From the NCBI RefSeq assembly GCF_001887775.1, contig NZ_CP015519.1, positions 2,232,001 through 2,296,000 of the forward strand: 64,000 nt of DNA, written 5' to 3'. Within the stretch, counting starts at the first letter, position 1. Every line of letters begins with the position of its first letter. The notes beneath the pieces are model-generated. The model was not told the origin of the DNA and did not search any database. It saw nothing but the letters and a program-made list of their open reading frames with translations. Origin of the DNA: Syntrophotalea acetylenivorans. GTDB taxonomy: Bacteria; Desulfobacterota; Desulfuromonadia; Desulfuromonadales; Syntrophotaleaceae. The position numbers and the translations under genes are program-made. This document shows, in pieces, positions 1 through 64,000 of the stretch.

Positions 1-1
1 C

Positions 2-154
2 GGTTTGCAGCTCGGTTTTATCAACTTTGCCGACACCTGCGACAAAGGGGTCCAAATTGGTATTCTCAACATCATGAATCAAACCAAAGGCTGGTTCACC
101 GATCTCCCCAATGAAGTTGCACCGGGTATGGTCTTTATCAACTGGCGCTACTGA
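2..154 (+). CDS. C-terminal end of a surface-repeat-like protein (partial)
   Basis: An open frame enters from the left edge and stops at a TGA, giving 50 residues. The tail contains the pattern GLQLGFINFAD followed by GVQIGILNIM and ends with FINWRY. Alternating G-x-Q-x-G and N-F/N-I repeats like these are typical of the LA_2272-type surface repeat proteins, in which short beta-strand repeats end in a GWF...LP...NW tail. Only the last repeats are visible, so signal peptide, length and function cannot be judged. The product is probably exported or surface-exposed. A GC-rich hairpin follows the stop codon. Confidence 0.6.
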   Translation, partial: GLQLGFINFADTCDKGVQIGILNIMNQTKGWFTDLPNEVAPGMVFINWRY

Positions 155-169
155 TTCCAAAAAACGCGA

Positions 170-197
170 AAGCCCGCCGGATGATCCCGGCGGGCTT
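170..197. terminator. GC-rich hairpin after the partial CDS
   Basis: An 11-bp perfect inverted repeat (AAGCCCGCCGG, 170-180, with CCGGCGGGCTT, 187-197) around a 6-nt loop lies 15 bases past the stop codon. There is no clear T-run after the stem on either strand, so intrinsic termination is likely but not certain. The rest of the gap up to 434 shows nothing I can name apart from the ribosome binding site of the next gene. Confidence 0.5.
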
Positions 198-434
198 CAC
201 TAGATGTCAAAACTCAATCCGCCAAACAGGGGATCGCTTTCTGACCCTTTCGGCGGATCAGCTGTTCTAGCCTCCCCCCTCCCTCTCCCGCACCACCTTC
301 GATCAGCCCACTCGATAGATATAACTCAATAATTTCTTGAATGAATTCATAGAGATGTTTAATATGCGGAGGGTAAATTCATTCAAACCGCTGCTCCACT
401 CTGCTGCATTCCATCGCTTGAAAGGAACCCCCCC

Positions 435-1781
435 ATGGAAAACCAGCTGGATCTCGTCAAAAAAACCTCTCAATACATCAAACGCTCCATCACCCTGAAA
501 ATCATCTCCGTCGGCATCCTGATCCTGTTGCTGCTCATACCGGCCTCGATGGTCAAGGGCCTGATCCGGGAACGCCAGCAGCGGCGCGATACGGTGGTCC
601 GGGAGATCAGCCAGAAATGGGGCGACAGCCAGACCATCACCGGGCCCTTTCTGACCGTGCCCTTCAAGACTTATTACAAGGACGACCGGGGCAAAACCCG
701 CTTCAATCTCAAGTACCTGCATTTTCTTCCCGAAACACTCGACATCAGTGGCGACATGACTCCGGAGGTGCGTTATCGCAGCCTCTTTGAAGCAGTGCTG
801 TACAACACCAGACTGACCTTTAACGGCAACTTCAAGCTGCCCCCTGCCAGTCAGCTGAACGTCGAACCAAAAAATATCCTCTGGAATAAGGCCTGTCTTT
901 CCCTCGGTATCACCGACATGCGCGGCATCCGGGAGAAGATCGTCCTGGCCTTCAACGGGGTCGAATACAATGCCAACCCGGGACTCAAAACCACCGACCT
1001 GGCCGGAGCCGGGGTCAGCACCCTGGTCCAGCCCCTCTCGGCGCAAGCATCCAACGCTTTTTCCTTCGACCTGAACCTGAACGGCAGCGAGCAGATCGAC
1101 CTGATCCCCGTCGGCGAAACCACCACCGTCCGCATGACCTCGCCCTGGCCTTCGCCCAGTTTTAACGGCGCCTTTCTGCCGGTAACCCGTGAAGTGAGTA
1201 AAGAGGGTTTTACCGCCGACTGGAAGGTGCTGCACCTGAACCGGAACTTCCCTCAGTTTTGGCAAGGCTCCAAGTACAAGGTCACCCCGTCGGCCTTCGG
1301 CCTTGAGCTGATCATGACCGCCGATATCTATCAGAAGTCGACGCGGCTGGCCAAATACGCCGTCATGTTCCTGGTCTTCACCTTTTTTGCCTTCTTCTTC
1401 TCCGAAATCATCAACAAGCGACGCATCCACCCGATCCAGTACCTGCTGGTCGGCATGGCCATCCTGATTTTCTACACCCTGGTCCTGTCATTGTCCGAGT
1501 ACATCCCCTTCAACCTGGCCTACATCCTGTCGGCGGGCTCGGTGACCCTGCTTGTCTCAGGCTATGCCTGGGCCATCATCTCCAACAGCAAGTTCGCCCT
1601 GACCATCGCGGGGATTCTGAGCATCCTCTACTGCTACCTGTTTATCGTGCTGCAGCTCGAGGATTATGCGCTGATTCTAGGGAGTGTCGGGCTGTTGGTG
1701 ATTCTGGCGCTGGTGATGTATGTGACGCGGAAGATTGATTGGTATGAGGTTGAAGCTGTGGCGCGGGAAGATGGAAAATAG
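435..1781 (+). CDS. creD: CreD-family inner membrane protein
   Basis: 448 residues, the usual length for CreD. A single N-terminal membrane segment (about residues 22-42, rich in I/L/V) is followed by a large presumably periplasmic domain (about 45-300). At least five hydrophobic segments crowd the C-terminal third (about 305-435). The motif GPFLTVPF just after the first helix is typical of the family. In enterobacteria CreD belongs to the CreBC regulon and affects envelope integrity and colicin/beta-lactam tolerance, but its biochemical role is unknown. Here it stands alone without creBC neighbours, so regulation is not inferable. Start chosen at the ATG preceded by GAAAGGAACC. Family assignment is firm, function is not. 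Confidence 0.9.
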   Translation: MENQLDLVKKTSQYIKRSITLKIISVGILILLLLIPASMVKGLIRERQQRRDTVVREISQKWGDSQTITGPFLTVPFKTYYKDDRGKTRFNLKYLHFLPETLDISGDMTPEVRYRSLFEAVLYNTRLTFNGNFKLPPASQLNVEPKNILWNKACLSLGITDMRGIREKIVLAFNGVEYNANPGLKTTDLAGAGVSTLVQPLSAQASNAFSFDLNLNGSEQIDLIPVGETTTVRMTSPWPSPSFNGAFLPVTREVSKEGFTADWKVLHLNRNFPQFWQGSKYKVTPSAFGLELIMTADIYQKSTRLAKYAVMFLVFTFFAFFFSEIINKRRIHPIQYLLVGMAILIFYTLVLSLSEYIPFNLAYILSAGSVTLLVSGYAWAIISNSKFALTIAGILSILYCYLFIVLQLEDYALILGSVGLLVILALVMYVTRKIDWYEVEAVAREDGK

Positions 1782-1911
1782 CACTTGAATTCTAAGACCT
1801 TACCAGACTCGAAGCTTAGCGAATGAGCATGGTGTCCCCTGAACCCCTGTGAATTCAAATGGCTACAGACGAAAGCCGCCAGCTCTGCCATGCTCATGCT
1901 GCCAACTTCTT

Positions 1912-2250
1912 TCACAACGGCTTCCCTTTTTGCCTTGGACGCCGCCGTGACATGGTAAGGCGATTCCTTTCGGCCTCGGGATAAAAGCTCAGCGCTTTTT
2001 CCAGAAGGCTTTTCAGCTCTGCCAAAAATGGATAGCGCGGATCGAACGCATAGAGCCGCGTATTGCCGATCATGCGGCTGTACACCACCCTGCCGGCCTC
2101 CAGCTTCTCGAACTGATTCTGGATCGCCCGCAGATCGGTGGCATAGAACTTGGCCACTTACCGCGGATAACCCTCTTCACGCGCCAGCAGATACAGCAAC
2201 ACCCGTTCCCTGTTGATTGTTCCGAACAATGCCTCTAACACAACCTTCAC
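1912..2250 (-). pseudogene. winged-helix DNA-binding protein broken by an in-frame stop
   Basis: Read on the minus strand from a GTG near 2241 or 2250, the frame gives VLEALFGTINRERVLLYLL, then EEGYPR, a TAA stop, and then VAKFYATDLRAIQNQFEKLE and onward to KGKPL. The two halves are in the same frame. Together they match the small HTH proteins that start with LxALFG and end in a PRYPFLxEL tail, often associated with nucleotidyltransferase or toxin-antitoxin neighbours. At the break (codon about 2157-2159) homologues normally have Glu or another residue, so a single substitution to TAA explains it. The part after the stop (81 codons) has its own ATG or GTG-like restart but would lack the first helix. 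No intact partner is adjacent. Remnant of an accessory regulator is the best reading. Confidence 0.55.
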
Positions 2251-2275
2251 CCGACGGAATTTTTACGTTATTTGA

Positions 2276-2512
2276 CGTAGTTTTTTAGTCACTATAGACA
2301 ATAGGCAGTATCTTTGCAGGCATCCGTTTCCTCGCATTGTCGAATTCAGGGAAGGCAGAGGGGGGGGCAGTGAGCACGACTGGACCAGACTGCTTGCTCC
2401 GGATTTATCTTGCCTGAGCCAGACGGTCAAACAACTGGAATTGCCTGCCAAAAAGGATTATAGTCTGGAGCATTTGCTTGAGGTGGTACAGGGGAAAATT
2501 CTTACCTGTTAA
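2276..2512 (+). pseudogene. short open frame without a start, possible gene remnant
   Basis: An open stretch of 78 codons ends at TAA 2510-2512. Its C-terminal half (for example DYSLEHLLEVVQGKIL) has protein-like composition with regular hydrophobic spacing. There is no ATG and no ribosome binding site, and a run of eight G near 2360 could mark an indel. I do not recognise a family. Its position next to the broken winged-helix gene suggests that both are leftovers of one decayed accessory locus. It could equally be chance open reading. Confidence 0.2.
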
Positions 2513-2561
2513 ACCTGTCCCCAGCACCCTTTTTTGAATTATGCTTTCAGGAGAATTTTAT

Positions 2562-2666
2562 ATGAAACATATGGCGCTTTTGATCTTGGGTTTTCTTATT
2601 ACAGTCTTGCTTTCAGGGTGCGGTATCCCGGACCTTCCTGGCCCTATCGGAATCCCTGGGCTTTAA
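2562..2666 (+). CDS. 34-residue predicted lipoprotein
   Basis: A very short gene: ATG with AGGAG eight bases upstream, then a charged start (MKH), a hydrophobic stretch (about residues 4-17), the lipobox LLSGC and a Gly/Pro-rich tail ending PIGIPGL. After signal peptidase II cleavage at Cys19 only about 16 residues would remain on the lipid anchor. A strong bidirectional terminator follows within 50 bases, which supports a real transcription unit. Small lipoproteins with this kind of tail are common but of unknown function. Could be a chance ORF, but the ribosome binding site, lipobox and terminator argue for a gene. Confidence 0.6.
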   Translation: MKHMALLILGFLITVLLSGCGIPDLPGPIGIPGL

Positions 2667-2713
2667 AAAGAATTGCGCAAGATTGCCAGCTTTCTATATT
2701 AAGAAATGAACCC

Positions 2714-2760
2714 AACAAACAAAAAGACCTCCCATTTACCGGGAGGTCTTTTTGTTTGTT
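2714..2760. terminator. strong bidirectional intrinsic terminator
   Basis: A 20-bp perfect stem (2714-2733 with 2741-2760) closes on the 7-base loop ATTTACC. The core AAAAAGACCTCCC/GGGAGGTCTTTTT supplies U-runs in both directions. It ends the small lipoprotein transcript. The following 250 bases up to the next gene are AT-rich and show no gene. Confidence 0.85.
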
Positions 2761-3007
2761 TTTGCAGAACAATGCAAAGGCAGTGACAGCATGGTCCCTG
2801 ATGTCTTAGCTGTGCCCTTTTGATGATTCGGAAAAATTCTGCGCCTGCGACTGAAAACATCCATTGGAGAATATGAAAAACCTATCGCCATTCAGTTTTC
2901 TGATTTTTCTCTTTTATATCGTAATAGATATATGTTTATATTAATGACTTTCCAATCACTTTTTCTGCCAACTTATCAAAACGAGGGGCTCCGGCTCATT
3001 TTTTCAT

Positions 3008-4375
3008 ATGAAAATCAAATCAACATTCACAAACAAATTATTAGTCATCATGGTGGGATTTGGGGTTTTTATCGGCATCATCTTCCCCTTCTTCGTAAAA
3101 CTCGTCCTCAATCTCGCCTCGGAACAGGTGCTTACCTTCAAGTTTTTCAGCATGTGCATCATTGCCGGCCTGCTTGTTGGAGGATTCAACTTTTTTGTTT
3201 TCAAAAGTATTTTCTATGACTTTCTCGAATCGGTCAGTACCAAACTCACCGCTTTTAGAGAGAAACTCGACAGTGCCCGCAGAGAGGAGGCCATCGAGTG
3301 CAACGACGACGAATGCCTCATCACGGTTAAGTCTGACGACCCGATCGTCGGCAATATCACAAACTCGTTCAATGACTTTATCAAGACGATTCAGAATTCT
3401 ATGAAAGCCGAGATGATCACCACCCGCTTTCTTGAGGAGCTTAAACAGCGACTCTCGGTAAAGGATATAGCGGATGTAGTGCTGGACAGCTTTATCGCGT
3501 ATTTTGGGGGTGATGGGGGCTGTATTATAAGCTACGACAAAGGAACATTTTCCCTGCTTAAAACGAAACATGCACAGGTCGACTTTGAGATGGTTGACCA
3601 GGATGAGCTTTATCGGGTCATGGAGAAAAAGGAATGCATGCGTTACGAGAACCTGCAAAACAATCCCGTGAAACTCAATATCGTCCTGGGAGAGTTAGTT
3701 CCCGATTCAATCGCTTTCATTCCACTGCGATACCAGGACCAGAAAATAGGCGTTGCTATACTGCTTGCCAAAAATGAATTCGCCAGGTCCTTCAGCGGCC
3801 TGGAAAGCAAGAACTTCATCCAACAGGCAACCCCTTTCCTGTATAACAGCAACCTGATCCGTCGCCTTGAAGAGCTTGCGGCAATGGATGAGTTGACAGG
3901 CTCGCTCAATCGCCGGTTCGGCATGAAGAGATTGCAGGAAGAGTTCAGCAGGGCCCAGCGATTCAGTACCTCGTTCTCGCTCTGCCTCATTGACATCGAT
4001 CATTTCAAGACCATCAACGATACTTTTGGCCATCAGGCGGGAGATGAGGTCCTTCGGAGCGTTACAACGCAGATGCAGGGTGACCTGCGTTCTTCGGATT
4101 TCATTGTACGTTATGGAGGCGAGGAATTTCTTCTGGTACTTCCGGGCGCGTCTCTTGCCGACTCTTACGAGATCATGGAACGAATGCGCAGAAGGATCGA
4201 GGCCTTTCAACTGCAGTTCGGCTCCTACTCGATTAACTTCACCATCAGCAGCGGCATCTGCAGTTTTCCATCGAAGAACATTACTGAACCAAGCGACATG
4301 ATTCGTGCCGCAGATATTACCATGTACAAAGCCAAGAACAGTGGTAGAAATCGCATCATGACTACCGAGGAATAA
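3008..4375 (+). CDS. membrane-anchored diguanylate cyclase (GGDEF)
   Basis: 455 residues. Two N-terminal membrane helices (about residues 10-32 and 42-64) are followed by a HAMP-like/linker stretch, a GAF-like sensor region (about 125-280), and a C-terminal GGDEF domain (about 290-450). The active-site signature reads GGEEF at residues 370-374, so it should make cyclic di-GMP from two GTP. An inhibitory I-site RSSD sits at 361-364, exactly five residues before it, implying product feedback. The two helices leave almost no periplasmic loop, so sensing is probably cytoplasmic or membrane-based through the GAF-like part. It is a single-gene unit. No strong ribosome binding site precedes the chosen ATG. 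An HD-GYP phosphodiesterase-type protein lies 14 kb away but is not linked. Confidence 0.9.
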   Translation: MKIKSTFTNKLLVIMVGFGVFIGIIFPFFVKLVLNLASEQVLTFKFFSMCIIAGLLVGGFNFFVFKSIFYDFLESVSTKLTAFREKLDSARREEAIECNDDECLITVKSDDPIVGNITNSFNDFIKTIQNSMKAEMITTRFLEELKQRLSVKDIADVVLDSFIAYFGGDGGCIISYDKGTFSLLKTKHAQVDFEMVDQDELYRVMEKKECMRYENLQNNPVKLNIVLGELVPDSIAFIPLRYQDQKIGVAILLAKNEFARSFSGLESKNFIQQATPFLYNSNLIRRLEELAAMDELTGSLNRRFGMKRLQEEFSRAQRFSTSFSLCLIDIDHFKTINDTFGHQAGDEVLRSVTTQMQGDLRSSDFIVRYGGEEFLLVLPGASLADSYEIMERMRRRIEAFQLQFGSYSINFTISSGICSFPSKNITEPSDMIRAADITMYKAKNSGRNRIMTTEE

Positions 4376-4603
4376 GTCAGCAATGCACACGCTACTCTTT
4401 AAAAGGAACCTTTTACCACTCTAACCTGGAGGGGGCTTCCGAGAACGTTGTTTATTGGTTCATCACTGGGGACCATACTGTCACATTTGCAAGATGGCAA
4501 GCTTGCCCTACCAGCCTGCAACTGGTGTACTTACGACTAGAATCTACCTGGCCTGATAATTCTATCCAAAACCAAGGGTCGGCAGCATTGCTACCCCATT
4601 TTT

Positions 4604-6604
<2,001 letters not shown>

Positions 6605-6699
6605 GTCTGAGTGTAATCCAGAGGGGAGGGAAAAGGGAAGAGGGACGGGCCAAGTTGATTTAAAATTGCTTATTTCAGATAGTTCAAAACAAAGAGCAA

Positions 6700-6959
6700 C
6701 ACCGGCGGGTCGCGGCCCGCCAGCCGCCATACTTTTTGTCCAAGCCAACAAAAAGTAGGCAAAAAATGGCTGCCACTGGCCACTGCGTGGAGCATGCTAT
6801 TACGGATGGTCTGAGAAGGCTAACACCCCTTGAGCCATCCCGCAGCGACAGCACTTTCTTCGCGCGGCCCTTCTTTCGGAAGTTGATTGCTAAAACGATC
6901 GTTCCGTTTCTCTTCCCATCATTGATCGAAGGGTTGCTGAGTTTTAAAACCAACAAACC
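6700..6959. repeat. intergenic repeat element, copy A
   Basis: About 259 bp that align end to end with 11816-12069 in the same orientation, with several indels. Shared blocks include CCACTGCGTGGAGCATGC (6780-6797), TTTTTGTCCAAG, GTTGATTGCTA and the closing TTTTAAAACCAACAA. It opens with a GGCGGG/CCCGCC hairpin, then a CTTTTTGT/ACAAAAAG hairpin. The hairpin arms are kept while the loops differ between copies. No open frame is conserved between the copies. It lies between hldD and uvrB and fills most of a 446-bp gap. Such elements are known as interspersed repeats in many proteobacterial genomes; whether this one is mobile or transcribed is unknown. Confidence 0.7.
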
Positions 6960-6983
6960 AAATGCAAAGTCACTGCAATACCC

Positions 6984-7001
6984 CGCCGGTCGAAACCGGC
7001 G
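6984..7001 (-). terminator. possible weak terminator downstream of hldD
   Basis: A 7-bp GC stem, CGCCGGT/ACCGGCG, with loop CGAA lies about 50 bases past the hldD stop on its strand. No U-run follows, so this may be a processing or stability hairpin rather than a terminator. Confidence 0.3.
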
Positions 7002-7050
7002 AGGCTCAAAGAAGTTCAGCAGACAACCTAATCAAAACAGGGACAACCTA

Positions 7051-8007
7051 TCAAACCCCCGGGTTATCCTTCAACCATTCCATATAACGTTCCACGCCCT
7101 GCTCAACGGTGAGGAACTCACCGTCATAGCCGGCAGCCCGCAACCGGGTCAGATCGGCCTCGGTGAAGCTTTGATAGCGTCCTTTCAACTTGTCCGGGAA
7201 GGGGACATAGATCAATTCGCCGCGGTCGTGGGCTTTGAGCACCCCTTTGGCCACATCGTTGAAGCTCTGGCTTCGACCGGTACCGACATTGAAGATGCCG
7301 GAGACCTTCGAGTTGTCGAGGAACCAGAGGTTAACGTCGACCACGTTGCCGACGTAGACGAAGTCGCGGCGCTGCTCGCCGTTACCGTAACCGTCGCAAC
7401 CTTCAAAGAGCTTAACCTTGCCTTCGGCGAGCAGCTGGTTGTTGAGATGGAAGGCAACGCTGGCCATGCTGCCCTTGTGCTGCTCCCGGGGACCGTAAAC
7501 GTTGAAGTAGCGGAAACCGGCAATCTGGCTTTTGGCCGTGGGCAGAATCCGCCGCACGTACTGATCGAAGAGCACCTTGGAATAGCCGTAGACGTTGAGG
7601 GGCTGCTCGTACCGGGGGTCTTCGTTGAACACCGTGCCGCCGCCGTAGGTGGCGGCGCTGGAAGCGTAAATAAAGGGGACGGAGCGTTCCAAACACCAGT
7701 GCAGCAGAACCTTGGAGTAACGGTAGTTGTTTTCCATCATGTAGCGGCCGTCCCACTCGGTGGTGGTGGAACAGGCACCCTGATGCAGCACCGCCTCGAT
7801 GGCGCCGCCGAAGTCGTCGCCGGCTTCGAGTTTTTCCAGGAATTCGGCCTTGTCCATATAGTCAGCCAATTGAGCGTCTGCAATGTTGGCGAACTTGGTA
7901 CCGTCGGTCAGGTCGTCCACCACCAAAATGTCGGTCCGTCCCCGGGCGTTGAGAGCCTGTACGATGTTGCTGCCAATAAATCCGGCCCCGCCGGTAACAA
8001 TAATCAT
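7051..8007 (-). CDS. hldD: ADP-L-glycero-D-manno-heptose 6-epimerase
   Basis: 318 residues. Short-chain dehydrogenase-like epimerase with the NAD(P)-binding TGGAGFIG loop at residues 5-12 and the catalytic Tyr/Lys pair in YGYSK (Tyr140, Lys144). The stretch [14 protein letters not shown] and the [11 protein letters not shown] region are diagnostic of HldD/RfaD. It converts ADP-D-glycero- to ADP-L-glycero-D-manno-heptose, the donor for the inner core of lipopolysaccharide. Its presence therefore supports a Gram-negative envelope. The ATG has AAAGGA at good spacing. It follows the JAB-DinG gene by 43 bases on the same strand, so they may be co-transcribed, but no functional link is obvious. Confidence 0.96.
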
Positions 8008-8050
8008 GGATAATGTCCTTTCTATATCTTCTTGTCGTTAAGTTATAAAA

Positions 8051-10585
8051 TCAGTCGGCCGTGGATAGTTCAGCCTGAAAACTGGCCATTTCCCCCAGTA
8101 CCTGTTCCGCTGGCCCGGTCAGCACACGGGCGTCAGGCAGGGAGCGGAGGAAGATGCGTCCGTAGCCCTTCTTGACCACCCTGCTGTCGAGAATCAGCAC
8201 CACCCCACGGTCGTTGCGGTGGCGAATCAGACGGCCGAAGCCCTGCTTGAACTTGATCGCCGCCTGGGGCACCGTGTAGCTCATGAAGGGGTCGCCCCCG
8301 GCCTTTTCGATAGCCTCTGCCCGCGCTTCGAGCACCGGTTCGGTAGGCACCTTGAAGGGCAGGCGGGTAATAATGACCTGCTCCAAAGCCCGCCCCGGGA
8401 CATCGACCCCCTCCCAAAAGGAATCGGTGCCGAACAGCACACTGGTGGCATCGCCGGCAAAGGTCTTGAGCAGCCGATGGCGGTTTTCCTCCCCCTGGCG
8501 CAGACAGCGATAACCGCGGGCTCCGAGCACCGGGGACAGCTCGCCATGGACCCGGCGCAACAGGGAATAGGCGGTAAACAACACGAAGGAACGGCCGTCG
8601 GCACTGACGATGGCCTTCTCGCTCAGGTCCCGGACCATTTCGCCGTAGCCGCCCCGGCCCGGCTCGGGCACATCGGTAGGCACCACCACCAAAGCCTGAC
8701 TGGCAAAATCAAAGGGCGACTGCAGCAGCAGTTCGGTGATCCGGGTCGGCTCTGCCCGGTCGATACCGACCCGTTCCTTAAAGTAGCTGAAGGAGTCGGC
8801 GACGGCCAGGGTGGCACTGGTCATAACCACGGTGCGGAACCGGTCGTAAAGAGCCTGCTTGAGGCGCTCCGCTACCGCCAGAGGCGCGGTGCAGAGGCGG
8901 GTGATGACGCCCTGGCCGCGGCCGATGCGTCCCTGTTTGACCTCGAACCAGCCGCAGGTTGACTCGTCGGTAGCGATAAAACAGCTCAGATCGGTGGCGA
9001 TACCGCCGAGGCGTCCGACCACGCCCCTCAGATCGGTAAGGGGGGAGTTCAGCTTCTCGGCGACCAGCTCGGGTAGTGCTTCACAATCCTTGAGCAACGC
9101 CGCCAGGGCTTTGGCCAGATCTTCCGTCTGGCGGCTCAACTGACGAACCCGCTCGCTGACCGAAGTCCAAAAATCGCTGCCGGTCAGTTTCGGCACCAGG
9201 CGCTGTTTGATCTCCTCCCGTTCGCTGATATCCTGCTTCAGGTGATCCGCGAGATCACGGCCGATATCCTCAAGATCGGCAACGGCTCGGTCGAAAAGCT
9301 GCTGACGATCGACAATCAAAGACTCGATACGCTCATGCAAACGCCGATAGAGGGCATCCTCGCTGTCCGGCAGTTCTGCAGACAACTTGGCCAGAAACCG
9401 GGGCAGCAGGCCTCGCTCGGCCTTGCGCGGATGGCGCAGGCGATTGAGCACCCGGGCGAAGGCGAAGCGGGTTACCTGGGTAGAGAAATAGCGGGTGGCG
9501 ACGTCCTCCAGGTGATGGGCTTCGTCGAGGATCACCCGATCGAAAGGCGGCAGCACCGCGGTGGTCGTATAGTTATCGGTCTGCAGGCGCAGGGCCAAGT
9601 CGGACAGCAGCAGGGCGTGATTGACCACCAGCAGATCGGCCTGAGACGCCAACCGGCGAGCCTTGTGAAAGAAGCAGTCGCCATAGTGAGCACACCGAAC
9701 CCGGGCGCATTGATCGGGCTCGCAACAGACTTCCTCCCACACTTGGCTGCGGGGGATAAAGGACAGCTCTTCTTTGGAGCCGTCACTGGTCTGTTCGGCC
9801 CAGGCGAGGATGCTGTTGAACTCCCCGGTCAACTCGTCATCGAACAGCCCCGGCTCCAGGTGAGCCGTCTCGGTGCGGCGGCGGCAGAGGTAGTTACCGC
9901 GCCCTTTGACCAACACGGCACGAAAACGCAGGCCGGTGGCCCGCTGCAGAAAGGGCAGGTCCTTACGAACCAGCTGTTCCTGCAGGTTGATGGTGTTGGT
10001 CGAGACCACCACCCGTTCCTCGTTGGCCAGAGCCCAGAGGATGGCCGGCAGCAGGTAGGCTAAACTCTTGCCGGTTCCGGTGCCGGCTTCGATGGTGGTC
10101 AGCTGACCTCGGTTGAAAGCTTCGCCGACGGCAAATGCCATGCGCAACTGCTCGGGCCGTTCTTCGTAGCCGGGCAGACTGTCGGCCACCACCCCTTCGG
10201 GGCCGAGCAGTTCCGCAATACGCTGTGGATCCACATGCTCTTCCAGGCGCGGCGCAAAGGGCTCAACCACCTTATACACACTTTCCACAGAGTTATCCAC
10301 AATATAGAATGCCACCCCAAGAGAGCCCAACCGGGAAGCAATCTCCACATCGGCGGAAGAAGGCTGCAGCTGTCCTCCGGGATGATTGTGAATAACGACG
10401 TCCCCGAAACGGCAGGCTTGCAGAACCGCCGGTACCGCCTCGGCATTGCCCCGGGCCAGCACCTCGACCTCGCTTAAGCGTAATTCGCTGTCGGTATGAC
10501 CGAGAAAGAAGACCTCGTTGCCGTTTGCGGCCCGAATGGCCCGGCGCATGTCCTCGGCGGCCTGGGGATGAATTACCTGGTCCAT
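8051..10585 (-). CDS. DinG-type helicase with N-terminal JAB/RadC-like domain
   Basis: 844 residues from the ATG encoding MDQVIHP; a start 17 codons upstream is possible but has no better ribosome binding site. Residues 1-100 resemble a prokaryotic JAB/RadC metalloprotease fold: Glu24, then His66-Asn-His68 and Asp79 in the arrangement H-x-H-x10-D. Residues from about 140 on are a DinG/XPD superfamily 2 helicase. Walker A AGTGTGKS is at 167-174. Cysteines for a 4Fe-4S cluster occur in NYLCRRR and in the cluster C-x4-C-x4-C-x5-C region that includes EPDQCARVRC. The DEAH box is DEAHHLED and the C-terminal motif VI lies around QGFGRLIRH. DinG unwinds forked DNA, R-loops and DNA-RNA hybrids 5' to 3'. 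The JAB domain could be a peptidase or deubiquitinase-like module, or only structural. Helicase call is firm, JAB activity inferred. Confidence 0.9.
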   Translation of the reverse strand: MDQVIHPQAAEDMRRAIRAANGNEVFFLGHTDSELRLSEVEVLARGNAEAVPAVLQACRFGDVVIHNHPGGQLQPSSADVEIASRLGSLGVAFYIVDNSVESVYKVVEPFAPRLEEHVDPQRIAELLGPEGVVADSLPGYEERPEQLRMAFAVGEAFNRGQLTTIEAGTGTGKSLAYLLPAILWALANEERVVVSTNTINLQEQLVRKDLPFLQRATGLRFRAVLVKGRGNYLCRRRTETAHLEPGLFDDELTGEFNSILAWAEQTSDGSKEELSFIPRSQVWEEVCCEPDQCARVRCAHYGDCFFHKARRLASQADLLVVNHALLLSDLALRLQTDNYTTTAVLPPFDRVILDEAHHLEDVATRYFSTQVTRFAFARVLNRLRHPRKAERGLLPRFLAKLSAELPDSEDALYRRLHERIESLIVDRQQLFDRAVADLEDIGRDLADHLKQDISEREEIKQRLVPKLTGSDFWTSVSERVRQLSRQTEDLAKALAALLKDCEALPELVAEKLNSPLTDLRGVVGRLGGIATDLSCFIATDESTCGWFEVKQGRIGRGQGVITRLCTAPLAVAERLKQALYDRFRTVVMTSATLAVADSFSYFKERVGIDRAEPTRITELLLQSPFDFASQALVVVPTDVPEPGRGGYGEMVRDLSEKAIVSADGRSFVLFTAYSLLRRVHGELSPVLGARGYRCLRQGEENRHRLLKTFAGDATSVLFGTDSFWEGVDVPGRALEQVIITRLPFKVPTEPVLEARAEAIEKAGGDPFMSYTVPQAAIKFKQGFGRLIRHRNDRGVVLILDSRVVKKGYGRIFLRSLPDARVLTGPAEQVLGEMASFQAELSTAD
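10272..10301. promoter_or_regulatory. run of DnaA-box-like 9-mers inside the JAB-DinG gene
   Basis: Three 9-mers stand almost end to end: TTATACACA (10272-10280) and TTATCCACA (10293-10301), both fitting the TTATNCACA consensus, and CTTTCCACA (10281-10289), which deviates. They encode part of the JAB domain (about residues 96-107, VDNSVESVYKVV), so codon constraint could explain them. If bound, they could titrate DnaA, as datA does elsewhere. Confidence 0.35.
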
Positions 10586-10757
10586 GAAATATCCGTTTCT
10601 TCGCACGAAAGGCGCCATTATAGAGAATGTGCCCAAAAAAGAAAAGCGCCCGCCGGCAAAGGACTTATTCGACCTGCAATTGACAGCCCCGGGAGAAATG
10701 ATAACTTAATTAACAGTAAAAGATATTTCCATTCAGGTCTCTCCCAAGGAGGATTCC

Positions 10758-11201
10758 ATGATAAAAAAACTGCTGTCTACCCCGGATGATCTCTCGCTGG
10801 CGGTTCTGCGTCTGATTCTCGGTGGCGTGTTTTTCATCCACGGCGCCCAAAAGGCCCTTGGCTGGTTCGGTGGCCACGGCCTGAACAACACTCTTGATGC
10901 TTTCACCCAGGGCATGGGTCTGCCGCTGCTGGTGGCAGTGCTGGTGGTGGCCGCTGAATTTCTCGGCGCCATCGGCCTGATCGTCGGTTTTCTAACCCGC
11001 CTCGCCGCAGCCGGTATCTTTGCGGTGATGGTCGGGGCCATTGGCATCGTGCACTTGAAGCACGGCTTTTTTATGAACTGGTTCGGAAATCAGGCGGGCG
11101 AAGGCATCGAATATCATCTGCTGGCCATCGCCATCTCCCTGGCCTTGGTACTAAGTGGCGGCGGAATGGCCTCCGTGGACAGGTTTTTATCCCGCAAATA
11201 A
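10758..11201 (+). CDS. DoxX-family membrane protein
   Basis: 147 residues with four predicted membrane segments (about 15-33, 50-70, 75-95 and 115-137). The N-terminal pattern LRLILGGVFFIHGAQKALGW with a conserved His-Gly and the second-helix AAEFLGAIGLIVGFLTR match DoxX. Members are small integral membrane proteins; some act as thiosulfate:quinone oxidoreductase subunits or with SodA in redox-stress complexes, but most are uncharacterised. A strong ribosome binding site AAGGAGG sits six bases before the ATG. Monocistronic, with a hairpin after the stop. The substrate cannot be inferred. Confidence 0.88.
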   Translation: MIKKLLSTPDDLSLAVLRLILGGVFFIHGAQKALGWFGGHGLNNTLDAFTQGMGLPLLVAVLVVAAEFLGAIGLIVGFLTRLAAAGIFAVMVGAIGIVHLKHGFFMNWFGNQAGEGIEYHLLAIAISLALVLSGGGMASVDRFLSRK

Positions 11202-11228
11202 CAAATATTATCGACTCTATGATGCGGC

Positions 11229-11260
11229 AACCCCGTGGCCCTTTGCCGGTTCACGGGGTT
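11229..11260 (+). terminator. hairpin after the DoxX gene
   Basis: A 9-bp stem AACCCCGTG (11229-11237) with CACGGGGTT (11252-11260), loop 14 bases, lies 28 bases past the stop and is followed by a short T-containing tract. Likely but modest terminator. Confidence 0.5.
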
Positions 11261-11361
11261 CTTGCGTTTGTAGAGAACTCACCCTGCTTGACGAATCAGC
11301 GCTCAGGACCTACTATCGTGACTGTCCCTGAAAGTCACCTATTGCGAACACCGAGGTACCC

Positions 11362-11751
11362 ATGTACAGCCCCGCCGTTATTGAACATTTCACCAATCCA
11401 CACAACATCGGCTACATCGAAGATGCGACCGTAGCCGTGCAATACGGTGAACCTTCCTGTGGCGACTTCCTGCTGGTCTTTCTAAAAATAGACGACCATA
11501 TTATCAGCGAGATGAAATACAAGGTGTTGGGCTGCGCCGCTGCCATCGCCACCGCCTCCATGACCAGCGTTATGGCCACCGGTCGCTCGGTGAACGAAGC
11601 TTTGGAGTTGACCGAGACTGAAATTGCCAAAGCCCTGGGAGGCCTCCCTCCCGACAAGATGCACTGCTCCAATTTGGCTGTTGGTGCTCTGAAGGCGGCG
11701 TTGAGGGTTTATCTCAGTCGGCTGGAGCAGGAAGCGGAAGAAAACTACTGA
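11362..11751 (+). CDS. IscU/NifU N-terminal-type Fe-S cluster scaffold protein
   Basis: 129 residues, close to IscU length. All three cluster-ligand cysteines are present: Cys33 in SCGD (with the conserved Asp35), Cys58 in LGCAAAIA, and Cys102 in LPPDKMHC. The last corresponds to the chaperone-recognition LPPVK-x-HC motif of IscU with Val replaced by Asp. Such scaffolds assemble 2Fe-2S clusters with a cysteine desulfurase and pass them to target proteins. No iscS/nifS, hscA or iscR gene is adjacent, so it stands apart from an isc operon and may be a second scaffold. It starts at an ATG with a weak upstream GAGG. Whether HscA would bind the altered motif is uncertain. Confidence 0.88.
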   Translation: MYSPAVIEHFTNPHNIGYIEDATVAVQYGEPSCGDFLLVFLKIDDHIISEMKYKVLGCAAAIATASMTSVMATGRSVNEALELTETEIAKALGGLPPDKMHCSNLAVGALKAALRVYLSRLEQEAEENY

Positions 11752-11815
11752 TTTCGTTTTCTCCACTGAGGCAGTAAAATTCAGAGACTGGCCTTCCTTA
11801 GAAACCAGATTTAAA

Positions 11816-12069
11816 ACCGGCGGGTTGCGTCCCGCCAGCCGCCTTCCTTTTTGTCCAAGCGGCAACAAAAAGTAAGCAAAAAACGCCTTGCCACTGCGTG
11901 GAGCATGCCGTCACGCAGACAAGGTAAAGGCTAACTCCTCTTGAGTCATCTTACCTTGGCAGCAATTCCTTTGGGCGGCCCCCCTTCTGAAAGTTGATTG
12001 CTAGAACGGTCGGTCCTTTTCTCTTGCCAAAATTGATCGTAGGAGTTGCTGGGTTTTAAAACCAACAAG
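11816..12069. repeat. intergenic repeat element, copy B
   Basis: About 254 bp, the partner of 6700-6959, same orientation. It begins with GGCGGG-TTGCGT-CCCGCC and CTTTTTGT...ACAAAAAG hairpins and ends with GGTTTTAAAACCAACAA. The 18-mer CCACTGCGTGGAGCATGC recurs at 11891-11908. It fills most of the 410-bp gap between two convergent genes (the IscU-like scaffold and the NDUFA9-like gene). No conserved ORF, terminal inverted repeats of insertion-sequence type or target duplications were noticed. Confidence 0.7.
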
Positions 12070-12161
12070 GCATCTTCAAGGTTTCCGCGTTCCTTTCTGC
12101 GTTTGGACCTACGAAGTTTCTGTTCTCTTTTTAGATCAGGAGGAAAACCCGAATCACCGGA

Positions 12162-13067
12162 TCAGCTCGGTGTTCCCTGAAATTGTCGGGTAATCGCCTC
12201 GGCAAAAGACCTCGGCTCAATTCCGAAATCCTCCATCCAGGGATGCGGATCACAAACATTTCCAGCCACCAACATGGTGAGCTGCTCGCTGGTCAGAGGG
12301 AAAGAGGGGAGGAACTGAAGACTGGCTACCAGCGGTTTGACCAGAAAGAGGGGATGGTGGGCCTTGCTTACGCGGGAGCGGCCCAGAGCGCGGCCGATCT
12401 GGTCGAGCAATTCGTTAAAAGTGAAACTGTCCCGGCCGCAGACAGGATAGACGCGGCCAATGCTGGCCGGCTCCTGCAGGGCGGCGACGAAACCGGCCGC
12501 GACATCCTCCACCGCTACCGGAGCGATGCGGTAACGGCCGTTGCCCAGAACCGGCACCACCGGCAAACGCCGGATCATCTCCGCCAGGCGGTTGCAGAAA
12601 TCGTCCTCTGCACCGAAGATCACCGAGGGGCGAAAGATAGTCCAGCTCAGACCGCTGCCACGCAGAACCTGTTCGGCCTGCCATTTGCTGCGATAGTATT
12701 CGGTTGCGGCATTCTCCTTGACCCCGTTGCTGCTCATATGGACGAAGCGCCCAACCTGCTGAGATTCGGCGGCCGCCACTATATTGGCCGTGCCCTGCCG
12801 GTGAAGCCGGTCGAAGGTAATGCCGCGGTCGGCAAATTCGCGGATAATACCGACCAGGTGAATTACCGCCTGACAGTCCAGAAGAGCACCGTCGAGGGAG
12901 GCCGGCTTGGTCACATCGCCGAAACGGATGGTCAGCCCCTGCACTTCGGGCAACTTGTGTTCCGAGCCGGGCCGTACCAGGCAAGCCGGCTCATGCCCTG
13001 CGGCCAATAGCTGCCGAATCACTTCGCGACCGACGAAGCCGGTGCCACCTGTGACAAAGACCTTCAT
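12162..13067 (-). CDS. NAD(P)-binding reductase of the complex I NDUFA9-like family
   Basis: 301 residues, an atypical short-chain dehydrogenase with the N-terminal nucleotide-binding motif VTGGTGFVGRE and a YYRSKWQAEQVL segment that holds the Tyr/Lys pair. The later parts (SGLSWTIFRPSVIFG and the PVLGNGRYRIAPVAVEDVA region) are typical of the NDUFA9-like group, also annotated as NAD-dependent epimerase/dehydratase. The family binds NADPH. Some members are accessory to respiratory complex I or act in lipid or quinone metabolism, but the bacterial substrate is unknown. The ATG has AAGGAAGG in front. It is transcribed alone, convergent with the IscU-like gene. Confidence 0.85.
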   Translation of the reverse strand: MKVFVTGGTGFVGREVIRQLLAAGHEPACLVRPGSEHKLPEVQGLTIRFGDVTKPASLDGALLDCQAVIHLVGIIREFADRGITFDRLHRQGTANIVAAAESQQVGRFVHMSSNGVKENAATEYYRSKWQAEQVLRGSGLSWTIFRPSVIFGAEDDFCNRLAEMIRRLPVVPVLGNGRYRIAPVAVEDVAAGFVAALQEPASIGRVYPVCGRDSFTFNELLDQIGRALGRSRVSKAHHPLFLVKPLVASLQFLPSFPLTSEQLTMLVAGNVCDPHPWMEDFGIEPRSFAEAITRQFQGTPS

Positions 13068-13255
13068 CGCTACCTTCCTTTGGCCGAAACCAAATCGTCA
13101 AATAAGCTCGCGACACTCGCCCCAAAACTTCGATAGCTAAGCAAAAACTGCATCCTTCAAGGCTTGGTGCTTTTTCAGGGGCGAAGGCACACATCAGTAT
13201 GTCGAGGTCCAGAAAAGGCGCCGTAACGCAGAAGGGTGGATTTTTTGCAACGCTA

Positions 13256-14698
13256 TCAGCCTTTGATGACTGCCATGGGTTTAAGCCGGGCCACGATACG
13301 GCCGATGCCGGCCTGCTGCACCACGCCCACCACCTCGGTCACGTCCTTGTAGGCTTCGCTGATTTCTTCCGCCACCGTGCCTCGTCCCGCGGCCCGCAGC
13401 AAGATTCCCCGATCGGCGAGTTCCGCGAAAATATTGCGGCCGCGTGCGGCTTTTTTGGCCTTATGTCGGGACAGAACCCGGCCGGCTCCGTGACAGATGG
13501 AGCCGAAGGTTTCATTCATGGCGCCGGCGGTACCGACCAGGACATAGGAATATCTTCCCATATCACCAGGAATCAGCACCGGCTGACCGATAGAGCGATA
13601 GCAGGCGGGAATCTCGGCGTGACCGGGAGGGAAGGCCCGGGTCGCCCCCTTGCGATGCACACAAAGCCGGCGCTTTTTGCCTTCGAAAACGTGCTGCTCC
13701 CACTTGGCTATATTGTGACATACGTCGTAAATAAGGGACAGCTGCAGGGCCTCGGCACCAGCACCCAACACCTCTTCAAAGGTTTGGCGTACCGAAGCCG
13801 TTATCAGTTGCCGGTTGGCAAAGGCATAATTGGCTGCACAGGCCATGGCCGCCAGATATTGGCGTCCCTCCGGACTGCTCAACGGGGCACAGCAAAGCTG
13901 GCGATCGGGCAGGGTGATTCCGTATTTAGCTGCCGCCCGCAGCATCACCCGCAAATAATCGTCGCAGACCTGATAGCCGAGACCACGGCTGCCGGTATGA
14001 ATGGTCACCGTGATCTGGCCGGGAAACAAGCCCAACACATCGGCGGCGACCGGATCGTGTATTTCTTCGACCTGCTGAACCTCGATGAAATGATTTCCGG
14101 AGCCGAGGGTCCCAAGCTGATCACGACCCCTCTCCAGGGCCCTATCGGAAAGGAATTCCGGGTCGGCCCCATCGATACAACCGCCGGCCTCGATATGGTT
14201 GAGGTCCTCGGCCGTCCCCAGACCCTGCTCCACCACCCAGCGTGCTCCCCGTAGCAACACCTGGCGTTCTTCCTCCTGATTCAGGCGGAAGTCCCGCCGG
14301 CTGGAACCGACCCCGGAAGGAACACGCTGAAAGAGGCTGTCGGCCAGGGTCTTCAGATGGGGCCGCACATCGGTCACTGCCAGGCTGGAACGCATCAGCC
14401 GCACACCGCAGTTAATGTCGTAACCGACCCCGCCGGGGGAGACTATCCCTTCCTCGGCGTCGAAAGCCGCCACCCCGCCGATGGGAAAGCCGTAGCCCCA
14501 GTGAATATCCGGCATGGCCAGGGAAGGGCCGACGATGCCGGGCAGGGTAGCGACATTGCGAACCTGCTCAAGAGCCTGTTCCCGCTGCAATACCGCCATC
14601 ATCTGGCGACTGGCATAGATCAGCCCTTCCGTGCGCATCGCCCCTTCCCGGGGAATCCGCCAGCGGCACTCGTCTATTTTTTCGACCTTGACAGCCAT
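13256..14698 (-). CDS. rtcB: RNA-splicing ligase RtcB
   Basis: 480 residues, the long form seen in archaea and archease-bearing bacteria. Metal-site motifs include NCGVRLMRS near the N-terminus, GSGNHFIEVQ and HTGSRGLGYQV. The guanylylated nucleophile is His403 in CHGAGR. RtcB joins RNA 2',3'-cyclic phosphate (or 3'-phosphate) ends to 5'-OH ends using GTP and Mn2+. It is the last gene of a tight operon after archease (20-base gap), its known activator. In bacteria it repairs tRNA or rRNA broken by ribotoxins and other nucleases. No RtcR-like sigma54 activator or rtcA is in the window, so regulation differs from the E. coli rtc operon. Confidence 0.96.
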   Translation of the reverse strand: MAVKVEKIDECRWRIPREGAMRTEGLIYASRQMMAVLQREQALEQVRNVATLPGIVGPSLAMPDIHWGYGFPIGGVAAFDAEEGIVSPGGVGYDINCGVRLMRSSLAVTDVRPHLKTLADSLFQRVPSGVGSSRRDFRLNQEEERQVLLRGARWVVEQGLGTAEDLNHIEAGGCIDGADPEFLSDRALERGRDQLGTLGSGNHFIEVQQVEEIHDPVAADVLGLFPGQITVTIHTGSRGLGYQVCDDYLRVMLRAAAKYGITLPDRQLCCAPLSSPEGRQYLAAMACAANYAFANRQLITASVRQTFEEVLGAGAEALQLSLIYDVCHNIAKWEQHVFEGKKRRLCVHRKGATRAFPPGHAEIPACYRSIGQPVLIPGDMGRYSYVLVGTAGAMNETFGSICHGAGRVLSRHKAKKAARGRNIFAELADRGILLRAAGRGTVAEEISEAYKDVTEVVGVVQQAGIGRIVARLKPMAVIKG

Positions 14699-14718
14699 CT
14701 TTTCTCGCTTTCAATCGG

Positions 14719-15168
14719 TTAAAGGTCAAGATAAACTCGCGCCTGCCAACGGTTATCTCGATGAAGCACGCGCAGAAGGTGGTAAGTAACCGCTTTGACC
14801 TCACGTAGCGGGCTGGTCCCTTCCTGTTGATATCGGCCGACCACCGAGCCTTTTAGTGTCTGCCGTCCTATCTCTTCAATAACAAAAAATACGGGGCAAA
14901 AACCCCGTTGTTCAACCAGAAAGAGAATCTCCCCCAGCCAGGCGACCAATAACTCTTCTTCATCTCCGGCTTGAAGCTCCACTTTCAGCTGCTGGTGGCC
15001 CACCGGCAAACCGTTTGGCCCGAAAAGGATCTCCTGCAAGCCCCGAGCAGCGGCGATAAAGAGGGCATCGAGAGAATCAGCCCATGCCTCGATGCCCATA
15101 TCAGCCGTATGTTCCAACAATCGGTAACCGCCTGCGGTAGAATCTTGTGGCACTATCAACTTAGGCAT
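14719..15168 (-). CDS. archease (RtcB activator)
   Basis: 149 residues if started at the ATG whose ATGCCTAA overlaps the stop of the upstream gene by 8 bases. A longer frame upstream exists but would run into the neighbour. The N-terminal EHTADMGIEAWA segment (residues 19-30) and the C-terminal motif ending in VYLDL carry the acidic/His metal site of archease. The middle holds EEELLVAWLGEILFLVE, the typical SHS2-fold helix. Archease speeds RtcB guanylylation and multiple turnover and widens its NTP use. Overlapping translation with the gene before and a 20-base gap to rtcB show a single operon. Confidence 0.94.
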   Translation of the reverse strand: MPKLIVPQDSTAGGYRLLEHTADMGIEAWADSLDALFIAAARGLQEILFGPNGLPVGHQQLKVELQAGDEEELLVAWLGEILFLVEQRGFCPVFFVIEEIGRQTLKGSVVGRYQQEGTSPLREVKAVTYHLLRVLHRDNRWQARVYLDL

Positions 15169-15679
15169 CTCGACGCCAATCCACCCGACAGACCGCATGA
15201 TCATCGGCCCAAGTGACCTTCAAATCACCTTGATGAGCCTTGTGCAACGCCCGCCCCAGATGCTCAGCGAGTTTCTCTTCCGTCGTCTCGATGAGCATAT
15301 CATCCGCCGAGCGTTCCATACTGATGATCCGACTCAGGGGGTTTTTAGCCATGGCCTTATGCTCTTCGTTACGCAGCATGCTGCGAATTTCCGCTTCGTG
15401 CTGCCACAGGTAGGCCCCGCGCAAAGAAACAAACCCTTCGGCGTAACGGTCTTTGATCTTGCGGCAGCCGGGACAAACCACATTCCGGGTGGCAGCATCC
15501 CGCTTCAGCAGGGCCGCCTCTTCGTTATCAAAAAACCAGCGTTTTTTACGATAGACGGCACCACATTCCGAACAGAGGGCAGGTTCCGGCAAACCAGCCT
15601 GATCCAGATAAGGATCGTTGCTTGTATTGACGCGCCCGCGCTTGTCACTGTTGCCAAACTTTCTCACGTCTTTTTGCAT
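15161..15679 (-). CDS. BCAM0308-family zinc-ribbon protein, RNA-repair operon
   Basis: 172 residues. Two CxxC pairs (Cys36/Cys39 in CSECG and Cys69/Cys72 in CPGC) form a zinc ribbon separated by about 30 residues. A C-terminal alpha/beta segment (about 115-170, with KLAEHLGRALHKAHQGDLK) resembles a small RNA-binding-like fold. This family is annotated BCAM0308 or as NMD3-like 'affecting ribosome stability and mRNA decay', because the zinc-ribbon part recalls the archaeal/eukaryotic 60S export factor NMD3. No activity has been shown to my knowledge. Its stop overlaps the archease start by 8 bases, so translation is coupled. A role in recognising damaged RNA or ribosomes for RtcB is an inference from context. 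Confidence 0.82.
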   Translation of the reverse strand: MQKDVRKFGNSDKRGRVNTSNDPYLDQAGLPEPALCSECGAVYRKKRWFFDNEEAALLKRDAATRNVVCPGCRKIKDRYAEGFVSLRGAYLWQHEAEIRSMLRNEEHKAMAKNPLSRIISMERSADDMLIETTEEKLAEHLGRALHKAHQGDLKVTWADDHAVCRVDWRRDA

Positions 15680-15753
15680 ACTTGCCTCCCTATATCGCTG
15701 TTCGCAGGCTCTCTTTTGAGTATATCACCATCTCCAGGGGAATGGTGGATGTC

Positions 15754-16365
15754 TCAGAGACTGCGAAGCACGGCCCGGCAGGGAGCCCCGTCGCAACTGG
15801 CGAGTTTCAGGGGCAGGCAGATCAACTCGTAGCTACCGGCGCTTACTCCTCTCAAGTCTAGCCCTTCGAGGATTATCAGACCTGCTTCCAGTAGCAGTCG
15901 ATGAACGGTTCCATCCCCACTGGGCGCCTCGATGGACAGGTAATCGATACCGATCAGCCTGACGCCCCGGGAAATCAACCAGGCGGCGCCATCAGCCGTC
16001 AAAGCCTGATAGTCAGCACAGAAGGTTTTTTCCTGCCAGAGACGGGAGTTGCCGGTGCGAAGTAAAACCTTCGGTCCGACGGGCTCTGGTCGGCGAGCCA
16101 GAAGCGCTTCGTCAATAGGACCGCGATGCTCGCTCAGGTCCCATACCTGACAGGGACCTATCATCTGCTCTAGGGGTAGATCCACAACACTTGGGCCGTC
16201 CAACCCGAGATGCCCCGGTAAATCGAGATGAGTCCCGCTGTGGCTGGCTAAAGATAGTGAACTAACAGCAAAGGCTCCGCCCTGTTGGGCCAGGACCAGG
16301 GGAGGGTCGCCGGGAAAGACCGGCAGGGTTTCGTTCAAGGGCACGCTGATATCTATGATTTTCAT
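15754..16365 (-). CDS. cyclase-family (kynurenine formamidase-like) hydrolase
   Basis: 203 residues from the ATG with AGAAGG six bases upstream; five codons earlier another ATG exists without a site. Starts with MKIIDISVPLNETLPVFPGDPP and has the metal-binding HSGTHLD motif at residues 42-48 followed by PGH. This marks the cyclase/KynB superfamily, zinc- or manganese-dependent amidohydrolases. KynB hydrolyses N-formylkynurenine; other members act on isatin or polyketides. The middle motif IGIDYLSIE is also typical. No tryptophan-degradation genes are nearby, so the substrate is unknown. It lies 74 bases upstream of the RNA-repair genes on the same strand and may share their transcript. Confidence 0.85.
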   Translation of the reverse strand: MKIIDISVPLNETLPVFPGDPPLVLAQQGGAFAVSSLSLASHSGTHLDLPGHLGLDGPSVVDLPLEQMIGPCQVWDLSEHRGPIDEALLARRPEPVGPKVLLRTGNSRLWQEKTFCADYQALTADGAAWLISRGVRLIGIDYLSIEAPSGDGTVHRLLLEAGLIILEGLDLRGVSAGSYELICLPLKLASCDGAPCRAVLRSL

Positions 16366-16445
16366 GACTAGCCTTCTCACCGGGGTCCCAGTGGAGGTCT
16401 TCGGGAGGGAAATTCGAAAGTTTTATAACGGCCGGGCCAAAAAAA

Positions 16446-16477
16446 ACGGGGTGAATCCTATAATGGATTCACCCCGT
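16446..16477 (-). terminator. intrinsic terminator of the F0 operon
   Basis: A 13-bp perfect stem ACGGGGTGAATCC/GGATTCACCCCGT with loop TATAAT lies 24 bases past the atpE stop. On the minus strand it is followed by a T-run (complement of the A-tract 16440-16446). Strong terminator for atpZ-atpI-atpB-atpE. Confidence 0.9.
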
Positions 16478-16500
16478 GCCATTCATTTTAATCAACGCTT

Positions 16501-16773
16501 TTAGTGCGCTGCACCCAACATTTGCAACACTTTGTCAGTGAAGGGGTTGGCGACCAGCACGATCATGGCCACAACGAAGACGTAGATAGCCAGGGACTCA
16601 ATCATCGCCAGACCAATCAGCATCGTGGTCAGAACCTTGCCGCTGGCGTTTGGATTGCGGGCTACGCCCTCTAGAGCGCTTTTGAGGGCCATCCCCTGGC
16701 TGAGGGCAGTGGGGACCACACCAAGAGTCATAGCTGCTCCGGCTGTAATGATACACCAAGTAAAGTAATCCAT
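16501..16773 (-). CDS. atpE: ATP synthase F0 subunit c
   Basis: 90 residues forming two membrane helices joined by the polar loop ARNPNASGK (residues 38-46). The ion-binding carboxylate is Glu59. Gln26, Ser60 and Tyr64 correspond in spacing to Gln32, Ser66 and Tyr70 of the sodium-binding c-subunits (for example Ilyobacter), while the usual Thr67 is Leu61. So sodium coupling is conceivable, proton coupling also possible. The c-ring rotates in the membrane against subunit a. Last gene of a four-gene F0 operon, 28 kb from the F1 operon. About 80 bases separate it from atpB. Confidence 0.97.
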   Translation of the reverse strand: MDYFTWCIITAGAAMTLGVVPTALSQGMALKSALEGVARNPNASGKVLTTMLIGLAMIESLAIYVFVVAMIVLVANPFTDKVLQMLGAAH

Positions 16774-16853
16774 GTTTGCTACTCCTTTTTAGAATGTGAC
16801 AACACTATCGCTTCGGCCCAATCACGGGCCAGCAACTTTCCCTGTTCGGGGAT

Positions 16854-17558
16854 TTAATGGGCTTCTTCCAAAGCACCGGCAAAATAAATCATGGACAGCA
16901 GAGTAAAGACAAAGGCCTGGATAAACGCAACCAAAATCCCCATCAACATCATTGGAATCGGCACAATAGCCGGCGCCAGAGAGAGGAAAACCATCAACAC
17001 CACCTCATGGCCGTACATATTGCCAAACAGACGCAATGTGAGGGATACGGGCCGGGCAAGATGACCGATAATCTCAATAGGCAGCATCAAGGGTATCAGC
17101 CACCAGATGGGACCGGTAAAGTGCTTGATGTAAGACAGGCCGTGCTTTTTAAAGCCGATGGCGTGGGTCAGGAGAAAAACCACCAGGGCCAACGCTAAAT
17201 TGGTATTGGGGTTGGCGGTCGGCGGCATAAAGCCAGGAATCAAGGCTATCAGGTTTGAAACCAGGATAAACAGCGCCAGGGTGGCAACCACCGGGAAAAA
17301 AGCCCTCCCCTCGGAGCCCATGGTTTCACCGATCAATCGCTCGATCTGCTCGAGAACCACCTCCATGAAGTTCTGAAAACCCTTAGGGTCCTTCTGCAGG
17401 CGTCTGGAGGCGAGAAAACCGGCCAGGATCAGGATCGCCATGGTCGCCCAAGCGTAGGTCACATGATTGAAATAGCCGAAATCGGCCAGTTGCTCCGATG
17501 TATAACCAAACTTCAGTTTCTCGACCAGCCACTGAAAAAACAGAAAGGGATGTGTCAT
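16854..17558 (-). CDS. atpB: ATP synthase F0 subunit a
   Basis: 234 residues with five to six membrane helices. The essential arginine lies in [14 protein letters not shown] in the penultimate helix, and the last helix has the [15 protein letters not shown] pattern. Subunit a provides the ion half-channels next to the c-ring. Its ATG overlaps the TGA of the preceding gene by four bases (ATGA), so translation is coupled to atpI. Confidence 0.97.
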
Positions 17559-17941
17559 GAGATACAGATCCTGCCTTTAATAATTCGTTCCAGGGCAAGC
17601 CCCAGGATATTAAACACCACAACCGAAAGCCCCACCGCCAAAGCCGGCGTAGAGAGCTGTGCGGGACCGATCAATAGAAACAACAACACTGCAAGTACCA
17701 GCAGTCGCAACAACAGGGAATATAAATGGGTACTCGGCTTCTGCTTAGCAGCTTCGGCCAGCAACCGGCCCAGAGTCCAGCGCAACCAGTAAAAACCGCC
17801 GATGGAAACCAGGCCGCCTGCGGCAACACCGAAAAAAACCGCCTTCGATTGCCACAGCAAACTGATCAGAGTCAAGCCGAACCAAAGCATCCAGCTACGC
17901 CGGCAAAGCACTTCCGGCAGGAGATCATCAGGATCCTGCAT
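17555..17941 (-). CDS. atpI: ATP synthase subunit I (AtpI-like)
   Basis: 128 residues with four hydrophobic segments (about 17-35, 38-55, 75-93 and 97-117), as in the ATP synthase I family. This family helps assemble the c-ring or imports Mg2+, and is not part of the final enzyme. Sequence similarity is low as usual, so the call leans on topology and its place between atpZ and atpB. It overlaps atpZ by 14 bases and atpB by 4. Confidence 0.85.
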
Positions 17942-18182
17942 CTTTTTTCTCTTCCTCGCGCTGCTGGCGTTTCAGTTCCCGGTTGACGAGATAGAAGAGG
18001 TTGCGGAAACCGGCCGCAATTCCAAACCCTAGAAACAGCATCGTCATCCAGGGGGACGTTCCTAACCGTTGATCCAGGTAATACCCTATGGCCAGACCGA
18101 TAAGCGTCGCGGCCACCATGGAAATGCCCAGAGTGGACAGAAACCCCAACGATTTATACAATTGCTGCCGTTCTTCTGCCAT
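17928..18182 (-). CDS. atpZ: AtpZ/AtpI-family small membrane protein
   Basis: 84 residues with two membrane helices (about 13-35 and 43-66). The pattern GYYLDQRLGTSPWMTMLFLGFGIAAGFRNL matches the AtpZ family (F0F1-ATPase assembly, Mg2+/Ca2+ transport proposed); the C-terminus is highly charged (KRQQREEEKK). First gene of the F0 operon, overlapping the next by 14 bases. Its promoter should lie in 18183-18312, where I see no clear consensus. Confidence 0.88.
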   Translation of the reverse strand: MAEERQQLYKSLGFLSTLGISMVAATLIGLAIGYYLDQRLGTSPWMTMLFLGFGIAAGFRNLFYLVNRELKRQQREEEKKDAGS

Positions 18183-18312
18183 TAAGTCCGTCTCAGATCC
18201 AGCTGTCAGCAGCTAAAGTGTAAACAACCCACTTTAGGTATCATAGCGGTTATGGGAAGTCAAACTGAAATTACCCCTCGGCCCGGTTCAAAATCTATCA
18301 CCTGCGAGGAGT

Positions 18313-19257
18313 TCAAGCCAGAAAGAGTTTAACGAAACCGGCAAAAACTTGTTCGTCCGGACCGCTTATCACATGTTCTTTCATAAACTTGAGGGCTTCA
18401 AAGGAGGAACGGCTGTTATGATAGGGTCGGTCTGCCGTCAGGGCTTCATAAATATCGGCCAGCCGACAAATCCGGGCATAAGGATGAATCTCATCGGCTC
18501 TCTTCTGATTGGGGTAACCCCTGCCGTCGTCCCGCTCGTGATGCTGGAGAATAATAGTTCGTGCCTCGTCAGTCATCAAACCACTGCTCTCCACCATTTG
18601 ATAACCATCCAGAACGTGTTGATTGACAATCTCCCGCTCCTCGTCCGTCAACATGCCGGGCTTATTAAGAATATCGATGGGGATTTTGCATTTGCCGAGA
18701 TCGTGTAGAAAAAACCCGGCTCCCAAGGCCTGCATATCATGCTGACTGTCGCCACTAAACAAGATTCTTGCCAGAGCTATACTGAAAATACCGACATTGG
18801 TTGAATGAACATAGGTGCTGTGATCATAGGTGGTGAGATGTATCAGATGTTTGGTTGCCTGATCGTCCGAGACAATGAGATTGACTGTGGGTTCCAGAAT
18901 TTCACAGGCCTGCCCAAGAAAGACCGCGCGCGGCTCTTCAAAGGCCCGTTGCAGAGTCTGGAGACAAGCGGTATGGACTGCGGCGGCCTTTTTGTCTGAA
19001 GTCACCGCAGGATCGGTGACGATGGAGACCAGCGTCTCTTTCAGGTAGGAATTATAAAGGGCGCTCTCTTCTTCGCGAATGTAGAGCAGGTCGGCACCGC
19101 TGGCAATAACCCGATCTCGCGTGGCCCTGTCGAACAACACACCCTTTTTGGCAAAAAAGACATATTTATCATCACGAATACTGCGATAAAGATCACAGGG
19201 TGCGGCTTTTTCAAACTGTAAGGTCGCCAGTGCTACGGGCAAAAACTGCTCATCCAT
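18313..19257 (-). CDS. HD-GYP domain protein (cyclic di-GMP phosphodiesterase-like)
   Basis: 314 residues. An N-terminal region (about 1-85) resembles the domain found before many HD-GYP domains, and the HD-GYP domain covers about 125-305. Metal-ligand motifs are His146 and His151, His185-Asp186 in HDLGK, His239-His240, and the signature GRGYP with Gly-Tyr-Pro at 247-249. Such proteins hydrolyse cyclic di-GMP to GMP. No receiver domain is present, so the input is unknown. Single-gene unit with no strong ribosome binding site. It could oppose the diguanylate cyclase at 3.0-4.4 kb, but there is no linkage. Confidence 0.9.
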   Translation of the reverse strand: MDEQFLPVALATLQFEKAAPCDLYRSIRDDKYVFFAKKGVLFDRATRDRVIASGADLLYIREEESALYNSYLKETLVSIVTDPAVTSDKKAAAVHTACLQTLQRAFEEPRAVFLGQACEILEPTVNLIVSDDQATKHLIHLTTYDHSTYVHSTNVGIFSIALARILFSGDSQHDMQALGAGFFLHDLGKCKIPIDILNKPGMLTDEEREIVNQHVLDGYQMVESSGLMTDEARTIILQHHERDDGRGYPNQKRADEIHPYARICRLADIYEALTADRPYHNSRSSFEALKFMKEHVISGPDEQVFAGFVKLFLA

Positions 19258-19429
19258 ATGATTTCGCTGTTTCCTTCCTCAAGCCCCTCGATAAAAGATC
19301 AATATCAGGCCGTACCCGTCAATAATTCGAATGTATATGAATTAGACCAAAACTGGTGTTCTTATTACTACTACCCTCGTTTGTTAATGATGCACTTTTT
19401 TCCCGCCGGCCGGGTTGTTCCATCACAGG

Positions 19430-20734
19430 TCAGCTGTTCAGGTAGGCCGTTATGCTTTCGCCAAGGGTCTGGAAGATGTGTTTGAATTCCTGCTCGTCCC
19501 TTTCAAGAAGGGTAATGCGAATCCCCTGTTCCATAGTGCAGAAAGACGACAAGGGCACCACGCAAATACCGGTCGAGGCCAGAAGATAATAGACAAAACG
19601 TTTGTCGAGAGCGACTTTCGGCTCAGCCACTAACCCCTCAACCAGCGTGCGCACCTCGTCGATCTCGATGGGCAAGCTCTGACAGTCGCTGAGCTGACCT
19701 TTTTTAAAGACGACGCTCATATAGAAAGCGCCGTTGGTACGATTAACCTTGATGCCGGGTATCCCTTGCAACATTTCAACAGCGATGTTGGAGAATTTTT
19801 CGTAACGGTCCTTGCGCTCTTTCAGATAGACCGGATACTGAGGATGGCTGAGCAGCCGCGGTATGGCCTTTTGCGGCAGAGTGGTGGAACAGACCTCGAC
19901 CATCTTGGCGTCGAGAATGCTCTTCACGTACTGCTGGAACACCGGGTCCTTGTCGGCATTGTAGACCTCCATCCAACCGCAACGGGCACCGGGCCAGGGT
20001 ACTTCCTTGCTGATCCCCTTAAGAGCCAGGGCCGGCACCTCGCCGATGATATCGGAGATCGGCTTGGTCGATGTGCCGTTAAAAACAATATTGTGATAGA
20101 CCTCATCGCAGATGATAAACAGATCGTATTCGCGGGCGATGGCGATCATCTCCTGCAGAATGCGTTCTGGATAGACGGCGCCGGTAGGATTGTCCGGATT
20201 AATGATAAGAATACCGGAGATACTCGGATTGTATTTAACGGACAGACGCAGATCGTCCAGGTCGGGATACCAATGGTTGTCCGGATCAAGGCGATAAGAG
20301 ATCGGCTTGGTGCCGGCATGGGCGGCCTCAGCGGAGGAGTGGGTGGAATAGGTCGGGGTGGGACCGATGATGCGCGCTTCACGGCGCAGAAAGCCGTAGA
20401 CCTTCTGAATCGCGTCGCCGAGACCGTTGAAAAACATGATGTCGTCAGCGGTGATCTGGGTCTTGCCCCGCCGGTTGGTCTGCTCAGCCAAAAACTGGCG
20501 GGTCTCCAGCACGCCCCGGGTCGGGCTGTAACCGTAGGAACAATCCTGCATGACCAGGTCGGCAACCACTTCCTTCATCCATTGGGGAATTTTTTCACCC
20601 TTGGCAATGGGGTCGCCGATATTCTCCATGTTGGTTTTGATGCCCATCTGCTGCAGCTTATCGGCAATTTCGACGATAGCGCGAATTTCGTAAACCAGCT
20701 CACCGGCTCCGATATGAACGATATTGTTGCGCAT
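19430..20734 (-). CDS. PLP-dependent class I/II aminotransferase
   Basis: 434 residues from the ATG preceded by GGGAAGG; an upstream in-frame start would add 24 residues without similarity. Fold-type I aminotransferase motifs: NPDNPTGAVYPE with the cofactor-contacting Asn, FIICDEVYHNIVFNG with the pyridine-nitrogen Asp, and the PLP lysine in KGISKEVPWPGARCGW. The conserved Arg near the C-terminus sits in GIRITLL. The SYGYSPTRG start and the SKEVPWPGARCG box occur in a group of alanine/aspartate-type aminotransferases common in Desulfuromonadales, substrate not determined. It is divergent from mrcA across a 361-bp gap. Confidence 0.9.
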   Translation of the reverse strand: MRNNIVHIGAGELVYEIRAIVEIADKLQQMGIKTNMENIGDPIAKGEKIPQWMKEVVADLVMQDCSYGYSPTRGVLETRQFLAEQTNRRGKTQITADDIMFFNGLGDAIQKVYGFLRREARIIGPTPTYSTHSSAEAAHAGTKPISYRLDPDNHWYPDLDDLRLSVKYNPSISGILIINPDNPTGAVYPERILQEMIAIAREYDLFIICDEVYHNIVFNGTSTKPISDIIGEVPALALKGISKEVPWPGARCGWMEVYNADKDPVFQQYVKSILDAKMVEVCSTTLPQKAIPRLLSHPQYPVYLKERKDRYEKFSNIAVEMLQGIPGIKVNRTNGAFYMSVVFKKGQLSDCQSLPIEIDEVRTLVEGLVAEPKVALDKRFVYYLLASTGICVVPLSSFCTMEQGIRITLLERDEQEFKHIFQTLGESITAYLNS

Positions 20735-21095
20735 CCTTCCCTCTCTCCCCCTGATAACGGACCTGCCCGCAACAGCGAAACAGCACTCCGAAACAAAAAA
20801 GACCACGAGCTCAACACGCCCATGGCCTTACTGACTGTTTATCGATATCGAATATCAGGCAGCAAAACGATGGACAGCGCGGAACCCGGCCGCCGCGTTT
20901 AGTTCACGCGCTGCCGCCGGACAACGATATCCCTGCCTGTTTATACTCATTCGGTCCTCCTCGGCACCTGCTCGTGTTTGGGTAACATAGCTCCCGGCCA
21001 AAGTCAATCCTCTTCTAGCGGCAAAAGGATTTATCCACGGGCTCAACTATGTTATAAAACAAGTACTTTCATCTCCAAGGAGCACACTTATCCCC
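20735..21095. other. divergent intergenic region, aminotransferase/mrcA
   Basis: 361 bases without a gene. It must hold the promoters of both divergent genes. One near-match to a DnaA box, TTATCCACG (21031-21039), lies close to the mrcA start. I see no convincing -35/-10 pair, riboswitch or operator. Confidence 0.45.
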
Positions 21096-23498
21096 ATGTC
21101 CCCTTCTAAGCTTTTGCGCATACTGCTGCTGATCACCGGCGGCCTGCTGGTTACCATGATCGTCTGCCTTCTCGGCGCCTACCTCTATGTCTCGGCCCGA
21201 CTGCCCAAGGTTGAAACGCTCGCCGATTACAAGCCACCGGTGATCACCCGCATTCTCGGTGACGACGGCTCGCTGATCGCCGAGCTATATCGAGAACGAC
21301 GCATCCTGGTCCCCGTCTCAACCATGCCGCGACAATTGATCGAAGCCTTTGTGGCCGCCGAAGATGCCAAATTTTTTCAGCATAAGGGTCTGGATTTAGA
21401 ATCCATTGCCCGTGCGGCTCTGAAAAACATCCGCGCCGGCGGTATCGTTCAAGGCGGATCGACCATCACTCAGCAGGTCGCCAAGAGCCTGCTGTTGACG
21501 CCGGAACGGAAGTTTTCCCGCAAGTTCAAAGAAGCGATTCTGGCCTGGCGCATGGAAAAACACCTGACCAAGGAAGAGATTCTTTATCTCTATCTCAACC
21601 AGATCTATCTCGGTCACGGTGCCTATGGTGTTCAGGCAGCGGCGGAAAACTATTTTGCAAAAAATGTTGAGGACCTGAGCTTGGCCGAATGCGCCATACT
21701 GGCCGGTCTGCCCCAGGCTCCAAGCCGTTATTCACCCTACCGCCACCTGAAGAAAGCCAAAGATCGCCAACGGTATGTGCTGGAGCGAATGACTCAGGAG
21801 GGCTATATACCAGCCGAAGATGCCATCCAGGCCCTGAGCGAAGAGCTGGTTATTCTCCCGCGGAGCAAACCACAGATTCCCGGCGCCGCCTATTTTACTG
21901 AGCAGGTTCGCCGTTATCTGGAAAAAACGTTCGGCAGCGATCTGACCCTTACGGGGGGGCTGGAAGTTCACACCACGATGAATCTGGCCATGCAGCAAGC
22001 TGCACAGCAGGCGGTGCGAAACAATCTACGCAACCATGACCGGCGCCAGGGTTACCGCGGCCCGCTGCGCATTCTCGACAAACAAGAACAGGAACTGTTT
22101 CTTGCAGAACAGAACACCACCTGGCCCGAGGCGCCACCGGTCGGGGAACGTCTCGAAGGCCTTCTGATCAAAGGAGATAAAAAAGAGCTGGTGGTGCGAA
22201 TCGGTTCCTTCACCGGGTTCATTCCTCGTAAGGACCTTTCCTGGGCCGGCAATCTTAAGATCGTCGCCGAGGGTCAGCCCGTTAAGATCGACAGCAACAA
22301 GAAACGTGTCCAAATGCCTGTCGGATCTGTCTTGCTAGTCGAGGTGGTTCGCCATCAAAAGGATGGAAAGCTTGACCTGGCTCTCGCTCAGGAACCGCAA
22401 GCTCAGGGCGCAATGGTCGCCCTTGACCCGCGCTCCGGCGAGGTCAAGGCTATGGTCGGAGGGTACGATTTCAGTCAAAGCCAGTTCAATCGGGCCATTC
22501 AAGCCAAACGCTTGCCCGGATCGGCTTTCAAACCCCTCATCTATGCCGCCGCCCTCGACAAAGGCTACACCCCGGCGACGATTGTCCTCGACACCCCGCT
22601 TATCTATCGGGAAAAAGGGGAACAGGGGCAAGAGAAGGAGTGGAAACCGAAAAACTACCGGGGATCCTTTTCCGGCCCGACTTCTCTGCGCCGGGCTCTG
22701 GCTCGCTCATACAATGTTGTTACCATCAAGATTCTCCAGGATATCGGTGTCCGATATGCCATCGGTTATGCGAAAAAGCTCGGGATTGAATCGCCCCTTG
22801 CCGCTGACCTGACTCTGGCCCTCGGCTCTTCGGCCATTTCTCCTTTGGAATTGGCAACAGCCTACAGCGTGTTCGCCAATGGTGGAGTCCGCTTTACCCC
22901 CAATTATATATCTAAGGTGGTCGATCGTAACGGCAAGGTACTGGAATCCGTCGACCCGGCCGATTTCCCTGAGGGTGCGGACGACCAACAGAAGTTGATT
23001 CGTAACCCTTCCGAGCGGGTTATTTCACCGGACACGGCCTATCTGATCACCAACCTGATGGAGAGCGTCGTACAAAACGGTACCGGCTTTCGCGCCAAGG
23101 CCCTGGGTCGACCCGCTGCGGCCAAAACCGGCACCACCAACGACCAGAAGGATGCCTGGTTCGCCGGCTACGTTCCACAATTGATTGCTGTTTCCTGGAT
23201 CGGTTACGACCAGGAGCGTTCGCTGGGCAAAAGGGAGACCGGCTCCCGGGCAGCGGCCCCGGCCTGGGTCGAATTCATGAAAGAGGCCCTTCAAAGCCTA
23301 CCCCGTCAACATTTTCCCGTCCCGGACGGTATCGAATTCCGACCCATCGATTCGGATACAGGACTGCTAGCCCCGGAAGACGGTTCGGATGTGGTTTTTG
23401 AAGCTTTCGCTTCCGGTACGGCGCCGACTCACTATGCCATTGAAAGCAAACAGCCCAGCGCCCAAGATTTCTTCAAACTCGACATGGAAGATCTCTGA
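21096..23498 (+). CDS. mrcA: penicillin-binding protein 1A (bifunctional)
   Basis: 800 residues. An N-terminal membrane anchor (about 10-33) precedes the GT51 glycosyltransferase domain with EDAKFFQHKGLD (catalytic Glu89) and GGSTITQQVAKS. An OB-like insert (about 320-440) follows, then the transpeptidase domain with SAFK at 476-479, SYN at 538-540 and KTGT at 677-680. It polymerises and cross-links peptidoglycan at the outer face of the inner membrane. The OB insert is typical of PBP1a and binds partner factors. The ATG has AAGGAG but 13 bases away, a long spacing. Ends at a strong terminator shared with nth. Confidence 0.96.
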   Translation: MSPSKLLRILLLITGGLLVTMIVCLLGAYLYVSARLPKVETLADYKPPVITRILGDDGSLIAELYRERRILVPVSTMPRQLIEAFVAAEDAKFFQHKGLDLESIARAALKNIRAGGIVQGGSTITQQVAKSLLLTPERKFSRKFKEAILAWRMEKHLTKEEILYLYLNQIYLGHGAYGVQAAAENYFAKNVEDLSLAECAILAGLPQAPSRYSPYRHLKKAKDRQRYVLERMTQEGYIPAEDAIQALSEELVILPRSKPQIPGAAYFTEQVRRYLEKTFGSDLTLTGGLEVHTTMNLAMQQAAQQAVRNNLRNHDRRQGYRGPLRILDKQEQELFLAEQNTTWPEAPPVGERLEGLLIKGDKKELVVRIGSFTGFIPRKDLSWAGNLKIVAEGQPVKIDSNKKRVQMPVGSVLLVEVVRHQKDGKLDLALAQEPQAQGAMVALDPRSGEVKAMVGGYDFSQSQFNRAIQAKRLPGSAFKPLIYAAALDKGYTPATIVLDTPLIYREKGEQGQEKEWKPKNYRGSFSGPTSLRRALARSYNVVTIKILQDIGVRYAIGYAKKLGIESPLAADLTLALGSSAISPLELATAYSVFANGGVRFTPNYISKVVDRNGKVLESVDPADFPEGADDQQKLIRNPSERVISPDTAYLITNLMESVVQNGTGFRAKALGRPAAAKTGTTNDQKDAWFAGYVPQLIAVSWIGYDQERSLGKRETGSRAAAPAWVEFMKEALQSLPRQHFPVPDGIEFRPIDSDTGLLAPEDGSDVVFEAFASGTAPTHYAIESKQPSAQDFFKLDMEDL

Positions 23499-23517
23499 TC
23501 ATTAGCGCATCTCTACA

Positions 23518-23557
23518 AACCAAAAGCGCCGGCCTTTCCAGGCCGGCGCTTTTGGTT
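23518..23557. terminator. bidirectional terminator between mrcA and nth
   Basis: An 18-bp perfect stem (23518-23535 with 23540-23557) with loop TTCC. Core AAAAGCGCCGGCCT/AGGCCGGCGCTTTT gives U-runs on both strands, fitting the two convergent genes. Confidence 0.92.
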
Positions 23558-23621
23558 TTATTTTCATTTCGCGTTTGAATTCGCTGATTCCGTTTGGAAA
23601 AGGTTCTTTTTCAAACGGAAT

Positions 23622-24272
23622 CTAGTTTGCCCGGTCGACGCCCCGCTGCGGACACTCTTTCAACAACGGGCATTGAGAACAGAGGGGAATGGGGGCTTTG
23701 CAGAGTTGGCGGCCATGGAATATCAAAAGATGAGAAGCCTGCACCCAATGTCTCTCAGGCAAAAGCTGACAAAGGTCCCGTTCGATTTTTACCGGGTCCT
23801 GCTGATCGGTCCAGGCAAAACGCCGGGACAAACGCTTCACATGGGTATCGACCACCATACCGGGAATACCGAAAACATTGCCCAGCACCACATTGGCTGT
23901 TTTGCGCCCGACGCCGGGCAATCGAACCAGCTCGGAGAGCGTTTGGGGGACCTGGCCATTGTATTGGCTTATTAATGTTTGGGCGCAGCCGAGCAGACTC
24001 TTGGCCTTGTTTCGATAAAAACCCGTCGAGCGAATATCCCCTTCCAGAACGTACAAATCTGCTTCGGCCAGGTCCTGAACACTCGGGTATTTAGCGAATA
24101 ATCCCAAGGTCACCTTATTCACCTGCACATCGGTACATTGGGCTGAAAGAATGGTCGCGACCAGAAGCTGAAAAGGACTATCGTAACGCAGGGCGCAATG
24201 AGCATCGGTGTAGAGTTGATAGAGTTTATCAAGGATTCGGACTGCTTTTTTACGCATTTGTAGACTGGACAT
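23622..24272 (-). CDS. nth: endonuclease III (DNA glycosylase/AP lyase)
   Basis: 216 residues. Helix-hairpin-helix LPGVGRKTA contains the catalytic Lys124, and Asp142 follows in VVDTHVKR. The 4Fe-4S loop has Cys191, 198, 201 and 207 (C-x6-C-x2-C-x5-C). It removes oxidised pyrimidines and cuts at abasic sites in base excision repair. All key residues are intact. The upstream gap of 95 bases contains DnaA-box-like sequences. Confidence 0.97.
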   Translation of the reverse strand: MSSLQMRKKAVRILDKLYQLYTDAHCALRYDSPFQLLVATILSAQCTDVQVNKVTLGLFAKYPSVQDLAEADLYVLEGDIRSTGFYRNKAKSLLGCAQTLISQYNGQVPQTLSELVRLPGVGRKTANVVLGNVFGIPGMVVDTHVKRLSRRFAWTDQQDPVKIERDLCQLLPERHWVQASHLLIFHGRQLCKAPIPLCSQCPLLKECPQRGVDRAN

Positions 24273-24311
24273 TGGCCTGATTAGCTGGTGTATTATTATA
24301 AAAAAGAGGAC

Positions 24312-24341
24312 TTATCAACTCTGTCCACAGACTTTTCCACA
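24312..24341. promoter_or_regulatory. DnaA-box-like sequences upstream of nth
   Basis: TTATCAACT (24312-24320), CTGTCCACA (24321-24329) and TTTTCCACA (24333-24341) lie in the nth leader region. Each deviates from TTATNCACA by at least one base. Only weak evidence for DnaA binding. Confidence 0.2.
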
Positions 24342-24367
24342 GGAAGACCAAAGTAATCAACAACCCC

Positions 24368-25111
24368 TTAGCCCGGGGCAATCTCCATGCGGCGGTTCTT
24401 CAGGCCTCCGAGTCGCAGATAGAGTCGGGGATCGGCCATCTGCACAGTGAAAGAAATTGGCAAATGAGTCGACGCTTCTCGCGCTAAAGAGCTATGCAAA
24501 ACGGAACAATCGAGGATGCGCAAACCGCCTCGCATATAACCCCGGTCCCGATCCAACAGAGGAAGGCGCGCAGGGTAGGTGGCACTCCAAAAAGGGGTCG
24601 GCGTACGCCGCATGGAGCCAGCCCAGTTAAAGAGCAAAGCGGCGGCCAAGGGGTCGGCAAAGTCGCCGATCACCAACTGTGGGCACTGGGCACTGTGACG
24701 ACCCAGAAGTTCGGGTCCGAACAGAGCACGGACCTGTTGTCGATAGTGATAAAAGCCTGTGTCAAGGCGTAGATTATACAGGAAAAGTCGCTGACCGGCT
24801 AAATCGATGTCAGCTCGTTGGCAACAGCCGGCCTTGGCCAGTCGATACTCTTGCACCCCCTTAAGGGGAATCAGGGACAGCAAGGCATTACCGCCTGTGC
24901 AACTCTGACCAAAACTCTGCATGCCGAGTTGTTCAGCCAGATAGGCCAGTTGGCCGGGGTCCTCCTCGCTGTTCACATCCTGCAGAGCAACGAGATCAGG
25001 GGCTGATTGCCGTATAACCTCGGCAATACGCTCAGGATCAGTTCGACCGTCCCCTCCGCGGCAGCGGTGGACATGATATGTCATGACCCGAATCGCTTTC
25101 ACCGCCAGCAC
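24368..25111 (-). CDS. endonuclease/exonuclease/phosphatase-fold protein, likely degenerate
   Basis: 247 residues from a GTG; a second GTG three codons later has a similar site. The pattern RVMTYHVHRCRGGDGRTDPERIAEVI and APDLVALQDV place it in the EEP superfamily, which includes nucleases and phosphodiesterases. However, the usual catalytic positions are altered: Asn in MTYN is His, Glu in QEV is Asp, the Asn of GDFN is Ala, and the Asp of the terminal SDHLP is Thr (STHLP). The fold motif GGLRILDCSVL is kept. It may therefore be a non-catalytic relative or use a changed active site. It follows gpsA by 18 bases and probably shares its transcript. Confidence 0.75.
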   Translation of the reverse strand: MLAVKAIRVMTYHVHRCRGGDGRTDPERIAEVIRQSAPDLVALQDVNSEEDPGQLAYLAEQLGMQSFGQSCTGGNALLSLIPLKGVQEYRLAKAGCCQRADIDLAGQRLFLYNLRLDTGFYHYRQQVRALFGPELLGRHSAQCPQLVIGDFADPLAAALLFNWAGSMRRTPTPFWSATYPARLPLLDRDRGYMRGGLRILDCSVLHSSLAREASTHLPISFTVQMADPRLYLRLGGLKNRRMEIAPG

Positions 25112-25129
25112 CTCGGCTAAAGCCTTTAA

Positions 25130-26134
25130 TTATTCGGAAAACTCCGCTTTCAACTCGCGCTTCATCAGTTCCCGTACAGCCGTACGCGGATCTTTGTCTT
25201 CATTGAGAATCAAGTACATCTGCTCGATTATAGGCACATCCACACCCAGTTTTTGCGCAAGCTGATAAGCTGAGAGGGTGGTTTTGACACCTTCGGCCAC
25301 CATCTTCATCCCTTTGAGAATTTCGGCCAGTTTGCGTCCTCGACCAATCTCCAGCCCGACGGTACGGTTGCGGGACAGATCTCCGGTGCAGGTCAGCACC
25401 AGGTCCCCCATGCCGGCCAGTCCGGAAAAGGTGGAGCGTTTGGCGCCCTTGGCCAGACCTATACGGGTCATCTCTTCAAGGCCGCGGGTAATGACCGCCG
25501 CCCGGGTATTATAGCCATAACCGAGGCCGTCACACACCCCTGCCGCAAGAGCAATAACGTTTTTCAGGGCGCCACCCAGTTCCACGCCGATGACGTCATC
25601 CTGACGATAAAGCCGGAAATAGTCGCAGCTGAACAGATCCTGAACAAAGACGGCGACCTCTTCTGAATCAGCGGCCACAGTCAGTGCGGTAGGTATTTCG
25701 GCTGCCACTTCCCGGGCAAAGGTCGGACCCGAAAGGTAGGCGAGCCTCCGGCACTTCTCTGCCGGAAGCACTTCTTCAATGACCTCCGACATGATCATCA
25801 GGGTGCTGTTTTCAACTCCTTTGGCCGCGGAGACCAAAAGGGTATCAGCAGCGATGTGCGGTTCCGCCTCTTGCAGTACTGTACGCATTACCTGAGACGG
25901 AGAAACCAGCAGCAGCATTTCCCGACCGGAAACCGCTTCAACCAAGTCGCTTGTAAAGGATAGGTTGTTATCGAGGGTAAAACTGGGTAGATAGAGATCG
26001 TTCATGTGGGTTTGCTGCATGCGGTCGACCAGATCCTGCTCATAGGCCCACAGCATTACGGAATGGCCCTGTTTAGCTAACAAGTCCGCCAGGGTTGTTC
26101 CCCAACTTCCAGCACCTATTACCCCAATATTCAT
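25130..26134 (-). CDS. gpsA: glycerol-3-phosphate dehydrogenase [NAD(P)+]
   Basis: 334 residues. Starts with the Rossmann motif GVIGAGSWGTTLADLLA. Contains SAAKGVE, SGPTFAREVA and ELGGALKNVIALAAG with the catalytic Lys, all standard for GpsA. It reduces dihydroxyacetone phosphate to sn-glycerol 3-phosphate for phospholipid synthesis. The ATG has AAGGAGAAAAAGG upstream. It lies 13 bases after a TPR protein gene and 18 bases before the EEP-fold gene, forming a likely operon downstream of gyrA. Confidence 0.97.
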   Translation of the reverse strand: MNIGVIGAGSWGTTLADLLAKQGHSVMLWAYEQDLVDRMQQTHMNDLYLPSFTLDNNLSFTSDLVEAVSGREMLLLVSPSQVMRTVLQEAEPHIAADTLLVSAAKGVENSTLMIMSEVIEEVLPAEKCRRLAYLSGPTFAREVAAEIPTALTVAADSEEVAVFVQDLFSCDYFRLYRQDDVIGVELGGALKNVIALAAGVCDGLGYGYNTRAAVITRGLEEMTRIGLAKGAKRSTFSGLAGMGDLVLTCTGDLSRNRTVGLEIGRGRKLAEILKGMKMVAEGVKTTLSAYQLAQKLGVDVPIIEQMYLILNEDKDPRTAVRELMKRELKAEFSE

Positions 26135-26147
26135 AACCTTTTTCTCC

Positions 26148-27026
26148 TTACGTGGCCTTGCGTTTCTTTTTTATCCGCTTTCGTACCTGCTTAATTCGAT
26201 TCTCCAGGACATCTGCCTCCCGGTAACTTCCCTGTAATTCTTTTAACAAGGTTAGAGCCGCCTGCAGTTCTCCCCGCTCTTCTTTTACCACTGCGAGACC
26301 GTACAATGCTTCCGGATAGAAAGGGCTGTCAGGGTACTCTTCCACCACTCGTTGATAAACAAAGGCGGCCTCTTCTAACGCGCCTTCGAGAGCCGAAGCG
26401 GAGGCGATGCGAAACAGGACCTCGGCGATGCGTTCGCACTGCGGATAATTCTTTAACAGGCTTTCGAATTCGATGCGCGCCTGCTCAAAATTGTTCTGCC
26501 TGAAATAGGTGTCGGCAATTTCATACTGCAGCCCTTCGCCGCCATCACTGCCACCATCAAGCAACTTTTGATAGGAAGTCAATGCCCGGTCATATTCACC
26601 CAGGCGGTATTTATAGATATCCGCTGCCCGGCGTTGGGCTTTGCGTTCGACCTCATGGCCGGGATAATCTCGCTCTACCAACAGATAAGCCAGCAGCGCT
26701 TCACGATCCTGGTTGAGGTTAAACTGAAGGATTTCACCGGCCAACAACAGGGCCTGCGGCGCAGACCTGAATTGTGGATGGTGCTCGTACAGATGACGAA
26801 ATTTACTATAGGCCCGGCTGTATTCTCCCCGCAATAACAATGCTTGGCCGCGATCGAATTGACGCTGCGGTATGCGGTTAAAGTTCCAATGGTACAGGGC
26901 TATTGCGGCACTGATCAGCACCATCGCCGTGCTCAGCGCCAACAGCAGTTGAAAGCGGCCTTTATTCTTATTCCGGCGCTTCTTCTCCTCCAGTAAAATC
27001 GTCTTCTGCAGTTTCTGTATCTCCAT
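26148..27026 (-). CDS. membrane-anchored TPR-repeat protein
   Basis: 292 residues from the ATG encoding MEIQKL, preceded by GATGAGG; another ATG is three codons upstream. A basic N-terminus ([12 protein letters not shown]) leads into one membrane helix (about 25-45). The rest holds repeated TPR-like helices, for example [18 protein letters not shown] and [17 protein letters not shown], as in YbgF/BamD-like periplasmic proteins. The basic end followed by the helix predicts a periplasmic TPR domain. Its start overlaps the end of gyrA by 59 bases in a different frame. Function unknown; protein scaffold is the general expectation. Confidence 0.8.
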
Positions 27027-29463
27027 CGGCCTCATCCTTTTCGGCCAGCTTTGCAACCGCCACGATCCTTTCGTCGCTTTCCAGGACCATCAACCGAACA
27101 CCTTGAGTGTTGCGTCCGATAATGGACAGATCGCAAACGCCGGTACGCAGTACCTTGCCGCGGTCGGTAATAAACATCAGATCGAAATCATCGTTTATCA
27201 GCTTAATATCTACAACATGACCGTTGCGATCGGAGGTCTTGATGGTGATGATACCCTTGCCGCCTCGTCCCTGCAGCCGGTACTCATTGAGGTCGGTACG
27301 CTTGCCGTAACCGTTTTCAGTAACCGTCACCAGGGTAGCAGATGTGGCATCGGAAACCACTTCCATACCGATCAACCGGTCTTCCCCCTCAAGCTGCATG
27401 CCCCGCACACCGCGGGAAGTACGACCCATGGCCCGGACGTCCTTTTCGGCGAAACGAATGGCCTTGCCGTTGCGACTTGCCAGCAGCACATCCATAGAAC
27501 CGTCGGACAAACGGGTCGACACCAGGCGATCACCCTCGTCGATCGTCAAGGCAATGATGCCGCCGACGCGGGGATTGGCATAAGCCATCAAATCGGTCTT
27601 TTTAACGATACCGTTCTGAGTGGCGGTGATAATGAACTTACCTTCGGTAAATTCCTTGACCGGAAGTATCGAGGTAATATTCTCTCCGCTTGCCATCTGC
27701 AGCAGGTTGACGATCGCCTTGCCGCGAGCCGCCCGGCCACCCTGAGGAATCTCGTGAACCTTCAGCCAATAAACCTTGCCGAGATCGGTGAAGACCAGAA
27801 TGTAGGAATGAGTCGAAGCGATAAACAACTGCTCGACAAAATCCTCTTCCTTCGGACGCATGCCGGTCTTGCCCTTGCCACCACGTCGTTGAGCGCGATA
27901 TAGCGAAACGGCATTGCGCTTGATATAACCGCTGTGAGAGACGGTTACCACCATTTCCTCATCGGTGATAAGGTCCTCCAATGAAAGCTCACCGGTTTTT
28001 TCGATTATTTCAGTACGGCGATCATTGCCGAAGCGGTCACGGATATCGACCAGTTCCTGCTTGATAATCTTGAGGATTTCCACCTCGCTGGCCAGAATTT
28101 CCTTGAGACGGGCGATCTGGGCCATAACTTCTTGGTACTCAGCAATGATTTTTTCCCGCTCGAGACCGGTTAAGCGATGCAGACGCATATCGAGAATGGC
28201 CTGGGTCTGTAAAGCCGTGAAAGAGAAACGATCGATAAGACGCTGCTTGGCTTCGGCGGGACTGCTCGAACCCTTGATAATAGCAATCACCTCATCGAGG
28301 TTTTCCAAAGCTATTTTAAGGCCTTCCAGAATATGTGCTCGAGCTTCCGCTTTTTTAAGTTCATAGATGCATCGGCGGGTGACAATTTCTTTGCGGTGAT
28401 CAACGAATCGATCCAACACCTCGCGCAGAGACAGAATTCTTGGCTGACCGGAGACAATAGCCAGCATGATGATGCCGAAAGACGACTGCATGGGGGTCAT
28501 TTTGTAGAGCTGATTCAGGGTCACCTGGGGGATGATGTCCTTTTTCAACTCGACCACCACGCGAATTCCGTCCCGGTCCGATTCGTCACGCAGATCGGAT
28601 ATTCCCTCAATTTTCTTATCTTTGATCAGATCCGCTATTTTTTCGATCAACCGGGCCTTGTTGACCTGAAAAGGTATTTCCGTGACCACGATACGTTCGC
28701 GGCCGGTGCGACGGTCCTTTTCCACCAGAGCCCGGGCCCGCATCTGAATAATGCCACGGCCGGTGCGATAGGCCTGATTAATCCCTTCCCTTCCGAGAAT
28801 GAAGCCCGCCGTGGGGAAATCGGGGCCGGGAATCAGGTTCAGCAGTTCCTCAAAACTCAGGGTCGGATCGTCAATGACAGCAATTAGAGCGTTGATAACC
28901 TCGGTCAAGTTATGGGGCGGTATCTTGGTCGCCATACCAACGGCGATCCCCTCCGAACCGTTGACCAGCAGGTTGGGAAACTTACAAGGCAGCACCAGGG
29001 GTTCTTCCAGAGAGCCGTCGTAGTTCTCGCCAAAGTCGACCGTTTCTTTTTCCAGATCGGCCAGCAGTTCATGGGCCAGGCGATCCATACGCACCTCGGT
29101 ATAACGCATGGCCGCCGCCGAATCGCCATCCACCGAACCGAAATTTCCCTGGCCGTCGACCAGAGGATAGCGCATGGAAAAATCCTGTGCCATGCGAACG
29201 ATGGTGTCATACACGGCCGTGTCGCCATGGGGGTGATACTTACCGATGACATCACCGACCACACGGGCCGATTTTTTATACGGCTTGTTATAGTCGTTAT
29301 TCAGCTCGTTCATGGCAAACAACACCCGCCGATGGACCGGCTTCAGACCATCTCGGATGTCGGGCAGAGCCCGGCCGATAATGACACTCATGGCATAGTC
29401 CATATAGGACTTGCGCATCTCGTCTTCGATATTGACGCTAACCTTGTTCTGTTCCGAAAGCAT
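26968..29463 (-). CDS. gyrA: DNA gyrase subunit A
   Basis: 831 residues from the ATG with GGAGGATTTGG; an upstream in-frame start lacks support. The catalytic tyrosine lies in AAAMRYTE, and the quinolone-resistance region reads [12 protein letters not shown], with Thr at the position of E. coli Ser83, natural in several lineages. The GyrA box [10 protein letters not shown] starts the C-terminal DNA-wrapping domain, which ends in an acidic tail. With GyrB it introduces negative supercoils. It follows gyrB by 61 bases in the dnaA-side minus-strand gene group. Confidence 0.99.
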
Positions 29464-29524
29464 CCAAATCCTCCGGGGGTTTGCTGACAAACCCCGTAAA
29501 ATAGTATATTCCTACACCCGTTCG

Positions 29525-31930
<2,406 letters not shown>

Positions 31931-33028
31931 TTATTGACAAGCGTCATTATTCAGGCTTCCTTTGATTACACAAAAGGACCTGACGTCGTCGAACCCTTTG
32001 TTGCACATTGCCTGCAGTTCAGTGGTAGTGACAAAAACCTGTCCCTGCCGGCTGCGTAAAAACTGAAAAAAGAAATCCTGCCGCTGACGGTCGAGTTCCC
32101 CGGTCATATCATCCAGCAACAATACAGGCTGTTGGCCGATGATTTTCTCCAGATCAATAATCTGGGCCGTTTTAAATGCCAGCATAAATGAGCGTTGTTG
32201 TCCCTGGGACCCGTATTGACGTAGGGAATGGCCTCCAACGAGAAAATAGGGGTCATCCCGGTGAGGCCCTGCCAGGGTGCGTCCCAAACGCCTTTCCTGC
32301 ACCGCAACCTGCTCAAGTTCTTTGCGAAATCCTTCGCGTAACTCTTTTTCTGTACCCGCAGAAGTCGGATAGTGGAGGTCTGCTTCTTCCTGACCAGCGG
32401 TTATTTGCCGATAGATCTCCTGCAATTGAGGTACCAGGCGTTGCAGATAAGTGATCCTGTCCAAACGAAGACGAGCGCCGGTCAGTATAAGGTTTTCGTT
32501 CCAAGGAGACAACTGCGATGCATCGCAGCCTTCCTTAAGAAGCTGATTTCGTTGTTGCAAACACCTCTGGTAGGCTCTGGCTCTTTCCAAAAAAAGGGGC
32601 TCTGCTTGAAAAGCTGCCCGATCGATCAAGGCACGGCGGCCAGCAGGATAGCCTCTGGCCAAACCTACCTCTTCCGGAGAAAACAGGATAGTAGGAAATA
32701 AACCTAAAAATTCCGAGCTCTTGGAAACCGGCTTACCATTGATTCGAGCACTTTTTTGTTGGCCCCGAAAGGTTAACTCTATAGTAGTCAAAACACTGTC
32801 GCGCATGACCTCGGCAAACAACCGACCAGCCGGCATCTTTCGGCGAATCATGTCACTGCCCGGCGAACCGCGAAAGCTTTTCAAATGTCCTAGAAGATAG
32901 AGGCCCTCCAGGATATTGGTTTTTCCCTGAGCATTAGCTCCCCATAGAATATTGAATCGTCTATCTGGGAGAATTTCAACATGTTCCAGATTGCGAAAAT
33001 TATGCAAAACCAGACGACGGAGATACAT
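31931..33028 (-). CDS. recF: DNA replication and repair protein RecF
   Basis: 365 residues, SMC-like ABC ATPase. Walker A GANAQGKT is at 30-37, the signature motif SQGQQRSFMLA lies in the C-terminal third and Walker B is LLLDDMTGELD. RecF binds gapped DNA and with RecO and RecR loads RecA at stalled forks. Placed between dnaN and gyrB as in the classic origin cluster. No strong ribosome binding site. Confidence 0.97.
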   Translation of the reverse strand: MYLRRLVLHNFRNLEHVEILPDRRFNILWGANAQGKTNILEGLYLLGHLKSFRGSPGSDMIRRKMPAGRLFAEVMRDSVLTTIELTFRGQQKSARINGKPVSKSSEFLGLFPTILFSPEEVGLARGYPAGRRALIDRAAFQAEPLFLERARAYQRCLQQRNQLLKEGCDASQLSPWNENLILTGARLRLDRITYLQRLVPQLQEIYRQITAGQEEADLHYPTSAGTEKELREGFRKELEQVAVQERRLGRTLAGPHRDDPYFLVGGHSLRQYGSQGQQRSFMLAFKTAQIIDLEKIIGQQPVLLLDDMTGELDRQRQDFFFQFLRSRQGQVFVTTTELQAMCNKGFDDVRSFCVIKGSLNNDACQ

Positions 33029-33073
33029 GAAAACGATTATCTACAGGGTATATTTCCCTGCTCCTTCAATATC

Positions 33074-34192
33074 CTAGAGCCTCATGGGCATGATCACAGC
33101 GAGATATTCCTGATTATCACAAGGAGTAATCAAACCGGGGGAGAGTTTGTCCCGTAGAGAAAGGCATATCTTCTCTTCATTCTGGGCGTTAAGAATATCT
33201 ATCAGATAACGAGCGTTAAAACCAACGCTGATTTCCTCCCCCTGGTATTCAATTTCGATATCCTCGCGAGCATCTCCAAATTCCGGGTTGGAAGAAGACA
33301 TTTCCAGCTTATTTTCTTTAATCTCGATTTTAACCCCTTTGGATTTTTCACTGGATAAAATAGACATGCGTCGTAAAGCATGCAGAAAAGACTCCCGAGG
33401 AATAATAGCGGTCAAATCGTTATTTTGCGGAATAACGCGGTTGTAGTCGGGAAACTCTCCATCTACGAGACGCATGACAACCACCGTCTGGTTTTTCTGA
33501 ATGACCGCGTTATTGTCGAAAAAGCCGATCAGAAGCTCTCCGTCATTTTCTTCGGCCATTTTTTTCAGTTCAAAAATACCCTTGCGAGGGAAGATAACCC
33601 CCTTGGCCAACTGTTCGATATGACTGACATCAAGAGGTTTCTGAATCAGGGATAGACGATGGCCGTCTGTTGCTACCAAGCGCAACAGAGACTGATTATC
33701 CTTTTCTACGGGACGGAAATAAATGCCGTTGAGATTGTATTTACTTTCGTCAGTGGAAATAGAGAAAAAGGTCTTATCTATCATCTCCTTGAGCAGGGTG
33801 CCATCCACACTGACAAACTGTTCTTTTTGGAAATGGGGGAAATAAGGGAATTCTTCCGCTGAAAGACCTACAATATTGAAGAAAGCCTTACCGCAACGGA
33901 TTTCAATCCAGCAGTTGTCCTTGGCATTGAAATCTATTTCTTGTTCAGGAAGTTCTTTAATAATCTCGAAAAGTTTTTTTGCAGAAACCGTGATTTTCCC
34001 AGGGGACTTGATAGTGGCCGGATAGCTGGCCTTCATTCCCACTTCCAGGTCTGTGGCGGTCAGGGTAATTTCACCGTCTATCGCCTCGATCAGAACGTTG
34101 GCCAAAATAGGGATTGTATTTTTCTTTTCTACTATCCCCTGAATTCGTGCCAGGCCCTTGATGAAGATTTCTTTTTCAATAGCGAAGCGCAT
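33074..34192 (-). CDS. dnaN: DNA polymerase III sliding clamp (beta)
   Basis: 372 residues, three repeated clamp domains of about 120 residues. Hallmarks are MRFAIEK at the start and the C-terminal YLAVIMPMRL that shapes the partner-binding pocket. It encircles DNA and tethers the polymerase. ATG preceded by AGGAGGCATT, an ideal site. The 248-base gap to dnaA holds possible DnaA boxes. Confidence 0.98.
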   Translation of the reverse strand: MRFAIEKEIFIKGLARIQGIVEKKNTIPILANVLIEAIDGEITLTATDLEVGMKASYPATIKSPGKITVSAKKLFEIIKELPEQEIDFNAKDNCWIEIRCGKAFFNIVGLSAEEFPYFPHFQKEQFVSVDGTLLKEMIDKTFFSISTDESKYNLNGIYFRPVEKDNQSLLRLVATDGHRLSLIQKPLDVSHIEQLAKGVIFPRKGIFELKKMAEENDGELLIGFFDNNAVIQKNQTVVVMRLVDGEFPDYNRVIPQNNDLTAIIPRESFLHALRRMSILSSEKSKGVKIEIKENKLEMSSSNPEFGDAREDIEIEYQGEEISVGFNARYLIDILNAQNEEKICLSLRDKLSPGLITPCDNQEYLAVIMPMRL

Positions 34193-34440
34193 AATGCCTC
34201 CTGTTAACAGCCTACTGTTTATTTAAAGTCTTTTCTTTTAAAAACAGTAGATAGTAGTAGATGCCTGTTGATTTGTTGATATGTGGTAAAAACCTTTAAA
34301 AATTGATGTCATAGCTTGTGAGGAAAAAAAGTCATAGGCTGTGTTGAAATAAGCAGCTTTTGTGGAAAAGTCCTCCAAAGAGTGAAACCCTGCACTTATC
34401 AACTTTTTCATCCACACCTTTTGCTTCTCTTTAAACCTCT
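34193..34440. other. dnaA-dnaN intergenic region with DnaA-box-like sites
   Basis: An AT-rich 248-base gap. Possible DnaA boxes are TGTGGAAAA (34361-34369, TTTTCCACA on the other strand), TTATCAACT (34396-34404) and CATCCACAC (34409-34417). It may contribute to a split origin or autoregulate dnaN. It also carries the dnaN promoter region; no sharp consensus seen. Confidence 0.4.
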
Positions 34441-35808
34441 TTAAACGGTTAATTCTTTTTTCAACGAATTGATTACAGTGCGGAGCTGAAAATCCTCTTC
34501 CATATTTTTTTCGATCTTTTTTATCGCATGGATAATCGTCGAGTGATCTTTTCCACCAAAACGATCACCGATCTCAGGGTAAGAAAAGGAGGTCAGTTGT
34601 CGCGATAGATACATAGCTATCTGCCGCGGCAGGACCAGGGCTTTCATCCTTTTGGATGATTTGATGTCGGCTACCTTTATTCCATAATGATGGGCTACCC
34701 GCTTCTGGATTTCTTCTACACTAAGTTCCCGCTTTTTCTCGATAAGGATATCTTTTAATACTTCCTGAGCCATTTCAAGGGTGACTGGAGTTGCCGTAAG
34801 GCTGGCGTAAGCTCCTATGCGTACCAGGTAACCTTCTAGCTCGCGAACATTACTACTTATTGAATTAGCTAAAAAATAAGCCACCTCTTCAGGCAGGCCT
34901 ATACCGTTGGCTTCTGCCTTCATTTTTAAAATGGCGTGTTTTGTCTCCATGTCCGGAGCTTGAATATCGGCAATAAGGCCCCATTCGAAACGGGACCGCA
35001 ACCGTTCTTCCAGACCGGGAATTTCCTTTGGAAATTTATCGGAGGTTACGACAATCTGTTTATGGGAATCATATAAAGCATTGAACGTATGAAAAAATTC
35101 TTCCTGGGTTCGTTCTTTGCCGGCGATAAACTGTACATCGTCGATAAGCAGAACATCCATGGAACGGAATTTATTACGAAATTCATCCATCTTGGCGTAG
35201 CGGAGTGAATTGATTAGTTCATTCATGAACTTTTCCGAGGTGTAATAACAAACCTTCATCTCGGGGTTGTTTTTCAAGATGGCATTTCCGATGGCCGTTA
35301 CCAGGTGTGTTTTACCGAGACCTACTCCACCATAAATAAAGAGCGGATTATAGGTGGTGGCCGGATTGTTGGCTACAGCCATTGCGGCGGCACAGGCAAA
35401 TTGATTTGATGAGCCAAGGACGAACTCTTCAAAGGTATATTTGGAATTGAGGTTAAATCCATTATTGGCGGTGCGAACCGGTGGTTGTGCCGCTGCCGGT
35501 GTCGGAGAGGGTGGTGCTGGTGAAGAGACAGGCTTATCAACGGATTTTTTAGGTGGTGTGGTTGATACCTTTATCACCACACGATAAGGGTTAGACGCAA
35601 GCTTAGAAAATATTTCCTGAATGATGGAGACATAGTGATCCCGTAGCCAATCAAGAACAAAACGGTTTGGGACCTCCAGCAGAACCTTGTCTTCCTCCAC
35701 TCCGGCAAACTTGATTGGGGTAATCCAAGTAGCGAAATGTTGTGGAGTGAGGGTTTGCTCCAACTGCTCGAGGGTTTTCTCCCAAAGTCCGTTCATAGGC
35801 GGATTCAT
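34441..35808 (-). CDS. dnaA: chromosomal replication initiator DnaA
   Basis: 455 residues from the ATG encoding MNPPMNGLWE; an ATG four codons later is an alternative, and neither has a clear ribosome binding site. Domain I (about 1-85), a Pro/Ala-rich linker (about 90-120), then the AAA+ domain with Walker A GGVGLGKTH (about residues 160-168) and Walker B LLIDDVQF. Domain IV carries the DNA-binding signature KDHSTIIHAIKKIEK near the C-terminus. It binds DnaA boxes and opens the origin. The divergent dnaA-rpmH gap next to it is the likely oriC. Confidence 0.98.
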   Translation of the reverse strand: MNPPMNGLWEKTLEQLEQTLTPQHFATWITPIKFAGVEEDKVLLEVPNRFVLDWLRDHYVSIIQEIFSKLASNPYRVVIKVSTTPPKKSVDKPVSSPAPPSPTPAAAQPPVRTANNGFNLNSKYTFEEFVLGSSNQFACAAAMAVANNPATTYNPLFIYGGVGLGKTHLVTAIGNAILKNNPEMKVCYYTSEKFMNELINSLRYAKMDEFRNKFRSMDVLLIDDVQFIAGKERTQEEFFHTFNALYDSHKQIVVTSDKFPKEIPGLEERLRSRFEWGLIADIQAPDMETKHAILKMKAEANGIGLPEEVAYFLANSISSNVRELEGYLVRIGAYASLTATPVTLEMAQEVLKDILIEKKRELSVEEIQKRVAHHYGIKVADIKSSKRMKALVLPRQIAMYLSRQLTSFSYPEIGDRFGGKDHSTIIHAIKKIEKNMEEDFQLRTVINSLKKELTV

Positions 35809-36133
35809 ACTACATAAAAGTGTGAAAATAACAGGACAGAATATATAATTAATCCACAACCATATAAACAGGTGTGGATAAATAATGTTGCCATGCTGCA
35901 ACAGCTTATTTATGCTAGTGTCCCGTGGGGAAAAAAGAGGTTTCAAACTATCAAAGGCCCCTTCCTTTTGCAAGAAAATTTTGGATCGGGATGGCGCTCT
36001 TATAACGCCGGTTCAAGGACTTTCTTATGATTCATGCTTGACAAAAAAATTTGAACGTGGTTAATAATGCGATTCGTTAAATTTCCTTGTTACCGTTTCC
36101 TGAGGATAAAAATAAGCTACAGAGGAGATACAA
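35809..36133. other. candidate origin of replication (oriC), dnaA-rpmH gap
   Basis: 325 bases without a gene between the divergent dnaA and rpmH. It contains a perfect DnaA box, TGTGGATAA (35873-35881, TTATCCACA on the minus strand), a near match TAATCCACA (35850-35858), and an adjacent AT-rich tract ATATATAATTAAT that could unwind. Genes run away from it on both sides, as expected for a bidirectional origin. Number and spacing of boxes are modest, so other boxes in the dnaA-dnaN gap may be needed. Confidence 0.65.
36038..36067 (+). promoter_or_regulatory. sigma70-type promoter for rpmH
   Basis: TTGACA (36038-36043), a perfect -35 box, then 17 bases to TTAATA or 18 to TAATAA as -10. It sits 66 bases before the rpmH start and should drive rpmH-rnpA-yidD-yidC. 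Confidence 0.7.
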
Positions 36134-36286
36134 ATGTCCAAGAGAACCTATCAGCCCAGCAGAATCCGTAGAAAAAGAACCCACGGCTTTCGTGCCCGGA
36201 TGCAAAGCAAAAACGGCCGTTCTGTTATTCGGCGTCGTCGTGCCCGTGGTCGCAATAAGTTGGTTGTAACTATTCCCACTAAATAG
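36134..36286 (+). CDS. rpmH: 50S ribosomal protein L34
   Basis: 50 residues, starting [19 protein letters not shown] and ending in a very basic tail ([13 protein letters not shown]). This is the standard L34 sequence. AGAGGAG lies upstream of the ATG. First of the rpmH-rnpA-yidD-yidC cluster, and 8 bases separate it from rnpA. Confidence 0.98.
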
Positions 36287-36294
36287 TTAAGTAT

Positions 36295-36636
36295 ATGGGT
36301 AGCGGCACTTATTCTTTTCCCAAAGAGCGTCATCTGCGAAAATCTATTGATTTTCAGCGGGTGCGGCAAGGGGGAAAGCGCCGGCACACACCCAGCTTTA
36401 TCGTTGTAACTTTACATCGATCGAACAGCCTCACTCGCCTTGGACTGACCGTTAGTCGTAAGGTTGGTGGGGCTGTTCAGCGCAATCGGGTAAAGCGATT
36501 AGTGAGAGAATTTTTTCGCAACCATATCAATAGGTTGCCGGCTGATATCGATATATCGATTGTTGCCAAGGTGGGCGCAGCCGATCTAAGTTATGTTCGG
36601 GTTTGTGAGGAATTGATGTTTTTGGTAGAAAAATAA
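36295..36636 (+). CDS. rnpA: ribonuclease P protein component
   Basis: 113 residues, typical length. Signature [20 protein letters not shown], the RNR motif that binds P RNA. It helps the catalytic RNA process tRNA 5' ends. It begins 8 bases after rpmH and likely shares its promoter. Confidence 0.97.
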
Positions 36637-36652
36637 CCAAGGCGATCCCATC

Positions 36653-36862
36653 ATGCTGCAAAAAGCGGTACTCGCTCTATTAACGTTCTATCAGCGATTT
36701 ATTTCACCTCTTAAGGCACCTTCCTGCCGGTTTTATCCCAGCTGTTCCAGTTATGCCTATGAGGCGGTAGCCAAATACGGAGTTTTACGAGGGCTTTTTA
36801 AAACCGCCGTCCGTCTCGGACGTTGTCATCCCTTCCATCCAGGCGGCTACGACCCTGTTTAA
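36653..36862 (+). CDS. yidD: membrane protein insertion efficiency factor YidD
   Basis: 69 residues with the family core [27 protein letters not shown] (three cysteines) and the ending [11 protein letters not shown]. YidD is a small peripheral inner-membrane protein that aids YidC-dependent insertion. 16 bases after rnpA and 42 bases before yidC. Confidence 0.96.
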
Positions 36863-36904
36863 CACTCTGCTGCAATCGCCAGCTGACAAACGGAGATTTT
36901 TCAA

Positions 36905-38524
36905 ATGGAAAACAAGAATATTCTGATTGCCTTTGTCCTTATGCTGGCGGTTTGGGTGGGAGTCAATCTCCTGTTTCCTGCTCCTTCGGCTCCTCCCGAA
37001 CAACCGAAAGTTGATGAATCTCAGGCAGCATCTGTCGTTAAAGACCCCGTTGCCACCCCGGACTCCCCTGTTCAAGCTGCCATGGTGGAACCAACTATTC
37101 CGGTGCCGCAACAAGAACGCACTATCGTAGTAAGGTCCGGACGGTACGAGGCTGTTTTCAGTTCGGCCGGAGGCCGGTTAAAGTCTCTTTCCCTGCTTGG
37201 TTATGCACAAACCACCGCCCCTGATTCTCCGCCGGTATCACTGGTTGATGCACCGGTTTCTCAACAAGCTACATTGCGTACCGAAGGTCTTGGTGAGTTC
37301 GATATTTCGTCGGAAGGCTTTTATGCCTTGTCCGTTGATGAAAATCTGATTGAACTTGGGGCTGATGAGGAGCGGGAAATCGTTTTTACCGCAATATCCC
37401 CTCGCGGTCTTAAAATAGAAAAAATCTTTAAATTACGTGGTAATTCCTTTGATTTCGATTTGCAGGTTCGGCTGACCAATCTCGGCACTCAAACGCTCCG
37501 AGGGGCCACCAGTTTAAGTCTGGTAGAGCCATGGAACGAATCGATGAAAGGATCCCGTTACTCTTTTGTTGGGCCTGCCGTCTTTGACGGAGAAAAAGTG
37601 CATACCCATGAGGTAGAAGATCTGGCTGAAGAGGCACCGGTGTACGGCAGTTCATCGGTCTGGACCCTTTTCGAGCGGAAATACTTTATGTCTGCTGTGG
37701 TAGCCCTGGCCGACGCAGGAGAGAAGTTCCGGATTTCGAAAAGTGGCGACCTGGTCGAGAATACTATAGAGACACCTTACGCCGTTCTGGCAGCGGGGCA
37801 ATCTACCAGCGCTGATTATCTCTGTTTCTTTGGACCTCGAGATATCGAGATTTTGGAACAGGTTGACCGTCAACTCGACAAAGCCATCGACTTCGGCTTT
37901 TTTGAAATTATTGCCCGTCCCCTGCTTACCGTATTGAAGTTCTTTTATAGCTATGTTGGGAATTGGGGAATAGCGATTATTTTGTTAACCTGCATCATTA
38001 AATTGCTTTTCTGGCCTTTAACGCAGAAAAGCTATAAATCCATGAAAGCAATGCAAACCCTGCAACCTGAAATGCAGAAGTTACGGGAAAAATTTAAGAA
38101 CAACAAAGAGCAGTTGAATAAAGAGATAATGGCTCTTTACAAGACCAAACGAGTCAATCCTATGGGGGGTTGCTTGCCCATGTTTGTGCAGATCCCGGTC
38201 TTTTTTGCCCTATACAAAGTGCTGCTCGGCACGATAGCTCTGCGACATGCGCCTTTCGCATTCTGGCTGCAGGACTTGTCTGTCAAGGACCCTTATTACA
38301 TCACCCCGATCATTATGGGGGTTACGATGTTTTTCCAACAGAAAATGAGCCCGAGCACTATGGATCCCGCCCAGGCTAAAATCTTCATGTTTATGCCTCT
38401 CATTTTCACCTTTATGTTTCTTAATTTCCCTTCGGGCCTGGTTCTTTACTGGATGGTCAACAACATATTGACGATTCTTCAGCAGTGGCATGTTAACCGT
38501 GAACCTAAAGCTGTTGCCAGTTGA
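36905..38524 (+). CDS. yidC: membrane protein insertase YidC
   Basis: 539 residues. N-terminal membrane helix (about 5-22), large periplasmic beta domain (about 55-340), then the conserved five-helix insertase core from about 345 with MGGCLPMFVQIPVFFALYKVL. It inserts membrane proteins such as the F0 c and a subunits, alone or with SecYEG. The usual neighbour jag is missing after it; a GGAGG/CCTCC inverted repeat (38569-38593) lies in the gap to mnmE. Confidence 0.97.
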   Translation: MENKNILIAFVLMLAVWVGVNLLFPAPSAPPEQPKVDESQAASVVKDPVATPDSPVQAAMVEPTIPVPQQERTIVVRSGRYEAVFSSAGGRLKSLSLLGYAQTTAPDSPPVSLVDAPVSQQATLRTEGLGEFDISSEGFYALSVDENLIELGADEEREIVFTAISPRGLKIEKIFKLRGNSFDFDLQVRLTNLGTQTLRGATSLSLVEPWNESMKGSRYSFVGPAVFDGEKVHTHEVEDLAEEAPVYGSSSVWTLFERKYFMSAVVALADAGEKFRISKSGDLVENTIETPYAVLAAGQSTSADYLCFFGPRDIEILEQVDRQLDKAIDFGFFEIIARPLLTVLKFFYSYVGNWGIAIILLTCIIKLLFWPLTQKSYKSMKAMQTLQPEMQKLREKFKNNKEQLNKEIMALYKTKRVNPMGGCLPMFVQIPVFFALYKVLLGTIALRHAPFAFWLQDLSVKDPYYITPIIMGVTMFFQQKMSPSTMDPAQAKIFMFMPLIFTFMFLNFPSGLVLYWMVNNILTILQQWHVNREPKAVAS

Positions 38525-38602
38525 TATTCGGCGGAGTAGTATTGGCAGTCTAGGGTAAATATTGTTTTGGGAGGGAGCATCTGCTGCCTCCTTTACTTTT
38601 AG

Positions 38603-39988
38603 GTGCTATCTAAAGTGATTATCGATAGTCAGGATACTATTGTCGCTATTGCTACCGCTCCCGGTGAAGGGGGTATCGGCATTGTTCGGCTTTCCGGTGT
38701 AAACGCTGAAAAGTTTCTCAAGCTTTATTTCAATTCGGCGGGCAATCATTGCCAGTTCACTTCCCATCGGCTGTATTACGGCCAGTTCCGTCATACCGAT
38801 GGTGATTTGGTCGATGAAGTAATGGCTGTCATCATGCGTGCACCCCGATCATATACGATGGAAGACGTGGTTGAAGTACACTGTCATGGCGGCAGTGTTG
38901 TTCTGCGTCGAATCGTTGATCTCTTTATCGATGCCGGAGCTCGTCTGGCTCGGCCCGGGGAATTTACTCTTCGGGCCTTTCTCAATGGCCGCATTGATTT
39001 GACGCGCGCCGAGGCCGTTATCGAGGTTATTCGTTCCCGGTCTGAGGCTGCTTGCCGCGTGGCCCTTGGGCAACTGGAGGGACGTTTATCTCAAAAGCTA
39101 TTCAGCTTTCGTGATGACATTAGCGATCTGCTTGCCGAGGTAGAAGCAGGGATCGATTTTCCCGAGGAAGAATTGCCTCTTATTGATCGCCAACGCCTCA
39201 TCGAAACCTCTACGTATTTAGAGGGACAAATGGCAGCACTTCTTGATTCTTTTGAATCGGGCCGTCTTTTGCGCGATGGTTTGTCGATCCTTATTTTTGG
39301 CAAGCCGAACGTTGGAAAAAGCTCATTAATGAATACGTTGCTCGGAGAGGCAAGAACGATTGTCTCCGACATTCCAGGGACGACCAGGGATACCGTTGAA
39401 GAGAGTCTTATTCTCAGGGGTATGCCTTTGAGGCTTATCGATACGGCCGGGGTTAGACAGACCCTTGATCCTGTAGAAATCCAAGGGGTGGAGCGCGCCC
39501 AAGCCAAGGTAGCTGGTGTGGACTTAGTTTTGTTGGTCGTCGACGGTAGTCAGGCTCTCGATGAAGATGATCAGAAGGCTTTACAATCCTGCGATCCAGC
39601 TCGGACCTTATTGGTTTTAAATAAACAAGATCTGGGGGACAGTCATCTCCCTACCGAATTTTTACCTCTGCCGGCTTTTTCCATAAGCGCTCGTAGTTCC
39701 TTTGGTATCGACCAACTACTGAATGGTATAGTTAGTTTCTTTTCTAAAAGTGCCGGTAGTGAGGGGAGGGAGACCACCCTCCTTTCCGACCGGCGCCATC
39801 GTGAATCCTTACTGTTGGCTCGCAATGCTCTTGAACGATTTAGGGTCTGTCTTGCTGAAGACCAGCCCTCTGAGTTTGGGGCGCTTGAGCTAAGAGAAGC
39901 GCTACAAGCCTTGGGGGAAATTACTGGCGAGACGGCACCTGAGGATATTCTTGAAAAAATATTTACACGCTTCTGTATCGGTAAATAA
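38603..39988 (+). CDS. mnmE: tRNA modification GTPase MnmE
   Basis: 461 residues from a GTG; a second GTG at 38615 is better spaced to an AGG and may be the true start. N-terminal tetrahydrofolate-binding domain (ATAPGEGGIGIVRLSG), helical domain, then an inserted G-domain with GKPNVGKSS, DIPGTTRD and DTAG. It ends with the hallmark CIGK, whose Cys is used in catalysis. With MnmG it makes the 5-carboxymethylaminomethyl group on wobble U34. A parS site lies in the gap to mnmG. Confidence 0.97.
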   Translation: MLSKVIIDSQDTIVAIATAPGEGGIGIVRLSGVNAEKFLKLYFNSAGNHCQFTSHRLYYGQFRHTDGDLVDEVMAVIMRAPRSYTMEDVVEVHCHGGSVVLRRIVDLFIDAGARLARPGEFTLRAFLNGRIDLTRAEAVIEVIRSRSEAACRVALGQLEGRLSQKLFSFRDDISDLLAEVEAGIDFPEEELPLIDRQRLIETSTYLEGQMAALLDSFESGRLLRDGLSILIFGKPNVGKSSLMNTLLGEARTIVSDIPGTTRDTVEESLILRGMPLRLIDTAGVRQTLDPVEIQGVERAQAKVAGVDLVLLVVDGSQALDEDDQKALQSCDPARTLLVLNKQDLGDSHLPTEFLPLPAFSISARSSFGIDQLLNGIVSFFSKSAGSEGRETTLLSDRRHRESLLLARNALERFRVCLAEDQPSEFGALELREALQALGEITGETAPEDILEKIFTRFCIGK

Positions 39989-39992
39989 GAAG

Positions 39993-40008
39993 TGTTCCAC
40001 GTGAAACA
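39993..40008. promoter_or_regulatory. parS centromere site (ParB-binding)
   Basis: TGTTCCACGTGAAACA, 16 bases, differs from the widely conserved TGTTTCACGTGAAACA by one base and keeps the palindromic core. It sits between mnmE and mnmG, 2.8 kb from parA and 4 kb from the origin. I noticed no second copy in the window. Confidence 0.9.
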
Positions 40009-40045
40009 TTCACGGAGGGGGGCAAAAAGCTCCTGCAGGTAGGTT

Positions 40046-41914
40046 ATGTATAGTTATGGCAAAGAGTATGATGTAGTGGTGGTAGGGGCAGGCCATGCAG
40101 GATGTGAGGCTGCCTTGGCGGCAGCTCGCATGGGTTGTCGTACCCTGTTGCTAAATTTAAGTTTGGATGCGGTTGCTCAGATGTCTTGTAATCCTGCTAT
40201 TGGTGGTTTAGCTAAGGGGCATCTGGTAAAAGAAATCGATGCATTGGGTGGTGCAATGGCCAAATGTATCGATGCTACGGGAATCCAGTTTCGTATTTTG
40301 AATACGAAAAAGGGACCAGCTGTTCGTGCATCCAGGGCCCAGGCAGACAGACATCGCTATCAGGAGTGGATGAAGCAGTATATTGAAAAACAAGCCCTGA
40401 TAGACCTCAAGCAGGGAGCGGTAGTCGGTTTATTGATGGAGGATGGCTGTCTTATCGGGGTGAGAACCAGAGAGGGACTTGAGTTTAAAGGAAAGACGGT
40501 GGTGCTGACTACCGGCACCTTTATGCGTGGTTTGATCCATGTGGGTTTAGAAAATTATCCGGGAGGGCGAGCGGGCGAACCGCCATCTGAGGGATTGTCC
40601 GACCATTTAAAAACCCTCGGTTTTACGGTCGGGCGTTTAAAGACGGGCACGCCTCCGCGCATCGATGGTAATACGGTGGATTTTACAAAGGTAGAGCCCC
40701 AGCCTGGAGATTCTCCGCCCCAGCCTTTTTCTTTTGAAACGGAAAAGATAACCGGAACACAGGTAAGTTGTTATATAACCGGTACAAACCCCAGAACACA
40801 TGAGATTATCCGGTCAGGTCTCGATCGTTCCCCTCTTTACAGTGGAGTTATTGAAGGGGTAGGGCCCAGATATTGTCCTTCTATTGAAGATAAGGTGGTA
40901 CGTTTCCCTGAAAAGGAATATCATCAGGTGTTTTTGGAACCGGAGGGGCTAGATACCTCAGAGATGTACCCTAATGGATTGCCAACCTCTCTTCCGCCCG
41001 ATATTCAGTTGGCCTTTTTGCGTACAATACCTGGGCTTGAGCAGGTTGAAATAACGCGGCCAGGTTATGCTATTGAATATGACTTCATCGATCCTATCCA
41101 GTTGAAGCCCTCGTTGGAAACTAAGAAGGTGGAGGGGTTGTTTCATGCTGGGCAGATCAATGGGACCTCTGGTTATGAAGAGGCTGCCGCTCAGGGGTTG
41201 ATCGCAGGAATTAATGCGGCATTAAAGGTTAAAGGTCTTGATCCTGTGGTGATAAGGCGGGAGCAGGGCTATATAGGGGTCCTGATTGATGACTTAGTCA
41301 ATCTGGGAACCAAAGAACCTTATCGTATGTTTACTTCCCGAGCAGAATACCGGCTGTTGTTACGTGAAGATAATGCGGATCAACGCTTGACGGAGCTGGC
41401 TTATGGAATTGGACTGGTTTCGGAGGAGCGTTGGCAACGTTATCAAGAAAAAATGAAATATTACGAGCAGGGCCAGATGCTCTTGAAAGAGACTCGACTG
41501 TCCCCGGGAGACAAAGAGTTGATTAAGTCTCTGGGTTTGCAGGGTCTAAAAAATGGCCTCAGCCTCAACCAGCTTCTGCGAAGGCCTGAAATTACCATAC
41601 AGAAACTGTCTGAGTTTATACCTGGTTTAGCTGAAATTCCTCTGGAGGTGCAGGAGCAGTTAGAAACGAACATAAAATATGAGGGATATATTAAACGGCA
41701 AATGGATCAGGTAGAGCGCTTCAAAAAAACAGAAGATGTGACTATACCAGAGGATTTTGATTACCAAACCATTAATTCATTGTCCGCCGAAGTAAGAGAA
41801 AAACTTCAAAAAATTAGACCGTTAAGCCTGGGGCAGGCTTCACGTGTACCCGGCGTAACACCTGCGGCGGTAGCTATCTTGGCCGTTGCTCTTCGTAGAG
41901 GATCCAATGCCTGA
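40046..41914 (+). CDS. mnmG: tRNA uridine 5-carboxymethylaminomethyl modification enzyme MnmG
   Basis: 622 residues. FAD-binding motif [13 protein letters not shown] near the N-terminus, the [14 protein letters not shown] region, and the second NADH/FAD loop [14 protein letters not shown]. It is the FAD partner of MnmE in forming cmnm5U34. The stop overlaps rsmG by 8 bases, showing a linked operon. Confidence 0.98.
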
Positions 41915-42563
41915 CCGTGATTTGTTGGAAGAGATGCTTCAGCAGGTCAAGGTTGTTTTGTCTGGCAAGGCCCTTGATGATTTGCTCTGGTTTAGAGATG
42001 AATTGTTGCGTTGGAATAAAAAAATAAATTTGACTGCGATTACTGATCCGGCCGGTACCCTGGAAAAGCACCTGGTTGATTCCCTGACGCTGTTGCCTTA
42101 TTTAAAGCCCAAAGGGACCATTCTTGATATGGGCTCCGGTGGCGGTTTTCCCTCTATTCCTCTCAAAATCGCCCGGCCGTCGTACAAGATATGGTCTGTG
42201 GATGCTGTCGCCAAAAAGATTTCCTTTCAAAAGCATGTGGCTAGGTCTTTAAATTTTCAAGATTTTACACCACTGCACCTGCGTCTTGAAGACCTTCCCA
42301 GCAATAGTGCCTTAGCTCCTTTTGATATGGTTGTAACGAGGGCTTTTGCCCCATTAAAAGAAATTCTGGAATTAGCAAAACCTGTTTTGGCATTGAATGG
42401 TATCGTGGTGGCCATGAAAGGCGCTGATGGAATGGATGAATTGGAGGAGAATAGAAGTTATATAGAAGGTAGCGGGTTTTGTTGTCAGAAAACCGTACAA
42501 ATGAGGTTGCCAAAGTCGGATGCGAAGCGAACCCTATTGTTTTTTAAAGAAAGGGCCTCCTGA
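41907..42563 (+). CDS. rsmG: 16S rRNA (guanine527-N7)-methyltransferase
   Basis: 218 residues from the ATG overlapping the end of mnmG (ATGCCTGA), with AGAGGATCC upstream; an open extension exists but starts inside mnmG without support. SAM-binding motif [18 protein letters not shown]. RsmG methylates G527 of 16S rRNA, loss of which gives low-level streptomycin resistance. Followed by a 240-base gap before parA. Confidence 0.96.
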
Positions 42564-42803
42564 TTTTTCGATTTCAATATACCTTTTATAATATTTCCAT
42601 CGAGAATCCCACGTTGAAGATGTTTAAAAAATATGGCATTAAGCCTGCCAGGTTTCAGTTTTTCTAAATGAAAAGCGAATTTACGGAAGAAGTGCGGATC
42701 CAACGGATTATATTCTATACAGAATCGTATGTATTTTTTTTTCACTCTCCCGGCGAATTATGGTAGCCTCCTTTAGCACCCGCTGAACAGAAAGGAAGCC
42801 TTT

Positions 42804-43568
42804 ATGGCACAGATTATTGCCGTGGCCAACCAAAAGGGTGGGGTCGGAAAAACCACGACGGCGATCAACCTTGCCGCCTCACTGGCCGCAGCAGAGCAGC
42901 AGACCCTCCTTGTCGACCTGGACCCTCAAGCCAATGCCAGCAGTGGCGTAGGGCTCGATCGCTCTACTTTAAAGTATACGACTTACCACGCTTTATTGGG
43001 AGAGGCCAAGGCCAGTGATGTTGTTTGTAATACGCCGTTAAGCTGCTTGCAGATTTTGCCGGCGACGGCCGATCTTATCGGAGCCGAAATCGAGCTCGTC
43101 TCGGAGCCAAACCGGGAAACCCGTCTGCGCACAGCCCTTTCTGAAATATCTAATAATTACAAATACATAGTGATAGATTGTCCACCTTCTTTGGGGCTGC
43201 TTACCATCAATGCCTTAACTGCCGCCGATTCCGTATTGGTGCCTTTGCAGTGTGAGTATTACGCCATGGAAGGGCTTACTCAATTAAGCAAGACCATTCG
43301 CTTGATTCAGCGTCAACTGAATCCAGATCTTGTTTTAAAGGGGATTCTGCTGACTATGTTTGACCGGCGCAATAATTTGTCTCATCAGGTCAGTGAGGAA
43401 ATACGTCGCCATTATAGCGACAGGGTGTTTGACACGGTTATTCCTCGCAATGTCCGGCTTTCTGAAGCGCCCAGTCATGGTTTGCCGGTATTACTGTACG
43501 ACATAGCATCCACAGGGGCGGCAGCCTATCTGTCCCTGGCTAAAGAAATTATCTCAACGGGGAATTAG
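42804..43568 (+). CDS. parA: chromosome-partitioning ATPase ParA (Soj)
   Basis: 254 residues. Deviant Walker A KGGVGKTTTAINLA with the signature lysine near the start, LVDLDPQANAS and IDCPPSLGLLT. ATP-bound dimers coat the nucleoid and move ParB-parS complexes. The next gene parB begins 2 bases after its stop. Ribosome binding site AAGGAAGCC. Confidence 0.98.
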   Translation: MAQIIAVANQKGGVGKTTTAINLAASLAAAEQQTLLVDLDPQANASSGVGLDRSTLKYTTYHALLGEAKASDVVCNTPLSCLQILPATADLIGAEIELVSEPNRETRLRTALSEISNNYKYIVIDCPPSLGLLTINALTAADSVLVPLQCEYYAMEGLTQLSKTIRLIQRQLNPDLVLKGILLTMFDRRNNLSHQVSEEIRRHYSDRVFDTVIPRNVRLSEAPSHGLPVLLYDIASTGAAAYLSLAKEIISTGN

Positions 43569-43570
43569 AT

Positions 43571-44422
43571 ATGGCCAAAAGACCTGCTCTCGGAAAAGGT
43601 ATCGGGGCACTGTTGACTTCGGCAAGCGAAGATGACGGGCGAAAGTATTTCCTGTGTCCCATAGAGGAGCTGCGACCTCATGATCAGCAGCCTCGTAAGT
43701 CTTTTGATGATGCCAAAATGACCGAACTGGTCGCATCGGTGCGGGAAAAAGGGATTATTCAACCGCTGGTGGTGCGCCGGATGGACGATCATTATCAGAT
43801 CATTGCCGGAGAGCGCCGTTGGAGAGCGGCCCAAAAGGCCTCACTTCATGAAGTTCCCGTAGTTATTCAGGATGTTACCGAGGATATGGCCTATGAAATG
43901 GCCATTATCGAAAACATTCAGCGAGAAGACCTCAACCCCATCGAAGAGGCCGAAGCTTATCGCCAGTTGATCGATCGATTTGAGTTAACTCAGGAGGTCG
44001 CAGCCAAGCGGGTCGGCAAGGACCGATCCTCGGTGGCCAATTCCATGCGTCTTCTGAGATTGCCAACCATCGTCCAAAACGATGTGGTTACCGGAGCGCT
44101 TTCAATGGGCCATGCGAGGGCCCTGCTCTCTTTGGAGGATGCCCAGGACATTCTCGAAGCCCGGGAGCAACTGTTAATTAAAAAGTTGTCAGTTCGTGAA
44201 ACTGAGTCTCTGGTTCGGAAAATCAAGAACTTTGCTCACCAGCCAAAAAAACCAGCAAAACCGCAACCCGACCCTGAATTGCAATATTTGGCCGAAGAAT
44301 TGCAAAGATCCCTTGGCACTCATGTGTCGATTCATTCAAAGAAAAAGGGTGGAAAGATCGAGATCAGTTATTTTTCTGCTGAGGACTTAGATCGCCTGTT
44401 AGAACTCTTAGGCGTTTCGTGA
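43571..44422 (+). CDS. parB: chromosome-partitioning protein ParB
   Basis: 283 residues. N-terminal ParA-activating Lys/Arg segment (MAKRPALGKGIGALL), CTP-binding ParB/Srx domain with GERRWRAA and ENIQREDLNPIEEAEAY, HTH with QEVAAKRVGKDRSSVANS, and the C-terminal dimer domain. It is a CTPase clamp that loads at parS (present at 39993-40008) and recruits SMC. Confidence 0.98.
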   Translation: MAKRPALGKGIGALLTSASEDDGRKYFLCPIEELRPHDQQPRKSFDDAKMTELVASVREKGIIQPLVVRRMDDHYQIIAGERRWRAAQKASLHEVPVVIQDVTEDMAYEMAIIENIQREDLNPIEEAEAYRQLIDRFELTQEVAAKRVGKDRSSVANSMRLLRLPTIVQNDVVTGALSMGHARALLSLEDAQDILEAREQLLIKKLSVRETESLVRKIKNFAHQPKKPAKPQPDPELQYLAEELQRSLGTHVSIHSKKKGGKIEISYFSAEDLDRLLELLGVS

Positions 44423-44434
44423 GGATTTGAGAGA

Positions 44435-44832
44435 ATGAAGGGGAGGAAGGACAAAACGGTTATGCGCAAAGATGCGGCAGCGGATAAAATCAAGGCTTTT
44501 TTGGGGCCGGCAGTCAGTTTGAGGGGACCCTGGTATTTGAAGACATCGTCCGTATGGATGGTACATTCAATGGCAAGATTACCTCAAAGGATACGTTGAT
44601 CGTTGGCGAGTCGGCTCATATCGAGGCCGATATTTCAGTAGGCACTTTGATCCTCAGTGGTCGTTTCAAGGGGCAAGTTACAGCGAATGTTCGCGTGGAA
44701 TTGCGTGCTCCGGCTCAAGTGGAAGGGTCCATTAACACCCCCTCCCTGGTTGTAGAAGAGGGAGTGTTAATGAATAGTACCGTTTCAATGGGGCCAGCCC
44801 AGCCTCTGGCGACAGCGGATATCCCTGAGTAG
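44435..44832 (+). CDS. bactofilin with a reading-frame break near residue 24
   Basis: The protein starts at ATG 44435 (or 44462, each with a GGAGG-like site) as MRKDAAADKIKAFLG, then the frame is lost. The rest, GSQFEGTLVFEDIVRMDGTF and onward (NTPSLVVEEGVLM), continues in the -1 frame to 44832. Combined it is a normal about 132-residue bactofilin, a beta-helical cytoskeletal polymer for cell shape and polar organisation, often next to parAB. At the break lies T TTT TTG (44497-44503), an exact -1 slippery heptamer in the right phase, or alternatively one G was lost from the following G-run. The zero frame ends at a TGA near 44597. An intact short reading from ATG 44554 lacks the N-terminus. 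Confidence 0.8.
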
Positions 44833-44867
44833 CTAGCGGCCGAATTCGAACTTTATAGAAAAAGGGA

Positions 44868-44897
44868 TTGACAAGAGTCAGTCGCCTATTGTTATAT
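44868..44897 (+). promoter_or_regulatory. promoter for the main atp operon
   Basis: TTGACA (44868-44873), 18 bases, TTATAT (44892-44897). It lies in the 312-base gap before atpF', which holds no gene. The gap also carries a nested hairpin (CCGGTTCCTGAAACCGG, about 45057-45073) that could act on translation or attenuation. Confidence 0.6.
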
Positions 44898-45144
44898 TTG
44901 CGGTCGCCGTCCGGGTTGTTTACACTGCGGCTCTTTTGGAGTAATTTCCTCAAAATGGCTAAGAGGACGATTCAAGCGGGCTTTCCATTTCGCTCGTTGT
45001 TTCTCGGGCAATGATCGATAGTTTTTATTGCTGACCGATTTTTAACGCCTGCTTGCGCCGGTTCCTGAAACCGGAGGTCTGAAAGCAGGTTCTGTCCCAA
45101 GACAAATCATTGTTGAATTACTTTCATGTCTTTGAGGTATTGCT

Positions 45145-45570
45145 GTGATCAAGGTTGACTGGACCATTTTATTGCAAGCTGCCAATTTTTTCGTTTTGAT
45201 GGGAGTGCTGCATCTGATCTTGTTCCGACCGCTAGGCAAGATCATGCAGGGTCGCCGTGATGAAATTGACGGTAACCTGCAGCAGGCCGGGACCCTTAAG
45301 GAACAACTCAGTGGGGACCTGGCGGCTTATCAGGAAAAACTGCAACAAGCCAAGATTGAAATAGCCGAGGAACGGAAGCAATTTCGTCAAGAGCTGACGA
45401 CAGAAGCTGCACGGATGCTGGGCGTAGCTAATGAAGAAGCTGCCGCGGAGCTTCAGGCGATAAAAGACCGCGTGGCGGGCGAGAAGGAACAGGCCTTGGT
45501 CGAACTGAAAAGCCAGGCAGAATCGCTGGCGGCCAAAATTGCTCAGAAAGTTGTGGGGAGGGCGCTTTGA
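45145..45570 (+). CDS. ATP synthase F0 subunit b' (AtpF-like)
   Basis: 141 residues from a GTG with GAGG upstream. One N-terminal membrane helix (about 8-27, LLQAANFFVLMGVLHLILF) and then a long charged coiled-coil (about 40-135). This is the first of two different b-type genes, the b/b' arrangement known from Geobacter relatives. It forms the peripheral stalk with atpF. The next start overlaps its stop (TTGA). Confidence 0.92.
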   Translation: MIKVDWTILLQAANFFVLMGVLHLILFRPLGKIMQGRRDEIDGNLQQAGTLKEQLSGDLAAYQEKLQQAKIEIAEERKQFRQELTTEAARMLGVANEEAAAELQAIKDRVAGEKEQALVELKSQAESLAAKIAQKVVGRAL

Positions 45571-46165
45571 AAGGCGGATTTAAAACCAAGATCGGCGGCA
45601 TGGTCACTCCTGCAACAACAGTCGGCTTGATGTTAGTTTTGGCCGGGGTGGCTTGTGCTTCCAGTGATGCGCATGGCGCTGACAGCGGAGCCTTGCTAAA
45701 GGATTTTCTATATCGCTGTCTGAATTTCGCTGTCATTTTTGGTGCGCTGTTCTACGTTTTAGCCAAGCCTCTTCGCAAGGGCTTAGGAGAAAGGCGTGCC
45801 AAATTAATTGAAAATCTGGAACAGGCCAACAAGGCTCGTGAGTTGGCGGAAGCCAAGGTGGCCGAATATGAGCGTAAACTGGGCGACAGTGACCGCGAAA
45901 TAGCTGAGCTGCTTGCGCAGGCCAAGGAGGCAAACAGTCTCGAACGGGCCAATGCTTTGGCAGAAGCTCAGGCTGTCGCCGATACGGTGCGCAAGGAAGC
46001 TCGGCAATGTGCTGACCGGGAAATTGAACGGGCCCGGCGGGAATTACGAGCGGAAACGGCACAGATGGCCGTAAGAATGGCTGAAGAACGGTTACGCCGG
46101 CAAATCACAAACGAAGATCATGCTCGGCTGGTGACGGAAAACCTGCAGCAGATGGAGAGTCAATC

Positions 46166-46169
<4 letters not shown>
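45567..46169 (+). CDS. atpF: ATP synthase F0 subunit b
   Basis: 200 residues from a TTG with GGGAGGGCG well placed; ATG 45600 would drop 11 residues. Unusual N-terminus: a signal-like hydrophobic stretch (about residues 14-31, ending VACASS) before the main membrane helix (about 48-68), then a long coiled-coil. Overlaps both neighbours by 4 bases. Confidence 0.93.
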
Positions 46170-48225
<2,056 letters not shown>

Positions 48226-48247
48226 GTAAGGCAGAAGGCAATAGGCG

Positions 48248-49114
48248 ATGGCGAACCTGAAGGACATAAAAAAACGCATCACCTCGGTTAAGAACACGCA
48301 GCAGATCACCCGGGCAATGAAAATGGTGGCTGCAGCGCGTTTCCGCAAGGCTAACGAGGCCGTCGTGGCAGCTCGTCCTTATTCGGACAAGCTGCATGAA
48401 GTGCTTTCCAGTTTGGCTTTACGCGAAAAGCGCAAGGTGCATCCCCTGCTGGCTCGGCGTGACAGCAAGAAAAAGGCTCTGCTGCTGGTACTGACGTCCG
48501 ATCGCGGTTTGTGCGGTGGATTTAACGTCAATATCACCAAGGCTTCTGAGGCCTTTGTTAACAACGAAACCACTGGTTTTGAGTCCTACGATATGCTGGT
48601 TATCGGGCGCAAGGGAAAAGAATACTTTGTCCATCGTCCGGCCTATAACGTCACCAAGTGCCACGAAGGGGTAACCAGTCAGGCTTCTTACGGTGTCGCC
48701 TCGCTGCTCGGCCAGGAGATAGTGGCCGGTTATAGCGAGGGCGACTACGATGGGGTCTTTGTGGTTTACAATGCTTTTCGCAGTGCCATCTGTCAGGAAG
48801 TGACAGTGAATCAATTGCTGCCCATTGTGCCACGAGAGGTATCGGAAGATGCGGTGGTGACCAACTACATCTACGAGCCGGACCGTAGCGAGGTGCTGAA
48901 TTCGATATTGCCCAAATATGTTGAAGTACAGATTTATCGGGCTTTTGTCGAGTCGTTGGCTTCTGAACACGGTGCACGGATGAGTGCCATGGACAGTGCT
49001 ACTCAAAACGCGGCGGATATGATCAACCGTCTGACCTTGCAGTATAATCGGGCACGCCAGGCTGTGATCACCAAAGAATTGATGGAAATCATCTCAGGCG
49101 CGGAATCGGTTTAA
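48248..49114 (+). CDS. atpG: ATP synthase F1 subunit gamma
   Basis: 288 residues. N-terminal KDIKKRITSVKNTQQITRAMKMVAA and C-terminal MINRLTLQYNRARQAVITKELMEI, the two helices of the rotor shaft. Typical length. Confidence 0.98.
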   Translation: MANLKDIKKRITSVKNTQQITRAMKMVAAARFRKANEAVVAARPYSDKLHEVLSSLALREKRKVHPLLARRDSKKKALLLVLTSDRGLCGGFNVNITKASEAFVNNETTGFESYDMLVIGRKGKEYFVHRPAYNVTKCHEGVTSQASYGVASLLGQEIVAGYSEGDYDGVFVVYNAFRSAICQEVTVNQLLPIVPREVSEDAVVTNYIYEPDRSEVLNSILPKYVEVQIYRAFVESLASEHGARMSAMDSATQNAADMINRLTLQYNRARQAVITKELMEIISGAESV

Positions 49115-49151
49115 CAAGCTTACCCGCAACCGCGCTCGCGGTGGGGATTAG

Positions 49152-50573
<1,422 letters not shown>

Positions 50574-50606
50574 GCCGGTTAGGTCTTAGCTCAGGAGAAG
50601 CAGCGA

Positions 50607-51020
50607 ATGGCGCAGAAACTTACATTGGAACTGGTTACACCGGCCAAACAGGTGCTTTCGGAAGCGGTGGATGAAATTACCGCGCCCGGTAGTATGGGGC
50701 AGTTCGGCGTGTTGCCGGGCCACACCCCGATGTTGACAACCCTGGAAGTCGGTGAGCTCAGCTACCGTAAGGGCAGCGATACCTTCTATGTGGCTGTCAA
50801 CTGGGGTTATGTGGAAGTTGAAGATGACCGGGTAACGATTCTGGTGGAGACTGCCGAGATCGAAGATGAAATAGATCTGGAGAGGGCCAGAACCGCCCTA
50901 GGTCGCGCCGAGGAGGCGTTGGCCGAGATGTCTGCCGAAGAAAAGGAATATCTCGTTATGCAACAGGCCTTGGCCCGGGCTATGGCCCGAATTCAGGTAG
51001 CGAGCCGTAAAGCCCGCTAA
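50607..51020 (+). CDS. atpC: ATP synthase F1 subunit epsilon
   Basis: 137 residues. N-terminal beta sandwich with PGSMGQFGVLPGHTPMLT, then the two-helix C-terminal domain that can inhibit hydrolysis. Last gene of the operon, ends at a strong terminator. Confidence 0.98.
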   Translation: MAQKLTLELVTPAKQVLSEAVDEITAPGSMGQFGVLPGHTPMLTTLEVGELSYRKGSDTFYVAVNWGYVEVEDDRVTILVETAEIEDEIDLERARTALGRAEEALAEMSAEEKEYLVMQQALARAMARIQVASRKAR

Positions 51021-51040
51021 ACAAGTTCTATAAATCAAAG

Positions 51041-51080
51041 TAATAAAAAAGGCGGCCTCTAAGGGCCGCCTTTTTTATTA
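51041..51080 (+). terminator. terminator of the main atp operon
   Basis: A 17-bp perfect stem (51041-51057 with 51064-51080) built on GGCGGCC/GGCCGCC with loop TCTAAG and a T-run of six. Strong, and the flanking A-tract makes it work in both directions. Confidence 0.93.
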
Positions 51081-51126
51081 CTGAAACCTTGAGCCCGGCA
51101 CGGAGCCTCTGGTACCATGTAACCCT

Positions 51127-52335
51127 ATGAATCGCAGCATTATCCATCTTGATCTCGATGCATTCTATGCTTCCGTCGAACAGCAGGATGATCCGCAACT
51201 GCGGGGCTTGCCCGTACTGGTTGGAGGTCGTTCCGGTCGTGGGGTGGTCTGTGCCTGTTCCTATGAAGCTCGGCGCTTCGGTATACACTCCGCCATGCCC
51301 ATGACCAGGGCGCTCCGACTATGCCCCAAGGCTGTGGTGCGGCCGGTGCGCATGGAACGCTATCGCCAATTTTCACAACAGGTTTTTGCGATTTTCTCGC
51401 GCTTTACAGACCGTATCGAACCTCTCTCTCTTGATGAAGCCTTTCTCGATGTCAGCGGTTGTGAACGCCTGTTCGGTACACCGGTTCAGATCGCCGCCCA
51501 GATCAAGGAGGCGGTTTTCCAGGAGACCGGTTTGACTATCAGCGCCGGGGTGGCGGAGAATAAGTTTCTGGCCAAGCTGGCTTCGGATCATCAGAAGCCC
51601 GATGGTCTCTACGTGGTTCCACAACCACCGGACCGTTTTCTGTTGCCCTTGCCTCTTAAGCGCTTATGGGGGGTAGGCCCGGTTACCTGTCAGCGCTTGG
51701 AAAAGCTGGGACTTCGCACTGTTGCCGACTTGCGCCAACTAAGTGAAGCTCGTCTGGAACAGCTTTTCGATAGCGCAGGACGGCAGCTCTACCGTCTGGC
51801 CCGGGGCGAGGACTCCCGTCCGGTAATCGTTGCAAACAGAGCCCATTCCATCGGTCATGAGGATACCTACGATCATGACTTGCAGGATTCTTTTCAGTTG
51901 CATCGGTCGCTGCTCGACCTTGCAGAGCGGGTGGCGACACGATTGAGGAGAAAGGGGCTGGCCGGAAGCGTGGTTCAGCTCAAAGTTCGCTACGCCGACT
52001 TTACCACCGTTACCCGTCGCCGCACTGTCGAACCTCCCCTCGATTCAGCACTTGCTATTCTTCAGGTAGCAAAGGAGCTGCTTCTACGTACCGATGCCGG
52101 AGAGCGGCCCGTAAGGCTGCTCGGTATCAGCCTTAGTCAATTGCGGGACGGGCCCGAAGTTCAGGGGGAACTATTTGGCGATGAACAGAGAGAGAGGGTT
52201 TCAGCCCTCGATGGTGCGGTGGATCAGTTGCGGCGACGTTATGGTGTCAAGGGGGTGCAAAGGGCCAGCTTGATGACAGGGGATAAAAACGAATCAGAGG
52301 CGAAAACGGGGGGCGATGGTTGGGATGGCTCTTAA
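51127..52335 (+). CDS. dinB: DNA polymerase IV (Y-family)
   Basis: 402 residues. Catalytic acids in LDLDAFYASVEQ and SLDEAFLD, and an HhH-type WGVGPVT. A beta-clamp binding motif QGELF lies near residues 355-360, followed by a hydrophilic tail. Performs error-prone lesion bypass and would bind the dnaN clamp. The last 42 bases overlap the 3' end of the convergent next gene. Confidence 0.96.
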   Translation: MNRSIIHLDLDAFYASVEQQDDPQLRGLPVLVGGRSGRGVVCACSYEARRFGIHSAMPMTRALRLCPKAVVRPVRMERYRQFSQQVFAIFSRFTDRIEPLSLDEAFLDVSGCERLFGTPVQIAAQIKEAVFQETGLTISAGVAENKFLAKLASDHQKPDGLYVVPQPPDRFLLPLPLKRLWGVGPVTCQRLEKLGLRTVADLRQLSEARLEQLFDSAGRQLYRLARGEDSRPVIVANRAHSIGHEDTYDHDLQDSFQLHRSLLDLAERVATRLRRKGLAGSVVQLKVRYADFTTVTRRRTVEPPLDSALAILQVAKELLLRTDAGERPVRLLGISLSQLRDGPEVQGELFGDEQRERVSALDGAVDQLRRRYGVKGVQRASLMTGDKNESEAKTGGDGWDGS

Positions 52336-54069
52336 CAGAGACTTCTGGTTGTGAACTTCCAGGGTGGCAGTGGGGCGAAGGTTCCGCTGATCGAGCTCAT
52401 GAAATAGCCCGGAAAAATCGGCGCTGCCCTCACCGGCAGCCAGGTGGGCGTCTCGGTCGCCATGGTTATCATGCAGATGCAGGTGATGCAGGTGTGAGCC
52501 GAGGGCGTTGAACCACTCTTCCAGGCTGCCCTTACCAAAAAGGTGCCAGTGACCGATGTCGAAGCAGTGACCCAGCCAGGGTGAATTGATTTCATCCAGC
52601 AGGGCTTGCAGGTTTTCGGGGTATTCCTCAAAAATATTTTCCAGGGCCAAGCGACATTTTTGCTCCTCCGCCTGGGCGATGAGCTCGGGCCAGAAGCGAA
52701 GGCTGGCTTCTATCCACAGTTCGTTGCGGTCGCCGTAATGCCAGCGGAAAAAGCCGGGGTGAAAGACGATTTGGCGGGCCTTTAGCAGCCCGGCGAACAG
52801 CAGGGTACGATCGAAGCGGCGGCGGGTCGCATCTCGAACCAACGGATCGATGGCGCCGGGATTGAGATCCATGAAAGGGGCATGTACGGTGACCGCCAGC
52901 CCGGCATCGGCCAGCTTTCGGCTCCATTCGCCCAGTTCGGCCGGTGAACGGTCCAGGTCGAACCACTTAAAGGCGATCTCCGGTTGCAGACGCTGTTCGA
53001 TGAGCAGAGGCAGTAATTCTTCAAACTGACCGCAGGGGACATGGACATGTAAACGGTCATTCATGACATTAACCCCCGCGGCGACTTGCTCAAGCTTCTG
53101 AATGGCCGGAGGTTCGCCGATGGTGATCAACACATCTTCGACTTCAATGGAAGTGGTCGATTCGGGATTAAACATCATCTGGCCGTTATTTTTCTTGATG
53201 GCAATGATCATGATTCCCCAGTCGCGGCGCATACCGGAGGAGATCAGGGTCTTATCGATAAGCACCGAGCCGGGAGCTACGCGAATCTCTTCCAGCTGCA
53301 ATTCGAGATTCTGGCTGCCAACGGCGATATCGATGAAATCCACCACCGATGGTCGCAGCACTGCCCAGGCCATCCGGCTGGCGCCGATTTTATAAGGCGA
53401 GATTACCTTGGTGGCTCCGGCACGGATCAGTTTCTTTTCAGTGCCTTCTTCGCCACAGCGGGCAAGGATGAAGAGGTCGGGGTTGAGGCCGCGGGCCGTG
53501 AGGGTGATATAGACATTGGCTGTTTCCGAATCGACCGCGGTGATCAAGCCCTTTGCCCGTTGGATACCGGCTTCAATCAATGCTTCGTCATCTGTGGCGT
53601 CACCCTGCACAAAAAGAGTACCCTCGGCGGCAAGTGCTTCGCAGATCTCCGGGTCCCGTTCCACGACCACGAAAGGCACCGGCCGAGAACGAAATTCGCT
53701 GCTGATCAGGGTGCCGATACGGCCATAACCGCAGATGATGTAGTGACCCTGGAGTTTGTCGATCTGCTTGACCAATTTTTTCCTCCCCAGAATGGTTCGC
53801 AACTGCCCTTCCACCATGAACTGCAGCAGGCTGCCGACGGCATAAGCGATGATGCCGGCACCGAAAATGATGAGCAGAACGGTAAAGAAGCGTCCGTGAT
53901 CGGATAAGGGATGCACCTCCCTGAAGCCGACAGTGGCCAGGGTGATGACCGTCATGTAAAGGGCATCGAAAAGCCCCCAGCCTTCGATCAAGGCATAACC
54001 GACGGTGCCCAGGCCGATGGTGGCAACTACGATAAACAGGGATAAGCGCAGGCGGCGAACCGGGTTCAT
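52294..54069 (-). CDS. K+ channel + RCK + TIM-barrel hydrolase/isomerase fusion
   Basis: 591 residues from the ATG with CCGGAGAAATC. Residues 1-95 are a two-helix channel with filter TVGF at 46-49 (then Arg instead of the common Gly). An RCK/TrkA-N domain (about 108-235) has the Rossmann motif ICGYGRIG, then TrkA-C (about 245-325). From Met336 (NDRLHVHVP) onward is an AP-endonuclease-2/xylose-isomerase-like TIM barrel with metal-ligand motifs HAPF, FHPG, ENIFE, CFDIGHW and HLHDNHGDRDAHL. The barrel resembles proteins related to CbiR, a cobamide-remodelling hydrolase, but this is tentative. Homologues I know are separate neighbours; here no stop separates them. An internal start at 53064 (256-residue product) with GGGGG 7-11 bases upstream is possible. 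Confidence 0.85.
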   Translation of the reverse strand: MNPVRRLRLSLFIVVATIGLGTVGYALIEGWGLFDALYMTVITLATVGFREVHPLSDHGRFFTVLLIIFGAGIIAYAVGSLLQFMVEGQLRTILGRKKLVKQIDKLQGHYIICGYGRIGTLISSEFRSRPVPFVVVERDPEICEALAAEGTLFVQGDATDDEALIEAGIQRAKGLITAVDSETANVYITLTARGLNPDLFILARCGEEGTEKKLIRAGATKVISPYKIGASRMAWAVLRPSVVDFIDIAVGSQNLELQLEEIRVAPGSVLIDKTLISSGMRRDWGIMIIAIKKNNGQMMFNPESTTSIEVEDVLITIGEPPAIQKLEQVAAGVNVMNDRLHVHVPCGQFEELLPLLIEQRLQPEIAFKWFDLDRSPAELGEWSRKLADAGLAVTVHAPFMDLNPGAIDPLVRDATRRRFDRTLLFAGLLKARQIVFHPGFFRWHYGDRNELWIEASLRFWPELIAQAEEQKCRLALENIFEEYPENLQALLDEINSPWLGHCFDIGHWHLFGKGSLEEWFNALGSHLHHLHLHDNHGDRDAHLAAGEGSADFSGLFHELDQRNLRPTATLEVHNQKSLLRAIPTIAPRFRL

Positions 54070-54314
54070 GATTTCTCCGGTAATCAAGGATATTGGGATG
54101 ATAGCGTTCCGGCCGGTAAAAGGCAAGAGAGGAAGAAAGGCCGGAGAGTTGGCGAGGGAAAGATCTTGACATGGTTGTATTGCTTCCTGCACTTCAACCG
54201 TCTGCCGGGTAAGGTTCCCTTTGCCTGGAGACCCTATCTGATGCTAATGTGAACATTTACTGATAGGTACTGTTTGGTACCCCGTTTATCCACCTGGAGC
54301 AGGCTCGCCTAAAT

Positions 54315-55688
54315 ATGACGATGCAACAAAAAAACCATTTCCAGCAGCCGGTCAGCAACGTTAAGCAGTTGAGGGATTTTTTAGCCGCCGGCGCTCGCCC
54401 TAGAGAGCAGTGGGGTGTCGGTGCCGAGGTGGAAAAACTGGTGGTCGATGCTGAAACGGGTGAGGCGGCCTCTTATCAACGCATCGAAGCTCTGCTGGAA
54501 AGGCTGGTCGATTCTCGTACCTGGCAACCGATCCGGGAACAGGGCCGTCTGATCGGTTTATTGGGGAGGGACTCCTCGGTGACCTTGGAACCGGGTGGTC
54601 AATTGGAACTATCCGGGGCCCTTTGTCCTGATCTCCACTGTTGCCGCAAAGATTTTTGCCGGCACATCGACGATATTCTGCAAGCGGCCCGGCCTCTCGG
54701 GTTGCTTTTTCTAGGGCTGGGGGTACAGCCTTTTTCCCCTCTGAAAGCCATTGACTGGCTACCCAAGCCCCGTTACGCCATTATGCGCGCCTACATGGAG
54801 CAGACCGGCGATATGGGCCAGAACATGATGAAACAGAGTGCCGGTCTGCAGGTCAATCTCGATTTTGCCGACGAGGCCGATTGCATCGACAAACTGCAGG
54901 CGGCCCAACTGCTGGCACCCCTGTTTTATGCCCTGTTTGCCAATTCTCCTTTGCTTGATGGCCAGCCGAGCGGATTTCTTTCCACCCGTGGCGAAATCTG
55001 GGCACGTACTGACCAGGACCGGTCCGGCTTGATCCCGGGCCTGCTCGATGAAGGAGCCGATTTGGGTTGCTACATCGAATATGCCCTCGATGTGCCCATG
55101 TATTTTATCGTTCGGCAGAAACAGCTGTTTGATATGACGAAGGAACGTTTCTCCTTTCGGCGCTATCTGGCCGAAGGTTTTGCCGGGTTTCGAGCGACTC
55201 TCGGCGATTGGGATCTGCATCTGTCGACCCTTTTTCCCGAGGTGCGTCTGCGGCCACAGATTGAATTGCGCAGTGCCGACACCCTGCCTCCGGGTTTGTC
55301 CTTATCGGTAGCGGCCCTGTCCAAGGGCCTGTTGTATGATGATGCGGCGCGGGCCGAAATCCACCGCTTGTTTCGGACTTACGATTCAGCGACCTTTCAG
55401 CAGGTTTATCGGCAGTCGTGGCGCCTGGGACTAAAAACCCCCGTGGGGCGCCATACTTTGCGAGACCTGGCTCTTCAGGTTTTAACCCTGGCGCGTGAGG
55501 GGTTGATTCGTCAACAACGGGAGCGTGGCAGCCGATTTGATGAGACCCTGTTTCTCGATGGTCTCGATGAAATCGCCGAAAGCGGCGTCACTTTGGCAGA
55601 ACGGTTGTTGGGGCGCTGGCACGGCTCACGCCAACAACGGCTTAAAGCTCTCAAGGAACATTGCGGATTTGAACATTGCGGCCCCTGA
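54315..55688 (+). CDS. gshA: glutamate-cysteine ligase (GCS2/plant type)
   Basis: 457 residues. Motifs of the plant-type ligase: GAEVEKLVVD, LEPGGQLELSGA (metal and glutamate contacts), YMEQTGDMGQNMMKQSAGLQVNLDF and DQDRSGLIPGLL. It makes gamma-glutamylcysteine, the first step of glutathione synthesis, or the free thiol itself if gshB is absent. Preceded by GGAGC. Stands alone; no gshB in the window. Confidence 0.92.
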   Translation: MTMQQKNHFQQPVSNVKQLRDFLAAGARPREQWGVGAEVEKLVVDAETGEAASYQRIEALLERLVDSRTWQPIREQGRLIGLLGRDSSVTLEPGGQLELSGALCPDLHCCRKDFCRHIDDILQAARPLGLLFLGLGVQPFSPLKAIDWLPKPRYAIMRAYMEQTGDMGQNMMKQSAGLQVNLDFADEADCIDKLQAAQLLAPLFYALFANSPLLDGQPSGFLSTRGEIWARTDQDRSGLIPGLLDEGADLGCYIEYALDVPMYFIVRQKQLFDMTKERFSFRRYLAEGFAGFRATLGDWDLHLSTLFPEVRLRPQIELRSADTLPPGLSLSVAALSKGLLYDDAARAEIHRLFRTYDSATFQQVYRQSWRLGLKTPVGRHTLRDLALQVLTLAREGLIRQQRERGSRFDETLFLDGLDEIAESGVTLAERLLGRWHGSRQQRLKALKEHCGFEHCGP

Positions 55689-55808
55689 CTCTGTCAGGCG
55701 CTGAAGAGCTGCTTCGGAGTCTGCCGGACTATTGTTCATGGGCCAGCTATAATCTCAGATGTTTGGTCCGTATCGTCTGACAGCCATTCAGAAAAAGGAG
55801 TAATGCGT

Positions 55809-57806
55809 ATGATCAGCGAACAGATCGATCTGTCCCTGGCAAAAGAGGCTGTCGACACCATTCGGCTGCTGGCCGCCGATGCCGTGGAACAGGCTCAATC
55901 CGGACATCCCGGCACGCCCATGGAAGCGGCACCCATTGCCTACCTTCTCTACTCCCGTCATCTGCGCCATGCTCCACAACAACCCGACTGGCCCGGTCGC
56001 GACCGCTTCATTCTGTCTTGCGGGCATGCCTCAGCATTACTTTACAGCCTGTTGCATCTCACAGGATATGATCTGTCCCTGGAGGAGATCAAAGCTTTTC
56101 GCCAGTTTGATAGCCGTACCCCGGGGCACCCTGAGTTTGGTCATACGCCCGGTGTGGAGACAACGACGGGACCTCTCGGGCAGGGTTTTGCCGTTGGGGT
56201 CGGTATGGCCATGGGGGCTCGTTTTTTGAAAGAACAGGTCGACCAAGAGCTGTTTGACTATCGGATCTATTCACTCTGTTCCGACGGCGACCTGATGGAA
56301 GGGGTGGCGGCAGAAGCCGCTTCTTTGGCCGGCCACCTTCGTCTCGGAAATCTGGTCTATCTCTACCTGGATAACCATATCACCATTGAAGGCGATACCG
56401 CTTTGGCGTTTTCGGAAGAGACCGCCACCCGTTTCCTGGCCTATGGGTGGCAGGTGCTGCGGGTCGAAGGGGAAAATTTAGAGGAAATTGACGGGGCTAT
56501 CGCCTGTGCAAAAGAAGATCCGCGACCCAGTTTAATCATCGCCCGCACCCATATCGGCCAGGGGGCACCTAACAAACAGGACAGTTCGGCGGCCCATGGG
56601 GCACCTCTCGGCCGTGAAGAACTAAGGCTGACCAAACAGGCGCTGGGACGAAACCCGGAACAGAGTTTCGAAGTACCAAAACAAGTGAGCGAACATATGT
56701 TCGCGGCTGTGGAACGGGGAGAGTCCCTGGTTCGAGAATGGCAGCAAAAATTCGAGAGCCGTCAGGACGATGCGCGGTCGGCGACCTGGCACCAGCTTGC
56801 CGGAAAAGGCCTTTCCGACGGCTGGCAGCAGTACCTGCCGGTATTTGACACGGATAGTGGTCCGATGGCCACCCGCAAGGCCAGTGGATTGGTGCTCAAT
56901 GCCCTGGCTCCTCACCTGCCCCTCCTTCTGGGAGGATCGGCCGATTTGGCGCCGTCCAATAACACCGCTTTGCAAAATGAGACGGCCTTTCGGCCCGGAG
57001 CCAGTGGCCGCAACATTCATTTCGGGGTACGGGAACATGCCATGGGCGCGATTCTCAACGGACTGGCCCATACCCCGGGGTTAATCCCCTATGGGGGAAC
57101 CTTCCTGATCTTCTCCGATTATATGCGGCCGCCTATTCGCTTGGCTGCCATGATGGGGTTGGCCCCAATCTATGTTTTTACCCATGATTCAATCGGTCTC
57201 GGCGAAGACGGCCCGACCCATCAGCCCGTCGAACAGCTGGCAGCGCTTCGGGCGATTCCTGAGCTGAGGGTTATCCGGCCCGCTGACGCCAATGAGACGG
57301 CCATGGCCTGGCGGGTTGCCCTCGCTGAGCGCCAGCGGCCAACGGCGCTGGCCCTGTCTCGGCAAAACCTGCCAGTTGTCGATCGCAAAACTCACGGAGC
57401 AGCCGAGGGCGTGGCCCGTGGTGGTTACGTTCTGGCGGCCGAAGAGGGGCTTTTGCAGGCCTTGCTTATTGCCAGCGGTTCCGAGGTGTCGTTGGTTTTG
57501 GCCGCTCGAGAAATATTGCAACAGCAGGGTATTGCCACCCGAGTTGTGTCTCTGCCCTGTTGGGAGCTGTTTGATGAACAGTCCCAAGATTACCGCCATG
57601 AAGTTTTGCCACCGACCTGTCCAGCACGTCTGGCCGTCGAGGCGGCCGCAGCCTTCGGCTGGGAGCGTTATGTCGGCGACCGTGGAGACATCTTGGCCAT
57701 GGACGGCTTTGGTGCCAGCGCGCCGGCCGACCAGTTGATGGAGTATTTCGGCTTCACCGTTGACCAGGTGATCGCCAGGGTTCGACAATTAATAGAGAAA
57801 AACTGA
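55809..57806 (+). CDS. tkt: transketolase
   Basis: 665 residues from the ATG (55809) eight bases after AAGGAG; another ATG two codons earlier has a tighter spacing. ThDP-binding motif [18 protein letters not shown] plus LVYLYLDN, the [20 protein letters not shown] region, and the pyrimidine domain with [19 protein letters not shown]. It transfers two-carbon units in the pentose phosphate pathway. No linked pathway genes here. Confidence 0.95.
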
Positions 57807-57891
57807 TTTTTTTCGGGGTCGTTGGTAAACTTTTTTTCTGCAGGCTCGTCCAAGTATGCGAGAACGGATCTCAAAAAACAGGAAGAGGCCT

Positions 57892-58542
57892 ATGACTCCC
57901 CAAGCCGCAACCGCTGTGGTCGATCCTGCTTCGGTGCAGGATTACACCATGGCGTCAGAACTTGGCGACCGCCATGATAAAATATTGCTCGAGCAGTTGC
58001 GTGCCGGGCACCCCGGTGCTTTTGAACAACTGGTAGCGAGCCAGGCATCACGATTGATCAATCTGGCCTTCCGGTTGATAGGCAACCGTGCTGAAGCTGA
58101 GGAAATCGCTCAGGAAGGGTTTCTGCGCCTGCATCGATCATTGGATAGTTTTCGCGGCGATTGCAGTTTATCAAGTTATCTCTATCGCATCGTTTCGCGT
58201 CTGGCCATCGATCATTTGCGGCGGGAAAAATTACGCCGAAAACTTTTCTTTTTTCGTCGTCATGAGGACGATGCCGACCCGCTGGAGTTGGCAGCCGATT
58301 CAAATGCTTCGCCGCGGGATAATTTGCAAGCTAAAGAGACCGGGCAACGTTTGCTGACGGCCCTTGACGGCTTGTCGGCCCGGCAAAGGGCGGTTTTTGT
58401 GTTGCGCCATCAGGAGGGAATGTCCCTCAAAGAAATTGCTGCAACGCTCTCTTTGGAGGAAGGAACGGTTAAGGCCCATCTGCATCGGGCGGTACGCGCC
58501 TTGCGCGCCGAACTGGAAGATCTGCAGGAGGATCGGTCATGA
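57892..58542 (+). CDS. ECF-type RNA polymerase sigma factor
   Basis: 216 residues from the ATG after AGGAAGAGG; an earlier ATG at 57856 lacks a site. Region 2 (about residues 45-110: NLAFRLIGNRAEAEEIAQEG, then SLSSYLYRIVSRLAIDHLR) and region 4 (about 155-205: LSARQRAVFVLRHQEGMSLK and EEGTVKAHLHRAVRALR). It should direct RNA polymerase to a small stress regulon. Its stop overlaps the anti-sigma start by 4 bases, the usual coupling. The promoter consensus it recognises is unknown. Confidence 0.92.
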   Translation: MTPQAATAVVDPASVQDYTMASELGDRHDKILLEQLRAGHPGAFEQLVASQASRLINLAFRLIGNRAEAEEIAQEGFLRLHRSLDSFRGDCSLSSYLYRIVSRLAIDHLRREKLRRKLFFFRRHEDDADPLELAADSNASPRDNLQAKETGQRLLTALDGLSARQRAVFVLRHQEGMSLKEIAATLSLEEGTVKAHLHRAVRALRAELEDLQEDRS

Positions 58543-58988
58543 ACGACACTACAACGAGACACTGTCATAAAGAGGATTTGCTGCTTTATTACTACGACGA
58601 ACTGACCGATCAACGGCGAGCTGAGTTGGCGGAACATCTTGCCGTTTGTGAGAACTGTAATAAAGAATGGCAGCAACTCCAGCGGTCTTTAAGCAGCCTG
58701 TCTCTTCCCGTAATCGAGTTCAATTCGGTTGAAACCAAAAGGTTTGCCGCCCGGGTTGCAGAACGAGCGCAGCGCCCCAGGCACAGCAAGCTCTGGGTGT
58801 GGGGAGGCGCATTGACTGTTAGCGCGGTTCTGGCCCTGACCCTGATTGCCCGACCACCGGGGCTAGTTCCCGGCCAAAGAAACGGACTGGTGGCCGATGC
58901 CGCTATCGTTCAGGAGCTGGAGCTTTTGCAGAATATGGAACTGCTTGAAGACCTCGATCTCTTGCAGGGATTGGAAGGTCAGGGATGA
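58539..58988 (+). CDS. zinc-finger (ZAS) anti-sigma factor
   Basis: 149 residues. The ZAS motif H33-x3-C37-x2-C40 (HLAVCENC) lies in the cytoplasmic N-terminal domain. One membrane helix (about 85-103) and a periplasmic tail rich in LL-repeat (VQELELLQNMELLEDLDLLQGL) follow. It should hold the sigma factor inactive at the membrane until a signal arrives. ATGA overlap with the sigma gene. The leucine-rich tail is unusual and could bind the next gene's product. Confidence 0.88.
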   Translation: MNDTTTRHCHKEDLLLYYYDELTDQRRAELAEHLAVCENCNKEWQQLQRSLSSLSLPVIEFNSVETKRFAARVAERAQRPRHSKLWVWGGALTVSAVLALTLIARPPGLVPGQRNGLVADAAIVQELELLQNMELLEDLDLLQGLEGQG

Positions 58989-59010
58989 TGGAGATGGAAA
59001 GGAAACAACC

Positions 59011-59445
59011 ATGAAACGCTTATGGCTACTTGGTCTGTTGCTGGTGGCCGGCCTGACCTGGGGGCAGGGAACGGGTTGGGCCAAGCGCTACTCTGACCAA
59101 AATGACGGCGGACGAAGAGTTGTTGCCGATAAAGACATTACCGAAGGCAACCGTTGGCAAAAACTGACTCCAGAGCAACGCAAAGAGATGAAACAGCGCT
59201 ATCGTCAGTTTCAGGATTTGCCGCCGGCAGAACAGCAAAAGTTACGCAAGCGCTATGAACGTTTTCAAGAGCTTTCGCCGGAAAAGAAGCGACGCATCCA
59301 AGAGCGGCATCAACGGTTACAGAAGATGACCCCGAAGCAACGGGAAGAGTTGAAACGGGAGTTGCAGCGTATCAAGAAGCTACCGCCGGAAGATCGCCGC
59401 CAACAACGCCAGGAATTACATAAGCAATATTTTAACGGCCGCTGA
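59011..59445 (+). CDS. DUF3106 exported Lys/Arg-rich repeat protein
   Basis: 144 residues from the ATG after AAAGGAAACAACC. Signal peptide (about 1-22, with WAK), then four charged helical repeats of about 22 residues, each of the form LTPEQRKEMKQRYRQFQDLP. This is DUF3106, often found with ECF sigma/anti-sigma pairs; its role is unknown. Encoded 22 bases after the anti-sigma gene and probably periplasmic, so it could be the signal-side partner. Ends at a terminator. Confidence 0.85.
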   Translation: MKRLWLLGLLLVAGLTWGQGTGWAKRYSDQNDGGRRVVADKDITEGNRWQKLTPEQRKEMKQRYRQFQDLPPAEQQKLRKRYERFQELSPEKKRRIQERHQRLQKMTPKQREELKRELQRIKKLPPEDRRQQRQELHKQYFNGR

Positions 59446-59473
59446 TCATTTACCGCAACGAACCACCTTATGC

Positions 59474-59516
59474 CAATCAAAACAACCCCCTTCTTCAAAG
59501 GGGGTTGTTTTGATTG
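59474..59516 (+). terminator. terminator of the sigma/anti-sigma/DUF3106 operon
   Basis: A 19-bp perfect stem (59474-59492 with 59498-59516), core ACAACCCCCTT/AAGGGGGTTGT, then a T-rich tract. Strong. Confidence 0.92.
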
Positions 59517-59606
59517 TTTTGTGGTCGATATTTGCAGCGAGCCTTTTTGCAGAAGCTATAATTCAACAAGGCAGTGTATTGGTACACCTTTTCCAAGGAG
59601 ACGCTG

Positions 59607-60014
59607 ATGACAAAGATCCGCTGGGGTATGACAATGGTTCTGGTAACATTGGTTTTGCTATGTGTTGGCGGGTGTAAAGAACAAATGAAGGAAGAACTGC
59701 TGAGCGCTGCTTCCAAGCCTGCCTTTGCTGCTGTTGAAGAAACGGCGCGGGTTGCTACCCCGGTGGCGGAGCCTAAAGATGGACAGGCGCTGTTTCAGCA
59801 GCATTGCGCCGTATGCCATCCCGGCGGTGGTAATATCATCAATCCGGACAAAGGGCTTGATGGAAAAACCCTGGCAGCCAATGGCATCGTAACTGCCGGC
59901 GATATCGTCTCCCTGATGCGTGAGCCGAGACCGGGAATGAGCGCTTTTAGTAAGGAATTGCTGTCCGACCGGGATGCCGGCCGCATCGCCGAATACATTC
60001 TTCAGACTTTTTGA
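59607..60014 (+). CDS. lipoprotein c-type cytochrome
   Basis: 135 residues from the ATG after AAGGAGACG. Signal peptide with a lipobox-like VGGC (Cys23), a linker (about 25-57), then a mono-heme domain with CAVCH at 67-71 and a likely Met ligand at 111 (EPRPGMSAF). Resembles cytochrome c6/c553-type carriers, here tethered to a membrane, probably the periplasmic side. It may serve in electron transfer to or from a membrane complex. The partner is not apparent. A strong terminator follows. Confidence 0.9.
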   Translation: MTKIRWGMTMVLVTLVLLCVGGCKEQMKEELLSAASKPAFAAVEETARVATPVAEPKDGQALFQQHCAVCHPGGGNIINPDKGLDGKTLAANGIVTAGDIVSLMREPRPGMSAFSKELLSDRDAGRIAEYILQTF

Positions 60015-60088
60015 GCGGATTGGTAAAGGATTGTAAAGCGGTTTAGTTCAGCCAGCCTCTGAGTTTTCGCGAACGTATCAAACATAAG

Positions 60089-60142
60089 GGCCATGGATGT
60101 TATTCTCCTTTCAAGGAGGAATAACATCCATGGCCTTTTTTA
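60089..60142 (+). terminator. long-stem terminator after the cytochrome gene
   Basis: Left arm 60089-60110 and right arm 60113-60135 form a 22-bp stem with one bulged base, followed by TTTTTTATA. It is unusually long. Both arms contain CCATGG and the right arm GGAGG. Confidence 0.85.
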
Positions 60143-60500
60143 TAAGAAATGCCGCCTGGTTTTGTTCAGAGAGTTTGAGTTGTCAGGCCGACAGAAGATA
60201 AAAAAACGCCTCCCCTTCCTTTGTGTGTGGGGTGAAAGAGGGAGGACAATAAAACGCTCTAGGAGGAATTCCACCCGGAAACTCTCGCCAGAATGCCGGG
60301 TGGCATTGTAATCGCAGTTGCAAAAAAGATTAAAAAGATTTTCAGTCTTTCCTGTATACACAATCTGAAGGGACAAAAGCAATCATTATGTGTTAACAAC
60401 CCTCTTTTTTTATCTGTAATGAGTTGTGTCGGATAAGCGATTGAAAGGGGCTGCGAGAAAAGCCTATTTATGAGGAAAGAGGTGGTAGAAGGGAGGATTT
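60143..60500. other. intergenic region, no gene recognised
   Basis: 358 bases. One inverted repeat CCACCCGG (60271-60278) with CCGGGTGG (60296-60303) is present and may end the antiporter transcript from the right. Otherwise I see only AT-rich sequence and no start with a ribosome binding site. Confidence 0.4.
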
Positions 60501-62228
60501 TTACTGTTTGCCGGCGCGGCGAAAGGCGGCCAGAAGATCGTTCTGACTGAGGATTCCCAGCAGATGTTTGGGTTGTTCCGGGTCTATCACCGGAAAGTAA
60601 CTGATGTAGCGGTATTTCTGTAGAATTTCCAGGGCTTCGCGCAGGGTCTGGTCGGGATGCATGGCGATGTGCCGTTCGCCGGCCAGATCGCTGGCCACCA
60701 CCAGCTTGGCCAGGGTGGGCTCGAACACCAGGTTGCGGATTTCGGTGTAGTTGATCATGCCGACGAAGTGCCCGTCGCCGTCGATTACCGGAAAACGGTC
60801 GTAGCGGCTGTGGGCGATGAGGTGCAACAACTCATTGAAGGGCGTGTCGTTGGTGATGGTTTCGACGTTGCGACGCATGATGTGTTTGACCAGGATGTCG
60901 CCGGGGTCGCTTAGCTGGTGACCGGCCGGGATGCCAAGCGACGAACGGAAATGCTGGACCACGTTGTGCAATCCTTCGATGGTCCCCTGTGGCGCGCGTT
61001 TTTCCAACAGAGAGAGTATCGGCACCTCGCCGGCTCGCACCAGCCCGAAACGGATCGCCAGCGGGCCGATTAGTTCAAACAGGACCACCGATCCGAGCAC
61101 CATGGTTTCAAGCAGTCGTCCACCCGCCGGCCACTGCCGGGTGAGCGTGGTGGCCAAGCCGATGGCGACGCCCCCCTGGGCGAGCAGGGTAAAGCCGGTG
61201 TGAATGCCTCGCTCGCGGTTGAAGTTGCCGAAATGGGCACCGACTCGCGCGCCAACTAGTTTGCCGAGAACCCGTGCGCAAAAATAACCGAGGCCAAGTA
61301 GTCCGATATTGGGGAGGGTTTCAAGGTGCAGATTGGCGCCGGCGATGAAAAAGAAGGCCACATAAAGGGGATAATCGAACTGCTGGAGAGACTCTTCAAG
61401 GAGGTGCCAGCGCGGCGAACTGTTCGCCAGCACCAAGCCGAGAAACAGCGTTGCCAAAAGTGGGCTGATGCCGAGGGTGCGGCAGACGCCGGTCACTGTA
61501 AAAACGGCGCCCAAGAGCAATAGCTTCTTCTCGCTGGGGGTTTCAAGGCGCTGGGCCCACACCGAGGCGGCAAAACCTAACAGGCCGCCAACCAGTAACG
61601 GACCTAACATCTGCCACAAAACCGACGCAATGGGAAAATCCGGTTGCAGCAATATCTGGCTCAGGACGATAAAAGCGAGAATGGAAACAACATTGTTGAG
61701 CCCCACCAGGGTCAAGGCGGTATGGGTCACAGGCCCGTCGGCTTTGTACTCGCGGATAACCATCAAGGTTACTGCGGGCGCCGTGGTGATGGTAATCGTT
61801 CCGAGCAGTAGCGCCAGTGTCAGCGAAGTCTCGACCAGGGAAAAGCCGGGCAGGCTTGTTTTGACGACTAGAAGGTTGAGGGAGGCAACGGAAAGGGTGA
61901 CAAGCAGGAAGGTCAGGCAGATTTCGCCAAAAGAGAACCAGAGAATCCGGTGTTTCCAGCGTTTAAGATTTTCAGTTCGGCATTGTCCGCCGATACTGAG
62001 CAAAATCAGACCGAGGGCGATGTCGGTAACGATTCGCAGGTCCTTGAGGACCTCGGACGAAATGAGTTGGGGCAGGCCGGTCAGATGGGCAAAGGATGGC
62101 CCGACCAGCAGCCCGGTCAGCAGATAGCCGGTGACCCGGGGCACGTGTAACATGCCTGCCACGCGCCCACCGATCAGGGTGCCACAAAAAATGACCCCCA
62201 GAGCGCTGAAGATAGCGGACAGGTCCAT
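60501..62228 (-). CDS. CPA2-type cation/proton antiporter with CBS domains
   Basis: 575 residues. About 12 hydrophobic segments (to about residue 400) with the pattern RVTGYLLTGLLVGPSF and the CPA2-like GTITITTAPAVTLMV. Then two CBS domains (about 435-500 and 510-570) at the cytoplasmic C-terminus, which usually sense adenosine nucleotides or ionic strength. Probably exchanges Na+ or K+ for protons. No KefF/RCK partner adjacent. 48 bases separate it from the OmpA-type gene upstream on the same strand. Confidence 0.85.
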   Translation of the reverse strand: MDLSAIFSALGVIFCGTLIGGRVAGMLHVPRVTGYLLTGLLVGPSFAHLTGLPQLISSEVLKDLRIVTDIALGLILLSIGGQCRTENLKRWKHRILWFSFGEICLTFLLVTLSVASLNLLVVKTSLPGFSLVETSLTLALLLGTITITTAPAVTLMVIREYKADGPVTHTALTLVGLNNVVSILAFIVLSQILLQPDFPIASVLWQMLGPLLVGGLLGFAASVWAQRLETPSEKKLLLLGAVFTVTGVCRTLGISPLLATLFLGLVLANSSPRWHLLEESLQQFDYPLYVAFFFIAGANLHLETLPNIGLLGLGYFCARVLGKLVGARVGAHFGNFNRERGIHTGFTLLAQGGVAIGLATTLTRQWPAGGRLLETMVLGSVVLFELIGPLAIRFGLVRAGEVPILSLLEKRAPQGTIEGLHNVVQHFRSSLGIPAGHQLSDPGDILVKHIMRRNVETITNDTPFNELLHLIAHSRYDRFPVIDGDGHFVGMINYTEIRNLVFEPTLAKLVVASDLAGERHIAMHPDQTLREALEILQKYRYISYFPVIDPEQPKHLLGILSQNDLLAAFRRAGKQ

Positions 62229-62276
62229 AAAACACGACTCCTTTTCGGATTGACAGGTGGGGCAGCAGGGCTCCGG

Positions 62277-63743
62277 TCAGGGCTGGGCCGGGATCAGGAC
62301 AATGTCGATCCGTCGGTTGATGGCCCGCCCTTCGGCGGACTGATCCGACGCCAGCGGGCGTTCCGAGCCGTAGCCCTTCGCTTCGATCTTTTCCGCCGGC
62401 AGGGTGTCGTTGGCGATAAGGTAAGCCTGCACTGCTTCGGCCCGCTTTTGCGACAGGGCCAGGTTGGCAGCGGCCGAGCCGGTGCTGTCGGTATGGCCTT
62501 CAATGATAGCCCGCGGTTGGCCGAACAGGCCGATAGCCCGCTGCACTTTGCTCAGCAGCGGATAGTTCTGCGCTTCGATGACCGCCTGGCCGACTGCAAA
62601 GCTCATCGCCTTGAGGCGGATGATCAGGCGGTCGCCTTGCTTGTAGACCTCGGCGTCACCGGGGGCGAACACATTCTGGACCTGGTTGAAGAGCTTCTGG
62701 AAGCGGCGCTCCTCGTCCAGTTGCTGGCGGGCCGCCCGTTCTTCCCGGGTCGAGCCTTCAAGAGAGGCGATCTGTACGCGTAATTGATCGATGGTCGCTT
62801 CTAGTGCGGCAATCTCATCCTGTTGATCCTGTCGCTGTTGCTGGTTACTGGCGATAGACGTCAGAATCCCTTCCAGCTGGCCTTCAAATACCTGGTCCCT
62901 CTGGTCGGGCAGATTCAGCTGTTCAGCTGTCTGATGTAATAACCCTTCGATATATAGGGCTGTCTGTTCCGAAGGCCGGTTTTCCAGGTTTTGACTATGT
63001 AGCATGATCTGCTCCAGGCGGCGGGTATAAAAGAGGGCCTCCGCTGCTTTCTGGCGGATTTCTTCTCTTTGGTAGCGACGGTCGGTGACGAAGGCATCTG
63101 CTTCAGCGAGCTTTTCCTGTGCTTCGGCCAGGGACAGGGGGACCTGCCGAGAGGCGCGGTTGGCCGTTGCCTGGTCCAGGAGCCGGTGGGCTTCGCCGAG
63201 ATTACGTTCCTTGATGGCGCGCAATTCCAGTTGATCATAGGCATCGAACACCTTGGCCTTGTCCTTTTGAGCCGAATCGAGGTCGTTGTCTTCAATGGCT
63301 CGGGTCAGGCTTAAAAAACGTTCTTCTGTCGCAGTATATTCCGATCCGAGGTCAGCGGCGCCGGCGGCCAGGGCCAATTGACGTACCTTGATCACATCGG
63401 CAAGGACGGTTCGGGCGATTTGGGCCGTTTGCTCGGAACGTTGCAATTCAACCCGGCCGGCAGTGATCTTGAGCAGGATTTCGGACAGATCGGTCTCTCG
63501 CTCCAACATGCCCTGAGCTTCTAGATAAAGACGCTCCGCTTTAGCAAAATTGCGGGGTGACAGAACATCCAGGCTTTCTTGACGAGCCGTATCCAGGTCG
63601 CTTTCAAGGCTGACCAGCTGTTCGACCGGATCTTTGTCTTCCAGCGCTGTAGAGAGAGCTGGAGGACGTCCTCCGCAGGCGCTGAGCAGCAGCACGAGTA
63701 GCAAGGCGATCCAGGGTATGTTGGGGCGATTCGACGGATGCAT
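62277..63743 (-). CDS. OmpA-family lipoprotein with DUF4398-like N-terminal region
   Basis: 488 residues. Signal peptide with lipobox LLSAC (lipid on Cys23). A long helical coiled region (about 45-350, with repeated Glu/Gln/Arg heptads as in DUF4398 proteins) leads to a C-terminal OmpA peptidoglycan-binding domain (about 370-488) with IIEGHTDSTGSAAANLALSQKRAEAVQAYL. It likely spans the periplasm, anchored in the outer membrane and bound to peptidoglycan. Possibly co-transcribed with the antiporter. Pro-rich ending. Confidence 0.9.
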   Translation of the reverse strand: MHPSNRPNIPWIALLLVLLLSACGGRPPALSTALEDKDPVEQLVSLESDLDTARQESLDVLSPRNFAKAERLYLEAQGMLERETDLSEILLKITAGRVELQRSEQTAQIARTVLADVIKVRQLALAAGAADLGSEYTATEERFLSLTRAIEDNDLDSAQKDKAKVFDAYDQLELRAIKERNLGEAHRLLDQATANRASRQVPLSLAEAQEKLAEADAFVTDRRYQREEIRQKAAEALFYTRRLEQIMLHSQNLENRPSEQTALYIEGLLHQTAEQLNLPDQRDQVFEGQLEGILTSIASNQQQRQDQQDEIAALEATIDQLRVQIASLEGSTREERAARQQLDEERRFQKLFNQVQNVFAPGDAEVYKQGDRLIIRLKAMSFAVGQAVIEAQNYPLLSKVQRAIGLFGQPRAIIEGHTDSTGSAAANLALSQKRAEAVQAYLIANDTLPAEKIEAKGYGSERPLASDQSAEGRAINRRIDIVLIPAQP

Positions 63744-63937
63744 TCTGCAGGCCTCCTTTTCATGTTTCGCTTTTTAACCAGTTAATCTAAAACGGTCAAC
63801 GAAATTCCGAAGCCGAAAGCTCTAAATGGCATTGAACCCAATCCTGTATATTATACTTCATCAATATAGATAACGCTGTGATATCAGGAAGGGTTTCTTG
63901 CGCCAGTGTAGACTGAATAAAGGGGCATTGCAATGAC

Positions 63938-63959
63938 AAGTCGCTAAAATAGGCGACTT
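63938..63959. terminator. small hairpin near the right edge
   Basis: AAGTCGC (63938-63944) and GCGACTT (63953-63959) form a 7-bp stem with an 8-base A/T-rich loop. The last 257 bases of the window (63744-64000) show no gene apart from this. Confidence 0.3.
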
Positions 63960-64000
63960 CATACCGAATTATTGACCTTGTCAGGTTCAAATCCTTAGAG

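Follow-up and report, generated by a model that had tools for sequence, protein, structure and literature searches.

Why does the bactofilin gene of Syntrophotalea acetylenivorans lie in two reading frames? The gene is in a 64,000-nucleotide stretch of DNA (the window), which comprises positions 2232001 to 2296000 of a genome that is a single contig of 3,218,469 bases. The genome is rated as 99.99% complete. A sequence-only reading reported that the frame changes at about 44503 and that a slippery heptamer, T TTT TTG, is placed so that a -1 slip would restore the frame. It suggested either that frameshifting is programmed or that one G is missing through mutation or sequencing error. We argue that the break is very probably a homopolymer error in the assembly.

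Results

The bactofilin gene is split at a junction of two homopolymers

Both the sequence and the open reading frames (ORFs) confirm the frame change, at the coordinates that had been reported, and the heptamer at 44497-44503 is indeed phased for a -1 slip. Read directly, the sequence has six T (44497-44502) and then four G (44503-44506). The frame changes within this T6-G4 stretch (44497-44506), and in the assembly bactofilin has no continuous frame but is split at 44503 (Table 1). Translation may begin at ATG 44462 or at the earlier ATG 44435. The -1-frame segment matches the bactofilin family of Pfam (PF04519; E = 2.5e-25, 89 bits, cut-off 27.9) over profile positions 5-97 of 98, and no NCBIfam model matched this segment at 1e-5.

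We rejected the idea that the genome has an intact bactofilin paralogue: genome-wide, a single place is above the Pfam cut-off, and the second (E = 0.0088) is under it. No plasmid matched in a search with 44300-45000. Elsewhere in the 64-kb window, no ORF of at least 120 amino acids was kept in 1782-3007 (1226 bases) or in 35974-36904 (931 bases). The window has no RNA families at the Rfam gathering score and no tRNAs by ARAGORN.

Table 1. Features of the bactofilin locus, in window coordinates, and other places where the sampled genome is one base short at a run of G. Families of the genes on L043, L044, and L045 (two genes) were assigned from the copies in the same-genus genome G002.
Feature	Position	Strand	Details and basis
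parA	42804-43568		name from ORF translation, not from family search
parB	43571-44422		name from ORF translation, not from family search
bactofilin gene			downstream of parA and parB; sequence and ORF list
alternative earlier start, ATG 44435	44435-44461	+	in-frame, short N-terminal extension; sequence
zero-frame bactofilin N-terminus	44462-44506	+	MRKDAAADKIKAFLG; in a single frame with the core in relatives
T TTT TTG heptamer	44497-44503	+	Ala-Phe-Leu codons, phased for -1 slip; sequence
run of 4 G in bactofilin	44503-44506	+	five G in G002; alignment with G002
bactofilin core and C-terminus, -1 frame	44503-44832	+	109 aa and stop; begins GAGSQFEGTLVF
zero-frame continuation	44504-44599	+	outside the family, to TGA 44597-44599; sequence
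junction of two-gene fusion	53073-53077	-	run of five G, one base fewer than G002
efflux outer-membrane protein (TIGR01845)	L043, near 10770		run of 5 G, six in G002
ABC transporter	L044, near 11226		run of 5 G
aspartase-like enzyme (NF008909)	L045, near 11217		run of 7 G
NuoF-like, below model cut-off	L045, near 16843		run of 5 G

Relatives have a single frame and seldom the heptamer

We searched 58 genomes (this one included) for bactofilin at a threshold of E = 1e-10. There were matches in 48 of them and none in the other 10, and no matched stretch has an internal stop. We could read the junction in 30 relatives, namely 29 with returned loci plus a close relative, L034 (MAXR01000065.1, Desulfuromonadales bacterium C00003068). 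(The stretches read from L032, L033, and L035 duplicate those of G004, G002, and G001, respectively, and were left out of the count.) In all 29, (K/R)AFLG leads into the core in one frame, and the 17 preceding codons are free of stops; with L034, the frame is single in 30 of 30.

The heptamer is not conserved at these homologous loci. It is present in just two of the 30, L021 and L034 (GCT TTT TTG in the latter), and both have unbroken frames that need no slip. Within the genus, G001 and G002 have G TTT TTG at this site and G004 has G TTT CTG, while G003 gave a short partial match alone. So the three same-genus genomes that could be compared encode bactofilin in a single frame without the heptamer, which contradicts the earlier suggestion of programmed frameshifting. 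Because relatives vary at this site and their frames are intact, the heptamer appears to be one spelling of Ala-Phe-Leu and not a frameshift site that has been kept; most likely, it is incidental. We found no second assembly of this species, in collections that have one genome per species and may omit such records.

The heptamer is common, nearby folds do not surpass shuffles, and the gene is under selection

We counted T TTT TTG in 691 ORFs that each span 120 or more amino acids (720 kb in all), which are mechanical calls and not curated genes, from 864 kb of the genome (the window and 40 other stretches). There are 42 copies in the slippery phase, three of which continue into GGG within open ORFs, and 54 and 14 copies in the two remaining phases. 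The heptamer is not above chance expectation in the sampled genome. Given the 42 in-phase copies, and another in the unbroken gene of L034, its presence in bactofilin is unremarkable.

Three stretches that begin at or just before the G-run folded no better than shuffled sequences (z = -0.02, 0.52, and -0.69), with a tool that does not model pseudoknots. A fourth, 44462-44540, folded worse than shuffles (z = 2.15).

Over the first 90 core codons, comparisons to G001, G002, G004, and L034 gave pN of 0.039-0.049, pS of 0.51-0.66, and dN/dS of 0.031-0.047. Among those four genomes themselves, dN/dS is 0.018-0.061. Pairs at greater distance are partly saturated. We therefore reject relaxed selection: bactofilin is under strong purifying selection and has no sign of decay.

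One-base losses at runs of G recur in the sampled genome

We compared the 864 kb of the sampled genome to 594 kb of G002. Counterparts were found for 151 genes of G002 (161 kb, with a median identity of 85%) and, in the reverse direction, for 153 genes. Once rows from spacers, start regions, and poor alignments were dropped, seven frame events remained in the roughly 161 kb of comparable genes. In six of the seven, the sampled genome is one base short at a coding-strand run of 4-7 G, so the kind of loss seen in bactofilin recurs at other runs in the same genome. The search with G002 genes found bactofilin, the efflux outer-membrane protein, the ABC transporter, and the aspartase-like enzyme, and the reverse search found the NuoF-like gene and the two-gene fusion at 53073-53077. 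The reverse search found no G-run breaks in G002.

The fusion is a 632-amino-acid ORF (52294-54192, minus strand) made of a potassium-channel/TrkA-N-like part and a CbiR-like part, neither of which reaches the cut-off. In G002, these parts are separate genes: their frames differ, and a stop lies between the two. Most likely, the fusion is the same kind of fault as the break in bactofilin.

Runs of at least four G make up 1.35% of the coding bases. The chance that six of six events would be at such runs is about 6e-12, a figure that ignores the seventh event, the flanking bases, and the dropping of rows. In that event (L098 14476-16524, compared to L110), a run among the first 24 codons has four A here but three in G002; either genome may be at fault or may have truly changed.

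Which base is missing? The aligner sets the gap in bactofilin before the T-run. We place the loss in the G-run because only a loss there preserves the conserved Leu codon, and the missing base is most likely a G at 44503-44506. Across the six events, G002 has a longer unbroken run of G for bactofilin (five) and the efflux protein (six) only. For the remaining four, other bases interrupt the run in G002, so the lost base is presumably G. The loss of one base, as the sequence-only reading proposed, is thus supported by five further events at runs of G, and that the base was a G is probable.

The spectrum of run lengths gives a fainter and less consistent signal. There are 7 G/C runs of at least 8 bases in the 864 kb here and 19 in the 594 kb of G002, with 66 and 43 such A/T runs (Fisher P = 0.002). 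Runs of 6 point in this direction as well, with counts of 172 and 142 for G/C and 784 and 472 for A/T (P = 0.014). G/C runs of 7 show no depletion (36 here, 21 in G002, P = 0.32), and the result for runs of 5 is not significant (P = 0.08). For runs of 4, the counts are 3767 and 2698 for G/C and 5743 and 3715 for A/T (Fisher P = 0.002). Because G/C runs of 4 differ from A/T too, composition may contribute.

How the events were counted

Which rows to drop was our judgement from the printed alignments. The search with G002 genes flagged six genes, and we dropped two whose frame change falls at or before what is probably the true start: the L063 gene at 1095-2102 (parB) and the L102 gene at 1836-2837 (compared to L089). 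The reverse search flagged three, namely the fusion in the window, the NuoF-like gene, and L098 (compared to L110). The NuoF-like break came first from a looser screen of stop-to-stop ORFs, whose other matches, largely antisense or in spacers, are uncounted.

A repeat at the DNA level (144 genes, 157 kb) flagged 12 genes: the same four, and eight that we dropped. Dropped as near or upstream of the start were L063 1095-2102; L102 1836-2837, 2877-4382, 9760-10605, and 14171-14842; and L105 10442-13933. L109 1154-1633 and L110 2891-3388 were dropped as poor alignments. This repeat did not recover the NuoF-like gene or the fusion. We think that the split gene scored below another copy and that the fused gene was missed as two genes in G002. 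In the best alignments, in-frame stops appeared for 4 of 144 G002 genes against this genome and for 9 of 144 in the reverse direction. Such stops are thus no less frequent with G002 as the target, which does not favor a fault in this genome, and several of these cases resemble ORFs on the wrong strand or upstream extensions.

Discussion

We are fairly sure that the frame break in bactofilin is an error of the assembly at a homopolymer. The assembly would be missing one base, reading T6-G4 in place of the expected T6-G5, and the gene would otherwise be an ordinary bactofilin gene of a Desulfuromonadales-like bacterium. The loss of a single base at a homopolymer, probably in the G part of T6-G4, explains the difference in frame from the relatives. 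We favor a sequencing error over novel decoding because one-base losses at runs of G recur in other genes. And we favor an assembly error because these losses are repeated, the affected genes are conserved and partly metabolic, and bactofilin is undecayed. We infer that these events arose as errors, not as mutations, and that they stem from long reads. The five other events at runs of G thus narrow the earlier choice between mutation and sequencing error toward the latter.

Comparable cases have been described. Homopolymer indel errors are documented in nanopore assemblies (PMC9262707), where single-base losses split or fuse genes, as happens repeatedly in the one-contig genome here. A difference is that other runs of similar length are kept here. 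According to a survey of frame transitions in prokaryotes, isolated breaks that are validated by BLASTp are expected to be sequencing errors and not genuine indels (PMC3711429); neither bactofilin nor DUF583 turned up when its main text was searched for these terms. A split bactofilin, perhaps of another cause, is known from a different phylum: in PMC11219805, Deinococcus radiodurans BAA-816 has bactofilin as DR_2572/DR_2573, while ATCC 13939K has one gene. There, two genes of one assembly correspond to a single gene of the other. More broadly, our gene matches the profile of the bactofilin family (PF04519), a polymer-forming cytoskeletal protein, and is split in this assembly but not in the 30 relatives.

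A recent and real one-base deletion, which would make the gene a young pseudogene or reflect polymorphism within the population that was sampled, seems unlikely to us. It is true that the break stands in the deposited sequence, that homopolymers are natural sites of slippage, and that real slippage mutations also favor them. Also, several of the other events fall where the relative has no matching run of G, and therefore the lengths of the runs cannot be compared directly there. But dN/dS for bactofilin shows no relaxed selection, and five other events have the same form, the NuoF-like and aspartase-like genes among them. This many recent losses of single bases within roughly 161 kb would be surprising in such a complete genome.

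We find it very hard to believe that programmed -1 ribosomal frameshifting at T TTT TTG produces full-length bactofilin together with a 45-amino-acid product from ATG 44462. The perfect phasing of the heptamer and the continuation of conserved family sequence in the -1 frame would suit this idea. However, relatives with the heptamer (L021 and L034) do without a slip and all 30 are in a single frame, folds at or after the site are no better than shuffles (pseudoknots aside), in-phase copies of the heptamer are common in long ORFs, and breaks of the same form occur at other runs of G in this genome without T TTT TTG. A variant of this idea is that a -1 frameshift is specific to this lineage and was gained when a base was lost beside a pre-existing T TTT TTG, so that the bactofilin gene next to parAB stays alive and both short and full-length bactofilin are made; we consider this to be just as improbable. 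It is more improbable still that transcriptional slippage on T6-G4 brings some of the mRNA back into frame. There is a homopolymer in the right place, but T6-G4 is not conserved in relatives, and six T and four G would be short for slippage by the polymerase.

Known frameshift sites also differ from this one. The dnaX gene has a programmed -1 frameshift at an X_XXY_YYZ heptamer. As described in part of a study in E. coli, so do genes of the IS1 and IS3 families (PMC4066793). The bactofilin heptamer shares their phase, but we found neither conservation nor, pseudoknots aside, a stimulatory fold, it is not listed with the efficient E. coli motifs, and the relatives are intact. In the same part of that study, the most efficient bacterial motifs include H_HH.U_UU.Y (ending in C or U), whereas U_UU.U_UU.G is listed under a eukaryotic system and not among the efficient E. 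coli motifs; most heptamers are shifty to some degree. Background frameshifting in the constructs of that study is about 0.04-0.07%. We also rejected a reported frameshift as a precedent for bactofilin, as the relevant part of that report concerns flhO (PMC9103452).

If programmed frameshifting were real here, it would be the first case in bactofilin that we know of from a limited search of the literature. Under the reading that we prefer, an assembly error, the living gene would be read in one frame and give a normal bactofilin. The wider message is one of caution: one-base losses at runs of G recur, and they split or fuse genes in the sampled genome sequence. Because these losses recur, other apparent pseudogenes, frameshifts, and fusions in this genome need to be checked against relatives before they are given biological meaning.
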